Of a stretch of DNA of 49,252 nucleotides, positions 1 to 49,252 are shown one piece after another (within the stretch, counting starts at the first letter, position 1; every line of letters begins with the position of its first letter). The notes below the pieces were generated by a model. That model searched no databases and was not told where the DNA came from. It was given only the letters and a program-made list of their open reading frames with translations. Made by a program: the position numbers and the translations under genes. Source of the stretch: Angustibacter sp. Root456 (GTDB lineage: Bacteria; Actinomycetota; Actinomycetes; Actinomycetales; Angustibacteraceae); the NCBI RefSeq assembly GCF_001426435.1, contig NZ_LMER01000020.1:82571-131822 (forward strand). The letters run 5' to 3'.

Positions 1-2
1 GG

Positions 3-159
3 TCGCCCGTGATCATGCACGCCAGCCCATGCCTGGGGAGGATCACTGCACTCCGGGAGTGCAACTGGGGCACCCAGCTGCCATAGGAAGGCGACGGGGT
101 GCCACCGCGCCAACAACGGGGAGAGGTCGTGTGGGGGTGGCGTGCATGATCACGGGCGA
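3..159. repeat. Inverted-repeat element enclosing a 92-base structured repeat (copy 1)
   Basis: Bases 3-24 and 138-159 are perfect 22-base inverted repeats. They enclose a 92-base core (35-126) that recurs at 44536-44627. The core contains a 7-bp hairpin (TGCACTC/GAGTGCA, 3-base loop) and a second 7-bp stem (GGCACCC/GGGTGCC) closing a small inner GCC/GGC hairpin. It lies beyond the 3' end of the minus-strand nucleotidase gene. I recognise no Rfam family or insertion sequence. It could be a MITE-like element, a terminator or a structured RNA. Confidence 0.7.
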
Positions 160-233
160 GGAGGGGCGGGACGGCGAACGGCCCGGGCCCCCACAGGGAC
201 CCGGGCCGCCGCCGGTGCGTCAGGCGCGTGAGG

Positions 234-2141
234 TCACGGCGTCTGGGTGATGCGGTCGGTCGCGATCGGCTGGTACGGCGACTTCGCGGTCAGGTAGCTC
301 GCGAAGGCGTCGATGTCGAGGCCACCGATGTACTTGTTCGTCGCCGCGGCGAACGACGGGAAGTTGTCGCCACCGTCGGACAGGAACGAGTTGGCCGCGA
401 CCCGGTACGTCGCGGCCGGGTCGATCACGGTGCCGTTCAGCTTCACCGAAGCTGGGTCGACCTTGGAGCCCGCCGGCGCCGAGGCGCTCCAGCTGTAGGT
501 GAAGCCCTCGCTGACCTGCAGGATCTTCGGCGACGTGGCGTTGCCGCCCGACCACTGCTGCTCGAGCAGGTCGAGGATCTGCTGACCCGTCATGTCCATC
601 GCCACGACGTAGTTGTTGAACGGCTGCACCGAGAACGCCGCGCCGAACGTGACGTCGCCGTTCGCCAGCGGCACCAGGTCGGTGCGGATGCCGCCCGGGT
701 TCATGAAGGCGATCTGCGCCGGCGCCCCACCACCCGCGGTGAGCGAGGCGTCGTTCTTCTGCGCGTCGGCGATCAGCCGTCCGAGCGCGGTCTCGGGGTC
801 GAGCGAGGAGGTCTTCGCCAGCGTGACGCCACCGGCGACGTTGCCGATCACCTTGTTGGCGATGGGCTGCACCAGCGTGTTGTACGTGCTGATGATCGAG
901 GTCTCCTGCGGGTCCTTCACGACGTCGCGGGTGACGACCACGTTGGTGCCCTCGACCGACGAGCGCTGGATGTCACCGCTGCGCAGGTTGTAGGTGAGGT
1001 TCGTCTGCGTGAACAGGCGGCCGAACGACGACGCGCTGGTGATCAGCCGCAGCTCGCCGGACGGGTCGAGCTGGCTGCAGATGTACGGCTGGTGAGTGTG
1101 ACCCGAGATCACCATGTCGATCTGCGGGTCGAGCTTGCGCGTGATGTCGAGGATCGGGCTGTCGTCGGTGAGCTGGGCTCCCTTGACCCCGTCCTTCGTC
1201 TCGGTGGAGCAGGTCGCGTCGAACGGCGGCGCGACGTTGTAGGTGCCGTGCTCGGCGGTGTACGTGGTGGTCGCCGGAGTACCGCCCTGGTGGATCAGCA
1301 CCACGATGGCCTTCACACCCTGGCGGCGCAGCACCGGGACGAGGGCGTTGGCGGTCTGGGCCTCGTCGGTGAAGGTGAGCCCCTCGACCCCCGACTTGGT
1401 GACGATGGTCGGCGTGTCCTTGAGCGTCATGCCGATGAAGCCGACCTTGGCGCCGTCAGCGAACGTCTTGATCCAGTACGGCGGCAGGATCGTCTTGTTG
1501 GTGCCGGAGTACTTGACGTTGGCCGCCAGGTAGGTGAAGTCGGCGCCCTCGAACTCGTGGTCGGCGCAGGAGTTCTGGTTGTTTGCGCCCGTGCCGTCGT
1601 CGATGCAGCCGCCGGACTGCATGCGCTGCAGCTCCTTGTAGCCCTCGTCGAACTCGTGGTTGCCCACGGCCGAGGCGTCGAGCCCGAGGGCGTTCATCGC
1701 CTCGATGGTGGGCTCGTCGTGGAAGGCCGCAGAGAGCAGCGGGGAGGCGCCGATGAGGTCACCGGCCGCCACCGTGACGGTGTTCGCGTGACCCTGACGG
1801 GCCTGCTTGAGGTGCGTGGCGAGGTACTCGACCCCGCCGGCGTCGACGGTCTGGGCCTTGGCCGAGTACTGGAGCGTCTTGGGGTCCTGGGTCTCGGTGT
1901 ACCCGGTGGTCAGACGCCCGCCGGACCCCGACGGCGCCTCGAGGTTGCCGTGGAAGTCGTTGAACGACAGCAGCTGGATCTGGGTGAAGGGCGGCCGGTG
2001 GTCGGGCTTGCCGTGACCGTGGCCGTGGCCGTGGCCGTGACCGCCGGCCAGCGCGGACCCCGAGGACATCGTGACGGCGAGCGCGGCGGCCGAGGTGACG
2101 GCCAGGGCGCGCGCGAGCCGCCGAGTGCGAGGCGTGGACAT
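234..2141 (-). CDS. Secreted bifunctional metallophosphatase/5'-nucleotidase
   Basis: This is a 635-residue calcineurin-like phosphatase of the UshA/CpdB/YfkN type, expected to remove phosphate from extracellular nucleotides or related esters. Residues 1-33 form a signal peptide. A His-Gly run follows (about 34-44) and could bind metal. The metal-ligand motifs are NDFHGN (61-66), GNHEFDEG (160-167) and SGHTHQ (346-351). The C-terminal half is the 5'-nucleotidase substrate domain. I chose the start at 2141 because GGGAG lies just upstream and the signal peptide begins cleanly there; a start 27 codons earlier is open. It diverges from mshD, and its nearness to pst and ppk suggests a phosphate-scavenging role. 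The exact substrate cannot be read from sequence. Confidence 0.92.
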   Translation of the reverse strand: MSTPRTRRLARALAVTSAAALAVTMSSGSALAGGHGHGHGHGHGKPDHRPPFTQIQLLSFNDFHGNLEAPSGSGGRLTTGYTETQDPKTLQYSAKAQTVDAGGVEYLATHLKQARQGHANTVTVAAGDLIGASPLLSAAFHDEPTIEAMNALGLDASAVGNHEFDEGYKELQRMQSGGCIDDGTGANNQNSCADHEFEGADFTYLAANVKYSGTNKTILPPYWIKTFADGAKVGFIGMTLKDTPTIVTKSGVEGLTFTDEAQTANALVPVLRRQGVKAIVVLIHQGGTPATTTYTAEHGTYNVAPPFDATCSTETKDGVKGAQLTDDSPILDITRKLDPQIDMVISGHTHQPYICSQLDPSGELRLITSASSFGRLFTQTNLTYNLRSGDIQRSSVEGTNVVVTRDVVKDPQETSIISTYNTLVQPIANKVIGNVAGGVTLAKTSSLDPETALGRLIADAQKNDASLTAGGGAPAQIAFMNPGGIRTDLVPLANGDVTFGAAFSVQPFNNYVVAMDMTGQQILDLLEQQWSGGNATSPKILQVSEGFTYSWSASAPAGSKVDPASVKLNGTVIDPAATYRVAANSFLSDGGDNFPSFAAATNKYIGGLDIDAFASYLTAKSPYQPIATDRITQTP

Positions 2142-2240
2142 GGGACTCCCTGTCGTTGGGTGAGGCGCTGCGTGTGCGCTCAGGCACCGTAGCCGCCGCC
2201 GGCGACAGCGGACATGCTCCAAACGTCACGAATCCCCAAC

Positions 2241-2251
2241 GTCAGGTGACC
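2241..2251 (-). promoter_or_regulatory. Possible degenerate PHO-box unit upstream of the nucleotidase
   Basis: On the minus strand this reads GGTCACCTGAC, which agrees with the actinobacterial PHO-box unit GTTCACCCGGC at 8 of 11 positions. The next 11-base register (GTTGGGGATTC) keeps only the leading GTT. It lies about 100 bases upstream of the nucleotidase start. Weak evidence. Confidence 0.25.
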
Positions 2252-2292
2252 AACAGGTGCCAACTCGCCGAGAGAGGCCACCGGCCGGCCCG

Positions 2293-2298
2293 TAGGCT
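2293..2298 (+). promoter_or_regulatory. Putative -10 box (TAGGCT) of leaderless mshD
   Basis: TAGGCT ends six bases before the GTG start of mshD, and there is no Shine-Dalgarno sequence. This is the spacing expected if transcription begins at the start codon itself. Confidence 0.5.
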
Positions 2299-2304
2299 CG
2301 GCGT

Positions 2305-3303
2305 GTGCCGTCCGACATCGATGCCCGCGTCGAGGTGCTCGACACCCTGTCGGCCGACGACCTCGGTGAGGTGACGTCCGTCGTGTCGGCTGCCACCGAG
2401 GCGGACGGGCTGCACCCCCTCAGTGAGCACGTGATGCTGCACCTGCCGCTCACCACCCCCGGGCCCGACCGCCACCTGCTCGTCTTCGTCTCGTCGGACG
2501 GCGCCGAGCGGCTCGGCGGGTACGCGCACCTCGACCCCACGGACGTCGTCGAGGGCGCGAGCGCGGAGGTGGTCGTGCACCCCGACGTGCGCGGGCACGG
2601 CATCGGCCGGCTCGTCGTGCAGCACCTCGAGCAGCTGAGTCCCGACGGCCGCCTGCGGCTGTGGGCCCACGGCCAGCAGTCGCCCGCTCGAGCCCTCGCC
2701 GAGTCCCTCGGCTACGTCTCGAGCCGCGAGCTGTGGCAGATGCGGCGCTCGCTGCGGGCCGCGCTGCCGCAGACCGAGCTGCCCCCCGGCTACCGGCTGC
2801 GCAGCTTCCGGCCCGGCGAGGACGACGGCGCCTGGCTCGACGTCAACGCGAAGGCCTTCGCCGACCACCCCGAGCAGGGTGCGTGGACCCCCGCCGACCT
2901 GCACCACCGCATGGCCGAGGAGTGGTTCGACCCGCAGGGATTCCTCGTGCTCGAGGGCCCGGACGGCGCCATGGCCGGTTTCCACTGGACGAAGGTGCAC
3001 GGCGGCACCAGCACCTGCGACGACGGCGCCACCGCCCACGGTCACGAGCCCATCGGCGAGGTGTACGTCGTCGGTGTCTCGCCCGATCACCAGGGTCGCG
3101 GTCTGGGCCGAGCGCTGACCGTGGCCGGCCTGCGCCACCTGCGCTCGCTCGGGCTCAGCCAGGCCATGCTCTACGTCGACGCCGACAACACCTCGGCCGT
3201 ACGCACCTACACCAGCCTCGGGTTCACCCGCTGGGACGTCGACGTGCAGTTCTCCCGCCCCCTCGCCCGCTCGCGGGGCGGCGTGCCACCATCGCAGTCA
3301 TGA
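2305..3303 (+). CDS. mshD: Mycothiol synthase (MshD-like double GNAT acetyltransferase)
   Basis: MshD catalyses the last step of mycothiol synthesis, acetylating Cys-GlcN-Ins with acetyl-CoA. The 332-residue product has two GNAT domains (about 1-155 and 175-320). Each carries an acetyl-CoA loop: [12 protein letters not shown] in the first and [12 protein letters not shown] in the second. The ending, with [18 protein letters not shown], is characteristic of the family, and the length is normal to slightly long. The start is GTG, directly behind a TAGGCT -10-like hexamer with no ribosome binding site, suggesting a leaderless mRNA. The stop overlaps the ppk start by four bases (ATGA), so translation is probably coupled. 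Confidence 0.93.
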
Positions 3304-5477
3304 GCCTGGCGACCGAACCGGTGCGCGATCCGCACCCCGCCGAGGCCGCAAGCCGCTTCCTCGACCGCGAGACCAGCTGGCTGCAGTTCAACGAGCGGGT
3401 GCTGCAGCTCGCCGAGGACGACTCCCAGCCCCTGCTGGAGCGGGCGCGCTTCCTCGCCATCTTCGCCAGCAACCTCGACGAGTTCTTCATGGTGCGCGTG
3501 GCCGGGCTCAAGCGCCGGATCGCCACCGGGATCGCGGTGCGGTCGGCGTCCGGGCTCGAGCCGCGTGAGGTGCTCGACCAGATCGGGGTGCTCGCCCACG
3601 AGCTGATGGCACGACACGCCCGCGTCTTCCACGAGAGCGTGCGACCGCTGCTGGCCGGCGAGGGCATCACGGTGATCCGCTGGGACGAGCTCAGCGCCCA
3701 CGAGCAGCAGCGGCTGCAGGAGATGTTCCGCGAGCAGATCTTCCCGGTGCTGACACCGCTCGCGGTCGACCCGGCCCACCCGTTCCCCTACATCTCCGGG
3801 CTGTCGCTCAACCTCGCGGTGATCGTGCGCAACCCCAAGACGGAGAAGGAGCACTTCGCTCGCGTCAAGGTGCCACCGCTGCTGCCGCGGTTCATCACCG
3901 TCGACGAGGTGGACGGCGTCTCGGCAGGCATCGACCCCTCGCTGGCCGACCCGTACAAGTCCCGGTTCGTGCCGATCGAGGACATCATCGCCGCGCACCT
4001 CGACCAGCTCTTCCCGGGCATGGAGGTGTTGCAGCACCACAGCTTCCGGGTGACGCGCAACGAGGACCTCGAGGTCGAGGAGGACGACGCCGAGAACCTC
4101 CTGCAGGCGCTCGAGAAGGAGCTCATGCGCCGCCGCTTCGGGCCGCCCGTGCGGCTCGAGGTCGCCGAGGACACGGACGACCACGTCCTCGACCTGCTGG
4201 TGCGCGAGCTCGGCGTCACCGACAGCGAGGTCTACCGGCTGCCCGCGCCGCTCGACCTGCGCGGGCTCGACCTGGTGGCCGACCTCGCGCGCAGCGAGCT
4301 GCGCTACCCGCCATTCGTGACCTCCACGCACCGCGACCTCACCGAGGGGGTCGAGACCAGCAAGCCCGGCGACATCCTCGCCGCGATGCGCGTGCGCGAC
4401 GTGCTGCTGCACCACCCGTACGACTCGTTCTCGACGTCGGTGCAGGCCTTTCTCGAGCAGGCCGCCGCCGACCCGCGGGTGCTCGCGATCAAGCAGACGC
4501 TGTACCGCACGAGCGGTGACTCCCCGATCGTCGACGCGCTCATCGACGCCGCCGAGGCCGGCAAGCAGGTGCTCGCGATCGTCGAGATCAAGGCCCGCTT
4601 CGACGAGCAGGCCAACATCAGCTGGGCCCGCAAGCTCGAGCAGGCCGGCGTCCACGTCGTCTACGGCATCGTCGGCCTGAAGACGCACGCGAAGCTCGCC
4701 CTGGTGGTGCGCCAGGAGGCCGACGGGCTACGGCGCTACTGCCACATCGGCACGGGCAACTACAACCCCAAGACGGCGCGCCTCTACGAGGACCTCGGGC
4801 TGCTCACCACCGACGAGCGCGTCGGCGAGGACCTCACGCGCCTGTTCAACCAGCTGTCCGGCTACGCGCCGCGCACGCGGTTCAAGCGGCTGCTGGTGGC
4901 GCCCCGGTCGTTGCGCGCCGGGCTGATCGAGCAGATCGAGGGCGAGATCGCGCACGCGCTGGCCGGGCGTCCGGCGTCCGTGCGGCTGAAGCTCAACTCG
5001 ATCGTCGACGAGACGGTGATCGACGCGCTGTACCGGGCGTCGCAGGCCGGTGTGCCCGTCGACGTCGTCGTCCGCGGTATCTGCGCGATCCGGCCCGGCG
5101 TGCCTGGCCTGTCGGAGAACATCCGCGTGCGCAGCATCCTCGGGCGGTTCCTCGAGCACTCGCGGGTGTTCCTCTTCGGGGGCCCGGAGCGCGAGCTCGC
5201 CGACACCGCGTGCTGGATCGGGAGCGCCGACATGATGCACCGCAACCTCGACCGGCGGGTCGAGGCGCTCGTGAAGATCGAGGACCCCGCCCACGTCGCC
5301 GAGCTGCGGGGGCTGATCGACATCGCCATGGACGACGGCACGTCGTCGTTCCACCTCGGCTCCGCCGGCACGTGGATCCGCCACCACCGGGCAGACGACG
5401 GCACGCCCCTGCGCGACCTGCAGACCGCCGTCGCCGAGCGGCTCGCCAAGCAGCGGCGCAAGGCTCGCCGGCGGTGA
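3300..5477 (+). CDS. ppk: Polyphosphate kinase 1
   Basis: Ppk1 reversibly transfers the gamma phosphate of ATP to polyphosphate. The 725-residue product has the normal family length. The N-terminal domain begins with [20 protein letters not shown]. The autophosphorylated histidine is His482 in [11 protein letters not shown], and the second conserved histidine is His647 in [12 protein letters not shown]. Both PLD-like C-terminal domains are intact. The ATG is the first base set of an ATGA overlap with mshD, and the end overlaps the Nudix gene through GTGA, so the three genes form one operon. The pst transport operon next to it fits a phosphate storage role. Confidence 0.97.
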
Positions 5478-6451
5478 GCCGGGCGGCGCCGGCGCTGCGC
5501 ACGCCACCCGAGGTGCGACCGGGCACCGTGCGGGCCGCCGGGGCGCTGCTGTGGCGCACGCATCACGGTGACCTGCAGGTGCTCCTGGTGCACCGCCCCA
5601 AGTACGACGACTGGTCGTGGCCGAAGGGCAAGCTCGACGAGGGCGAGACGTGGCCCGGAGCCGCCGTCCGAGAGGTGCTGGAGGAGACCGGGCTGCACTG
5701 CGAGCTCGGAGTGCCTCTGCCGCAAGCGGTCTACGACGTCGGTGCAGGTGGCACGACGCGCCCCAAGGTCGTGCAGTACTGGGCGGCCCGCCAGGTGGCC
5801 GGCGACGGCGAGCTGGCGAACGAGGTCGACGAGGTGGCCTGGCTCACGGTCGACGAGGCGCGCGAGCGGTTGCACTACCGGCGCGACCGCGAGCAGCTGA
5901 AGGCGCTGGCTCGCAGCCACCGCGCCGGGCGGATCGACACCTGGCCCCTGGTGCTCGTGCGGCACGCCCGCACCGTGCCCCGACGGCGCTGGCGCGGTGA
6001 CGACGCGCAGCGACCGCTCGACGACGCCGGCCACGACCAGGCGAAGCGGCTCGTGCCGGTGCTGCAGGCCTTCGGTGTACGCCGCGTGCTGACGTCAGAC
6101 GCAGAGCGTTGTGCCGCAACGGTTGCGCCGTTCGCGCAGCTCACCGGGCAGCGGCTGCTGGGGCGGCACTCACTGTCTGAGGAGGGGTTCGACGACGACC
6201 CCTCGCGCGCGGTGCGGCAGCTCGACAAGGCGGTAGCGCGCGGTGAGGCCGCCGCCCTCTGCACCCACCGCCCCTTGCTGCCCGCGCTGCTGCGCGACCT
6301 GGCCAAGCGCACGGACGACCCGCTCCTGCGTGCCGCCCTGCGCGACTCGGCGTCCGCCGGGCTGCTCAAGGGCGAGGTCCTGGTGGCGCACGTGAGCGGC
6401 AGGGGCGACTTGGCGCAGGTCGTCGCCGTGGAGCGGCACACCCCCTGCTGA
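5474..6451 (+). CDS. Nudix hydrolase fused to a histidine phosphatase domain (MutT1-like)
   Basis: The 325-residue protein resembles mycobacterial MutT1, which hydrolyses 8-oxo-(d)GTP and dinucleoside polyphosphates. Residues about 15-150 are a Nudix domain with a complete Nudix box: G-x5-E-x7-REVLEETGL starting at [11 protein letters not shown]. Residues about 155-325 are a histidine-phosphatase (RHG) domain with [10 protein letters not shown] and a later [10 protein letters not shown] segment. The GTG start lies in a 4-base overlap with the ppk stop. Co-transcription with ppk suggests a role in nucleotide or diphosphate housekeeping; the physiological substrate is inferred from the family. 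Confidence 0.9.
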
Positions 6452-6476
6452 GCCGCTCGACGACCCGCCCGCATCC

Positions 6477-6520
6477 GTTCACCCTGCGTTCACCTACGAC
6501 CGACCACCCCGTCACCCGGG
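6477..6520 (+). promoter_or_regulatory. PHO-box-like 11-base direct repeats upstream of pstS
   Basis: GTTCACCCTGC (6477-6487) is followed directly by GTTCACCTACG (6488-6498). A third related unit, CGTCACCCGGG, lies at 6510-6520, in the same 11-base register with one weak unit between. This matches the direct-repeat PhoP binding site described in streptomycetes (GTTCACC core). It is 70-110 bases upstream of pstS, so induction by phosphate limitation is likely. Confidence 0.8.
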
Positions 6521-6589
6521 CTCCTTAACGTCGGCCGTGGCGCCGCACCCGCAGCGCCCACGAACCTTGCACGGAAGACGGACATCACT

Positions 6590-7705
6590 GTGACGATGAA
6601 GCGGATGGGCCAGCTCGCCGGCGTCGCCCTCGTCGGAGCCCTCGCCCTCACGGCCTGTGGCTCGGACAACAACACGGGCACCACGAACGCCGGCTCCACC
6701 TCGAGCGCCAGCAGCGACTGCCCGACCGGCACCCTGAACGCTGAAGGCTCGTCGGCCCAGAAGAACGCCATCGACGAGGCCATCGCCTCCTACGGCAGCA
6801 TCTGCCCCGACGTGACCGTGAACTACAACCCCACCGGTTCCGGATCGGGCATCAAGCAGTTCATCGCCGGGCAGGTCGACTTCGCCGGCTCCGACTCCGC
6901 GCTCAAGACCGAGCCGAAGGACGGCAAGGTCGAGGCCGAGGAGGCCGCCAAGCGCTGCCAGGGCAACCCCGCCTGGAACCTGCCGATGGTCACCGGCCCG
7001 ATCGCCGTCGCCTACAAGCTCAAGGGCGTCGACAAGCTGGTGCTGACCCCCGACGTGGCGGCCAAGATCTTCCTCGGCCAGATCACGAGCTGGGACGACC
7101 CGGCCATCGCCAAGATCAACCCCGGCGTGACGCTGCCGAAGGAGGCCATCAAGCCGTTCTTCCGCTCCGACGAGTCGGGCACCACGGAGAACTTCACCAA
7201 GTGGCTCTCCGCCAGCGCCCCCACGGTCTGGACCGCCGAGCCCGGTAAGTCCTGGACCGGCAAGGGTGAGGGCAAGGAGAAGTCGGCCGGCGTCACCTCG
7301 GCGGTCAACAGCTCCGAGGGCGGCATCACCTACACCGAGTGGTCGTACGCCCGGGACGCCAAGCTCGGAGTCGCCCAGATCGACAACGGCGGCGGCCCGG
7401 TCGAGCTGACCCCCGAGACGGTGGCCAAGTCGGTCGCCACGGCGACGCAGAAGGGCTCGGGCAACGACCTGGCGCTCAAGCTCGACTACGCCACCAAGGA
7501 GCCCGGCGCCTACCCCGTGATCCTCGTGACCTACGAGATCGTCTGCAGCAAGGGCCTCGACGCCGACAAGACCAAGCTCGTCAAGTCCTTCCTGACCCAC
7601 TTCGCGAGCGAGGACTTCCAGAAGACGCTGCCCGACATCGGCTACGCGCCGCTGCCGGACTCGGTGCGCACCAAGGTGACCACCGCCATCGAGGCCATCA
7701 GCTGA
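6590..7705 (+). CDS. pstS: Phosphate ABC transporter substrate-binding lipoprotein PstS
   Basis: PstS captures inorganic phosphate outside the membrane for the PstCAB importer. The 371-residue product starts with a lipoprotein signal peptide ending in LTAC, with Cys23 as the lipid-modified residue. A short Ser/Thr/Asn linker follows. Family motifs include NAEGSSAQKNAI, the phosphate-binding NPTGSGSGIKQF and FRSDESGTTENF. The start is GTG at 6590, with GGAAG 12 bases upstream; ATG at 6596 is possible. PHO-box repeats lie upstream and a strong hairpin separates it from pstC. Confidence 0.97.
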   Translation: MTMKRMGQLAGVALVGALALTACGSDNNTGTTNAGSTSSASSDCPTGTLNAEGSSAQKNAIDEAIASYGSICPDVTVNYNPTGSGSGIKQFIAGQVDFAGSDSALKTEPKDGKVEAEEAAKRCQGNPAWNLPMVTGPIAVAYKLKGVDKLVLTPDVAAKIFLGQITSWDDPAIAKINPGVTLPKEAIKPFFRSDESGTTENFTKWLSASAPTVWTAEPGKSWTGKGEGKEKSAGVTSAVNSSEGGITYTEWSYARDAKLGVAQIDNGGGPVELTPETVAKSVATATQKGSGNDLALKLDYATKEPGAYPVILVTYEIVCSKGLDADKTKLVKSFLTHFASEDFQKTLPDIGYAPLPDSVRTKVTTAIEAIS

Positions 7706-7728
7706 TCATCGAAAGTCGTTACGGCGCA

Positions 7729-7763
7729 GCCCTTCCCGTGACCGGGGCAGTCACGGGAAGGGC
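7729..7763 (+). terminator. 14-bp hairpin between pstS and pstC
   Basis: Bases 7729-7742 and 7750-7763 are perfect complements with a 7-base loop and no U-tract. It lies 23 bases after the pstS stop, inside what is otherwise one operon. It probably acts as a partial terminator or as an mRNA 3'-end stabiliser, keeping PstS in excess over the permease. Confidence 0.75.
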
Positions 7764-7811
7764 CCGCCGCGTTCCCCACCCTGCACCTGCGACCCACGCG
7801 AGGAGCCCGCG

Positions 7812-8816
7812 ATGACGGCCGTGACGCCGCCCGTCGACGTCCTGGACGAAGGCCCGGAGCCATCCGGGCGCGGTGACCGCGCCGGCACCGGGCGCCTCGG
7901 CGACCGCATCTTCGGCGGCGCCGCCCTCGGCGCCGGCGTGCTGGTCATCGTCATGGTGGTGCTGGTCGGCGCCTTCCTGGTGAGCCGGGCCGTGCCGTCG
8001 CTGGCCCAGGACCACGTGAACTTCCTGACCTCCCGCGTGTGGGACGTCAGCGGAAGCGACCTGCGCTTCGGCATCGCCGACCTGCTGTGGGTGACGGTGA
8101 TCTCGTCGGCCATCGCGATGCTCATCGCGGTGCCGGTGAGCGTGGGGGTCGCGCTCTTCCTCACGCAGTACGCGCCCCGCCGGCTCGCCCGCCCGTTCGC
8201 GGCCCTCGTCGACCTGCTGGCCGCCGTCCCGTCGATCGTCTACGGCCTGTGGGGCATCAAGGTGCTCGGGCCGCACGTGAAGAGCCTGCAGGGATGGCTG
8301 GAGCAGTACCTCGGCTGGATCCCGCTGTTCTCCGGCGACACCACGATCACCTCGACCGGCACGATCTTCCTCGCCTCCATCGTGCTGGCCATCATGATCC
8401 TGCCCATCGTCACGGCGCTGTCGCGCGAGGTGTTCGCGCAGACGCCGCTCGGGCACCAGGAGGGCGCGCTGGCGCTGGGCGCCACCCGCTGGGAGGTGAT
8501 CCGGACGACGGTGCTGCCGTTCGGCCGGCCGGGGGTCATCTCGGCGGCCATGCTCGGCCTCGGGCGCGCCCTCGGGGAGACGATCGCCGTCACCATCATC
8601 GTCAGCACCCTGGCCCAGGGCACCGACTGGTCGTTCTCCCTCTTCAACGGCGGCGAGACGTTCGCCAGCCGGATCGCCAACAACGCCGCCGAGTTCGACT
8701 CGCCCACCAAGGCCGGGGCGTTCATCGCCGCGGGCCTGGTGCTCTTCGTGCTGACCTTCGTCGTCAACGCGATCGCCCGGATCATCATCGAGCGCAGGAA
8801 GGCGTTCTCGGAGTGA
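7812..8816 (+). CDS. pstC: Phosphate ABC transporter permease PstC
   Basis: This is one of two membrane permeases of the high-affinity phosphate importer. The 334-residue protein has six predicted membrane segments after a charged, Gly-rich N-terminus. It has the family segments [12 protein letters not shown] and [20 protein letters not shown], the latter being the EAA-type loop that contacts PstB. The ATG is preceded by GAGGAG at good spacing. Its stop overlaps the pstA GTG start by four bases. Confidence 0.96.
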
Positions 8817-9736
8817 GCACCGTGCTGTCACCGTCATCCGCCGCGGCCGCGTCGCCGTCGTCCGCCGTCGACGTGCTGAGCCGGCACTCGCGCGGGCGCG
8901 CGGTCAAGGACGTCGCTGCCCGAGTGCTCGTCACCGCCGCCTTCGTCGTCGCCATCGTGCCGCTCGCCTGGATCCTGTGGACCGTCGCCAGCCGGGGCTA
9001 CCAGCTGCTGCTCGACCAGCACTGGTGGCTGAACTCCCAGCGCGGCATCACCGCACGCGTGCAGGGCGGCGGCGCGTACCACGCGATCATCGGCACGCTG
9101 TTGCAGGGCCTCGTCACCGCGCTGATCTCGGTGCCGATCGCCGTCATGACCGCCGTCTACCTCGTCGAGTACGGCCGCGGGCGCTTCGCGCGGGCCGTGA
9201 GCTTCATGGTCGACATCCTCACCGGCATCCCGTCGATCGTGGCGGCGCTGTTCGTGTACGCGCTGTGGGTCACCACGCTGGGCTTCGACCGGGTCGCGTT
9301 CGCGGTGTCGCTGTCGCTCGTGCTGCTCATGGTGCCGGTGGTGGTGCGCTCGACCGAGGAGATGCTCAAGCTCGTGCCGAACGAGCTGCGCGAGGCGTCG
9401 TACGCGCTCGGCGTCCCGAAGTGGCGGACGGTGGTGAAGGTCGTGCTGCCCACGGCCTTCAGCGGCATCATGACCGGCGTCCTGCTGGGCCTCGCGCGCG
9501 TCATGGGCGAGACGGCGCCGCTGCTGATCCTCGGGCCGTACTCGAAGTCGATCAACACCGACCTGTTCAACGGGTTCATGGCCGCGCTGCCGACCATGAT
9601 CAACCAGGACCGCACCGAGCTGCTCGCCCCCGCCGTCGAGCGGGTCTGGGCGACCGCACTCACGCTCGTGCTCCTCATCCTCGTCCTCAACCTCGCCGGC
9701 CGGGTCGTGGCCCGCCTCGGCTCGGTCAAGAAGTAG
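8813..9736 (+). CDS. pstA: Phosphate ABC transporter permease PstA
   Basis: The second permease subunit, 307 residues, with a Ser/Ala-rich cytoplasmic start and six predicted membrane segments. Recognisable segments are [19 protein letters not shown] and the EAA loop [20 protein letters not shown]. The GTG start lies in the GTGA overlap with pstC, so the two permeases are translationally coupled. The downstream gap to pstB is 32 bases. Confidence 0.95.
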
Positions 9737-9768
9737 CGGCAGACGCCGGGAAGCTGGGAACAACGCAC

Positions 9769-10545
9769 ATGGCCAAGCGCATCGACATCAAGGACCTCAA
9801 CGCCTACTACGGCGGTTTCAAGGCGGTCGAGGACGTCACCATGACCGTCGAACCGCGGTCGGTCACGGCCTTCATCGGGCCGTCCGGCTGCGGCAAGTCG
9901 ACGTTCCTGCGCACCCTCAACCGCATGCACGAGGTCGTGCCCGGCGCGCGCGTCGAGGGCTCGATCCGGCTCGACGACCGCGACCTGTACGCCCGCGAGG
10001 TCGACCCCGTCGCCGTACGCCGCACCGTGGGCATGGTGTTCCAGCGGCCCAACCCCTTCCCCACGATGTCGATCTTCGACAACGTGGCAGCCGGGCTGCG
10101 GCTGAACGGCATGCGCGACAAGCGGAAGGTGGCCGAGGTCGTCGAGGGCTCGCTGCGGGGCGCGAACCTGTGGAACGAGGTCAAGGACCGGCTCGACAAG
10201 CCCGGCGCGGGCCTGTCGGGCGGGCAGCAGCAGCGCCTCTGCATCGCGCGCGCGATCGCCGTCGAGCCGCAGGTGCTGCTCATGGACGAGCCGTGCTCGG
10301 CGCTCGACCCCATCTCGACCCTCGCCATCGAGGACCTCATCACGACGCTGAAGGCGAAGTACACGATCGTGATCGTCACCCACAACATGCAGCAGGCGGC
10401 GCGGGTGTCCGACCGCACGGCGTTCTTCAACCTCGCGGCCACCGGCGAGCCGGGCCGCCTGATCGAGATCGGCGACACCGCGCGGATCTTCAGCAACCCC
10501 ACCGAGCAGGCCACCGAGGACTACATCTCCGGCCGCTTCGGCTGA
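9769..10545 (+). CDS. pstB: Phosphate ABC transporter ATPase PstB
   Basis: PstB powers phosphate import by ATP hydrolysis. The 258-residue protein has a complete ABC cassette: Walker [10 protein letters not shown], the Q-loop segment [12 protein letters not shown], signature LSGGQQQR, Walker B VLLMDEP and switch histidine in IVTHNMQQA. Family length is normal. GGGAA about 12 bases upstream serves as ribosome binding site. Seven bases after the stop begins the first 75-base palindrome, which can terminate the operon. Confidence 0.98.
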
Positions 10546-10552
10546 GTTCTCC

Positions 10553-10627
10553 CGCAGATACCCGCCTTCTTCCGGTTCCGAACCCCCGTTTCGGGGTTCG
10601 ATCGCCGGAAGAAGGTGGGTATCTGCG
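10553..10627. repeat. 75-base nested palindrome, copy 1
   Basis: The outer arms are 23 bases each (10553-10575 and 10605-10627) with a single mismatch, which would be a G-U pair in RNA. The 29-base centre contains an 8-bp inner hairpin (CGAACCCC/GGGGTTCG). A second copy with the same outer arms, same total length and a different inner hairpin lies at 11678-11752. It can serve as terminator for pst, but the sequence conservation between copies suggests a repetitive-element origin. Confidence 0.9.
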
Positions 10628-10636
10628 TTGTCCACA
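10628..10636 (+). promoter_or_regulatory. DnaA-box-like nonamer abutting palindrome copy 1
   Basis: TTGTCCACA begins at the base after the palindrome ends. It equals the preferred actinobacterial DnaA box. A single box away from oriC could be chance; its exact abutment to the repeat is the reason to note it. Confidence 0.4.
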
Positions 10637-10678
10637 GGGTCGCGGCAGCGGGGGCCGCGATCTTGACAGGCTGGACCG

Positions 10679-11707
10679 GTGCCCACCGACCCCCCGCTGC
10701 CGCGGATCTTCACCCGCTCCGACGCTCTGGCCGCCGGCCTCACCCGCCACGCGGTGGCCCACCGGCTCGCCACGTGCCGCTGGCGCACCATCGGCCGAGG
10801 CGCCTTCTGCCTGCAGCAGCAGTGGGACGCCGCGGACGCCCGCAGCCGGCACGTGCTGCACGTGCTCGCCGAGAGCCGGTACGACGAGGGGCTGGTCATC
10901 AGCCACGAGTCAGCAGCCGCCGTGCACGGCTGGCCGGTGCCTTGGGCCGGCTACTCACTCGCGACGTTCACCGACGGGCGCGCGAACGGCAAGAACCTGC
11001 GCTCGGCTCACCGACTGGTGCGCGCGGCGCCTCTGGCCGCACCGGACGTCGTCGCTCGGGAGGGGCTGCGGGTCACCAGCCCTGCGCGCACGGCTGCGGA
11101 CGTGCTGCGCCACCTTCCGGCGTCCGAGTCCGTGGCCATGGTCGACGTCGCTCTACGCCTGGGGCAGACGTCGCGTGCGGCCATCGACGAGGTGCTGCGG
11201 CGGCAGGCCGGCTGGACGCACGTCCCGCGGGCACGTCTGGCCCGGGAGTGGCTGGATCCACGACGCGACAGCTACCTGGAGTCGTCGTCGTTCGCGCTGC
11301 TGGCCAGCCGCGGCATCCTGCCGCCGCTCAGCCAGGTGCACGTGTACGACGCCGCCGGGCGCTTCGTGGGAATCGTCGACGGGCTGTGGCTGCCAGAAGG
11401 GGTCGTCGGGGAGTGCGATGGCCGGTCGAAGTACGACCTGGACGTCATCGGGCGGCTCGACCCGGTCGAGGCTCGCCGTCAGATCCTGCGGGAGAAGGCG
11501 CGGGAGGACGCGCTGCGCAGCACCGGGCTGGGCGTCGTCCGATGGGGCACGTACGAGGTGCGCCACCGGTTGGATGACCTGGCGACCACGGTGCGGTCGG
11601 CCCTGGCGCGGGGCGGCCTGACCAGGTTCACGGGGCAGCTGCGCTGGAGCTCCTCACCCACCGACCTGGTCGACCTGCGCAGATACCCGCCGTCTTCCGG
11701 CTCCTAG
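10679..11707 (+). CDS. Orphan AbiEi-like / DUF559-type protein
   Basis: A 342-residue protein of the actinobacterial family labelled type IV toxin-antitoxin AbiEi antitoxin domain. Residues about 1-50 form a winged-helix-like region (LPRIFTRSDALAAGLTRHAV, then WRTIGRGAFCL). The middle has VISHESAAAVHGWPVP. The C-terminal part resembles DUF559/Vsr-like PD-(D/E)XK folds, with possible acidic residues in YLESSSFALL, VGIVDGLW and GECDGRSKYD. No AbiEii nucleotidyltransferase toxin lies next to it. The GTG start has no ribosome binding site. The last residues and the TAG stop lie inside palindrome copy 2, and copy 1 lies upstream. The gene interrupts the pst/pit block. Function unknown; nuclease activity is inference. 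Confidence 0.75.
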   Translation: MPTDPPLPRIFTRSDALAAGLTRHAVAHRLATCRWRTIGRGAFCLQQQWDAADARSRHVLHVLAESRYDEGLVISHESAAAVHGWPVPWAGYSLATFTDGRANGKNLRSAHRLVRAAPLAAPDVVAREGLRVTSPARTAADVLRHLPASESVAMVDVALRLGQTSRAAIDEVLRRQAGWTHVPRARLAREWLDPRRDSYLESSSFALLASRGILPPLSQVHVYDAAGRFVGIVDGLWLPEGVVGECDGRSKYDLDVIGRLDPVEARRQILREKAREDALRSTGLGVVRWGTYEVRHRLDDLATTVRSALARGGLTRFTGQLRWSSSPTDLVDLRRYPPSSGS

Positions 11708-11752
11708 GGCCCATTTTGGGCCGGATCCACCGGAAGAAGGCGGGTATCTGCG
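11678..11752. repeat. 75-base nested palindrome, copy 2
   Basis: Arms 11678-11700 and 11730-11752 are 23 bases with one mismatch. The 29-base centre holds a 5-bp inner hairpin (GGCCC/GGGCC, loop ATTTT). The outer arms match those of copy 1 except for single bases. It overlaps the last codons and stop of the AbiEi-like gene and ends eight bases before the pit stop codon, so it can terminate both convergent genes. Confidence 0.9.
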
Positions 11753-11760
11753 GGAGGAGG

Positions 11761-12759
11761 TCAGGCGAAGAGGCGGGTGATGAGGTAGCAGGCGGCGGCG
11801 ACCAGTCCGGCGCCGGGGAAGGTGAGGATCCAGGCGCCCACGATGTTGCCGGCGACGCCCCAGCGCACGGCCGACAGCCGCTTGGTGGCGCCCACGCCCA
11901 TGATCGAGGAGGTGATCGTGTGGGTCGTGGAGATCGGCGCTCCGAAGCCGATGCCGGCGACGTACAGCACCGCCGACGCCGTGGTCTCGGCCGCGAAGCC
12001 CTGCGGCGGGTCGAGGTGGATGATCCGGCGTCCGAGCGTGCGCATGATGCGCCAGCCGCCGGCGTAGGTGCCGGCGGCCATCACCGCGGCGGTGGTGAAG
12101 TACACCCACAGCGGGATGTCGGTGCCGGTGTGGAAGTTGCCGACGTTGAGGGCGAGCACGATGACGCCCATGGTCTTGGCGGCGTCCTGGAGGCCGTGGC
12201 CGAGAGCCATCGCGGCCGCCGAGAGGGTCTGCGCGCTGCGGAACCCACGGCTGACGCGGCCGGGGTTGGCGCCGCGGAACAGCCACAGGATCGTCAGCAT
12301 CACCAGGTAGCCGAGCACCACGCCGACGACGGGCGAGATGACCATCGGGATGACCACCTTGTGGAAGATCCCGGCCCACAGCACGGTGGCGCCAGCCGCG
12401 ATCGCCGCGCCGCCCAAGCCCCCGATGAGCGCGTGGGACGACGACGACGGCAGCCCGAACCACCAGGTGAGCAGGTTCCAGCCGATGGCGCCGACCAGCG
12501 CGGCACCGACGATCGCGAGGCCGTTGAGCGAGGACGTCGCCGAGACGTCGATGATCCCCTCGCCCACGGTCTTGGCGACCTTGGCACCGAAGAACGAACC
12601 GACGAGGTTGCCGACGGCAGCCAGGCCCAGGGCGATGCGCGGCGTGAGCGCCCGGGTCGAGACCGACGTCGCGATGGCGTTCGCCGCGTCGTGGAACCCG
12701 TTGGTGTAGTTGAACACCATGGCAAGCACGATCACCAGGACGACGGTGAAGAGCTCCAC
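11761..12759 (-). CDS. pit: Low-affinity inorganic phosphate transporter (Pit family)
   Basis: Pit proteins import metal-phosphate complexes with a cation gradient. The 332-residue protein has about ten predicted membrane segments and both copies of the family signature: FNYTNGFHDAANAIATSVST near the N-terminus and MALGHGLQDAAKTMGVI in the middle. GLPSSSSHALIGGL and FGAPISTTHT are also typical. I chose the GTG at 12759 because AAGGAG ends 11 bases upstream; a CTG overlapping the previous stop is less likely. It follows the DUF47 gene by five bases, so the pair is an operon. The end abuts palindrome copy 2. Confidence 0.95.
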   Translation of the reverse strand: MELFTVVLVIVLAMVFNYTNGFHDAANAIATSVSTRALTPRIALGLAAVGNLVGSFFGAKVAKTVGEGIIDVSATSSLNGLAIVGAALVGAIGWNLLTWWFGLPSSSSHALIGGLGGAAIAAGATVLWAGIFHKVVIPMVISPVVGVVLGYLVMLTILWLFRGANPGRVSRGFRSAQTLSAAAMALGHGLQDAAKTMGVIVLALNVGNFHTGTDIPLWVYFTTAAVMAAGTYAGGWRIMRTLGRRIIHLDPPQGFAAETTASAVLYVAGIGFGAPISTTHTITSSIMGVGATKRLSAVRWGVAGNIVGAWILTFPGAGLVAAACYLITRLFA

Positions 12760-12764
12760 GAGGG

Positions 12765-13385
12765 TCAGGACTCCTTGACCGCGATGCTCTCGACCGTGTG
12801 CGCCACCGTCTCGAAGGCGTCGATCGCGGCCTCGAGGCCCTCGACGACGTCCTTGAGCTTGAGGATGGCGGTGGCCTTGAGGTCGCCGTCGAAGAGCTCG
12901 GCCAGCAGGCGCCGGTAGACCTGGTCGCCCTGGTTCTCGAGCCGGTTGATCTCGATCCAGTACTCGGCGAGGTCCTTCATCGAGCGCAGGCGCGGCATCG
13001 CATCGGCCGTGAGCTCGGACATGCGCACCAGCACCTCGACCTGGCTGGCCACGCCGTCCGGCAGCTGGTTGATCCGGTAGAGCGTGATGCAGTCGACCGC
13101 GGACTCCATGTGGTCCATGCAGTCGTCGAGCGTCGAGGCCAGCTTGTAGATGTCCTCGCGGTCGAACGGCGTGATGAACGAGGAGTTCACCTTGCGCAGG
13201 ATCTCGTGCGTGGACTCGTCGGCCGCGTGCTCGATCTCCTTCATCTCCTTGGCCAGCTCCTCGCGCCCGGCCATGTCGGCGCCGAGCACGCGCGTGAGCA
13301 CGGCCGAGCCGGTGACCAGGTGGGCGGACTGCTGGGAGAACAGGTCGTAGAAGCTGTTGTCCTGCGGGGTGAGGCGGAATCTCAC
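12765..13385 (-). CDS. PhoU-like DUF47 family protein paired with Pit
   Basis: A 206-residue all-helical protein of the DUF47/PhoU-like family, commonly encoded before pit genes and thought to modulate the transporter. Typical segments are MRFRLTPQDNSFYDLFSQQS at the N-terminus, EIEHAADESTHEIL, FDREDIYKLASTLDD (the conserved acidic metal-binding-like motif) and IEINRLENQGDQVYRRLL. The GTG start has GGAG about seven bases upstream. It is not the pst-associated PhoU of the classical kind. Confidence in family is high; its mechanism is inferred. Confidence 0.93.
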   Translation of the reverse strand: MRFRLTPQDNSFYDLFSQQSAHLVTGSAVLTRVLGADMAGREELAKEMKEIEHAADESTHEILRKVNSSFITPFDREDIYKLASTLDDCMDHMESAVDCITLYRINQLPDGVASQVEVLVRMSELTADAMPRLRSMKDLAEYWIEINRLENQGDQVYRRLLAELFDGDLKATAILKLKDVVEGLEAAIDAFETVAHTVESIAVKES

Positions 13386-13576
13386 GGTGCTGCTCCGGGG
13401 CAGATCGGCGGGCAGGCACGAGGAGTGGGGGCTGCCTGCGGGTCGGTTCGAGCGGTGGCCGCGAGGCGGCCCCGCACGATGGTAGGCGGTCAGGGCACCT
13501 CCGTGTCACCCGGGAGACGCCCGGCGTTCGTCCACAGCCTGCCGCCAAGATCACCCGCGCGCCTGTCGGTTGCCCC

Positions 13577-13594
13577 TAGGGTGTGGCGCACACC
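13577..13594 (+). promoter_or_regulatory. Possible promoter -10 (TAGGGT) overlapping a dyad
   Basis: TAGGGT lies about 31 bases before the ABC exporter gene. It overlaps the perfect dyad GGTGTG-GCG-CACACC (13580-13594), a plausible operator. No convincing -35 box is seen. The rest of the 228-base gap to the DUF47 gene shows nothing else clear. Confidence 0.35.
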
Positions 13595-13613
13595 ACGACC
13601 TTGGGGGTTCCAC

Positions 13614-14585
13614 GTGGCCGTACCCGCGATCGAGATCGAGGGCCTGCGCAAGACCTATCGCCGACGCGGTCGCCCGCCCGAGCGGGCGCTCGACGGCCTC
13701 GACCTGCACGTCGAGGCCGGGGGCGTGCACGGGTTCCTCGGCCCGAACGGCTCGGGCAAGACGACGACGATCCGCGTGCTGCTCGGCCTCGCCGCGGCGG
13801 ACGGCGGCACCGCCCGCGTGCTCGGCCGCACCGTGCCCGACGCGCTGCCGGACGTCATCGGCCACGTGGGCGCGCTCGTGGAGAACCCGCTCTTCCTGCC
13901 GGGGCTCAGCGGCCGCGTGCAGCTGCGGCTGCTGGCCGAGTCGGTGGGCGTCCCCCGCACGCGCGTGGAGGAGGTGCTCGAGAAGGTGCGCCTGCGCGAC
14001 CGCGCCGACGACCGCGTCAAGGGCTACTCCCTCGGCATGCGCCAGCGCCTCGGCATCGCGGCGGCCCTGCTCAAGGACCCCCTGCTGCTCATCCTCGACG
14101 AGCCGAGCAACGGCCTCGACCCCGCCGGCATGAAGGAGATGCGCGACCTCGTGCGCGAGCTGGGCTCCGACGGCCGGACGGTGTTCTTGTCATCGCACCT
14201 GCTCGGTGAGGTGCAGCAGGTGTGCGACCGGGTGGCGATCCTGTCGAAGGGCCGCTGCCTGGTGCAGGGGCCGGTGAGCGAGGTGCTCGCCGCGCACGGC
14301 CGTCACGGCGTGGTGGTGGGTGTGCCGGACGCCACCGCCGCCTACCAGGTGCTGCGGGAGGCCGGCCTCGACGCCTACGCGCTTCCCGACGGCCGGCTGC
14401 AGGTGGGCACCACCGGACGCCAGGTCGACGACCCCGCCGCCATCACCCGCCTGCTCGGTGAGCGCGGCATCTGGGTGAGCGAGCTCAGCCCCATCGCCGC
14501 CGACCTGGAGTCGGCGTTCCTCGAGATCACCCGCGGGCAGGGTCTGGACGACGCCCCCGCCGCCACCGAGGGGAGCGCCGCGTGA
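13614..14585 (+). CDS. ABC transporter ATP-binding protein (exporter type)
   Basis: A 323-residue ATPase of the multidrug/bacitracin exporter type (CcmA/YhaQ-like). It has Walker A GPNGSGKTTT, a Q-loop near GALVENPLF, signature YSLGMRQRLGIA, Walker B LLILDEPSNGLDP and switch SSHLLGEV. A C-terminal extension of about 100 residues is usual for ATPases paired with ABC-2 permeases. The GTG start has GGGGG about seven bases upstream. It overlaps the permease gene by four bases (GTGA). The substrate is not evident. Confidence 0.92.
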   Translation: MAVPAIEIEGLRKTYRRRGRPPERALDGLDLHVEAGGVHGFLGPNGSGKTTTIRVLLGLAAADGGTARVLGRTVPDALPDVIGHVGALVENPLFLPGLSGRVQLRLLAESVGVPRTRVEEVLEKVRLRDRADDRVKGYSLGMRQRLGIAAALLKDPLLLILDEPSNGLDPAGMKEMRDLVRELGSDGRTVFLSSHLLGEVQQVCDRVAILSKGRCLVQGPVSEVLAAHGRHGVVVGVPDATAAYQVLREAGLDAYALPDGRLQVGTTGRQVDDPAAITRLLGERGIWVSELSPIAADLESAFLEITRGQGLDDAPAATEGSAA

Positions 14586-15655
14586 GCGCCACGACGACCA
14601 CCGCTGCCGAGCTGGACGCCGCCCCCCGCGCGGCCACCGGCCGCCCCCACCCCCTGCGCTCGGAGCTGGGCCGGCTACGGCATCGCCGGCTGGTGCAGCT
14701 CGTGGTGGGTCTGGGCTTCCTCGCCCTGGTCGCGGCCATGGTCATCGTGTTCCTCACCCACAACAACGACCTCGCCGCCGCGCGCGCGAAAGCCACCGTG
14801 GCGGCCCAGCAGGCAGCCAGCGACCAGGCGCGATACCGCCAGGAGTGCCTCGCCGACCCCAGCATCCCCCAGGCCGACAAGGAGAACGGCGCGTGCGGGC
14901 CTGAGGGCGGTGGCCCCACGGCGCAGGATCTCTACCAGGACCCGCGCCTGCGCGCTGACGTCGGCCTGCCGGCCATCGCGATCGGCGTGGCCGTGGGCGG
15001 CGCGTTGGTGGCCGCCCTCATCGGCGCCACCGGCGTCGGTGCCGACTGGTCGAGCCGCACGATCATCACGCTGCTCACCTGGGAGCCGCGTCGCATCCGC
15101 CTGCTCGCCCGGCGCCACCTGGCCATCGCCCTGGCGGTGGCCGCGATCGGCGTGGTCGCCCAAGCGATCGGGTTGGGTCTCGGCGCGCTCACCGTGTCCA
15201 CCCGCGGTACGTGGGGGCAGTCGGCCGGAGTCGCGCTCATCGGGCCGGCCCACTTCTGGCGAGACCTGGTGTCGCTCGAGGTGCGCGGCGTGGTGCTCAT
15301 GGTGGTGGTCGCCGTCCTGGCTGCGGCGCTGACCACCGTCACCCGACACACCGGCGGCACCCTCGGCATCGCGTTCGCGTGGTTCGCGGTGGCCGAGAAC
15401 GCCGTCCGGATCGTGTTCAGCCAGCGCGGCTGGGCCCGGTGGCTGGTGACCGAGAACGTCGTGGCGTTCCTCAGCCCCGGTGGCCAGCAGATGATGGTCG
15501 GCTCGCCCGCGGCGGGCAGCGGCAGCAGCATGGGCCCGGACGAGGGGGGCCGCACCGTGCTGGTGTCGAACCTCGACGCGCTGCTCTACCTCGGCGTGCT
15601 GACGGCGGTCGCGCTCGTGCTCGCGGGGGTGCTGCTGCGACGTCGCGACCTGTGA
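14582..15655 (+). CDS. ABC transporter permease (ABC-2 type)
   Basis: The 357-residue membrane partner of the preceding ATPase. One membrane segment (about residues 38-58) is followed by an extracytoplasmic Ala/Gln-rich stretch. A cluster of five further hydrophobic segments starts near residue 130 and includes VGADWSSRTIITLLTWEPRR, a typical ABC-2 element. It ends with a membrane helix and Arg-rich tail. The GTG start overlaps the ATPase stop. The exported substrate is unknown. Confidence 0.88.
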   Translation: MSATTTTAAELDAAPRAATGRPHPLRSELGRLRHRRLVQLVVGLGFLALVAAMVIVFLTHNNDLAAARAKATVAAQQAASDQARYRQECLADPSIPQADKENGACGPEGGGPTAQDLYQDPRLRADVGLPAIAIGVAVGGALVAALIGATGVGADWSSRTIITLLTWEPRRIRLLARRHLAIALAVAAIGVVAQAIGLGLGALTVSTRGTWGQSAGVALIGPAHFWRDLVSLEVRGVVLMVVVAVLAAALTTVTRHTGGTLGIAFAWFAVAENAVRIVFSQRGWARWLVTENVVAFLSPGGQQMMVGSPAAGSGSSMGPDEGGRTVLVSNLDALLYLGVLTAVALVLAGVLLRRRDL

Positions 15656-15677
15656 GGCGCCGCGACCGGGCCCGGCG

Positions 15678-15815
15678 TCAGAGACCGAGCGCCTTGTCGA
15701 TCTCCTCCTGGGTGAGCGGCCGCTCGTGCGCGGTGGCGGCCACGACCAGCTCGCCGACGAGGGTGATCTCGTCCTCGAGCGGCGCGTCGCGCAGCGAGTC
15801 CTGGCTGTCCGTCAT
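15678..15815 (-). CDS. 45-residue acidic small protein
   Basis: A short open frame with a very good ribosome binding site (AGGAGGG) four bases from its ATG. The product begins MTDSQDSLRDAPLEDEITLV and ends in LTQEEIDKALGL. It is predicted to be largely helical and acidic, with no membrane segment. The LTQEEID-ALGL ending is one I associate with small conserved actinobacterial proteins of unknown function, from memory. It lies tail-to-tail with the ABC permease (22-base gap). The next minus-strand gene upstream is the metallophosphoesterase, about 100 bases away. Confidence 0.72.
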   Translation of the reverse strand: MTDSQDSLRDAPLEDEITLVGELVVAATAHERPLTQEEIDKALGL

Positions 15816-15881
15816 CGGTCCCTCCTGGAGCCGCCTGCCAGCCTAGGCGTGGTGGGGCCGCCATCTGCCGATCTTGACCAA

Positions 15882-15917
15882 CTCATTACCTAGCTCGTGA
15901 CCTAGCTCATGACCTAG
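15882..15917 (-). repeat. Three 12-base tandem repeats carrying in-frame stop codons
   Basis: On the minus strand the units are CTAGGTCATGAG, CTAGGTCACGAG and CTAGGTAATGAG. The period is a multiple of three, so the TAG that ends the metallophosphoesterase is repeated in frame at 12-base intervals. CTAG is generally scarce in GC-rich actinobacteria. Confidence 0.85.
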
Positions 15918-17515
15918 CTGGTGGGTCTCGTGCTCGCCGGCGACCCCGAGCCGGTCGGCGCGGCGGTGTCGGTGGGCTTCGCCGTAGCCGTAGCCGTAGC
16001 CGTACCCGACGGCGTCGGCGTGGGCGGGTTGACCTCCTTCTTCGGCACGAGGGTGCGGTCGATGCTCACCGACGTCAACCCGAGGCCGCCCACGGTGACC
16101 TCGTCGTAGGCGAGCAGCCGGCCGGCGTCCGGGCCGGACGACGCGAAGTACAGCAGCGTCGCCTCGAGCGGCACGGGCTCGCCGTCGGTGAGGCGCTGCA
16201 GGCCGTTGGCGGTCAGACCCGCCCCACCGGTGGAGCCCTCGACCATCACGCGGGTGCCGCCGTCGAAGCTGACGTCGCGCTCGTGCAGGTGGCCCGACAG
16301 CACGAGGGGCACCTCGCCCCGCAGGGCGTCGAGACGGGTCGGGTCGTGCACGACGGCGATCTGCACGGGCGCGTCGGGATGCTCGCTGTCGTAGTTCTCG
16401 ATGATGCTCGAGAGCAGCGCGACCGAGGCGGCGACGCGGTCCTTGCCGGTGTTCTCCTTCTTGCCCTCCTGCGGCAGGTCGCGCGGGTCGGCGATGCCGG
16501 CGAACGTCAGCCCGGCGACCTTCTCCACCTGGCCGTCGAGCACCACGGCGTTGGGCTGGCGGGCGACCGCCTCGGCGATCTGCGGACTGTCGTGGTTGCC
16601 CCGGACGAACACGTACGGCACCTTCAGGCTGCCGATCCGGTTGACGAACGCCTCCTCGGCGCCGGTGCCCCACGTGCTCAAATCGCCGGAGTCGACCACG
16701 GCGTCGACGTCGAACTGCTCGACCAGCCGGTCGGCGAGGTCGTAGCCGATCGGGTTGAGGTGCAGGTCGGAGATGTGCAGCACCGTGGTGACCTCGCCGT
16801 CGAGGCCGCTGCCCGGCTTGGGCAGCCGCTGCCCCACGGCGTACAGGGTGGTCACCGACTGCACGAAGTCGGCGAGGCCGCTGCGGTAGCCCTCGAGCCG
16901 GGCGGCCAGCGTCTCGGTGCGGCGTTGCAGGTACGGCGCGCTGCTGAGCAGGCCGGTGAACTGAGGCTGCGAGAACTTGGTGCCGTCGAAGGTGAGCGCG
17001 GTGGCCAGGGCCAGCAGACCCGTGGTGGCCGTGACCGTGGCCAGCCCCATCGCGACGCCCTTGCGCGTGCGGGTGGCCAGGCCGGTGAGCAGCAGGGCGC
17101 CGCCGAAGGCGAAGAGCAGCGACCACCCCAGCGCCCGGGCCGCGGCGCCCTTGACCTTGTCGGGAGCGTTGGCCATGAGGTCGTCGAGCAGCGCCGGCGT
17201 GTCGATCACCCGCTGGGCGGCCTCGATGTCGACCGACCGGATCGAGGCGCTGACCAGCACCGGCGCCAGGTGGGTGTCGAACCGCACCGAGCCCACGGGC
17301 GGCAGATCGACGCTCGCCCCCGGGTGCAGGCTGGGCCGGACGTGCACGTCGACGGCCAGCGGGCCGACGTTCGTGTGGGCGGCGGGGGCCAGCAGGGCGC
17401 CGGCGAAGGCGCCGAGCAGGGCCAGGAGCACGAGCCCCACACGCCGGACGGCGCGCCGGCCCTGCGGCGAGGTCAGGGGCCGCAGGCGCAGCGCGTCGGC
17501 GCTCGGGAGTCTCAT
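15914..17515 (-). CDS. Membrane-anchored metallophosphoesterase
   Basis: A 533-residue protein. An N-terminal membrane segment (about 18-40) and an extracytoplasmic stretch are followed by two more membrane segments (about 128-175). The calcineurin-like phosphoesterase domain starts near residue 245. Metal-binding motifs are ISDLHLNPIGYD, DSGDLSTWG, RGNHDS and SGHLHERDV. The tail is a Thr/Ala/Pro-rich low-complexity segment with a TATATA run encoded by a 6-base repeat. I start at ATG 17515, before a basic stretch and the first membrane segment; an upstream GTG 30 codons earlier is open but has no support. Substrate unknown. Confidence 0.88.
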   Translation of the reverse strand: MRLPSADALRLRPLTSPQGRRAVRRVGLVLLALLGAFAGALLAPAAHTNVGPLAVDVHVRPSLHPGASVDLPPVGSVRFDTHLAPVLVSASIRSVDIEAAQRVIDTPALLDDLMANAPDKVKGAAARALGWSLLFAFGGALLLTGLATRTRKGVAMGLATVTATTGLLALATALTFDGTKFSQPQFTGLLSSAPYLQRRTETLAARLEGYRSGLADFVQSVTTLYAVGQRLPKPGSGLDGEVTTVLHISDLHLNPIGYDLADRLVEQFDVDAVVDSGDLSTWGTGAEEAFVNRIGSLKVPYVFVRGNHDSPQIAEAVARQPNAVVLDGQVEKVAGLTFAGIADPRDLPQEGKKENTGKDRVAASVALLSSIIENYDSEHPDAPVQIAVVHDPTRLDALRGEVPLVLSGHLHERDVSFDGGTRVMVEGSTGGAGLTANGLQRLTDGEPVPLEATLLYFASSGPDAGRLLAYDEVTVGGLGLTSVSIDRTLVPKKEVNPPTPTPSGTATATATAKPTDTAAPTGSGSPASTRPTS

Positions 17516-17549
17516 GGCGCCACCACTGTGCCCTGACCTGGGCTGACGC

Positions 17550-17564
17550 GCATGATCACGGGCG
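17550..17564. repeat. Solo 15-base match to the window-start inverted-repeat arm
   Basis: GCATGATCACGGGCG is identical to part of the arm at 138-159. It lies about 35 bases upstream of the metallophosphoesterase start, without the 92-base core. It may be a shared regulator site or a remnant of the repeat. The rest of the gap 17516-17761 shows only GC-rich short dyads. Confidence 0.5.
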
Positions 17565-17761
17565 GTGAGGGTGGTGGGGTGGGCGTCGGGCTGGGAGCGC
17601 CTCACGGCGCGTGGCCGCTCGTAGCGGCTTCATGTGGGACCCGGGGCTACCGCAGCCCGACGCCCGGGTGACCCCGAAGGGACACCACGAGTGTGCACAA
17701 CGGTGGGGCCCTCGCGCATGTTCCCCGGCGTGTCCGATCGTGTCGATCTCGTCGTGCGCGC

Positions 17762-18394
17762 TCACGTCAGGTCGCTGACCCGCCACGCGCGGGCGGCACC
17801 GTCGAGGTCGTCGGCGGTCTGCTGCAGCGACGCGGCCCGGCGCGTCACCTGGGCGGCCAGGCCCTCGTCGTCGACGTCGTCGGCGCGCACGGCTCGCCCG
17901 GACGCCACGACGCGGCAGAAGGCCGCCGCCCGCTCGAGCGCGACGTCGAGCTCACCGCGGTAGACGCCCGTGAGCACCGCGTCGACGAGGGTACGCACCT
18001 CGTCGGGGCCGGGCGGGTGGGCGACCCCGGCGACGACGTCCGACACCTCGGCGAGCCGACAGCCCGCGCGGTAGTCGCGCGCCGCGGCGTCGGCGTCGCG
18101 GCGCACCCACTCGCGCACGACGTACAGCCGCCAGAGGGCGCCGGGCAGCGAGCGCGCCGGGCGGTCGGCCCACAGGTCGGCGATGGTGTCGAGGCCGTGG
18201 TCGTCGACGAGGCGGACGAGCCGGGCGGTGAGGTCAGGGTCGTCCGAGCGACGCCCGGCGTCGACGATGGCCGCAGCGGTCGCGTGGGCGGCCTCGGCGA
18301 GCGCCTGCGGGTCGGTGCCGGAGGCGAACGTGTCGAGCGCGGCCGGCCCGAACAGCGCCGGCCGACGCGGGCGGCTGTCGTCCGATCGACTCAC
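17762..18394 (-). CDS. Unrecognised 210-residue soluble protein
   Basis: I do not recognise the family. The product is rich in Ala, Asp and Arg, predicted mostly helical, with no signal peptide or membrane segment. A notable stretch is RSLPGALWRLYVVREWVRRD, followed by CRLAEVSDVVAGVAHPPGPD and LLD-like helices up to the end. Its GTG start has no ribosome binding site, but GAGAAT lies six bases upstream, as in the leaderless pattern seen elsewhere here. It diverges from the acyl-CoA synthetase with only 51 bases between the starts, so the two may share regulation. Confidence 0.75.
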   Translation of the reverse strand: MSRSDDSRPRRPALFGPAALDTFASGTDPQALAEAAHATAAAIVDAGRRSDDPDLTARLVRLVDDHGLDTIADLWADRPARSLPGALWRLYVVREWVRRDADAAARDYRAGCRLAEVSDVVAGVAHPPGPDEVRTLVDAVLTGVYRGELDVALERAAAFCRVVASGRAVRADDVDDEGLAAQVTRRAASLQQTADDLDGAARAWRVSDLT

Positions 18395-18432
18395 CGCGGC
18401 ATTCTCGCACCCCGCCTCACGGGCGCGAGCCG

Positions 18433-18438
18433 TACGCT
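18433..18438 (+). promoter_or_regulatory. Putative -10 box (TACGCT) of leaderless acyl-CoA synthetase gene
   Basis: TACGCT ends seven bases before the GTG start at 18446, with no Shine-Dalgarno sequence between. Confidence 0.5.
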
Positions 18439-18445
18439 GTGCGCC

Positions 18446-20248
18446 GTGACCGACACCAGTGCCGCTCGCCCCACCCCTGCCACGCCCGCCCACCTCGTCG
18501 AGGTGCTGCACGCCTCCGCCCAGCGCGACCCGCAGCGCCCGCTGTTCGGTCGCCGCGAGGGCGGTGGCTGGGTCGACGTGTCCGCGGCGCAGTTCCGCGC
18601 CGAGGTCGACGCCGTCGCCAAGGGCTTCGTCGCGGCCGGCGTCGGCGTCGGCGACCGGGTCGGCATCATGTCGAAGACGCGCTACGAGTGGACGCTGTGC
18701 GACTTCGCGCTGTGGTCGCTCGCCGCGATCCCGGTGCCCATCTACGAGACCTCGAGCGTCGACCAGGTCGAGTGGATCCTGGCCGACTCGCAGGCGGTCG
18801 GCTGCGTCGTCGAGACCAAGGCGCACGCGTGGCGGCTCGGTGTGGTGCGCGATCGCGTGCCGTCGGTGAAGCACCTGTGGCAGATCGAGGACGCCAAGGG
18901 GCCGGGGGCGATCGAGCAGCTGAAGCAGGCGGGGGCCGACGTGCCCGACGACGAGCTCGCCCGCCGCCAGGCCGCGCTCGCGCCGAACGTCATCGCCACG
19001 CTGATCTACACCTCCGGCACCACGGGGCGGCCCAAGGGCTGCATGCTCACGCACGGCAACTTCGTGGCCGAGTGCTCGAGCGCGCTGCGCACGCTGCCCG
19101 AGCTGTTCGAGGGCGACGCCTCGACGCTGCTGTTCCTGCCGCTCGCGCACGTGTTCGGTCGGATGATCCAGGTGGCGATGGTCATGAAGGGCGCGAAGCT
19201 CTCGCACAGCGACCCCGCGCGCCTGGTGAAGGACCTCGCGGTCGTCCAGCCGACGTTCGTGCTCTCGGTGCCGCAGGTGTTCGAGAAGATCTACGAGACG
19301 GCGCGCCGCAAGGCCACAGCCGACGGCAAGGGCGCCATCTTCGAGAAGGCGGCCCAGACGGCGGTCGACTACAGCCGCGCGCTCGACCAGGGCCGGCCGG
19401 GGCCGCTGCTGTCGTTGCGCCACGCGATCTTCGACCGGCTGGTCTACACCAAGCTGCGCGCGGCGTTCGGCGGCCGCGCCGAGCTCGCGATCTCCGGTGG
19501 TGCGCCCCTCGGCGAGCGGCTCGCGCACTTCTTCCGCGGCATCGGCGTCACGGTGCTCGAGGGCTACGGGCTCACCGAGACCACGGCCGCGGCGGCGGTC
19601 AACACCGTGACCGAGCAGCGCATCGGCACGGTGGGCCGCGCCCTCGACGGGTTCGAGATCCGCATCGGCGCCCAGGGCGAGGTGCTGCTGCGTGGCGGCC
19701 ACGTGTTCGGCGGCTACTGGGACGCAGCGGAGGCGACTTCGGCCGTTCTGGACGCCGAGGGCTGGCTGCACACCGGAGACCTCGGAACCCTCGACGCCGA
19801 CGGCTTCCTCACCATCACGGGGCGGCTGAAGGAGATCATCGTCACCGCCGGTGGCAAGAACGTCGCGCCGGCCCAGCTCGAGGACGTCATCCGGGCCCAC
19901 CCGATCGTCGCGCAGGCGATGGTGGTCGGCGACCAGCGCAGCTTCGTCGCGGCGCTGGTGACCCTCGACCAGGAGTCGCTCGACCAGTGGCTTCGCGACC
20001 AGGGGCGCGAAGCGCGGCCGGCCGCCGAGCTGACGCACGACGACCAGGTGCGCGCTGCGGTGCAGACCGCCGTCGACGCAGCCAACGCCACCGTGTCGAG
20101 CGCCGAGCAGATCCGCCGGTTCGCGATCCTGCCGGTCGCCTGGACCGAGGACTCCGGTCACCTCACGCCCACGATGAAGCTGAAGCGGGGCAAGGTGCTC
20201 GAGGACTTCGGGCGCGAGGTCGAGTCGCTCTACGCCGCGCGGGTCTGA
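18446..20248 (+). CDS. Long-chain acyl-CoA synthetase (AMP-dependent, FadD15-like)
   Basis: The enzyme activates long-chain fatty acids to acyl-CoA through an acyl-adenylate. The 600-residue product matches the usual length of the FadD15 type. Motifs are the AMP-binding YTSGTTGRPKGCMLTHGN, the central GYGLTETTAAAAVN, and the C-terminal LHTGDLG and GRLKEIIVTAGGKNVAP, which includes the catalytic lysine region. The GTG start is preceded by a -10-like TACGCT at leaderless spacing. The next gene follows after 13 bases. Its membrane-lipid role is known from the family; the chain-length preference cannot be read. Confidence 0.95.
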   Translation: MTDTSAARPTPATPAHLVEVLHASAQRDPQRPLFGRREGGGWVDVSAAQFRAEVDAVAKGFVAAGVGVGDRVGIMSKTRYEWTLCDFALWSLAAIPVPIYETSSVDQVEWILADSQAVGCVVETKAHAWRLGVVRDRVPSVKHLWQIEDAKGPGAIEQLKQAGADVPDDELARRQAALAPNVIATLIYTSGTTGRPKGCMLTHGNFVAECSSALRTLPELFEGDASTLLFLPLAHVFGRMIQVAMVMKGAKLSHSDPARLVKDLAVVQPTFVLSVPQVFEKIYETARRKATADGKGAIFEKAAQTAVDYSRALDQGRPGPLLSLRHAIFDRLVYTKLRAAFGGRAELAISGGAPLGERLAHFFRGIGVTVLEGYGLTETTAAAAVNTVTEQRIGTVGRALDGFEIRIGAQGEVLLRGGHVFGGYWDAAEATSAVLDAEGWLHTGDLGTLDADGFLTITGRLKEIIVTAGGKNVAPAQLEDVIRAHPIVAQAMVVGDQRSFVAALVTLDQESLDQWLRDQGREARPAAELTHDDQVRAAVQTAVDAANATVSSAEQIRRFAILPVAWTEDSGHLTPTMKLKRGKVLEDFGREVESLYAARV

Positions 20249-20261
20249 CGGCCGACCTGCC

Positions 20262-20525
20262 ATGGTGCGTGTGCTGCCCTTCATCGTCGAGCTGGTGCTC
20301 GTCGTGTACTGCCTCATCGACCTGTGGCAGGCCGACCGCGAGCGGGTGCGTTTGCTGCCCAAGCCGGTGTGGGTGCTGCTCATCCTCGTGATCCCGCTGA
20401 TCGGTGGCGTCGCCTGGCTGCTCGCCGGGCGCCCCGAGGCCATGGGGCGCGACGGGGCGGGCCGTCGTGGCCCGCAGCCGCCGCGCGGCCCGGACGACGA
20501 TCCCGACTTCCTGCGCGGCCTGTGA
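20262..20525 (+). CDS. Small PLDc_N-domain membrane protein
   Basis: An 87-residue protein with two membrane helices (about 5-20 and 36-55) and the PLD nuclease N-terminal signature: YCLIDLWQADRERVRLLPKP followed by LIPLIGGVAWLLAGRP-type residues. The C-terminal tail is charged and Pro/Asp-rich. Proteins with this domain alone are common in actinobacteria and have no established function. It sits 13 bases after the acyl-CoA synthetase and nine before the MFS gene, so the three are probably co-transcribed. Confidence 0.88.
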   Translation: MVRVLPFIVELVLVVYCLIDLWQADRERVRLLPKPVWVLLILVIPLIGGVAWLLAGRPEAMGRDGAGRRGPQPPRGPDDDPDFLRGL

Positions 20526-20534
20526 CGTCGGCGG

Positions 20535-21812
20535 GTGAGTAGCGAGCCAGGCACCGGCACGGCCGCGGGTGGCCGGTGGCGACGTCTCGTCGTCGACACG
20601 GCGCCGTTGCGCCACCGGCACTTCCGGCGCCTCTGGCTGTCGACCGTCGTCACGACGGTCGGCGCCCAGCTCACGGCCGTGGCGGTGCCCAAGCAGATCT
20701 ACGACGACACCGGGTCGTCGTCGTACGTCGGCCTGAGCGGCGCGGTGGCCCTGGTGCCGCTCGCGTTCTTCGCCCTGTGGGGTGGCAGCATCGCCGACGC
20801 CGTCGACCGCCGCCGGATGCTGCTGCTCACGAACAGCGGCATCGCGCTGACGTCGCTGGCGCTGTTCGTCCAGTCCGCCATGGGCAACCGGCAGGTCTGG
20901 GTGGTGCTGGTGCTGCTCGCGGTGCAGCAGGCGTTCTTCGGCCTCAACAGCCCGGCGCGCGGCGCCACGGTGCCGCGTCTGGTGCCTGCGGAGGAGCTGC
21001 CGGCCGCGAACGCCCTCAGCTCGACGGTGTTCGGCCTCGGCGCGGTGATGGGTCCCCTGCTGGCCGGCGCGCTGATCCCGGTGATCGGGCTGCCCCGGCT
21101 CTACCTCATCGACAGCGTGCTGCTGCTCGCCGCGCTCTACGCGGTGTTCCGCCTGCCGCCGCTGCCCGCGTCGTCGGACGACGGCGTCCGGCGCGCCAGC
21201 GGTGTGCGGTCCGTGGTGGAGGGCCTGCGGTACATCTCGCTGCACCAGGTGCTGCTGGTGTCGTTCCTCGCCGACGTCATCGCGATGGTGCTCGGCATGC
21301 CGCGGGCGCTGTTCCCCGAGCTGGCGCAGAACGCGTTCCCCGGCGACCGTCCCGGCCTCGCGCTCGGCGTGCTGTTCGCCGCGATCCCGGCGGGGTCGTT
21401 CGTCGCAGGCCTGCTGTCGGGCACGTTCACCCGGCTGCGGCGTCAAGGCGCCGCGGTCACCGTCGCCGTGGCCGCGTGGGGGCTGGCGATGGTGGGCTTC
21501 GGGCTCAGCCGCTCGCTGTGGCTGGCCGCGCTCATGCTCGCCATCGGCGGTGCCGCCGACCTGGTGAGCATGGTGTTTCGCAGCGCGATGCTGCAGACCG
21601 TCGCGACCGACGCCATGCGCGGACGCATGCAAGGCGTGTACTTCATCGTCGTCGCAGGCGGTCCGCGGTTGGCCGACCTGCTGCACGGCACCATGGGCGA
21701 CGTCATCGGCGCTCGAGCCGCGGTGGTCTGGGGCGGCGCGCTCGTCGTCGTGGGCATCGTGGTGGTCGCCGCGACCTTCCGTGACTTCTGGCACTACCGG
21801 CTGCGCTACTGA
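20535..21812 (+). CDS. MFS transporter (EntS-like exporter)
   Basis: A 425-residue major facilitator of the EntS/enterobactin-exporter-like group. It has about twelve membrane segments. Family features are LRHRHFRRLWLSTVVTTVGAQ at the start of TM1, SIADAVDRRRMLLLTNSG between TM2 and TM3 (the motif A equivalent), and NSPARGATVPRLVPAEELPA. The GTG start lies nine bases after the preceding stop; the ribosome binding site is weak (GGCGGG). The substrate is unknown and there is no siderophore gene nearby to suggest one. Confidence 0.88.
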   Translation: MSSEPGTGTAAGGRWRRLVVDTAPLRHRHFRRLWLSTVVTTVGAQLTAVAVPKQIYDDTGSSSYVGLSGAVALVPLAFFALWGGSIADAVDRRRMLLLTNSGIALTSLALFVQSAMGNRQVWVVLVLLAVQQAFFGLNSPARGATVPRLVPAEELPAANALSSTVFGLGAVMGPLLAGALIPVIGLPRLYLIDSVLLLAALYAVFRLPPLPASSDDGVRRASGVRSVVEGLRYISLHQVLLVSFLADVIAMVLGMPRALFPELAQNAFPGDRPGLALGVLFAAIPAGSFVAGLLSGTFTRLRRQGAAVTVAVAAWGLAMVGFGLSRSLWLAALMLAIGGAADLVSMVFRSAMLQTVATDAMRGRMQGVYFIVVAGGPRLADLLHGTMGDVIGARAAVVWGGALVVVGIVVVAATFRDFWHYRLRY

Positions 21813-22032
21813 CCTGCCGGATCCGCGCGTGAGGTCCGAAACCCGTGCTGCACAACGTATCGGGCGATTTGTCGAGGTACCCAGCGGTTCGCCGAGCACC
21901 CTGCGGAGCCGGGCGGTCGCGGTGCGTCGAAAGTCCGCCGGAGGCTCTTCCCAGCCCGCTCCGGCGGTGCCAGTCTCCCACCACTGCCGCCGTCGTGACG
22001 GCAGCCAGGGACTCGGGGAACAAGGGGCACCC

Positions 22033-23145
22033 ATGAGACGTCGCATCTTCGCCAGCGCAGTCACCGCCGCCGCCGCGGCCACCGCACTCGTCGTCACCAC
22101 ACCGGTCACCGCATCCGCCCACGACGAGCGGCATCACGACCACGAGCACGCACCGCGCGCCACGGTCATCAGCGACGGAGTCGTCGCACCGTTCCAGCTC
22201 GCTCTGTCGCGCCACCACGTCTACGTCGCCGACGGAGGCACGTCGCAGGTCTCACGCATCGGGCGCGACGGTGGGCTGACCACCGTCGCCAGCGGGCCGC
22301 AGCCCGGCGAGGTGGCCGGCGTCGCCTTCGACGCCTCGGGCCGCTCGATGGCCTACACGTCCACCGACTACAGCGACGGCTCCACGCACCTGGTCGTGAA
22401 GACCGGCGACAAGCAGATGGTCGTCAACCTGTCGCAGTTCGAGCAGGAGTACAACCCTGACGCCGACGTCAGCTACGGCATCGACGACCCGAGCGACTGC
22501 GTGAAGCAGGCGTTCGAGCCGCTCGGGGGCGCCACCATGAAGGGCGGGGTCGACTCCCACCCGTACGCGGTCGCGAGTCTCGGCCACGGCGCGTGGGTCG
22601 TCGCGGACGCCGGAGGCAACGACCTGCTGAAGGTCGATGCCAAGGGGCACGTCTCGCTCATCGCGGTGCTGCCGCGCCAGCCCACCGTGATCACCGCGCA
22701 GATCGCGGCCGGTCTCGGGCTGCCCGACTGCGTCGCCGGCGTGACGTACAACTTCGAGCCGGTGCCCACGGACGTCGAGGTCGGGCCGCACGGCCAGCTG
22801 TACGTGTCGCTGCTCCCCGGCGGCCCGGAGGACCCGTCACTGGGTGCCCGGGGCAGCGTCTACCGCGTCTGGCCGCGCAGCGGGCACAGCACCAAGGTGG
22901 CCGGCGGCTTCCTCGGCGCGACCAACCTCGCGCTCGGTCCCGACCACACCATCTACGTGGCCGAGCTGTTCGCCGGACGCATCTCGATGGTGCGAGACGG
23001 CCACGTGAGGCCGTACCTCGACCTGCCGGGTGCGCTCGCCGTCGAGTGGGGCCACGGTCACCTGTACGCCTCCACCATGGCGCCCATGGACGACCAGGGC
23101 ACCCCGACCGGTCACGGCTCGGTGGTGCGCATCGACCGGCGGTGA
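22033..23145 (+). CDS. Secreted ScyD/ScyE family beta-propeller-like protein
   Basis: A 370-residue exported protein. Residues 1-32 form a signal peptide ending near ASAHD, then a His-rich stretch (HDERHHDHEHAP). The rest matches the ScyD/ScyE family: repeated blades such as VAPFQLALSRHHVYVADGG, PTDVEVGPHGQLYVSLLPGG and GATNLALGPDHTIYVAELFAG, an NHL-like propeller pattern. The family name comes from cyanobacterial scytonemin clusters; the role in actinobacteria is unknown. ATG 22033 is preceded by AAGGGG. The 220-base upstream gap holds only a short GCCGTC/GACGGC hairpin just before the ribosome binding site. Confidence 0.85.
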   Translation: MRRRIFASAVTAAAAATALVVTTPVTASAHDERHHDHEHAPRATVISDGVVAPFQLALSRHHVYVADGGTSQVSRIGRDGGLTTVASGPQPGEVAGVAFDASGRSMAYTSTDYSDGSTHLVVKTGDKQMVVNLSQFEQEYNPDADVSYGIDDPSDCVKQAFEPLGGATMKGGVDSHPYAVASLGHGAWVVADAGGNDLLKVDAKGHVSLIAVLPRQPTVITAQIAAGLGLPDCVAGVTYNFEPVPTDVEVGPHGQLYVSLLPGGPEDPSLGARGSVYRVWPRSGHSTKVAGGFLGATNLALGPDHTIYVAELFAGRISMVRDGHVRPYLDLPGALAVEWGHGHLYASTMAPMDDQGTPTGHGSVVRIDRR

Positions 23146-23157
23146 CCACCTGCGCCT

Positions 23158-23235
23158 GAGTCGGGGCGGACGCGTGTGATGGCGGGAGGCTCGCACCCTC
23201 CGTACTGTGCTGATCATGCGCGTCCGCCCCGACTC
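23158..23235. repeat. 17-base perfect inverted repeat spanning the FUSC gene start
   Basis: Arms 23158-23174 and 23219-23235 are perfect complements with a 44-base spacer. The spacer holds a possible SD (GGGAGG) that can pair with CCTCC, the -10-like TACTGT and the start codon. The right arm covers codons 2-7 of the FUSC gene. It begins 13 bases after the ScyD-like stop, so it could also be that gene's terminator. Confidence 0.8.
23203..23208 (+). promoter_or_regulatory. Putative -10 box (TACTGT) of leaderless FUSC gene
   Basis: TACTGT ends seven bases before ATG 23216. The same spacing is seen at several other genes here, and it favours ATG 23216 over the overlapping GTG at 23207. Confidence 0.4.
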
Positions 23236-24613
23236 GCTGCACGCCCTCCGGCGCCGGGCCCGCCCGATCGTCATGCGGACGTCGCGGCTCACCGTCGCCG
23301 CGGTGCTGTCGTACCTCGTGGCGCGGGCGGTGTTCGACACACCCCAGCCGCTGACCGGCCCGCTGACCGCCCTGCTGGTGGTGCAGGCCACGCTGTTCTC
23401 CACGCTCACCACGGGCGTACGGCGCGTGCTGAGCGTCGTGGCGGGGGTGCTGGTGGCCGTCGTGCTGTCGAGCGTCGTCGGGCTCACCTGGTGGAGCCTC
23501 GGCGGTGCCATCGCGGCGGCCATCGTGATCGGGCAGCTGCTGCGGCTCGGTGACCACCTGCTCGAGGTGCCGATCAGCGCGATGCTCGTGCTGAGCGTCA
23601 CGTCCGCCGAGACCGCCGGCTTCTCGCGCATCGCCGAGACGCTGGTGGGTGCGGGGGTGGGGGTGCTGGTGAACGTCGTCCTGCCGCCGAACCTGCGCAC
23701 TCGCACCGCGGCCGACAGCGTCGAGCGAGTCGCTGAACGGGCGGCGGACCTGCTCGACCGCGTGGCCGACGAGCTCCCCGAGGGCGTCACGGCCGAGCAG
23801 GCCCGCGGGTGGCTCAGCGACTTTCGTGGCCTCAACCGCTACGTCGAGGAGGCCGACCGCGCGCTGCAGGCCGCCGGCGACAGCCGTCGCCTCAACCCCC
23901 GGGCCGTCGGCACGGTCGACACGATGCCGGTGCTGCGCAGCGGCCTCGACGCGCTCGAGCACAGCACCGTCTCGCTGCGCGCGCTGTTCCGGTCGATCGC
24001 CGACGGCCTGCCCGAGCAGCAGTCCGCCACGGACGACGCAGCGACCCAGCACGACCCGCAGCACGACCCGCAGCACGACCCGCACCACGAGGGGCCGAGC
24101 GGTTACGACGCACCACTTCGGGCGGCTTTCGCGGTGCTGCTGTCGGACCTCGCCGAGGCGGTACGGGCCTTCGGCCGGCTGGTGTGCGCCGAGGCCGACG
24201 CCATCGAGACCAACCCCACGCTCAGCGTCGCCGCAGACGCCGACGGCGCGGGCAGCACCGGCGAGGCGCCGCTGCGCACTGCGCTCGAGGCGCTGCGCGA
24301 GACCCGCGCCCGCGTCACCGAGCTGCTGCTGGTCGACGCCGCGAGCGACCCGTCGCTGTGGCAGCTGCGCGGATCGCTGCTGGCCGCCGTCGAGCGCGTG
24401 CTGGTCGAGCTGGACGTCGAGGAGCGGGCGCGCCGTCGCCGCCAGCAGCTGCGCGAGGCCGAGCAACGCCGCTCGCACCGGGTGGCCGCCGTGCGCGCTC
24501 GGGCCGCCGCGAGCCGGCGTCGGGCGGTCGAGCGACGCCACAGCGCGAGCCTGGAACGGCACCAGCCGCCGCATCGGCTACCGCCGCGAGGCTCAACCGG
24601 CGGGCCACCCTGA
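23216..24613 (+). CDS. FUSC family membrane protein (aromatic-acid-exporter-like)
   Basis: A 465-residue protein. Residues about 25-150 hold around five membrane segments with the FUSC/ArAE pattern, including RTSRLTVAAVLSYLVARAVF and GPLTALLVVQATLFSTLTTG. The cytoplasmic part is helical. It contains a short tandem repeat HDPQHDPQHDPHH (about residues 278-290) and ends with a long Arg-rich helix. Family members are linked to export of small organic acids or to lysine export, but nothing here fixes a substrate. ATG 23216 was chosen over GTG 23207 because of the -10-like spacing. It is followed after 12 bases by the GGDEF gene. Confidence 0.85.
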   Translation: MRVRPDSLHALRRRARPIVMRTSRLTVAAVLSYLVARAVFDTPQPLTGPLTALLVVQATLFSTLTTGVRRVLSVVAGVLVAVVLSSVVGLTWWSLGGAIAAAIVIGQLLRLGDHLLEVPISAMLVLSVTSAETAGFSRIAETLVGAGVGVLVNVVLPPNLRTRTAADSVERVAERAADLLDRVADELPEGVTAEQARGWLSDFRGLNRYVEEADRALQAAGDSRRLNPRAVGTVDTMPVLRSGLDALEHSTVSLRALFRSIADGLPEQQSATDDAATQHDPQHDPQHDPHHEGPSGYDAPLRAAFAVLLSDLAEAVRAFGRLVCAEADAIETNPTLSVAADADGAGSTGEAPLRTALEALRETRARVTELLLVDAASDPSLWQLRGSLLAAVERVLVELDVEERARRRRQQLREAEQRRSHRVAAVRARAAASRRRAVERRHSASLERHQPPHRLPPRGSTGGPP

Positions 24614-24625
24614 CGATACGAAGGT

Positions 24626-25675
24626 GTGACCGCTGCCGCTCTCGACACCGACGACTCGCTCGGTGGTGTCGTGGTGCGCTCGCTGCGGCCCGTGGCGCTG
24701 ACCCTGGCGACGCTCTACGCCGTGTACGGCATGGCGTTCCTGTTCTCGGCTGACGGTGCGCACGACCTCACGAACGCCGCCGACTGCCTGGTCTCGAGCG
24801 GCATGCTCGCGGCGCTCGCGTGGGGTGCGCCGCGCTGGCGGTGGTCGAGCCGGCGTCCGCACGCGACGGGGGCCCTGGCGTGCTCGGTGGTCATCTACAA
24901 CACGGTGGGGTTGCTGGCGCAGACCGGCGAGGCTCGGCAGACCACGAACGTCATGCTCGTCGTCGTGGGCGTGGGCGTGCTCATGCTGTCGTGGCCGTGG
25001 GCCCTGCTGCTGGAGGCAGCCGCCCTGGCGGGGTGGGTGGCCGTCGCCGTCTCGCAGGCGACGCCGGGCACGAACGAGGAGTGGGTGCACTTCGCCTTCG
25101 CGTTGCTGTCGGCCACCGCGCTGAGCAACCTCGTGCTGTTCGTGCGGCGCCGGCAGCTGCTGCAGCTGGCCAGCGCACGGGCCGAGCTGCGTGACCTCGC
25201 GCTGGTCGATCCCCTGACCCACCTGCACAACCGCCGCGGGCTGCTCCACCTCGGCGAGAACGCCGTGCTCACCGCCGACCGCGCCGGGCGCGCGGTCACG
25301 GTGGTCTTCGTCGACGTCGACGGGATGAAGCAGGTCAACGACCAGCTGGGGCACGCCGCCGGGGACCTCGCCCTGCAGCAGACCGCCCAGGCGCTGCGCC
25401 TCAGCGTCCGGGAGTCCGACGTGTGCGCGCGCCTCGGCGGCGACGAGTTCTGCGTCCTGATGCCCGACGCGCTGCCCGACGTCCGCGTGCTGGCCGACCG
25501 CTTGCGCGCGACCCTCGACGACGTCGCGGGGCGGCCGATCTTCGGCGTGTCCGTCGGCGCGGCGCGCCGCGACCCGGGCTCCGGGGTGTCACTCGAGGAG
25601 CTCATCGAGCGCGCGGACGCCGCGATGTACGTCGACAAGCAGGGCAAGGCGCAGCGGCTGCTGGCTCAGCGCTGA
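24626..25675 (+). CDS. Membrane-bound diguanylate cyclase (GGDEF)
   Basis: This enzyme makes cyclic di-GMP from two GTP. The 349-residue protein has about six N-terminal membrane segments (residues 20-180) and a cytoplasmic GGDEF domain. The signature is intact in CARLGGDEFCVLMPDALP, with the upstream VDPLTHLHNRRG and FVDVDGMKQVNDQLGHAAGD segments. No EAL domain is fused. An RxxD inhibitory site is not evident at its usual place before GGDEF. The GTG start has AAGG upstream. Its last ten bases overlap the end of the convergent oxidoreductase gene. The input signal is unknown. Confidence 0.94.
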   Translation: MTAAALDTDDSLGGVVVRSLRPVALTLATLYAVYGMAFLFSADGAHDLTNAADCLVSSGMLAALAWGAPRWRWSSRRPHATGALACSVVIYNTVGLLAQTGEARQTTNVMLVVVGVGVLMLSWPWALLLEAAALAGWVAVAVSQATPGTNEEWVHFAFALLSATALSNLVLFVRRRQLLQLASARAELRDLALVDPLTHLHNRRGLLHLGENAVLTADRAGRAVTVVFVDVDGMKQVNDQLGHAAGDLALQQTAQALRLSVRESDVCARLGGDEFCVLMPDALPDVRVLADRLRATLDDVAGRPIFGVSVGAARRDPGSGVSLEELIERADAAMYVDKQGKAQRLLAQR

Positions 25676-27279
25676 CGCCGGCGCGCCCAGCGCGCTTGGT
25701 GGACGTCCCAGTAGCGGGCGCCGACCGCAGTGGGTGCACCCAGCCGGTCGGGCTCGCCGAGCAGCTCGGTGTCGGCGAGGTCGGCCGCGCTCACGCTCGG
25801 CAGGACGCTGTGACCGTGGCTGAAGACGTCCCACGGGTCGACGAGCGTCTTGGTCGCGCGCAGGCGCGCCTGCTGGTCGAACGTCCAGCTGGCGCAGACG
25901 GCCTCGCGGTCATCGAGGTGACCGAGCCAGTTGGTGAGCGTCGTCCGCGAGCGCCAGGGGCTGAGCGCCTCGTGCACCGCCCGGGCAGCCGCCGGCACCG
26001 CGTCGCGCAGGGCCGGCACCCCCGGGCCGATCGTCATGAGGCTGAACGCCGTGTCGCGGCCGGCGACGGCGTTCGGGCGCTCCGGCTCACGACCCATCGC
26101 ACCGCCCATGAGTCGCAGCTCGACCACCACCAGCGGCAGCCGGGCGGTTGGGCCCGCCACCGCGAGCAGCGCGTCGACGGCGTCGCGGTCGAGGGCCGTC
26201 AGGCCCGCTCCGAGCTCCCAGGACGGCGAGGGGTCGACGGGGTCGCGGTGCACCGCGTCGGCGTCGGTGTAGGGCCGGGCGACGACGTCGTCGACGAGCG
26301 AGGGGGCGCACGAGCGCAGCGGCTCGAGCAGGCGGTCGGCCTCCGCCTGCGCACCGAGGTGGGCGACGCGCACGTGCAGGGTGAGCACGCCGCGCAGCTG
26401 CTCGGGCACCATCGGCGCGTCCGGCAGCCGCAGCAGCGCCACCGACGTCGAGGTGTCGTCGGTGAGGCTGCCGCACCACTCGCGCCAGGTGTGCAGCACG
26501 GTGGCGGCGTGCTCGCCGGCGTAGACGATGGCGCCGGCCGTGAGCTCGGGCAGCTCGACGAGGTCGAGCTCGAGCGCGGTCACCACCCCGAACGAGCCCT
26601 TGCCGCCGCGCAGCGCCCAGAACAGGTCGGGCTCGGTGCGCGCGTCGACGTGGCGCAGCCGCGCGTCGGCGGTGACGACGTCGAGCGAGCGCACGTGGTC
26701 GGCGGCGAAACCGTGCTTGCGGCTCAACAGGCCGATGCCGCCGCCGAGGGTGAAGCCGGCGACACCCACACCGGACGCCGACCCGCTGAGTGGCGCCAGC
26801 CCGTGCGGCGCCGCAGCGGCCACGACGTCGCGCCACACCGCACCGGCTCCGACGCGGGCCGTGCGGCGCTCGGCGTCGACGGTGACCTCGGCCATCCGGC
26901 GCGTCGTCACCAGCACGCCGTCGCAGAACGGCGACGACGCGCCGTGGCCGGTGCCCTGCACGGCCACCGCGAGGCCCTCGGCGCGCGCGAACCGGACGGC
27001 GGCCACGACGTCGGCCGCGCACGTGGCGCCGACGACGACCGTGGGGCGGTGGGTCGTCGCGAGGTTCCACGCGGCCGCCTCGAGCTGCAGCGCGGCGTCG
27101 TCGTCGGCGTCGCGCACGAGCACCGGGCCGTGCACCGCCGTCCGCAGCCGTCGCACCACCGCCGGGTCACAACGGCTCGCACGGCGCGGCGCGCTGGGCT
27201 GGGCGGGCTGGGCGGGCTGGGCGGGCTGGGCGGGCTGGGCGGGCTGGGCAGGTTGGGCGGCCCCGGCGATCTCGGACAT
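25666..27279 (-). CDS. FAD-binding oxidoreductase (BBE/PCMH type)
   Basis: A 537-residue FAD enzyme of the berberine-bridge-like group. The PCMH FAD domain spans about 70-240: RPTVVVGATCAADVVAAVRF, VQGTGHGA (the His typical of covalent flavinylation) and GVGVAGFTLGGGIGLLSRKHG. The position where bicovalent members have a cysteine appears to be serine (LSGSASGVG). The C-terminus has WDVFSHGHSVLPS in place of the usual DP.N.F motif. The N-terminus contains about eight AQP repeats. I start at ATG 27279; an upstream start 12 codons earlier is possible. The substrate is unknown. Confidence 0.9.
   Translation of the reverse strand: MSEIAGAAQPAQPAQPAQPAQPAQPAQPSAPRRASRCDPAVVRRLRTAVHGPVLVRDADDDAALQLEAAAWNLATTHRPTVVVGATCAADVVAAVRFARAEGLAVAVQGTGHGASSPFCDGVLVTTRRMAEVTVDAERRTARVGAGAVWRDVVAAAAPHGLAPLSGSASGVGVAGFTLGGGIGLLSRKHGFAADHVRSLDVVTADARLRHVDARTEPDLFWALRGGKGSFGVVTALELDLVELPELTAGAIVYAGEHAATVLHTWREWCGSLTDDTSTSVALLRLPDAPMVPEQLRGVLTLHVRVAHLGAQAEADRLLEPLRSCAPSLVDDVVARPYTDADAVHRDPVDPSPSWELGAGLTALDRDAVDALLAVAGPTARLPLVVVELRLMGGAMGREPERPNAVAGRDTAFSLMTIGPGVPALRDAVPAAARAVHEALSPWRSRTTLTNWLGHLDDREAVCASWTFDQQARLRATKTLVDPWDVFSHGHSVLPSVSAADLADTELLGEPDRLGAPTAVGARYWDVHQARWARRRQR
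27193..27262 (-). repeat. 9-base tandem repeat encoding (AQP)n
   Basis: Six to eight units of GCCCAGCCC (minus strand) encode Ala-Gln-Pro repeats before the FAD domain. Copy number is likely variable among relatives. Confidence 0.85.
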
Positions 27280-27357
27280 GCCGACAGGGTGCTCCTGCAC
27301 CCCGGCTGCGCGCACCGGGTTTCGGTGAAGCCGTCGGTTGAGCCGGTCAGCGCTGCG

Positions 27358-27795
27358 TCACGACACCATGCCCGCGATCCGCGGTCCGAACGCCTGGTAG
27401 GACGGGGCGGTCAGGGTGACGGGCTCGCGCACGACGAGGCACGGCCGCATGAGGTGGCGCTGGCGCTCGGTGCGCAGGCGCTGCGTCTCGCGCTGCCACC
27501 GCCCGGGTTCGACCCCCTCGCGGGCCCGCACGACGCTCGCCCGGGCGTGCCCCGCCGTGGGTCCGACGGCGACGCGGTAGCCCGCCTCCGTGGCGGCCAC
27601 GAGCTCGTCGTACGCCTGGGTGACGGCGGTGAACCGGGCTCGCGCCTGGTCGGCCGGGGTGTCGTGGCAGGCCGCGTGCAAGGCGCTGAGAGCGACGTCG
27701 AGTCGCCGCTGCAAGGTCGGCAGCCGCAGCACGGCTGCCCGGTCGCGGGCGATGGACTCCGGTGTCGTGGCGGTGGTGCGGGCGGCAGTGGGCAT
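27358..27795 (-). CDS. Unrecognised 145-residue protein under a dyad-containing promoter
   Basis: I do not recognise the family. The product is basic and mostly helical, with no membrane segment or signal peptide. A helical region (residues 15-75, LPTLQRRLDVALSALHAACH) is followed by a segment with RWQRETQRLRTERQRHLMRP. The ATG at 27795 has the strong ribosome binding site AGGGAGAAG; a GTG nine codons upstream lies inside the promoter dyad and is unlikely. It diverges from the ChaB-like gene. Confidence 0.75.
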   Translation of the reverse strand: MPTAARTTATTPESIARDRAAVLRLPTLQRRLDVALSALHAACHDTPADQARARFTAVTQAYDELVAATEAGYRVAVGPTAGHARASVVRAREGVEPGRWQRETQRLRTERQRHLMRPCLVVREPVTLTAPSYQAFGPRIAGMVS

Positions 27796-27813
27796 GGTCT
27801 TCTCCCTAGTTTT

Positions 27814-27829
27814 CACGAACATTCTCGTG
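27814..27829. promoter_or_regulatory. 16-base dyad in the divergent promoter region
   Basis: CACGA-ACATTC-TCGTG is a 5-6-5 dyad in an unusually AT-rich patch. On the minus strand TTGAGT (-35-like) lies 3 bases upstream of the dyad and TGAAAA (-10-like) overlaps its other edge at a 17-base spacing, so a bound protein would cover the promoter. It resembles but does not match the actinobacterial LexA box. Confidence 0.5.
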
Positions 27830-27929
27830 TTAACTCAACGCCTGCTCAGCGGCCCTGTCAAGGCCGCCCCGGATGCGCCCGCTCTCCGGCGCGGCCACAG
27901 TGGAAGAACCCCGCTGTCGAGGAGGACTC

Positions 27930-28352
27930 ATGCCGAAGGCGACCCAGAGCGGCAAAGCCAAGCAGAGCGAGCTGCCCAGCACCCTGCAGCGATCGGACGA
28001 CAAGGCCAAGCGCACCTTCGCTCAGGCCCACGACTGCGCCGCCGAGGAGTACGGCGACGGCGAGCGCGCGCACCGCGTGGCCTACTCGGCGCTCAAGCAC
28101 ACGCACGAGAAGGTCGGCGACCACTGGGAGCCCAAGGACCACCACGGGCCCTCCGACAGCCGGGCCGCCCACGGGCGCACCGGCGGCGGGACGTCGAAGG
28201 GCGGCGTCGACGCGAACGCCACCAAGGCCCACCTGTACGACCTCGCGAAGCGCCTGGACGTGCCCGGGCGCTCGTCGATGAGCAAGTCCGAGCTGGTCGA
28301 CGCCATCGAGAAGGCCAACGACCGCGAGACGCGGCGGTCGCGCAGCAGCTAG
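27930..28352 (+). CDS. ChaB-like protein with Rho N-terminal-like C-terminus
   Basis: A 140-residue soluble protein. Residues about 14-65 match the ChaB domain (LPSTLQRSDDKAKRTFAQAH, then AHRVAYSALKHTHEKVGDHW). The C-terminal 40 residues match a Rho-termination-factor N-terminal/SAP-like helical domain: LYDLAKRLDVPGRSSMSKSE followed by LVDAIEKAN. The linker is Gly/Ser-rich. The ATG has an ideal GAGGAGG about five bases upstream. Such proteins are widespread in actinobacteria and of unknown function; nucleic acid binding is inferred from the C-terminal domain. Confidence 0.88.
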   Translation: MPKATQSGKAKQSELPSTLQRSDDKAKRTFAQAHDCAAEEYGDGERAHRVAYSALKHTHEKVGDHWEPKDHHGPSDSRAAHGRTGGGTSKGGVDANATKAHLYDLAKRLDVPGRSSMSKSELVDAIEKANDRETRRSRSS

Positions 28353-28380
28353 CACGGTGTGACGAGGGTCCGCCCGCGCG

Positions 28381-28405
28381 GGTGAAAGCCTCGCGCCCTT
28401 TCGCC
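28381..28405 (+). terminator. Possible terminator after the ChaB-like gene
   Basis: GGTGAAAG (28381-28388) pairs with CTTTCGCC (28398-28405), allowing one G-U pair, with a 9-base loop. It lies 28 bases after the stop. No U-tract. Confidence 0.4.
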
Positions 28406-28424
28406 GTACCAGCCTCGGGACGAC

Positions 28425-28430
28425 TAGGGT
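28425..28430 (+). promoter_or_regulatory. Possible -10 box (TAGGGT) for the PAS/GAF/SpoIIE gene
   Basis: TAGGGT lies 42 bases before ATG 28473. No clear -35 element is visible. Confidence 0.3.
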
Positions 28431-28472
28431 TCGACTCGCACGCCGTGTCGTGTCCAGGGGTCACGAGGAAGG

Positions 28473-31079
28473 ATGGGCATGGAGCAGCGTGGCCGCTTGC
28501 CCTCGCACGACGTGCGGGCCGACCTCGCCCTGCGCTCCGCCCATCTCGGCACCTACGTCTACGACCCGGCCCGCCGCCGAGCCGACTGCGACGCCAACCT
28601 CCTGGAGCTGCTGGGCTACGAGCCGGGCGGCGCCGCCGAGGTCGAGGGGTTCCACGGAGTCGTCGACGACAACGACGCCCCGGCCCTGCGCGAGGCCTTC
28701 GAGCGGGCCATCGACGACGGCCGGCCCTTCGAGCACGAGTACCGCATCCGCCGGCGCGACGACGGCGCGCTGCGGTGGATGCACGCCTACGGCAACGTCG
28801 TCGACACCGACGACGGCCGCGTGGTCGTCGGCGTGGTGCAGGACGTCTCCGAGCGACGTGTCGCCGAGCTGGAGTCCGACGCCGCTCGGGCCGCCGAGAA
28901 CGTCGCCCGCCAGGCGGCGCGGGCCTCGCAGCGACGGCTGGAGCTGCTGGCGCGCGTCTCGACCCTGATCGACACCCCGCTCGACCTCGAGGCCGTGCTG
29001 CAGCAGGTGGCCGACCTGGCCATCGGCGAGCTCGCCGACTGGTGCGCCGTCGACCTGCAGACCGACGAGGGCCGCCCGCGGCAGGTCGCCGTGGCGCACC
29101 GCGACCGGGCCATGGTGGCGCTGGCCCGCGAGCTGCAGGACCGCTACCCCCAGCCTTCCGACGACCCCGCGCGCGCACACATCATCGACGACCTCGCCGT
29201 CATGCACCTCACCGAGATCGGTGACGACCTCCTGCGTGACTCCGCCCGTGACGCCGAGCACCTGCACATCCTGCGCAGCCTCGGCATGTCGTCCGCGATC
29301 GCCGTCCCGCTGCAGGCGGAGGGCCGCGCGTTCGGCGTCCTCACCCTCGTGGCGACCCACGGCCGTCAGCTCACCGCGGAGGACGTCGAGCTCGCCGTCG
29401 AGCTGGGCCGCCGGGCCGGCTCGGCCGTCGCCAAGGCCCGGCTGCACGCCGAACGCGAGCGCGTGGCCGCCGACCTCACGCTGTCGGAGGCGCGCTACCG
29501 CACGCTGGTCGAGACCGGCAGCCTCGACGTCTTCCGCGCCGACGCGGGCGGCGAGGTCATCACCGACATGGTGCAGTGGCGCCGGCTCACCGGGTCGGCC
29601 TCGACGTTCGGGTGGGTCTGGCTCGACGACATCCACCCGGGCGACCGGGAGCGGGTGCGCCAGAGCTGGCTCGCCAGCGTCCACAGCGGCGCGCCGTACG
29701 ACTGCACCTACCGGCTGCGCAGCGGCATCGGATGGCGCTGGGTCGAGGCCCGTGCCGCCGCCGTGCACGAGAGCCCGGGCGACCCGACGTCCCCGGTGCT
29801 CGAGTGGATCGGCTCCGTGGCCGACGTCACCGCGGAGGTCACGAGCCGCACCCGCACCGAGGCGCTGCGCGACTGCGCCGAGGCGCTCGCGAGGGCGCTC
29901 GACGTCCAGCAGGTCCTGACGTCGCTGCAGGTGGTCGCGGCCCGGTCGCTCAAGGCCCGCGGCTCCGTCGTGGCCCTCGTCGAGGACCGCACGTTCGAGG
30001 TCTACCAGCGCGGCTACGAGGGCCTGCAGTCCCGGTGGTCCGAGCCACTCAGCGAGCCGGCCACCGCCTGGCCGGCCGTGCGCCACGTCCTCGAGACAGG
30101 CGCGGCGACCTTCATCACCTCCACCGACGACTTCGACGAGCAGGTGGGCAGCGAACCCGCTGCGGCACAAGTGAAGGCGTCGCTGGACGCCGGTGAGGTC
30201 AGCTGGGCCTACCTCCCGCTGCGCTACGGCACCGACCTGCTCGGCGTCGTGCGGTTCGGCTGGACCGAGACCCAGTCGTTCGACGCCTCCGACCAGGCCA
30301 CGCTGGTCGCCATCGCCGCGCAGCACTCCGCCGCCCTCGCCCGCGCCCGCCTGTACGACGCCGAGCGGCTCACCTCGCTCACGCTGCAGCGTGCACTGGC
30401 TCCCGAGGTGCCCCGGCACGTGGGTGGCGTCAGCATCGGGCTGCACTACCGCGCGGCCGGGATCGGAGCCCAGGTCGGTGGCGACTGGGCCGATGCCTTC
30501 ACGCTCGCCGACGGGCGGGTCTGCCTGGTGGTCGGGGACGTCATGGGCAGCGGCATCCAGGCCGCCGCCACCATGGGCCGGTTGCGCACCGCGCTGTCGA
30601 CGCTCGCCCTGCACGAGAGCGACCCCGCCCAGCTGCTGAGCGACCTCGACCGCATGCTGCTCGCCACTCCCGGGGACCCGCTCGCCACGGCGGCGCTCGC
30701 CGTGGTCGACCCCGCAGCCACCGCGTTCGAGCTCTACAGCGCCGGGCACCTTCCGGCCCTCGTCGCGCCGTGGGTGGGTGAGGTGCAGCTGGTGACGGCG
30801 CCGCAGGTGCCGCCGCTGGGGGTGGGCTGGAGCTCGCAGGGTCTGCGCCCGGCGGGGGTGCGCGTCGAGATGGCGTCCGGGTCGGTGATCGCCCTGTGCT
30901 CCGACGGGCTCGTCGAGACGCGGACGGAGTCGATCGACGCCCGGCTGCGGCTGTGGCGATCGGTCGTGCAGTCGCACCTGCCGCTGGGCAACCTCGACGA
31001 AGAGGCGCCCGCGCTGGTCGACGCCATGGAAGCGGCCGAGGACGACGACGTCACGCTGCTGCTGGCTCGCCTGCCCTGA
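28473..31079 (+). CDS. PAS-GAF-PAS-GAF-SpoIIE serine phosphatase
   Basis: An 868-residue multi-domain signalling protein. In order: PAS (about 15-130, ending GVVQDVSERRVAELE), a helical linker, GAF (about 150-325), PAS (about 335-460), GAF (about 465-620) and a PP2C/SpoIIE phosphatase (about 640-868) with GGDWADAFTLADGRV, VGDVMGSGIQAAATMG, YSAGHLPALVAP and CSDGLVETRT. Such proteins typically dephosphorylate an anti-sigma-factor antagonist to switch on a sigma-B-type sigma factor. No kinase or antagonist gene is adjacent, so the target is unknown. GAGGAAGG precedes both ATG 28473 and ATG 28479; either may be used. Confidence 0.92.
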   Translation: MGMEQRGRLPSHDVRADLALRSAHLGTYVYDPARRRADCDANLLELLGYEPGGAAEVEGFHGVVDDNDAPALREAFERAIDDGRPFEHEYRIRRRDDGALRWMHAYGNVVDTDDGRVVVGVVQDVSERRVAELESDAARAAENVARQAARASQRRLELLARVSTLIDTPLDLEAVLQQVADLAIGELADWCAVDLQTDEGRPRQVAVAHRDRAMVALARELQDRYPQPSDDPARAHIIDDLAVMHLTEIGDDLLRDSARDAEHLHILRSLGMSSAIAVPLQAEGRAFGVLTLVATHGRQLTAEDVELAVELGRRAGSAVAKARLHAERERVAADLTLSEARYRTLVETGSLDVFRADAGGEVITDMVQWRRLTGSASTFGWVWLDDIHPGDRERVRQSWLASVHSGAPYDCTYRLRSGIGWRWVEARAAAVHESPGDPTSPVLEWIGSVADVTAEVTSRTRTEALRDCAEALARALDVQQVLTSLQVVAARSLKARGSVVALVEDRTFEVYQRGYEGLQSRWSEPLSEPATAWPAVRHVLETGAATFITSTDDFDEQVGSEPAAAQVKASLDAGEVSWAYLPLRYGTDLLGVVRFGWTETQSFDASDQATLVAIAAQHSAALARARLYDAERLTSLTLQRALAPEVPRHVGGVSIGLHYRAAGIGAQVGGDWADAFTLADGRVCLVVGDVMGSGIQAAATMGRLRTALSTLALHESDPAQLLSDLDRMLLATPGDPLATAALAVVDPAATAFELYSAGHLPALVAPWVGEVQLVTAPQVPPLGVGWSSQGLRPAGVRVEMASGSVIALCSDGLVETRTESIDARLRLWRSVVQSHLPLGNLDEEAPALVDAMEAAEDDDVTLLLARLP

Positions 31080-31132
31080 CCGCAGGACCAAGGTCCGGGC
31101 TCGCTCGTCGCGCGTCCTCCGACGATGGGTGC

Positions 31133-33757
31133 GTGAGCGTCGCCCAGCAGAGCTCGGCGGGCGCGGACCAGCGTGCCCTGACCGCGCTCGACGCCGCCCG
31201 CGCTCCCGTCGACGAGGTGCTGCGCGAGCTGGACTCGCGGGAGGGTGGGCTGACCGGCGCCGAGGCCGCCGCCCGGCTCATCCGCTACGGCCCCAACGCG
31301 GTGCGCACCCACCGGGTCGCCTGGTGGCAGGTGCTCGGCCGCCAGCTGCGCAGCGCGCTCCTGGCCCTGCTGGCCGGCACCGCCGCCGTCGCCGCGCTGC
31401 TCGGTAGCACGACCGAGGCGGCGATCATCGCGCTGATCCTGCTGGCCAGCATCGGGCTCGGGTTCGCCAACGAGTACCGCGCGGCCCGGGCCGCCGAAGC
31501 GCTCCACGAGCGCATGCGCCACACCTCCCCCGTGCTGCGCGACGGCGCGCTGGCCCAGGTCGACGTCACGGCGCTCGTCCCGGGCGACGTGGTGCGCCTG
31601 TCGATGGGCCAGGTGGTACCAGCCGACCTGCGGCTGCTCGCGGTCGACAACCTCGAGTGCGACGAGAGCCTGGTGACCGGCGAGTCGATGCCGGTGACCA
31701 AGCAGGTGGCGGCCGTGCGCGAGAGCCAGCTGGTCGCCGTCCGCTCCTGCGCTCTCATGGGCACCGTCGTCCACGCGGGCTCAGGGACCGGGGTGGTGGT
31801 CGCGACGGCGGCCCGCACCGAGTTCGGCCGGATCGCCCTCGACCTCGGGGACGCCCAGCCCGAGACGGCGTTCCAGCTGGGACTGCGGCACTTCTCCGGC
31901 TTACTGCTGCGCGTGGCCGGCGTCCTGACGGTGATGATCCTCATCGCCAACCTGGCGCTGCACCGCCCGTTGATCGAGGCCGTGCTGTTCTCCCTCGCCA
32001 TCGCGGTCGGCATGACGCCGCAGCTGCTGCCTGCCGTCGTCAGCACGAGCCTGGCCATGGGCGCGCGGCAGCTCGAGCAGCTGCGGGTGCTGGTGAAGCG
32101 CCTGGTGTGCATCGAGGACCTGGGTGACATCGAGGTGCTGCTGACGGACAAGACCGGCACGCTCACCGACGGCCGGATCTCGTTCGTCGCCGCGCTCGGA
32201 GCGGACGGGGACGAGCACTCGGGTGAGGTGGCCCTGCGCCGCGGTCGGCTGTGCGTCACGACCGATGAGGGCGCAGCGGCCGCAGGCACGGTCGACGCCC
32301 TGGACGCCGCCCTGTGCGCGGCGGCGGCCCCGGCCCCGGACGCGGTGCGGCTGGCGGACCTGCCGTTCGACCACGAGCGCCGGATGACCAGCGTCCTGAT
32401 CGAGCAGGCCGGTGAGGTCCGGCTGGTGACCAAGGGGGCGCCCGAGACGGTGCTGACGCGGTGCGTCGAGCTGCCACCCGACGCGAGAACGACCGTGGAG
32501 CAACGGTTTCGTGCTGGTGACCGCCTCGTCGCCGTGGCGTCGCGACCCGCCGAGCGCACCACCGCGCTGCGCGAGGACGACGAGCGAGACCTGCGGCTCG
32601 ACGGCTTCCTGGTGTTCCTCGACCAGCCCAAGGCCACTGCGTCCACCGCCCTGCACCGGCTGGCCGACCTGGGGCTCACGGTGAAGGTCGTCACCGGTGA
32701 CAACCCGCTGGTGGCCCAGAGCGTGTGCGAGCAGGTCGGCCTGCCGTCCCCGGTCGCGGTGACGGGCGCCGACCTCGACGCCCTGGACGACGCAGCGTTG
32801 GCGAGCACCGTGCGCGAGGCCAACGTCTTCGCGCGCGTGACCCCCGAGCAGAAGGCGCGGATCGTGCGGTCGCTGCGCGAGCAGGGGCAGGCCGTGGGCT
32901 TCCTCGGCGACGGCGTCAACGACGCCCTCGCCCTGCACGCGGCCGACGTCGGCATCTCGGTCGACAGCGGCACCGACGTCGCGCAGGACGCGGCTGACAT
33001 CATCCTGCTGGAGAAGGACCTCGACGTGCTCGCCGACGGCATCGCGGGTGGCCGGCGGATCTTCGCCAACACGATGAAGTACGTGCTGATGGGCACGTCC
33101 AGCAACTTCGGCAACATGTTCAGCGCGGCCGCGGCGTCCGCCGTCCTGCCGTTCCTCCCGATGCTGCCGGCGCAGATCCTGCTGAACAACCTGCTCTACG
33201 ACACCGGTCAGCTCTCGATCCCCACCGACCGCGTCGACGCCGAGCAGCTGCTTCGGCCGGCCCACTGGGACATGACCCAGATCCGGCGCTTCATGCTGCT
33301 GTTCGGGCCACTCAGCTCGCTGTTCGACTTCGCCACCTTCGCGGTGCTCCTCGGGCTGTTCCAAGCGGCGCCGCCACTGTTTCGCACCGGGTGGTTCATC
33401 GAGTCGATGGCCACGCAGGTGCTCGTCGTCTTCGTGATCCGCACCCGACGAAACCCCTTCTGGCGCAGCACTCCCAGTCGATCACTGGCCGGGGCGTGCG
33501 TGGCGGTCGTCGCCGCGGCGGTGCTGCTGCCCTACCTGCCGTTCAGCGACCTGGTGGGTCTGGTGGCCCCGCCGCCGACGCTGCTGGCCGTGATGGCCGC
33601 CATGGTCGTCGGGTACCTGCTGCTCGTGGACGCGGCCAAGCGGCTGCTCGAGGCAGAGGTGGAGCGCCCGACCGTCGTCCCCCGCCGCGGTCGGCCCCAC
33701 CGCATCCACCGCCGCGCCGGGCGGTTCAGCCACGGCGCCCGCCTCACTGCGCACTGA
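31133..33757 (+). CDS. mgtA: Magnesium-importing P-type ATPase (MgtA-like)
   Basis: An 874-residue P3B-type ATPase, expected to import Mg2+ into the cytoplasm. Motifs: actuator TGES (within SLVTGESMPVTKQ), the membrane segment MTPQLLPAVVSTSLAMGARQ, phosphorylation site LLTDKTGTLTDG, and hinge FLGDGVNDALALHAADVG. The C-terminal membrane region closely matches MgtA, including NNLLYDTGQLSIPTDRVD and SGWFIE-like GWFIESMATQ. There is little ribosome binding site before the GTG start. The leader is only 53 bases from the previous stop, so no M-box riboswitch fits. It follows the phosphatase gene and may be co-transcribed. Confidence 0.93.
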   Translation: MSVAQQSSAGADQRALTALDAARAPVDEVLRELDSREGGLTGAEAAARLIRYGPNAVRTHRVAWWQVLGRQLRSALLALLAGTAAVAALLGSTTEAAIIALILLASIGLGFANEYRAARAAEALHERMRHTSPVLRDGALAQVDVTALVPGDVVRLSMGQVVPADLRLLAVDNLECDESLVTGESMPVTKQVAAVRESQLVAVRSCALMGTVVHAGSGTGVVVATAARTEFGRIALDLGDAQPETAFQLGLRHFSGLLLRVAGVLTVMILIANLALHRPLIEAVLFSLAIAVGMTPQLLPAVVSTSLAMGARQLEQLRVLVKRLVCIEDLGDIEVLLTDKTGTLTDGRISFVAALGADGDEHSGEVALRRGRLCVTTDEGAAAAGTVDALDAALCAAAAPAPDAVRLADLPFDHERRMTSVLIEQAGEVRLVTKGAPETVLTRCVELPPDARTTVEQRFRAGDRLVAVASRPAERTTALREDDERDLRLDGFLVFLDQPKATASTALHRLADLGLTVKVVTGDNPLVAQSVCEQVGLPSPVAVTGADLDALDDAALASTVREANVFARVTPEQKARIVRSLREQGQAVGFLGDGVNDALALHAADVGISVDSGTDVAQDAADIILLEKDLDVLADGIAGGRRIFANTMKYVLMGTSSNFGNMFSAAAASAVLPFLPMLPAQILLNNLLYDTGQLSIPTDRVDAEQLLRPAHWDMTQIRRFMLLFGPLSSLFDFATFAVLLGLFQAAPPLFRTGWFIESMATQVLVVFVIRTRRNPFWRSTPSRSLAGACVAVVAAAVLLPYLPFSDLVGLVAPPPTLLAVMAAMVVGYLLLVDAAKRLLEAEVERPTVVPRRGRPHRIHRRAGRFSHGARLTAH

Positions 33758-33767
33758 CCACCCCAGT

Positions 33768-33815
33768 CCGCCGCCCAGGCCGGTTTGCGCGGCCCCGCAG
33801 CGGCCTGGGTGGCGG
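33768..33815. terminator. Bidirectional terminator hairpin between convergent genes
   Basis: Arms 33768-33782 and 33801-33815 pair over 15 bp with one G-U wobble, and the loop holds a small GCGG/CCGC hairpin. It lies between the mgtA stop and the stop of the convergent NBR1-domain gene. Confidence 0.75.
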
Positions 33816-33822
33816 GGGCGGT

Positions 33823-34914
33823 TCAGTCGACGATCACCTGGAAGTTGACCGGACGGCTGCCCGGGAACGCCACCCGCCCGGCGGAGTCGACCATCTTGAA
33901 CCGCACGAAGCAGAAGCCCGCGGACGGCGGCGTCGCCACGTCGACGCTGATGTCGACGAGCTCTCCGGGAGCCGCGGACGGCACCGGGACGTTCGGGATG
34001 GTCTGGCACTGCCCGCGTTGCTGCGGCAGGTCGACCCGATGCAGCGAGTAGCCGCGCCACGGCACCGACCCGGCGTTCTTGAACCGCCACACCTTGCGCA
34101 CGGTCTGGCCGTGGGCGACGTGCGAGCAGTCCGGCAGCGTCAGGTCGGCCACGTACGCAGCGCGATCGCCACTGCGCAACGGCGGTGCGGGCGGTGGGTT
34201 CTGTTGCCGCACCGGGCAGTCAGCAGCCGTCGGGCCGGACGCCGCCGGCGCAGCGGGCGCGTCGTGCTGGGTCAGGGCGACGACCCCGACACCCACCAGC
34301 ACCGCCATACCGGCTGCCGCCCCGGCGAGCACGCCCTTGCGGCGATGGCCCGTGCGGCTCGCAGGAGGCGGCTCCGGCTGCGGCATGGGTTCCGGCTGCG
34401 GCATGGGTTCCGGCTGCGGCATGGGCTCCGGCTGCGGCATCGGCTCCGGCTGCGGCATGGGCTCCGGTTGCGGCATCGGCTCGCCCGGCAACGGCGGCTG
34501 CGGTGGCTCCCCGGGAGGCGGCTGGACCGCGACGGTGACGCCGGCCCCCACCCCCGCCCGCGCGGTGGCGGCCACCTGCGCCCGAGCCCGCGCCGGCCCG
34601 TGCGCCACCGCCACGGCCCGCCGGGCGCTGGCCTGGCCGGCCTGGGCGCACCCGACGGCGGCACTGGCCACCTCCCAGCGGTCGCGGTAGTCGGCCGGGT
34701 TGCCGCCGCAGGCCCTGACGAACTCGACGGTGGTCGCCCAGCTCGGCAGCCGGTTGCCCTTCACCGCCTCGTGCAAGGTCGTGTGCGAGATGGCGTGCGA
34801 CTGCCCCGACATGGTGCGAAACGACGGTGTCCCCACGGACTCCCGCAGCTCGGCGAGCACGGCGGCGAAACCCTCGATCGCTCGCGCCCGTCGCGCTGCA
34901 GCTGACTCCCCCAC
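33823..34914 (-). CDS. HTH protein with membrane anchor and C-terminal NBR1-Ig-like domain
   Basis: A 363-residue protein with three parts. Residues about 5-80 look like the XRE-type HTH module found in actinobacteria (LRESVGTPSFRTMSGQSHAI, then NRLPSWATTVEFVRACGG). A Pro-rich linker carries six PMPQPE repeats (about 140-180), then a single membrane helix (about 190-210). The C-terminal 110 residues (about 255-363) match the NBR1/FW Ig-like domain: ADLTLPDCSHVAHGQTVRKV, WRFKNAGSVPWRGYSLHRVD and FKMVDSAGRVAFPGSRPVNF. The GTG start at 34914 has GGAG five bases upstream. It would put an HTH inside and the Ig domain outside the membrane. Function unknown. Confidence 0.82.
   Translation of the reverse strand: MGESAAARRARAIEGFAAVLAELRESVGTPSFRTMSGQSHAISHTTLHEAVKGNRLPSWATTVEFVRACGGNPADYRDRWEVASAAVGCAQAGQASARRAVAVAHGPARARAQVAATARAGVGAGVTVAVQPPPGEPPQPPLPGEPMPQPEPMPQPEPMPQPEPMPQPEPMPQPEPMPQPEPPPASRTGHRRKGVLAGAAAGMAVLVGVGVVALTQHDAPAAPAASGPTAADCPVRQQNPPPAPPLRSGDRAAYVADLTLPDCSHVAHGQTVRKVWRFKNAGSVPWRGYSLHRVDLPQQRGQCQTIPNVPVPSAAPGELVDISVDVATPPSAGFCFVRFKMVDSAGRVAFPGSRPVNFQVIVD
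34371..34486 (-). repeat. 18-base tandem repeat encoding six PMPQPE units
   Basis: Six near-identical 18-base units, differing at synonymous positions, encode the Pro-rich linker of the NBR1-domain protein. Confidence 0.9.
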
Positions 34915-35006
34915 GACCACTCCTCGGTGCCGTTCCGTGTCCGTTCGGTCCCGCTGAGTGAGACCAAACCGGACGTTACCGGCACATCGGCGTCGTGGAT
35001 AGAGCC

Positions 35007-35049
35007 GTCGACGGGGAGCACTCCCCATCCGGGAGCGCTCCCCGCCGAC
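35007..35049. terminator. Long imperfect stem-loop built of two short palindromes
   Basis: GTCG/CGAC, an 8-bp CGGGGAGC/GCTCCCCG and CTCCC/GGGAG stack into one stem interrupted by two A-C mismatches. It lies 19 bases after the stop of the minus-strand SpoIID-like gene and is a plausible terminator. Each half is itself near-palindromic (35013-35026 and 35031-35042), so an operator upstream of the NBR1-domain gene is an alternative. Confidence 0.55.
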
Positions 35050-35067
35050 GTCCGTGCTACCCCGGGC

Positions 35068-36027
35068 TCACGACGTGAGCGTGATGCCGCTGTAGTAGTG
35101 CTTCAGGATCGTGCTCCAGCTCTTGCCCGCGTTCGCCAGGTCGCGCGAGCCGTACTGCGACATCCAGTTGCCGTCGACCCAGGCGCCGCAAGCGGTCGTC
35201 GTCGAGCAGTAGTGCGCCTGCAGGATGTTGCCGCTGCGGGTCATCCGCGTGCCCCACGTTGCATCGACGGCGTTGCTGGTCGACGTCACCGCGGAGCCCG
35301 GCTGGTAGACCTGGTCGCTCGTGGTGTCGCGGACGTCGTAGCAGGCGCCCCACGCGGTCTGCCGCGTCGAGTGCAGGGCCCAGTACCAGCCGTAGCTCTT
35401 GACCGCCATGGCCCCGGAGCGCAACGACGCCTGCGGCCAGCTGGAGACCCACTCGTTGGGCAGCACGTTCTTGACGTAGGTCTTGAACGCCACGCGGTCG
35501 ACCCGGCCCAGGTTGACGCGGTAGACGAGGATCGAGCTCGGCAGCGTGGTGTTCGTGCCGTCCGTCTTGCAGCCGGTGGGCGCCGACGACAGCAGCTCGT
35601 GCGAGGCGTTGTTGTTCTTCAGCGTCGCGTTGAGGTTGCCCTTCGCACCCGGCGCGAAGTCCTGGTGGGCTCCCGCGAAGTTGCTGTTGTAGTACACGCG
35701 CACCGTCTTGCCCGTGCGGTTCCACACCGAGGCGGCGTTGTTCTTGACGCACAGGCCCTGACCGTTGCCGGCGCCCTTGAACTCGTAGCACGACGGCTGG
35801 GTGGCGCCGTAGTCGTCGAGGGAGTCGGTGAAGTCCGAGATCGAGCCGGCTTCGTTGCTGTTGAAGTAGTAGCAGAACTCGCCGCTGTTGCAGGCGCCGT
35901 CGCGAGCCGCCGCGCTCGCCGGCGAGGCGAACGCGACCGCCCCGCTCGCCACGGCGACGAGACTGACGACGAGCGCGAGCGCGCGCTGGAGCCCGCGGAC
36001 GGCCGCCCGTGGCGTGCTGTGGTGCAT
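35068..36027 (-). CDS. Secreted I36-inhibitor-like / SpoIID-LytB-like protein
   Basis: A 319-residue exported protein. Signal peptide residues 1-40, ending ASPASA. Residues about 45-130 match the peptidase inhibitor I36 fold (CNSGEFCYYFNSNEAGSISD, with paired cysteines). Residues about 165-315 match SpoIID/LytB: VAFKTYVKNVLPNEWVSSWP, LRSGAMAVKSYGWYWALH and AVDATWGTRMTRSG. SpoIID proteins cleave glycan strands stripped of peptides. The conserved catalytic-type glutamate region is NEW. ATG 36027 fits the ribosome binding site GGAGG; a GTG one codon earlier is open. It is in the same direction as the PG-binding gene, 55 bases upstream. Confidence 0.87.
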   Translation of the reverse strand: MHHSTPRAAVRGLQRALALVVSLVAVASGAVAFASPASAAARDGACNSGEFCYYFNSNEAGSISDFTDSLDDYGATQPSCYEFKGAGNGQGLCVKNNAASVWNRTGKTVRVYYNSNFAGAHQDFAPGAKGNLNATLKNNNASHELLSSAPTGCKTDGTNTTLPSSILVYRVNLGRVDRVAFKTYVKNVLPNEWVSSWPQASLRSGAMAVKSYGWYWALHSTRQTAWGACYDVRDTTSDQVYQPGSAVTSTSNAVDATWGTRMTRSGNILQAHYCSTTTACGAWVDGNWMSQYGSRDLANAGKSWSTILKHYYSGITLTS

Positions 36028-36082
36028 CACTGTTCCTCCGTAGGTGCTGGGTGCTGCTGGTGGTGCTGCTCAGCGGGTGCGG

Positions 36083-36913
36083 TCACTGCAGTCGCAGGTA
36101 CTCCTCCCAGGTGTGGATCGCCACGCGCGGGCCGTCGTCCGCCGCGCGGTTGGCGAGGCCGTTGAGGCCGAGGTAGTAGTCGCCCACCTGGTGCTGGGCC
36201 GGCGTCGACAGGTCGGTGTCACTGATCGCCACGGCGTGGATGTGCCACGGCCAGTTGCCCTGGCTCGGACTGCGCACCCAAGCGGCGAAACCAACCTGCC
36301 GCAACGCCTTCGCGACGGTGCGGCGCCTGGTCGAGGTCATGCCGTCGACGTTGATGTCGACGACACCGCCACCATCGTGCGTACCGGCGGACGTCGGGTC
36401 GCCGCCCGGGTTGTACGAGCCCTGGTCGAGGCGCAGCCGGCGACCGAGCAGGGACTCCGCCTCCTTGAGCATCGCGTCGGTGCGGGCGTCGACGACGTAC
36501 CCGTCACGGGCCACCCGGCCTCCGGGCGCGATGGGGTGCGTCACCGTGAAGCGCCCGGTGCCGAGCGACGTCAGCGAGGTCTTGCCGGGCAGCCCGTTGG
36601 CGTCGAGACCCGTGAAGCCCAACGACTGCTGGTACTTGCCGTAGGCCTCGACCGTCTTGCTGCCGAAGTAGCCGTCAACCCAGGTGGCGTCGAGCAGGTG
36701 TCTCGCCTGCAGCGCCTGCTCGACGGCGAGCACGCTGGCCCTCGCCCCCGAGGTGAGGGTGTCGTCGGCGCGGCGCGGGTCGATCTGGGCGGCCTTCACC
36801 GTGGCCTCCATGTTCACGGTGGGCAGGTCGCTGGCGGCCGCCGGCGTGCTCGCGGCCATTGCCGGGACGCCCGCAGCGAGCGCCAGCACAGCGAGCAGGG
36901 CGGGGATCTTCAC
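36083..36913 (-). CDS. Secreted peptidoglycan-binding protein with M15-like carboxypeptidase domain
   Basis: A 276-residue exported protein. Signal peptide 1-27. Residues about 55-125 form a PG_binding_1-like repeat (LLDATWVDGYFGSKTVEAYG, then KYQQSLGF). The C-terminal part has a zinc-peptidase-like arrangement: SAGTHDGGGVVDINVDG (His and Asp ligands) and NWPWHIHAV (second His ligand), as in M15/VanY-type D,D-carboxypeptidases. ATG at 36913 lies close to the ribosome binding site AGGAGG. Likely acts on cell-wall peptidoglycan, together with the SpoIID-like neighbour. Confidence 0.85.
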   Translation of the reverse strand: MKIPALLAVLALAAGVPAMAASTPAAASDLPTVNMEATVKAAQIDPRRADDTLTSGARASVLAVEQALQARHLLDATWVDGYFGSKTVEAYGKYQQSLGFTGLDANGLPGKTSLTSLGTGRFTVTHPIAPGGRVARDGYVVDARTDAMLKEAESLLGRRLRLDQGSYNPGGDPTSAGTHDGGGVVDINVDGMTSTRRRTVAKALRQVGFAAWVRSPSQGNWPWHIHAVAISDTDLSTPAQHQVGDYYLGLNGLANRAADDGPRVAIHTWEEYLRLQ

Positions 36914-37114
36914 GGGTCCTCCTGGAGTCGACGGGCCGGACGCCGAGGGGCGTGGTCCGGCGGGAGCGACTCTGGGCTGCCGTCGGCGGTGTCCGGCAGG
37001 GACGTGCCCGCGAAGGCGCGTCAGATGGGCCGCTGACCTGCGCAGACGGCCGCGTTGTCAGATTCGCCGTGCCGCTTGCCTGACAGCGCGCAGCGGGTCG
37101 GGCAGGATCAGCAG

Positions 37115-37522
37115 GTGCCCTGGCCCTTCCGGTCGCACTGGCCGTCGTGGTCGACCGACAGCGTGCTGTCGATCGCCTCGCGCGGCTCGCTGCTGTCGAT
37201 CGCCTCGCACGGCTCGGTGCTCTCGATCGGCAGCCTCGGCTCGATCGCCTCGGCGGGCAGCGTGTGCTCGGTGGCATCCGCCCTGAGCGCGGGCGCGTGG
37301 ATGTCGTTCGGGTCACTGGCGAGCTACCAGTCCAACCACTCGCTGTTGTCGCACCAGTCGGGCGGCTCCGTGCTGTCGAGCCAGTCGCAGGGCGGCGTCC
37401 GGACGCGACGGTCACACCGCGACGCGGCGCCCGCCGTCCGCCCCGCCGTCACGCTCGGCGTGGCTGCGGTGAGTGCCCTGGCGTGGTGGTTCGTGCGCCG
37501 CGCCCCCAGCGGGCCTCAGTAG
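37115..37522 (+). CDS. Ser-rich repeat protein with C-terminal membrane helix
   Basis: A 135-residue protein of unusual composition. After a short aromatic N-terminus (PWPFRSHWPSWSTD) comes a run of about eight degenerate units of the type GSVLSIAS (residues 18-90), such as GSLLSIASHGSVLSIGSLGS, drifting to HSLLSHQSGGSVLSSQSQ. The regular spacing of Ser and aliphatic residues suggests a small beta-solenoid. A basic linker and one membrane helix (LGVAAVSALAWWFV) end the protein, with Arg residues on the cytoplasmic side. No signal peptide. Its 3' end overlaps the convergent amidase by seven bases. Function unknown. Confidence 0.75.
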   Translation: MPWPFRSHWPSWSTDSVLSIASRGSLLSIASHGSVLSIGSLGSIASAGSVCSVASALSAGAWMSFGSLASYQSNHSLLSHQSGGSVLSSQSQGGVRTRRSHRDAAPAVRPAVTLGVAAVSALAWWFVRRAPSGPQ

Positions 37523-38862
37523 CCGGGCGCCGTGCGTGGCCAGGGCGCGAGCCGCTCGAGCTGCGCGGCGAGTGCGAGCAGCAGCGGCTCCGCGCCGTCC
37601 GGGCCGACGAGCTGGACCGCGAGCGGTGTACCGGTGCGCGGGTGGATCCCCGCAGGCACGGTCATCGCGGGGTAGCCGGCGAAGTTCCACGGCGCGGCGT
37701 ACGGCGCGTAGCGGACGTTCGCGGCGAACACCCGGGGCCAGCCCCGCCGCCCCCACCGGGCTGCCGCGATGGGCGGCGTCGCCAGGGCCGGTGTCACCAG
37801 GACGTCCGTGCGTGCGAAGAAGTCCGCCAGCCGGGAGCGGAAGGCCGCCCGCTGCTCGGGCCGCACGAGTCCGCGCCGGCGCACCACGTCACCCCACGCC
37901 GCGTGGCCACGGACGGCCGGGTCGAGCCGTGACCGGTCGAGGCCGTCCGCGTCGTACGAGGCACCGCCGACCCACCGCGCGAGCACCGGCAGCGGGTTGG
38001 CGGGGTAGGGCGGGTCGTCGCGGCGCACCTGGTGCCCCTGGGCAGCGAGCTGGCCCGCAATCCGCTCGACCGCCGCCACGTGCTGCCGGTCGCGCCGCGC
38101 ACCCGTCACCGGCGAGGTCGTCGACACGGCCACGCGCAGCGCCGTCGCCGGCTCGTCGACGTCCGCGAGGTCCGGCCGCCCGGCCATCACCGACAGCAGC
38201 AGGGCGGCGTCGCGCACCGTGGTGGTGAGCGGGCCGTTCTCGGCCATGCCGTACCAGTCGTTCGCGCCGATACCCGCCGGGACGACGCCGGTGCCCGGCT
38301 TGATGCCGACGAGGCCGCAGCAGGCGGCCGGGATCCGGATCGACCCCATGCCGTCGTTGCCGTGACCCACCGGCACCAGACCGGCCGCCACCGCAGCCGC
38401 GGTGCCCCCCGACGAGCCACCGGCCGTCCGGTCGGGGGCCCACGGGTTGCGGGTGATGCCGAACGCGGAGTCCGTGGCGCCGAAGACGCACAGCTCGGGC
38501 GTGCGGGTGAGGCCGACGACGACGGCTCCGGCGTCGCGCAGCCTGCGCACCACCGGGTGATCGGCGGCCTGTGGCGTCTCGGGGCTGGCGAGGCTGCCGG
38601 CGCGCATCGGCTCGCCGGCCACCGGCACGTTGTCCTTGACCGCCACCGGCACACCGGCCAGGGGCAGGTCGGCCAGGTCGGGGCGCTGCGCCACAGCCCG
38701 GGCCTCAGCGAGTGCTCGTTCACCGCGGACGACCTGGAACGCCCCGAGTGCGGCGTCGTGCCGGGCGATCCGGTCGAGCGCCGCCCCGACGGCGGCCTCG
38801 GGCGTCAGCCGCCCGGCGCGCACGTCGTCGGCGATCTCGGCTGCGGTGCGGTGGGTGCTCAC
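37516..38862 (-). CDS. Amidase signature family protein
   Basis: A 448-residue amidase signature enzyme, hydrolysing a C-N amide bond. The Ser-cisSer-Lys triad is present: Lys76 in VAVKDN, Ser150 in GGSSGG and Ser174 in [13 protein letters not shown]. The typical [13 protein letters not shown] follows. It is shorter than GatA and no gatB or gatC is adjacent, so it is probably a catabolic or detoxifying amidase. The GTG start lies six bases behind a TACGCT hexamer and has no good ribosome binding site, suggesting a leaderless mRNA. Substrate unknown. Confidence 0.92.
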
Positions 38863-38868
38863 GAGGGG

Positions 38869-38874
38869 AGCGTA
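38869..38874 (-). promoter_or_regulatory. Putative -10 box (TACGCT) of leaderless amidase gene
   Basis: On the minus strand TACGCT ends six bases before the GTG start at 38862. Confidence 0.5.
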
Positions 38875-38892
38875 CGGGGCGGGACGGCGCGG

Positions 38893-38921
38893 GCCCGGCC
38901 CTCCGTCGAGGAGGGCCGGGC
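38893..38921 (-). terminator. 12-bp hairpin terminator after tRNA-Thr
   Basis: A perfect 12-bp stem (GCCCGGCCCTCC with its complement) and 5-base loop, starting six bases after the tRNA 3' end. No U-tract, as is common for actinobacterial hairpins. Confidence 0.8.
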
Positions 38922-38926
38922 TCGGA

Positions 38927-39003
38927 TGGAGCCGCCTAAGGGAATCGAACCCTTGACCTACGCATTACGAGTGCGTCGCTCTGGCCGACTGAGCTAAGGC
39001 GGC
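38927..39003 (-). tRNA. tRNA-Thr (anticodon CGT)
   Basis: A 77-base cloverleaf with encoded CCA. The acceptor stem is GCCGCCT/AGGCGGC, the anticodon stem ACGCA/TGCGT closes the loop CTCGTAA (anticodon CGT, reading ACG), and the T arm is AAGGG-TTCGATT-CCCTT. All stems pair fully. It lies between the amidase and hydrolase genes, and a terminator hairpin follows. Confidence 0.97.
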
Positions 39004-39030
39004 AGCGCCCCCAGGGGGGCACGAGCATCG

Positions 39031-39036
39031 AGTATA
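39031..39036 (-). promoter_or_regulatory. -10 box (TATACT) of the tRNA-Thr promoter
   Basis: TATACT on the minus strand, 27 bases before the tRNA 5' end, is a near-consensus -10 in an otherwise GC-only stretch. The -35 region is not recognisable. Confidence 0.6.
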
Positions 39037-39093
39037 GGGGGCGCGGGCGCCTCGCGCGGACCAGGCCCGACGTGCGCCTCGCGGGCGACGGCC

Positions 39094-40638
39094 TCAGGAG
39101 CAGCGCAGCCCGTCGTCCGGCACCGTGCCGCGCAGCAGGTAGGCGTCGACGGCCTTGTCGACGCACCGGCTGCCCCGCATGTAGGCGGTGTGGCCGTCGC
39201 CCTCGTAGGTCACCAGATGACCGTCGGACAGCTGCTGGGCCAGGCCCTGCGCCCACTCGTACGGCGTGGCGGGGTCGCGCGTCGTGCCGACGACGACGAT
39301 CGGCGGGCTGCCGGGGGCGGCGATCTTCTCGGGGTGGCCGTCACCCTCCACCGGCCAGTACGCGCACGGCAGCTGGCTCCAGTCGAGGAAGGCACCCCAG
39401 GTGGGCGCGGCCTTCTCGTAACGCGGCAGCGACTGCTCGACGCCGGCCAGGCCGCCGCGGTCGGGCCGGTCGAGGCAGTTGACGGCGTAGATCACGGTGT
39501 TCTGGTTGGACGTGTAGTGACCGTCACCACTGCGGTCGGCGTACGCGTCCGCGAGCTGCAGCAGCGCCGCGCCGCTGCCGCCGAACGCCTGGTCGAGCGC
39601 CGCGCGCAGCGTCGGCCAGTAGCCCTGGTCGTACATCGCGACGGCGATGCCGAGGCTCCCCCAACCCTCCGTGAGGGGCCGCCCGGGGTCGCCCGTGGGC
39701 AGCGGCTGCGCGTCGAGCGACGACAGCAGGTCGCGCAGCCGTTGCATGCCGCGGTCGACGTCGGTGCCCACCGGGCAGCCGCGCTGCTTCACGCAGTCGG
39801 CGACGAATGCCCGCGTGGCCTGCTCGAAACCCTTCGCCTGGCCGAGGTTGACCTCGTCTGCGGTGAGCGACGGGTCGATCGCGCCGTCCAGCACCATGCG
39901 GCCGACGTTGCGCGGGAACAGCTGCGCGTACGTCGCGCCCAGGAACGTGCCGTACGACTTGCCGAGGTAGAACAGCCGCTTGTCACCGAGCGCGGCGCGC
40001 AGGATGTCGATGTCGCGCGCGGCCTCCGGCGTGCTCACGTGGGCGAGCAGCTCTCCCCCGCCGGCCTCACAGCGCTGGGCGAGCTGCTTGAAGAGGTCGA
40101 CGGTGCTGGAGATCTCCGCGGACGTGTCGGGCGTCGGGTCTGCGGCGAGCAGCTGGTCGGTCTGGGCGTCGGTGAGGCACTTCAGCGGTGCGCTCTCGCC
40201 GACGCCGCGCGGGTCGAACCCGACGACGTCGAAGCTGCGCCGGGCGGCGTCGCTGATGACGGCTCGGGCGGCCCGCGCGTAGTCGACGCCCGAGCCACCC
40301 GGGCCGCCCGGGTTGATCACCAGCGAGCCGAGCCGCTGGTCGGACTTGCCGGCCGGAAGCCGGATGACGGCCAGCTCGATCGTCGCGCCGCCCGGGTCGG
40401 CGTAGTCGACCGGCACCGTGAGCTTCGTGCACTCGAAGTCGCCGCCGCACCCGCGCCACGACAGCTTCTGGCTGTAGAAACGGTCGAGGCCGCTCGGCAC
40501 GGGCGCGGCCGACACCGTCGCGGCGTTGGGGTTGCGCGACGGGTCGGCGGACTCGGCGTCGCCGCCTGAGCAGGCCGCGAGGCCCAGCGCCGCAGCGGTG
40601 ACGAGGGCTGCGAAGACCCTGCGCTTGCCTCGCACCAT
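39094..40638 (-). CDS. Secreted alpha/beta-hydrolase lipoprotein (SlpD/E, tripeptidyl-aminopeptidase-like)
   Basis: A 514-residue exported hydrolase. The lipobox is LAAC at residues 18-21 after a hydrophobic signal. The alpha/beta fold has oxyanion segment LVINPGGPGGSG, DVVGFDPRGVGESAP, nucleophile elbow LGKSYGTFLG, and a C-terminal TAP-like domain with PIVVVGTTRDPATPYEWA (acid) and YEGDGHTAY (His). Family members in Streptomyces are tripeptidyl aminopeptidases or caeA-like esterases. ATG 40638 follows GAGGGGACGGG; an upstream in-frame start 58 codons earlier lacks support. It sits downstream of holB, probably in the same transcription direction group. Confidence 0.9.
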   Translation of the reverse strand: MVRGKRRVFAALVTAAALGLAACSGGDAESADPSRNPNAATVSAAPVPSGLDRFYSQKLSWRGCGGDFECTKLTVPVDYADPGGATIELAVIRLPAGKSDQRLGSLVINPGGPGGSGVDYARAARAVISDAARRSFDVVGFDPRGVGESAPLKCLTDAQTDQLLAADPTPDTSAEISSTVDLFKQLAQRCEAGGGELLAHVSTPEAARDIDILRAALGDKRLFYLGKSYGTFLGATYAQLFPRNVGRMVLDGAIDPSLTADEVNLGQAKGFEQATRAFVADCVKQRGCPVGTDVDRGMQRLRDLLSSLDAQPLPTGDPGRPLTEGWGSLGIAVAMYDQGYWPTLRAALDQAFGGSGAALLQLADAYADRSGDGHYTSNQNTVIYAVNCLDRPDRGGLAGVEQSLPRYEKAAPTWGAFLDWSQLPCAYWPVEGDGHPEKIAAPGSPPIVVVGTTRDPATPYEWAQGLAQQLSDGHLVTYEGDGHTAYMRGSRCVDKAVDAYLLRGTVPDDGLRCS

Positions 40639-40709
40639 GGTTGCCCGTCCCCTCGCCGGGGCACCTCGGCCACCGGACCGCTCGCCCGTCACCAGACCGT
40701 ACCTCGCGC

Positions 40710-41867
40710 TCACGCCGGCAGCCGCAGACGCACGGCCATCGCCTCGAGCGCCAGCAGCGGCGCGACGTTGGCGCCGATGCGTTCGCGGGCGTCGCGGATG
40801 GCATCCATGCACTGCACCGCCTGCGCCGGGCTCAGTCGCTGAGCCAGCCGCTCGACGTCCGGGCGCATCTCGGCGTTGACCAGCTCGGCGGCCGGATCGG
40901 CGTGCACCACCAGGACGTCTCGGTAGAGCGAGAGAAGGTCGAGCAGCGAGCGATCGATCATGTCGCGCACGAAGCGCGTCGCCCGACGCTTCTGGTTGTC
41001 AGCGAGGGTCTTGAGCTGAGCTCGCACGTGCAGTGGTTGGGTGCGCGCGTCGGGGTCGGCGCCCAGAGCCCGGAGCAGGTCGGTGCGCTCGCGGGCGTCG
41101 CGCTCGGTCGTGGCGTCCTCGGCCTCGGCCTTCGCGGTGTCGAGCAGCTGGGCCGCGTGCAGCACGGCCTCGCCCACGCTGCGCAGCCGCAAGGGCACCT
41201 GCAGCACCTCGCGCCGCCGGATCCGCGACTGCTCGTCGGTGGCCAGGCGACGCGCCATACCGATGTGGCTCTGCGCGGCCCGGGCGGCGAACACCGCCAT
41301 CTGCGGGTCGACGCCGTCGCGCTCCACGAGCAGCGCGGCCACGGCCTCCGGCGGCGGCGTGCGCAGGCCGACGTGGCGGCAGCGGCTGCGAATGGTGACC
41401 AGAACGTCGTCGGCGCTCGGCGCGCACAGCAGCCACACCGTGCGGGCGGTCGGCTCCTCGATGGCCTTGAGCAGCGCGTTGCCGGAGTGCTCCGTGAGCC
41501 GGTCGGCGTCCTCGACGACGATGACGCGCCACCGGCCCACGGACGGGCTGCGCTGAGCCACCGAGATGAGGTCGAGGGCCTGCTGCCGGTTGATGATGAC
41601 GCCCTCGGTGCGCAGCGTCGTCACGTCGGCGTGGCTGCCCGCGAGCACGGTGTGACAGGCGTGGCACCGGCCACAACCCGCCTCGTTCTCCTGGCACAGC
41701 AACGCGGCGGCGAACGCCCGGGCGGCGATCGAGCGACCCGACCCCGGGGGGCCGGTGAACAGCCAGGCGTGCGTCATCGCGGCGCCGTCGGTGCGGGCCG
41801 ACTGCACTGCACGGGTCAACACCTCGACCGTCGGCTGCTGGCCGACGACCTCGTCCCAGACGCTCAC
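40710..41867 (-). CDS. holB: DNA polymerase III subunit delta'
   Basis: Delta' is a part of the clamp loader that places the sliding clamp on DNA. The 385-residue product has the AAA+ fold with a P-loop WLFTGPPGSGRSIAARAF, a four-Cys zinc module (CQENEAGCGRCHACH), VIVVEDADRLTEHSGNALLK and IRSRCRHVGL. The GTG start overlaps the tmk stop by four bases (GTGA). The tmk-holB pairing is common in bacteria. Confidence 0.95.
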   Translation of the reverse strand: MSVWDEVVGQQPTVEVLTRAVQSARTDGAAMTHAWLFTGPPGSGRSIAARAFAAALLCQENEAGCGRCHACHTVLAGSHADVTTLRTEGVIINRQQALDLISVAQRSPSVGRWRVIVVEDADRLTEHSGNALLKAIEEPTARTVWLLCAPSADDVLVTIRSRCRHVGLRTPPPEAVAALLVERDGVDPQMAVFAARAAQSHIGMARRLATDEQSRIRRREVLQVPLRLRSVGEAVLHAAQLLDTAKAEAEDATTERDARERTDLLRALGADPDARTQPLHVRAQLKTLADNQKRRATRFVRDMIDRSLLDLLSLYRDVLVVHADPAAELVNAEMRPDVERLAQRLSPAQAVQCMDAIRDARERIGANVAPLLALEAMAVRLRLPA

Positions 41868-44473
41868 CGGTCGTCCTGCTCCCCGAGACCGAAGATCTCG
41901 TCCTCGAGCGCGACGACGTCCGGATCGCGGCGCGAGCGGCGCCGCGGCTTCCTCGCCGGGGTCGACGCCGGCGGCGCCGTGACCTTGGGCAAGGGCGCCG
42001 TGACGTCGACCGGCGCCTGCACGATCGTCTGATCGAGCCGATCGGCGGCCTGGTCGGGTGCTCGATCGAGCGGTTGCGCGGCCTGGCTGCGCTCCTCGGC
42101 GCGTCGACGCGCGGCGTCGGCTGCCTGTTGAGCGGCCAGCTCGGCTGCCTGCTGCTCGGCGCGCGCCCGCTCCTGCGCCTCGCGCCGCTCGCGCTCTTGC
42201 CGCTCGACGGCCTCGCGCGCGGCGCGCTCCGCCTGCTCGCGGGCCTCCTGCTCCGCGCGCAGGCGCTCAACCTGCTCCCGCTCCTGCGCCTCGCGCCGCT
42301 CGCGTTCTTCTCGCTCGGCAGCCTCGCGGGCCGCTCGCTCAGCCCGCTCCGCGGCCTCACGCGCCTCGCGCTCCTCGCGGGCCGCGCGCGCCACCGGCGA
42401 CTCGGGCAGCACGCCCTGCAACCGCGCCACGACCTGCTCGTGAAGGTGTTGCGGGTCCAGCGCCGCGTCGAGCACGAGATACCGCGACGGCGCACGGCGG
42501 GCCAGCTCGAGGAACCGCTCGCGGATGCGGCCGTGGAACTCGTCGGACTCCGACTCCAGCCGGTCGTGCTCGTCACCGCGCCGGCTGCGGCCCTCGTGCG
42601 GCTCGACGTCCAGCACGACGGTGAGGTCGGGCGTCAGGCCCTGGGTCGCCCAGCGCGACAGCTGCGCCACCTCGGCCGTCCCGAGGTCACGACCGCTGCC
42701 CTGGTAGGCCACGGAGGAGTCGACGAACCGGTCGCTGACGACGATCTCGCCGTCCTCGAGCGCGGGGCGCACGACGCTCTCGACGTGGTGGGCGCGGTCG
42801 GCGGCGAACAGCAGCGCCTCGGCTCGGGCGGTCAGCGGCTCGCCGTGCAGCAGCACCTCGCGCAGCCGGTGGCCGACGGGCGTGGCGCCGGGCTCGTGCG
42901 TGAGCCGCGCGCGGTAGCCCTGCTCGTGGAGCCACTCACCCAGCAGCCGCACCTGGGTGGACTTGCCGGCGCCGTCGCCACCCTCGAAGACCACGAAGCG
43001 CCCCGGATAGGGGTCGCGCCGGGCCGGCGGGTGGTGCAGGTGACGCTGCCGCATCGCCTGCACCAGGTCAGTGACCAACGAGACACCCGGCCGGTCGTCC
43101 ATCTGGCGGAACGCCACCAGGCCGATGGCCATCGCGATCAGCCCGGCCAGCAGGAACGTGGCCATCACCCCGGTGTAGGTCAGGCTGACGTCGTCGGTGA
43201 GGTGCACGGTGTGGGGCAGGCCCAGGCCCTTCGAGAACCCCGCCGCCACGACCGGGCCGATGGCCAGCACGGAGATGAGCACGACGCGCACCATCGACTG
43301 CACGAACGCGAACGTGCGGCCGCGGACGTCGTCGCCAACCTCCAGCCCGAGCAGCGTGTAGCCCGTGACCCACGCCGCGCCGGCACAGGCTCCCAGGCCC
43401 AGGGTGAAGAACACCGCCAGCGCGATGTTCGGCACCAGCGACATCAGCACCAGCCAGCCACCGGCTGCACCGATCGACAGGCCGAAGAGCCGCCGGCGCG
43501 AGAACTCCGCGAGCAGCCGCGGTGCGATCCACATGCCCGCCGCCATGCCCACGAACACCGCCCCGAACAGGACGCCGTAGCCCGGCGGCCCGGCACCGAG
43601 CGCGCCGACGAAGCTCTGGGCCAGGCCGATGACGAAGCCGCCCGCAGCGAACGCACCGAGCATGCCGAGCACCAGGCCGCGGACGAGCGGCGTGCTGCCG
43701 ATGTACCTCCAGCCTTCGACGGCCGTGCGCAGGATCGACTCCTGACGCTCGGCGTGCGACACCTTCTCAGGGAAGTCCAGGCGCCAGATCACCGCGGCGG
43801 ACACCAGGTAGGTCAGCGCGTCGACGTACAGCGCCAGGTAGGTCGGGTGGCCCTGGAAGTGCGGCACGACGCCGTCCACCATGCCGCTCACCAGCGACAG
43901 GCCGGAGAAGGCGACGGCGGCCAGCGGGGCCGAACCGTACGTGACCACCAGGCTCAGCTGGTTGGCGGCCTCGAGCCGGCGTCGCGGCACCAGGTTGGGC
44001 ACCGTGGCGTCCTTGGCCGGCATCCAGAACAGGCCAACGACCTCGACCAGCACCGTAGCGACGTACAGCCACCACAGCGTGCCCACGAGGGGGATGGAGC
44101 AGAAGAGCAGGAAGCGCAGCACGTCGCCGTACACGAGCGTCCAGCGGCGCGGCAGGCGGTCGGCCACCACGCCCGCGAGGGGGCCGAAGAACACGGCTGG
44201 GGCCAGGCGCAGGATGAAGACGCCGGAGACGGCGAGCAGCTTGGCCGCGGGCGTCTGCGGGAGCGCGGCGGCCAGCGCGGTGGTGGCGAGCAGGCCGAGC
44301 CAGTCGCCGAAGCTCGACAGGCCCAGCGCGAGCCACAGGCGGCGGAACGGCGTGATGGCCAGCACCGCGCGCACGTCGTGGTCGGGCACGGGGTCGGCCG
44401 GGGGGTCGGCCGGCGCACCGGAGGCCCCCGCGCCCAGGGGCTCGGAGGGGGTGCTCGCGCTCATGTCCGCCAC
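41864..44473 (-). CDS. tmk: MFS transporter-like domain fused to thymidylate kinase
   Basis: An 869-residue fusion. Residues about 35-470 form an MFS-like domain of about twelve membrane segments (TPFRRLWLALGLSSFGDWLG, then GVVADRLPRRW as motif A). Residues about 490-700 are a complete dTMP kinase: P-loop FEGGDGAGKST, THEPGATPVG, VSDRFVDSSVAYQGSGRDLG and the LID region EGRSRRGDEHDRLE. A highly charged Ala/Glu/Arg coiled coil (about 705-820) and a basic tail follow. Similar MFS-Tmk fusions occur in other actinobacteria. TAGGCT six bases before GTG 44473 supports that start and a leaderless mRNA; ATG 44464 is the alternative. Confidence 0.93.
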   Translation of the reverse strand: MADMSASTPSEPLGAGASGAPADPPADPVPDHDVRAVLAITPFRRLWLALGLSSFGDWLGLLATTALAAALPQTPAAKLLAVSGVFILRLAPAVFFGPLAGVVADRLPRRWTLVYGDVLRFLLFCSIPLVGTLWWLYVATVLVEVVGLFWMPAKDATVPNLVPRRRLEAANQLSLVVTYGSAPLAAVAFSGLSLVSGMVDGVVPHFQGHPTYLALYVDALTYLVSAAVIWRLDFPEKVSHAERQESILRTAVEGWRYIGSTPLVRGLVLGMLGAFAAGGFVIGLAQSFVGALGAGPPGYGVLFGAVFVGMAAGMWIAPRLLAEFSRRRLFGLSIGAAGGWLVLMSLVPNIALAVFFTLGLGACAGAAWVTGYTLLGLEVGDDVRGRTFAFVQSMVRVVLISVLAIGPVVAAGFSKGLGLPHTVHLTDDVSLTYTGVMATFLLAGLIAMAIGLVAFRQMDDRPGVSLVTDLVQAMRQRHLHHPPARRDPYPGRFVVFEGGDGAGKSTQVRLLGEWLHEQGYRARLTHEPGATPVGHRLREVLLHGEPLTARAEALLFAADRAHHVESVVRPALEDGEIVVSDRFVDSSVAYQGSGRDLGTAEVAQLSRWATQGLTPDLTVVLDVEPHEGRSRRGDEHDRLESESDEFHGRIRERFLELARRAPSRYLVLDAALDPQHLHEQVVARLQGVLPESPVARAAREEREAREAAERAERAAREAAEREERERREAQEREQVERLRAEQEAREQAERAAREAVERQERERREAQERARAEQQAAELAAQQAADAARRRAEERSQAAQPLDRAPDQAADRLDQTIVQAPVDVTAPLPKVTAPPASTPARKPRRRSRRDPDVVALEDEIFGLGEQDDR

Positions 44474-44479
44474 GTCGGA

Positions 44480-44485
44480 AGCCTA
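44480..44485 (-). promoter_or_regulatory. Putative -10 box (TAGGCT) of leaderless MFS-tmk gene
   Basis: On the minus strand TAGGCT ends six bases before the GTG start, the same arrangement as at mshD. Confidence 0.5.
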
Positions 44486-44535
44486 CGGGAGGCAGCCGAC
44501 ACCGCTCACGCCCTCAGCGGTGCGGGCCTCCTCGT

Positions 44536-44627
44536 GGGGAGGATCACTGCATTCGTGCGTGACCACTGGGGCACCCTGCTGCCATAGGAAGGCGACGGGG
44601 TGCCCCCGCGCCAAAAGACGGGAGAGG
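44536..44627. repeat. 92-base structured repeat (copy 2) between topA and tmk
   Basis: Same length as copy 1 at 35-126 and identical over long blocks: GGGGAGGATCACTGCA at the left end, then from CTGGGGCACCC through GGCGACGGGGTGCC in the middle with one difference. The long GGCACCC/GGGTGCC stem with inner GCC/GGC hairpin is kept; the first hairpin of copy 1 is not. It ends two bases before the topA stop codon and lies outside the predicted tmk transcript, so it belongs to the topA 3' region. Confidence 0.85.
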
Positions 44628-44629
44628 GC

Positions 44630-47449
44630 TCAGGTGGATTTCTTCGCCGTCGTCTTCTTGGCGGTCGTCTTCTTGGCGGTCGTCTTCTTGGCCGTCGCCT
44701 TCTTGGCGGTGGTCTTCTTGGCGGCGGCCTTCTTGGTGCCGCGCTTCTTCACCGGGCCGCGGGCGCGCTTGTCGGCGAGCAGCTCGGCGGCGCGCTCGAG
44801 GGTGATGGACTCCGGGTCGTCGTCCTTGCGCAGCGTGGCGTTGACCTCGCCGTCGGTGACGTAGGGGCCGAAGCGGCCCTCCTTGACCACGACCGGGCCG
44901 CCCGACACCGGGTCGTCGCCCAGCTCGCGCAACGGCGCGGTGGCCGCCTGCCCCCGCCCGCGCTTGGGCTGGGCGTAGATCGCCAGCGCTTCGGCGAGGG
45001 TGAGGTCGAACAGCTGGGACTCCGAGGCGAGCGAGCGCGAGTCCGTGCCCTTCTTCAGGTAGGGCCCGTAGCGGCCGTTCTGGGCCGTGATCTCCTCACC
45101 GGACTCCGGGTCGACACCCACGACGCGCGGCAGCGACAGCAGGCGCAGCGCGTCCTCGAGCGTCACCGTCTCGGGCGACATGTCCTTGAACAGGCTCGCC
45201 GTGCGGCCGCGCGGCTTGGCGGCCGCCTTCTTCGCGGTCTTCTTGGCCGCCTTCTTCGCCGGCTTCTCCGGCTCCTGCGTGTCGCCCTCGACGGCTTCCT
45301 GCGCCTGCGGCTCCTCGTCGTCCTCCACCAGCTCGGTGACGTAGGGGCCGTACCGGCCGGCCTTGACGACGATCGTGCGGCCGGACGCCGGGTCGTCGCC
45401 CAGCACGCGACCCTCGTCGCCGCCCATGGTGAGCAGCTCGCGGGCCATCTCGACGGTCAGCTCGTCCGGCGGGACGTCGTCCGGCACCGTCGCGCGGCGC
45501 GGCTCGCCGTCCTCACCGGTCACCTCGACGTACGGGCCGTACCGGCCCACGCGCAGCACGACGCCCTCGCCGATCGGGACGGTGCTGATCTCGCGGGCGT
45601 CGATCTCGTCGAGGTCACCCGCGAGGTCGCGCAGACCCTCGAGAGCGGAGTCGGCGTCCCCGAAGTAGAAGCGCTGCAGCCACGCCGAGCGCTGCTCCTC
45701 GCCGTCGGCGATGCGGTCGAGGTCGCTCTCCATCGCCGCGGTGAAGTCGTAGTCGACGAGGCGGCCGAAGTGCTCCTCCATCAGCCGCGTGACGGCGAAC
45801 GCGACCCACGAGGGCACGAGCGCGTTGCCGCGCTGCCACACGTAGCCGCGGTCGATGATGGTCGAGATCGTCGAGGCGTACGTCGAAGGGCGGCCGATCC
45901 CCCTCTCCTCCAACGCCTTCACCAGGCTCGCCTCGGTGTAGCGGGGCGGCGGGCTGGTCTCGTGGCCGACGGCCTCGAGGTCGCGCGAGGTGACGGCGTC
46001 GCCCTGGGCCAGCTGCGGCAGGCGCCGCTCGGCGTCGCGCTCGTCGTCCCCGCGCTGCTCGTCGCGGCCCTCCTCGTACGCCGCGAGGAACCCGCGGAAC
46101 GTGATGACCGTGCCGCTGGCGCTGAACTCCGCCTCGCGGCCGTCCGACGCCGTCGCCGCCAACCGCACGGACGCCGTCGACCCGCGCGCATCGGCCATCT
46201 GGCTGGCGACCGTGCGCTTCCAGATGAGCTCGTAGAGGCGGAACTCGTCACCGCGAAGCTGCCCCGAAACCTGTGCGGGAGTGCGGAACCGGTCGCCGGC
46301 GGGGCGGATCGCCTCGTGCGCCTCCTGCGCGTTCTTCGACTTGCTGGCGTAGACGCGCGGCTTGTCCGGCACGTACTCGGGGCCGTACAGGTCGGCCGCC
46401 TGCGAGCGCGCCGCCGTCAGCGCCTCGTTCGACAGCACGGTGGAGTCGGTACGCATGTAGGTGATGTAGCCGTTCTCGTACAACGACTGCGCGACGCGCA
46501 TGGCCTGGCGCGACGAGAACCGCAGCTTGCGGCTGGCCTCCTGCTGCAGCGTCGACGTCGTGAACGGCGCGGCCGGACGACGTGTGTAAGGCTTCTCCTC
46601 GACGCTGCGCACCGTGACGGGCGCGCTCTCGAGCGCGCCGACCAGGCTGCGTGCGGCGGACTCGTCGAGGTGGACGACGGCGCGGGCGGAGTCCTTGAGC
46701 CGACCCAGGTCGTCGAAGTCCTTGCCCGTGGCCACCCGCGCGCCGTCGACGGCGGTGAGCCGGGCCGTGAAGGCGGAGGCCTCGGCGTCCACTGCGGGGG
46801 CGAAGTTGCCGAGCAGGTCCCAGTAGGACGCTGCCCGGAACGCCATGCGCTCGCGCTCGCGCTCGACCACCAAGCGGGTCGCGACCGACTGCACCCGGCC
46901 GGCCGACAGGTTGCGCCGCACCTTGCGCCACAGCACCGGCGAGACCTCGTACCCGTAGAGGCGGTCGAGGATCCGCCGGGTCTCCTGGGCGTCGACGAGC
47001 CGGTCGTCGATGTCGCGCGTCGTCTCGAGGGCACGCTGCAGCGCTTCGCGGGTGATCTCGTGGAACACCATGCGCTTGACCGGCACCTTGGGCTGCAAGG
47101 CCTCCAGCAGGTGCCACGCGATGGCCTCACCCTCGCGGTCCTCATCGGTGGCGAGGTAGAGCTCGTCCGCGTCCTTCAGCAGCCGCTTGAGCTCAGCGAC
47201 CTTCTTCTTCTTGTCGCTGTCGACGACGTAGTAGGGCTCGAAGCCGTGGTCGACGTCGACCGCGAACTTGCCGAACGGGCCCTTCTTCATGTCCGACGGC
47301 AGCTCCGACGGCTGTGGGAGGTCGCGGATGTGGCCGACGCTGGCCTCGACGTCGTAGCCCTCGCCGAGGTAGCCGGCGATGGTCTTGGCCTTGGCCGGGG
47401 ACTCGACGATCACGAGCCTGCGGCGAGTGGAGCTCGACGACGTGGCCAC
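44630..47449 (-). CDS. topA: DNA topoisomerase I
   Basis: Type IA topoisomerase that relaxes negative supercoils. The 939-residue protein has the TOPRIM domain with RLVIVESPAKAKTIAGYL and YLATDEDREGEAIAWHL, the catalytic tyrosine in YITYMRTDSTVLS (about residue 330), and the core domains. There are no Cys4 zinc fingers. Instead, four C-terminal repeats with GRYGPYV or GRFGPYV motifs end in a long Lys/Thr/Ala tail (KKTTA repeats), as in other actinobacteria. GTG at 47449 is preceded by AAGGAGAAG. The gene order topA-tmk-holB is a familiar actinobacterial arrangement. Confidence 0.98.
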   Translation of the reverse strand: MATSSSSTRRRLVIVESPAKAKTIAGYLGEGYDVEASVGHIRDLPQPSELPSDMKKGPFGKFAVDVDHGFEPYYVVDSDKKKKVAELKRLLKDADELYLATDEDREGEAIAWHLLEALQPKVPVKRMVFHEITREALQRALETTRDIDDRLVDAQETRRILDRLYGYEVSPVLWRKVRRNLSAGRVQSVATRLVVERERERMAFRAASYWDLLGNFAPAVDAEASAFTARLTAVDGARVATGKDFDDLGRLKDSARAVVHLDESAARSLVGALESAPVTVRSVEEKPYTRRPAAPFTTSTLQQEASRKLRFSSRQAMRVAQSLYENGYITYMRTDSTVLSNEALTAARSQAADLYGPEYVPDKPRVYASKSKNAQEAHEAIRPAGDRFRTPAQVSGQLRGDEFRLYELIWKRTVASQMADARGSTASVRLAATASDGREAEFSASGTVITFRGFLAAYEEGRDEQRGDDERDAERRLPQLAQGDAVTSRDLEAVGHETSPPPRYTEASLVKALEERGIGRPSTYASTISTIIDRGYVWQRGNALVPSWVAFAVTRLMEEHFGRLVDYDFTAAMESDLDRIADGEEQRSAWLQRFYFGDADSALEGLRDLAGDLDEIDAREISTVPIGEGVVLRVGRYGPYVEVTGEDGEPRRATVPDDVPPDELTVEMARELLTMGGDEGRVLGDDPASGRTIVVKAGRYGPYVTELVEDDEEPQAQEAVEGDTQEPEKPAKKAAKKTAKKAAAKPRGRTASLFKDMSPETVTLEDALRLLSLPRVVGVDPESGEEITAQNGRYGPYLKKGTDSRSLASESQLFDLTLAEALAIYAQPKRGRGQAATAPLRELGDDPVSGGPVVVKEGRFGPYVTDGEVNATLRKDDDPESITLERAAELLADKRARGPVKKRGTKKAAAKKTTAKKATAKKTTAKKTTAKKTTAKKST

Positions 47450-47563
47450 GCTTCTCCTTACCTTCTGCTCCCGGCGCGAGGTGCGCAGGAGCACGATGCA
47501 GCCGACCGCGAACAGGGTCGACCGGGCACGACGGTAACGCCGCGTGGCCGGTGATAGGCAATC

Positions 47564-47581
47564 CGGGGTCCCCGGACCCCG
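47564..47581 (-). terminator. Hairpin terminator after the methyltransferase gene
   Basis: CGGGGTCC pairs with GGACCCCG around a 2-base turn, 22 bases beyond the methyltransferase stop. The remaining gap to topA is about 115 bases without a clear promoter motif. Confidence 0.5.
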
Positions 47582-47603
47582 CGTGTCGACGGTCGGATCG
47601 CCG

Positions 47604-49130
47604 TCATGAGCGGGTCAGCAGGCCGTCGGCCACCAGGTGCCGGACGTCGGCCAGCAGCCGACCGCGCAGCTCGGCCTCGGGCTCGTCGAGCAGCACCGCG
47701 AGCACCCCGACGATCTGCCCGACGGCGAGCTCGCCGTCGCACGCGCCCACGAGGCCGGCCAGCGCGGTGTCGGCGCGCACCGCCCGCTGCAGGCCGCCGC
47801 CCTGGCGCAGCAGGATCACGGTGGGGTCGGGCTCGCCGGGGCGGCCGTGGCGCTCCTCGGTGACGTCCGGCGCGACGACGAGCCGCTCGGCCAGCAGGGC
47901 GTCGTCCGGCGTCGCGCGCAGCCAGGTCTCGGCGTCCAGGACGGCGCTGACGACCGGGCCCATGGGGCCGCGCAGGGGGCCGTGCACCTCCTCGAGCCGC
48001 TGCCACGGGGCGGGCGACCGGCGCAGGGTGACGACGCCGAAGCCGACCGCCTCGACGCCCCGCTGCTCGAAGTCCTCGAGCCAGGCGGCGACCAGCGCGT
48101 CGTAGGCCGGCGTGCCGGGGTGGTGGCCGCCGTCGCGGGCCCAGGTCTCGGCGTACTGCGCAGGGTCCTGCACCTCGCGCTGCACCACCCACGCCTGCAC
48201 GTCGTCGGGCAGGCACCCCGCCACGCGCTCCTGCCACGGCACGCCGGCGTGGTGCTCCCAGTTGCCGAGCAGCTGGGCCACGCCGCCGTCGCGCAGCAGG
48301 GCGCCGACGTCGCTCACCAGGCGCTGCACCACCGCGTCGCCCGCCAGGCCGCCGTCGCGGTACTCGAACACCGGGACGCCCTCGACGCGCGGCGTGATCA
48401 CGAAGGGCGGGTTGCTGACGACGAGGTCGAACGTGCCGGCGTCCGCGGCCAGCGGCTCGAGCAGGCTGCCGTGGCGCAGGTCGAGGGAACGTCCCGCGAA
48501 GGGGCCGTCGGCGGCGGCGTTGAGCGCGGCGTTGAAGGTGGCGAACGCGAGCGCCCGCGCCGAGACGTCGGTGGCCACGACGGACGACGCGTGGCGCGCG
48601 GCGTGGAACGCCTGCACCCCGCAGCCGGTGCCGACGTCCAGGGCGCGCCCGACCGGCTGGCGGGGCGTCCACTGGGCGAGCGTGGCCGACGCGCCGCCGA
48701 CGCCGAGCACGTGGTCGGGCTGCAGCGGACCGCCGGTCGCCAGCTCACTGAGGTCGGAGGCCAACCACCACGCGGCGTCGTCGGCGGCGTAGGGGCGCAG
48801 GTCGACCAGGGGGCGCACGGCGTCGTCCGGTGCGCTGCCGGCGGCGGCCACCAGGCCGCACCCCTGAGCGCCCGCGCTGCCGGTGAGCGGCAGAGCGGCG
48901 TCGAGCTCGGCCACGGTGGCGGTGTCGCCGAGGACGAAGAGGCGCACGAGCGTGGCGAGCGGCGACGGGCGCGTGGCCAGCACCCGGCGAGCGGCGGTCG
49001 GCTGCTCGCGGTGCAGCGCCGCAGCGGCCACGGGGCCGAGCAGCGCGTCGACCGCCTCGACCGTGAACGGCGCGAGGTCGGCGGCGAGGTCGCGGGCGGT
49101 GGCGACGTCCAGGCGGGGTGGGGCGGTCAC
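47604..49130 (-). CDS. Class I SAM-dependent methyltransferase (HemK/N6-type) with flanking domains
   Basis: A 508-residue protein. The N-terminal about 140 residues form a helical domain (LGDTATVAELDAALPL, winged-helix-like). The methyltransferase core has motif I RALDVGTGCGVQAFHAA, VVATDVSARALAFA and the catalytic VVSNPPFVITP, the (N)PP(F/Y) motif of amino-methylating enzymes such as PrmC. A C-terminal domain of about 150 residues follows. This architecture is conserved beside topA in actinobacteria, from memory; its substrate is not known. GTG 49130 lies seven bases after TAGCCT, so leaderless translation is likely; an earlier in-frame start exists. Confidence 0.87.
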   Translation of the reverse strand: MTAPPRLDVATARDLAADLAPFTVEAVDALLGPVAAAALHREQPTAARRVLATRPSPLATLVRLFVLGDTATVAELDAALPLTGSAGAQGCGLVAAAGSAPDDAVRPLVDLRPYAADDAAWWLASDLSELATGGPLQPDHVLGVGGASATLAQWTPRQPVGRALDVGTGCGVQAFHAARHASSVVATDVSARALAFATFNAALNAAADGPFAGRSLDLRHGSLLEPLAADAGTFDLVVSNPPFVITPRVEGVPVFEYRDGGLAGDAVVQRLVSDVGALLRDGGVAQLLGNWEHHAGVPWQERVAGCLPDDVQAWVVQREVQDPAQYAETWARDGGHHPGTPAYDALVAAWLEDFEQRGVEAVGFGVVTLRRSPAPWQRLEEVHGPLRGPMGPVVSAVLDAETWLRATPDDALLAERLVVAPDVTEERHGRPGEPDPTVILLRQGGGLQRAVRADTALAGLVGACDGELAVGQIVGVLAVLLDEPEAELRGRLLADVRHLVADGLLTRS

Positions 49131-49137
49131 GACGGCG

Positions 49138-49143
49138 AGGCTA
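49138..49143 (-). promoter_or_regulatory. Putative -10 box (TAGCCT) of leaderless methyltransferase gene
   Basis: On the minus strand TAGCCT ends seven bases before the GTG start at 49130. Confidence 0.45.
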
Positions 49144-49190
49144 GCCGGACGCCGGCAGCTGGCCGCCCGCGCATCTCGAGGCTTGCGCTC

Positions 49191-49220
49191 GCTTGTCGAG
49201 GGGTGCACCCCTCGGCAAGC
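49191..49220. terminator. 30-base near-perfect palindrome at the window edge
   Basis: The central 18 bases (49197-49214) are a perfect palindrome, CGAGGGGTG/CACCCCTCG. After one T-G position (a U-G pair in RNA) five more pairs, GCTTG/CAAGC, extend it. It could terminate a gene entering from outside the window or act as an operator upstream of the methyltransferase promoter. Confidence 0.5.
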
Positions 49221-49252
49221 GGAGTGTCACCCACTGAACGTGATCAACGGGG

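Follow-up and report, generated by a model that had tools for sequence, protein, structure and literature searches.

The closest described systems are the REP/REPIN palindromes and their RAYT (TnpA-REP) genes. According to three papers (PMC2817692, PMC3733652 and PMC6006769), each repeat family has one gene, which lies between two inverted repeats; copies are scattered between genes near convergent stops (REPs are located near convergent gene ends, PMC3733652), families are species specific, several gene-repeat pairs occur per genome, and the gene is stable (REPtrons are apparently immobile as a unit and the REPs are likely mobilized, PMC6006769). The word Actinobacteria is absent from the main text of all three. 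The actinobacterial locus described here is like these systems in each of those features, and it differs from them in its protein, which is of the AbiEi-HTH/DUF559 type and not a Y1/HuH transposase, and in its palindromes (family K1), which are long dyads of one length without a GT[AG]G foot. As the system has neither a RAYT-type protein nor that foot on its K1 arms, we class it, as far as its sequence tells, as RAYT-like and not as a RAYT member.

Two further systems resemble the protein. Like AbiE type IV toxin-antitoxin systems, it has an N-terminal AbiEi-like helix-turn-helix (HTH) region; unlike them, it has an added nuclease-like domain, and no member of the AbiEii nucleotidyltransferase family was found among the ten neighbors of five genes of this type in the genome. 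It shares an E...D...ExDG core with the DUF559/MTES_1575/Vsr-like endonuclease domains (we take the DUF559/MTES_1575-type domain to be related to Vsr), as well as matches to MTES_1575 (in the paralogue L092) and to the structure 3hrl_A, and differs from them in having a palindrome partner; no palindromes linked to DUF559 or AbiEi genes are described in the open-access literature that we found, which leaves most subscription papers and preprints outside. We read the gene and its palindromes as cognate partners in the manner of REP and RAYT, with an unrelated protein in the place of the RAYT, and put the probability of this reading at roughly 0.65. That protein and palindrome belong together as a pair is strongly supported by the comparisons below; the protein is predicted to cut and spread the palindrome. 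Many related genes of other actinobacteria likewise lie between copies of palindromes of their own, which suggests an undescribed partnership of a nuclease family with small spreading DNA hairpins.

The window, by which we mean the whole stretch of 49,252 nucleotides that was analyzed (G000:C20:82571-131822), comes from the 3.84 Mb genome of Angustibacter sp. Root456 (G000); its features are collected in Table 1. The sequence-only reading had described two 75-base elements with nearly identical 23-base arms and different inner parts, flanking exactly one gene between pstB and a convergent pit. All of this was borne out: both elements are exactly 75 bp long, the four 23-base arms agree with zero to one mismatch (mean arm matches in 100 shuffles of the window, 0.00), the inner parts differ between left and right, and the ABC ATPase and PHO4-type neighbors fit the names given to them. 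Positions 10549-10576 and 11729-11756 form a perfect 28-base inverted match. At the Rfam gathering score the window has a single match, a tRNA at 38930-39003, and none at the palindromes; microRNA matches there lie far under the Rfam cut-off, and we rejected a known RNA as the identity of K1.

Table 1. Features of the bracketed gene and its surroundings, in window coordinates
Feature	Position	Strand	Remarks
Left 75-bp palindrome, family K1	10553..10627	.	Arms CGCAGATACCCGCC-N5-CCGG facing each other, 29-base center
Right 75-bp palindrome, family K1	11678..11752	.	Holds the final codons and stop of the bracketed gene
Bracketed gene, 342 aa, GTG start	10679..11707	+	AbiEi-like HTH and DUF559/MTES_1575-like PD-(D/E)XK-type domain
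Part coding for AbiEi_4-like helix-turn-helix, residues 9-45	10703..10813	+	Below Pfam cut-off; PADLOC AbiEi models
Part coding for nuclease-like core, residues 198-287 (E201, D234, E245-x-D247-G248, R275)	11270..11539	+	63 homologues
Octamer TCCACAGG	10631..10638	+	Inside TTGTCCACAGG (10628-10638), between palindrome and gene, 48 bases ahead of start codon
Upstream neighbor, ABC transporter ATPase (pstB of the sequence-only reading)	9769..10545	+	
Convergent neighbor, PHO4-type phosphate transporter (pit of the sequence-only reading)	11761..12759	-	

The 23-base arm is not unique to this locus: the genome holds 19 K1 elements, the two at the gene and 17 dispersed ones, when a search with a fixed gap (18 elements) is pooled with one in which the arms were exact and the gap could vary from 40 to 70 bases (16 elements). 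The constancy of length rests on the variable-gap search, since a fixed gap cannot reveal length; 15 of its 16 elements are exactly 75 bp, and the sole exception is stretched by an NNN assembly gap. The dispersed copies lie mostly at the 3' ends of genes, many within about 30 bases of a stop codon, and the genes beside them appear mutually unrelated (judged from the starts of their sequences only). An arm found beside unrelated genes in the manner of an ordinary terminator was to count against a linked unit; most copies do have that position, and the same holds for REPs (PMC3733652).

The exact-armed K1 pattern was absent from 98 relatives, of which one is of the same genus and two are of the same family, and the K1 core CAGATACCC does not occur outside these palindromes in 335 kb of the genome's own sequence. 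Other identities that we considered for K1 were rejected. Two Flavobacteriales matches in contigs of named genomes (a collection that may omit records near this genome) are a different, shorter repeat. Ten viral contigs with a loose form of the pattern, one with the same 71-base span, resemble chance matches and do not make K1 a phage or plasmid element; relatives of the window protein were absent from viral contigs, phages and plasmids at the limits used. DNA uptake sequences form inverted pairs at gene ends and are species specific, in both of which K1 is like them; it differs in that single arm cores are absent from the same 335 kb.

Strong hairpins are predicted for all 18 gap-free K1 copies (-38.6 to -63.7 kcal/mol). 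In columns 15-19, 56 of 90 positions pair with the mirror position; combining arms from different copies gives 39.6 on average, and none of 5,000 such shuffles reached 56. In the seven columns from 24 on pairing is rarer than expected (28 of 126 against 40.7), with 4,974 of 5,000 shuffles as high or higher; in both comparisons the shuffles ignore the kinship of the copies. Because pairing lies above the shuffles in the one set of columns and below them in the other, paired changes seem to maintain the stem, and a ring of unpaired bases inside it seems to be maintained too, while the center drifts. Among bracketing copies outside K1, six changes are compensatory against 66 that break a pair in one copy.

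Hairpins of this strength favor the possibility that the palindromes are two-way terminators of the host, homogenized in sequence, and that the gene's place between two of them is incidental. So does their position: 11 of the 19 K1 copies lie between convergent genes (five are tandem and three divergent) compared with 37 of 262 other gene pairs (p = 3e-5), often within the short distance of stop codons given above. Against it, no T run follows the hairpin in the 12-base flanks of the 18 copies on either strand (the first 12 bases of either end also lack a GTAG or GTGG foot in all 18), and three further findings, on bracketing, arm spacing and protein clades, weigh on the same side, so that we consider terminators a decidedly unlikely explanation.

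The first of these is bracketing. The score of a gene was its best match without gaps, direct or inverted, between the 300 upstream bases and the downstream flank. A single-sequence search of the genome gave four further AbiEi/DUF559-type genes, and all five (the window gene and these paralogues) are bracketed, each by its own repeat; only six of 256 genes in the sample scored 20 or more, namely these five and one gene that adjoins one of them and carries a third copy of the same repeat. A profile search at E 1e-12 found a match in at least 34 of 39 genomes of the order, this genome included. From the profile matches listed we took 60 further loci in rank order (59 from relatives and one from this genome, its sixth such gene, which ranks last and scores 18), leaving out genes already included, one cut by the end of its contig and the two ranked immediately before the last. 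Among the 49 loci with a gene call, 36 scored at least 18, a score that no control gene out of 315 in these stretches attained (the best had 17), and 16 of the 19 genomes in this set have at least one bracketed gene; for the other 11 loci, which the codon model gave no gene call and whose borders were therefore set by the match, with slightly wider windows, eight scored 20 or more. In total 44 of the 60 are bracketed and 16 lack a bracket at threshold. Among named genomes, five relatives were found in plasmid records and four are bracketed: one in Arthrobacter sp. ERGS1:01 (L246, score 27), two in Arthrobacter sp. StoSoilB13 (22 and 30) and one in Tsukamurella tyrosinosolvens NCTC13231, annotated as a DUF559 domain-containing protein (40); the Nonomuraea gerenzanensis relative is not (11). 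The link between gene and palindrome first proposed for a single locus is thus general to the gene family, and shared-repeat bracketing of this kind, absent from the controls, is what incidental placement between terminators would have to account for.

The bracketing repeats are themselves dispersed families, mostly intergenic (position was tested for K1 and a few sites of G028, a genome of another taxonomic family). K2, GTGATCATGCACG, brackets the gene L091 and its relative L174 in the sister species G001, and exact 13-base copies number 99 and 85 in the two genomes, with none for the reversed pattern. Arms of the L090 family match at 58 places in this genome and 27 in G001 (reversed controls, 1 and 0), and those of the L092 family at 14 and 25 (0 and 2). 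The G028 repeat occurs 21 times there, twice in a genus mate and not at all in four other genomes. Family A, which brackets the G001 counterpart of the window gene, gave 92 arm matches at 35 sites in G001 (control 25) and 33 in this genome (control 14). Besides K1, the counts thus cover K2, the L090, L092 and G028 families and family A. Three palindromes of the named genomes were sought in 72,556 plasmid records, a collection without the chromosomes of these strains and one in which a count of places may include both strands of one palindrome: that of Tsukamurella was found in eight records of this genus that share one source, and weakly in three places outside them, one of StoSoilB13 only in that strain's two plasmid records (21 and 20 places), and that of ERGS1:01 at 17 places in its own record, besides weak matches in ten others. 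Strong matches were therefore restricted to records of the same organism. A search for dispersal of distant families inside the 60 loci was uninformative: loci of the same genome gave one match and those of other genomes 31, and two GC-rich 13-base cores accounted for 28 of these.

In the families tabulated (L090, L092, G028 and A) the distance between facing arms is as a rule set to the base: 67 in 10 of 11 pairs of the L090 family here and in seven of seven in G001, 27 in all four and all eight pairs of the L092 family, and 34 in all ten pairs of the G028 family. Family A is the exception and takes a few values, its distances in G001 stepping by about 19 (53 in 24 pairs, 34 in 17 and 72 in six), with eight pairs one base longer. 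Such spacing argues against host terminators, which also leave unexplained why one arm type goes with one protein clade. Related proteins have related arms. Relatives in this genome and G001 that are 58% to 64% identical have arms in common (L090/L173, L091/L174 and L092/L177); and of eight genes of this type that carry a TGATC[AT]TG-type motif on each side, seven fall in one clade of nine among 63 proteins, which spans four taxonomic families (the clade was named after the tree had been seen, which makes the p-value optimistic, and the tree was read without branch support). In other cases the repeats differ: L232 and L228 are 53% identical and their repeats differ, and the pst-linked genes of G001 and G003 (a genome of another genus), 41% to 43% identical to the one in the window, each have their own repeat, K1 here, family A in G001 and a third in G003, with bracket scores of 28, 30 and 20.

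The sequence-only reading gave the protein an HTH start and a possible PD-(D/E)XK nuclease-like end. The HTH is weakly supported by Pfam (AbiEi_4 at 19 bits, under the cut-off of 25, although L090 and L137 exceed it) and better by the PADLOC AbiEi models (1.6e-10). For the nuclease-like end the case comes from relatives: the window protein itself has no Pfam nuclease match, and some relatives match under the Pfam cut-offs (L092 to MTES_1575 at 6.8e-8 and to DUF559 at 5.5e-4, both below cut-off). Across 63 aligned homologues, E201 and G248 occur in every sequence; 62 have D234, 61 have E245, 62 have D or E at position 247, and 62 have R275. A profile built from seven proteins reaches the solved structure 3hrl_A at E 0.034; a single-sequence structure model of the window protein was too poor for use (mean pLDDT 34). 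Among the matches listed for the seven proteins at E up to 10, Y1_Tnp does not occur, and AbiEi_4, DUF559 and MTES_1575 do. The ABC ATPase neighbor has a weak match to AAA_21, a family whose description mentions AbiEii, but its match to ABC_tran is far stronger.

An AbiEi-type HTH also invites the view that the palindromes are operators, through which the protein represses itself and a regulon in the manner of AbiEi, its nuclease-like domain being a relic. AbiEi binds inverted repeats, and every bracketed gene has a copy upstream, as the definition of the test demands. Yet the gene is also followed by a copy, K1 elements are mostly behind genes and only three of the 19 lie between divergent ones, and the nuclease core has kept its acidic residues almost without exception. 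In addition, many of the genes have a different, shared element near the promoter position: 37 of 55 such genes have TCCACAGG or its complement in the 250 bases ahead of them, compared with three of 315 controls, often 48 to 50 bases ahead of the start codon. We think the operator explanation unlikely. The octamer, like the longer TTGTCCACAGG, resembles a DnaA box. Its association is weaker than bracketing: it was found at only one of 11 held-out loci and is absent from L137, for a total of 38 of 67.

With the cognate pair as our preferred reading, comparison with G001 and other genomes bears on what moves. The prediction of a precise gain or loss of the gene at the pstB-pit junction did not hold, as the gene is present beside pstB in this genome, G001 and G003 (between pstB and pit in the first two, which are of one genus; pit was not seen in G003). 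In Arthrobacter sp. ERGS1:01 the relative (L246) lies, with one further gene, between pit and pstB. Because of that second instance the phosphate-locus position is either old or repeatedly chosen, and the gene's constant place beside pstB, in three genomes from two genera, means that the complete unit moves little. Gain or loss was seen for the palindrome instead. For 15 of the 17 dispersed K1 sites the neighbors were queried in G001, and 13 sites were located: four keep both neighbors and have no palindrome (L076, L082, L085 and L086, with the neighbors of L082 judged by eye because its global alignment with G001 is poor), at three the same end of the gene bears family A (L075, L077 and L087), two carry K2 (L073 and L083), and four have changed or unclear neighbors. 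No target-site duplications were seen between filled and empty sites, which are too diverged to judge.

Five family A matches in this genome stand in pairs with the same 53-base spacing as in G001. Degenerate family A pairs (for example, G000:C20:336301/336354) are apparently relics without a partner gene. Family A may be the older family, decaying in this lineage after the pst-linked protein switched to K1.

The gene is inverted relative to its neighbors at two of the four places shared with G001 (L092/L177 and L232/L228), and not at L090/L173 or the pst locus. Inversion at two places, together with the absence of common neighbors around L091 and L174 (64% identical) in the stretches compared, would suit a homing-type selfish gene that invades palindromes, the dispersed ones being empty targets or scars. 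Against this, palindromes stay on both sides, so that a filled site would still be cut; arms far outnumber genes, the pst-linked gene keeps its place and the ERGS1:01 relative, too, lies between pit and pstB. We regard homing as highly improbable.

The idea that gene and palindromes form a unit comparable to REP and RAYT is therefore supported by the 19 elements, the general bracketing and the repeat families proper to the genes tested; the protein is predicted to drive the movement. The sequences show bracketing, dispersal, set arm spacing, family specificity, the link of one arm type to one protein clade and conserved residues like those of an active site, whereas binding, cutting, copying, termination and the replacement of old families are predictions. 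We count against the cognate-pair reading the 16 loci and the Nonomuraea gene without brackets, the constant place of the gene by pstB, the high controls of family A, the scarcity of compensatory changes, the rarity of the octamer at held-out loci and the window protein's negative Pfam result for a nuclease. As we envisage the mechanism, each AbiEi-HTH/DUF559-type protein would recognize one dyad, that is, two facing arms at a set distance; its HTH would bind the arms as duplex, cruciform or single-strand hairpin, and its PD-(D/E)XK-like domain would nick or cut the dyad, which repair or replication might then copy to new sites. These would lie mostly just behind stop codons because a hairpin does least harm there, and a dyad so placed may act as a two-way transcript end. 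The gene would be a master locus, stable for the most part, that is flanked by two copies of its dyad and able to invert between them, and a change in protein specificity would let a new family spread and the old one decay.

In wider terms we lean toward regarding the AbiEi/DUF559-type proteins as a second, independently evolved machinery for recognizing, cutting and spreading dyads of set length, RAYT-like without RAYTs, probably with several pairs per genome, with specificities that shift in the course of evolution, and in many cases with a promoter whose DnaA-box-like site could couple the system to replication. In actinobacteria these proteins are annotated as antitoxins, DUF559 proteins or hypothetical proteins. 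If the reading is right, it would give a function to a gene family common in actinobacteria (see the genomes searched above), explain many dispersed palindromes of high-GC genomes and mean that the REP/RAYT way of life evolved on two occasions from different nucleases; it would also supply dozens of natural protein-target pairs for the study of binding specificity.

Two other repeat families are represented in the window. An exact arm of the L090 family, GTTGATCACGTTCAGTGGG, lies at its right end (49230-49248, minus strand), and two facing copies of the K2 motif GTGATCATGCAC lie at 9-20 and 142-153, the gene that K2 brackets (L091) being on contig C3. In the literature searched, this 12-base K2 core occurs in a yeast primer and in a predicted ArgR site near Streptomyces coelicolor SCO5864 (PMC5839063), in neither case as a repeat. 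The predicted ArgR site may in fact belong to a repeat family resembling K2.
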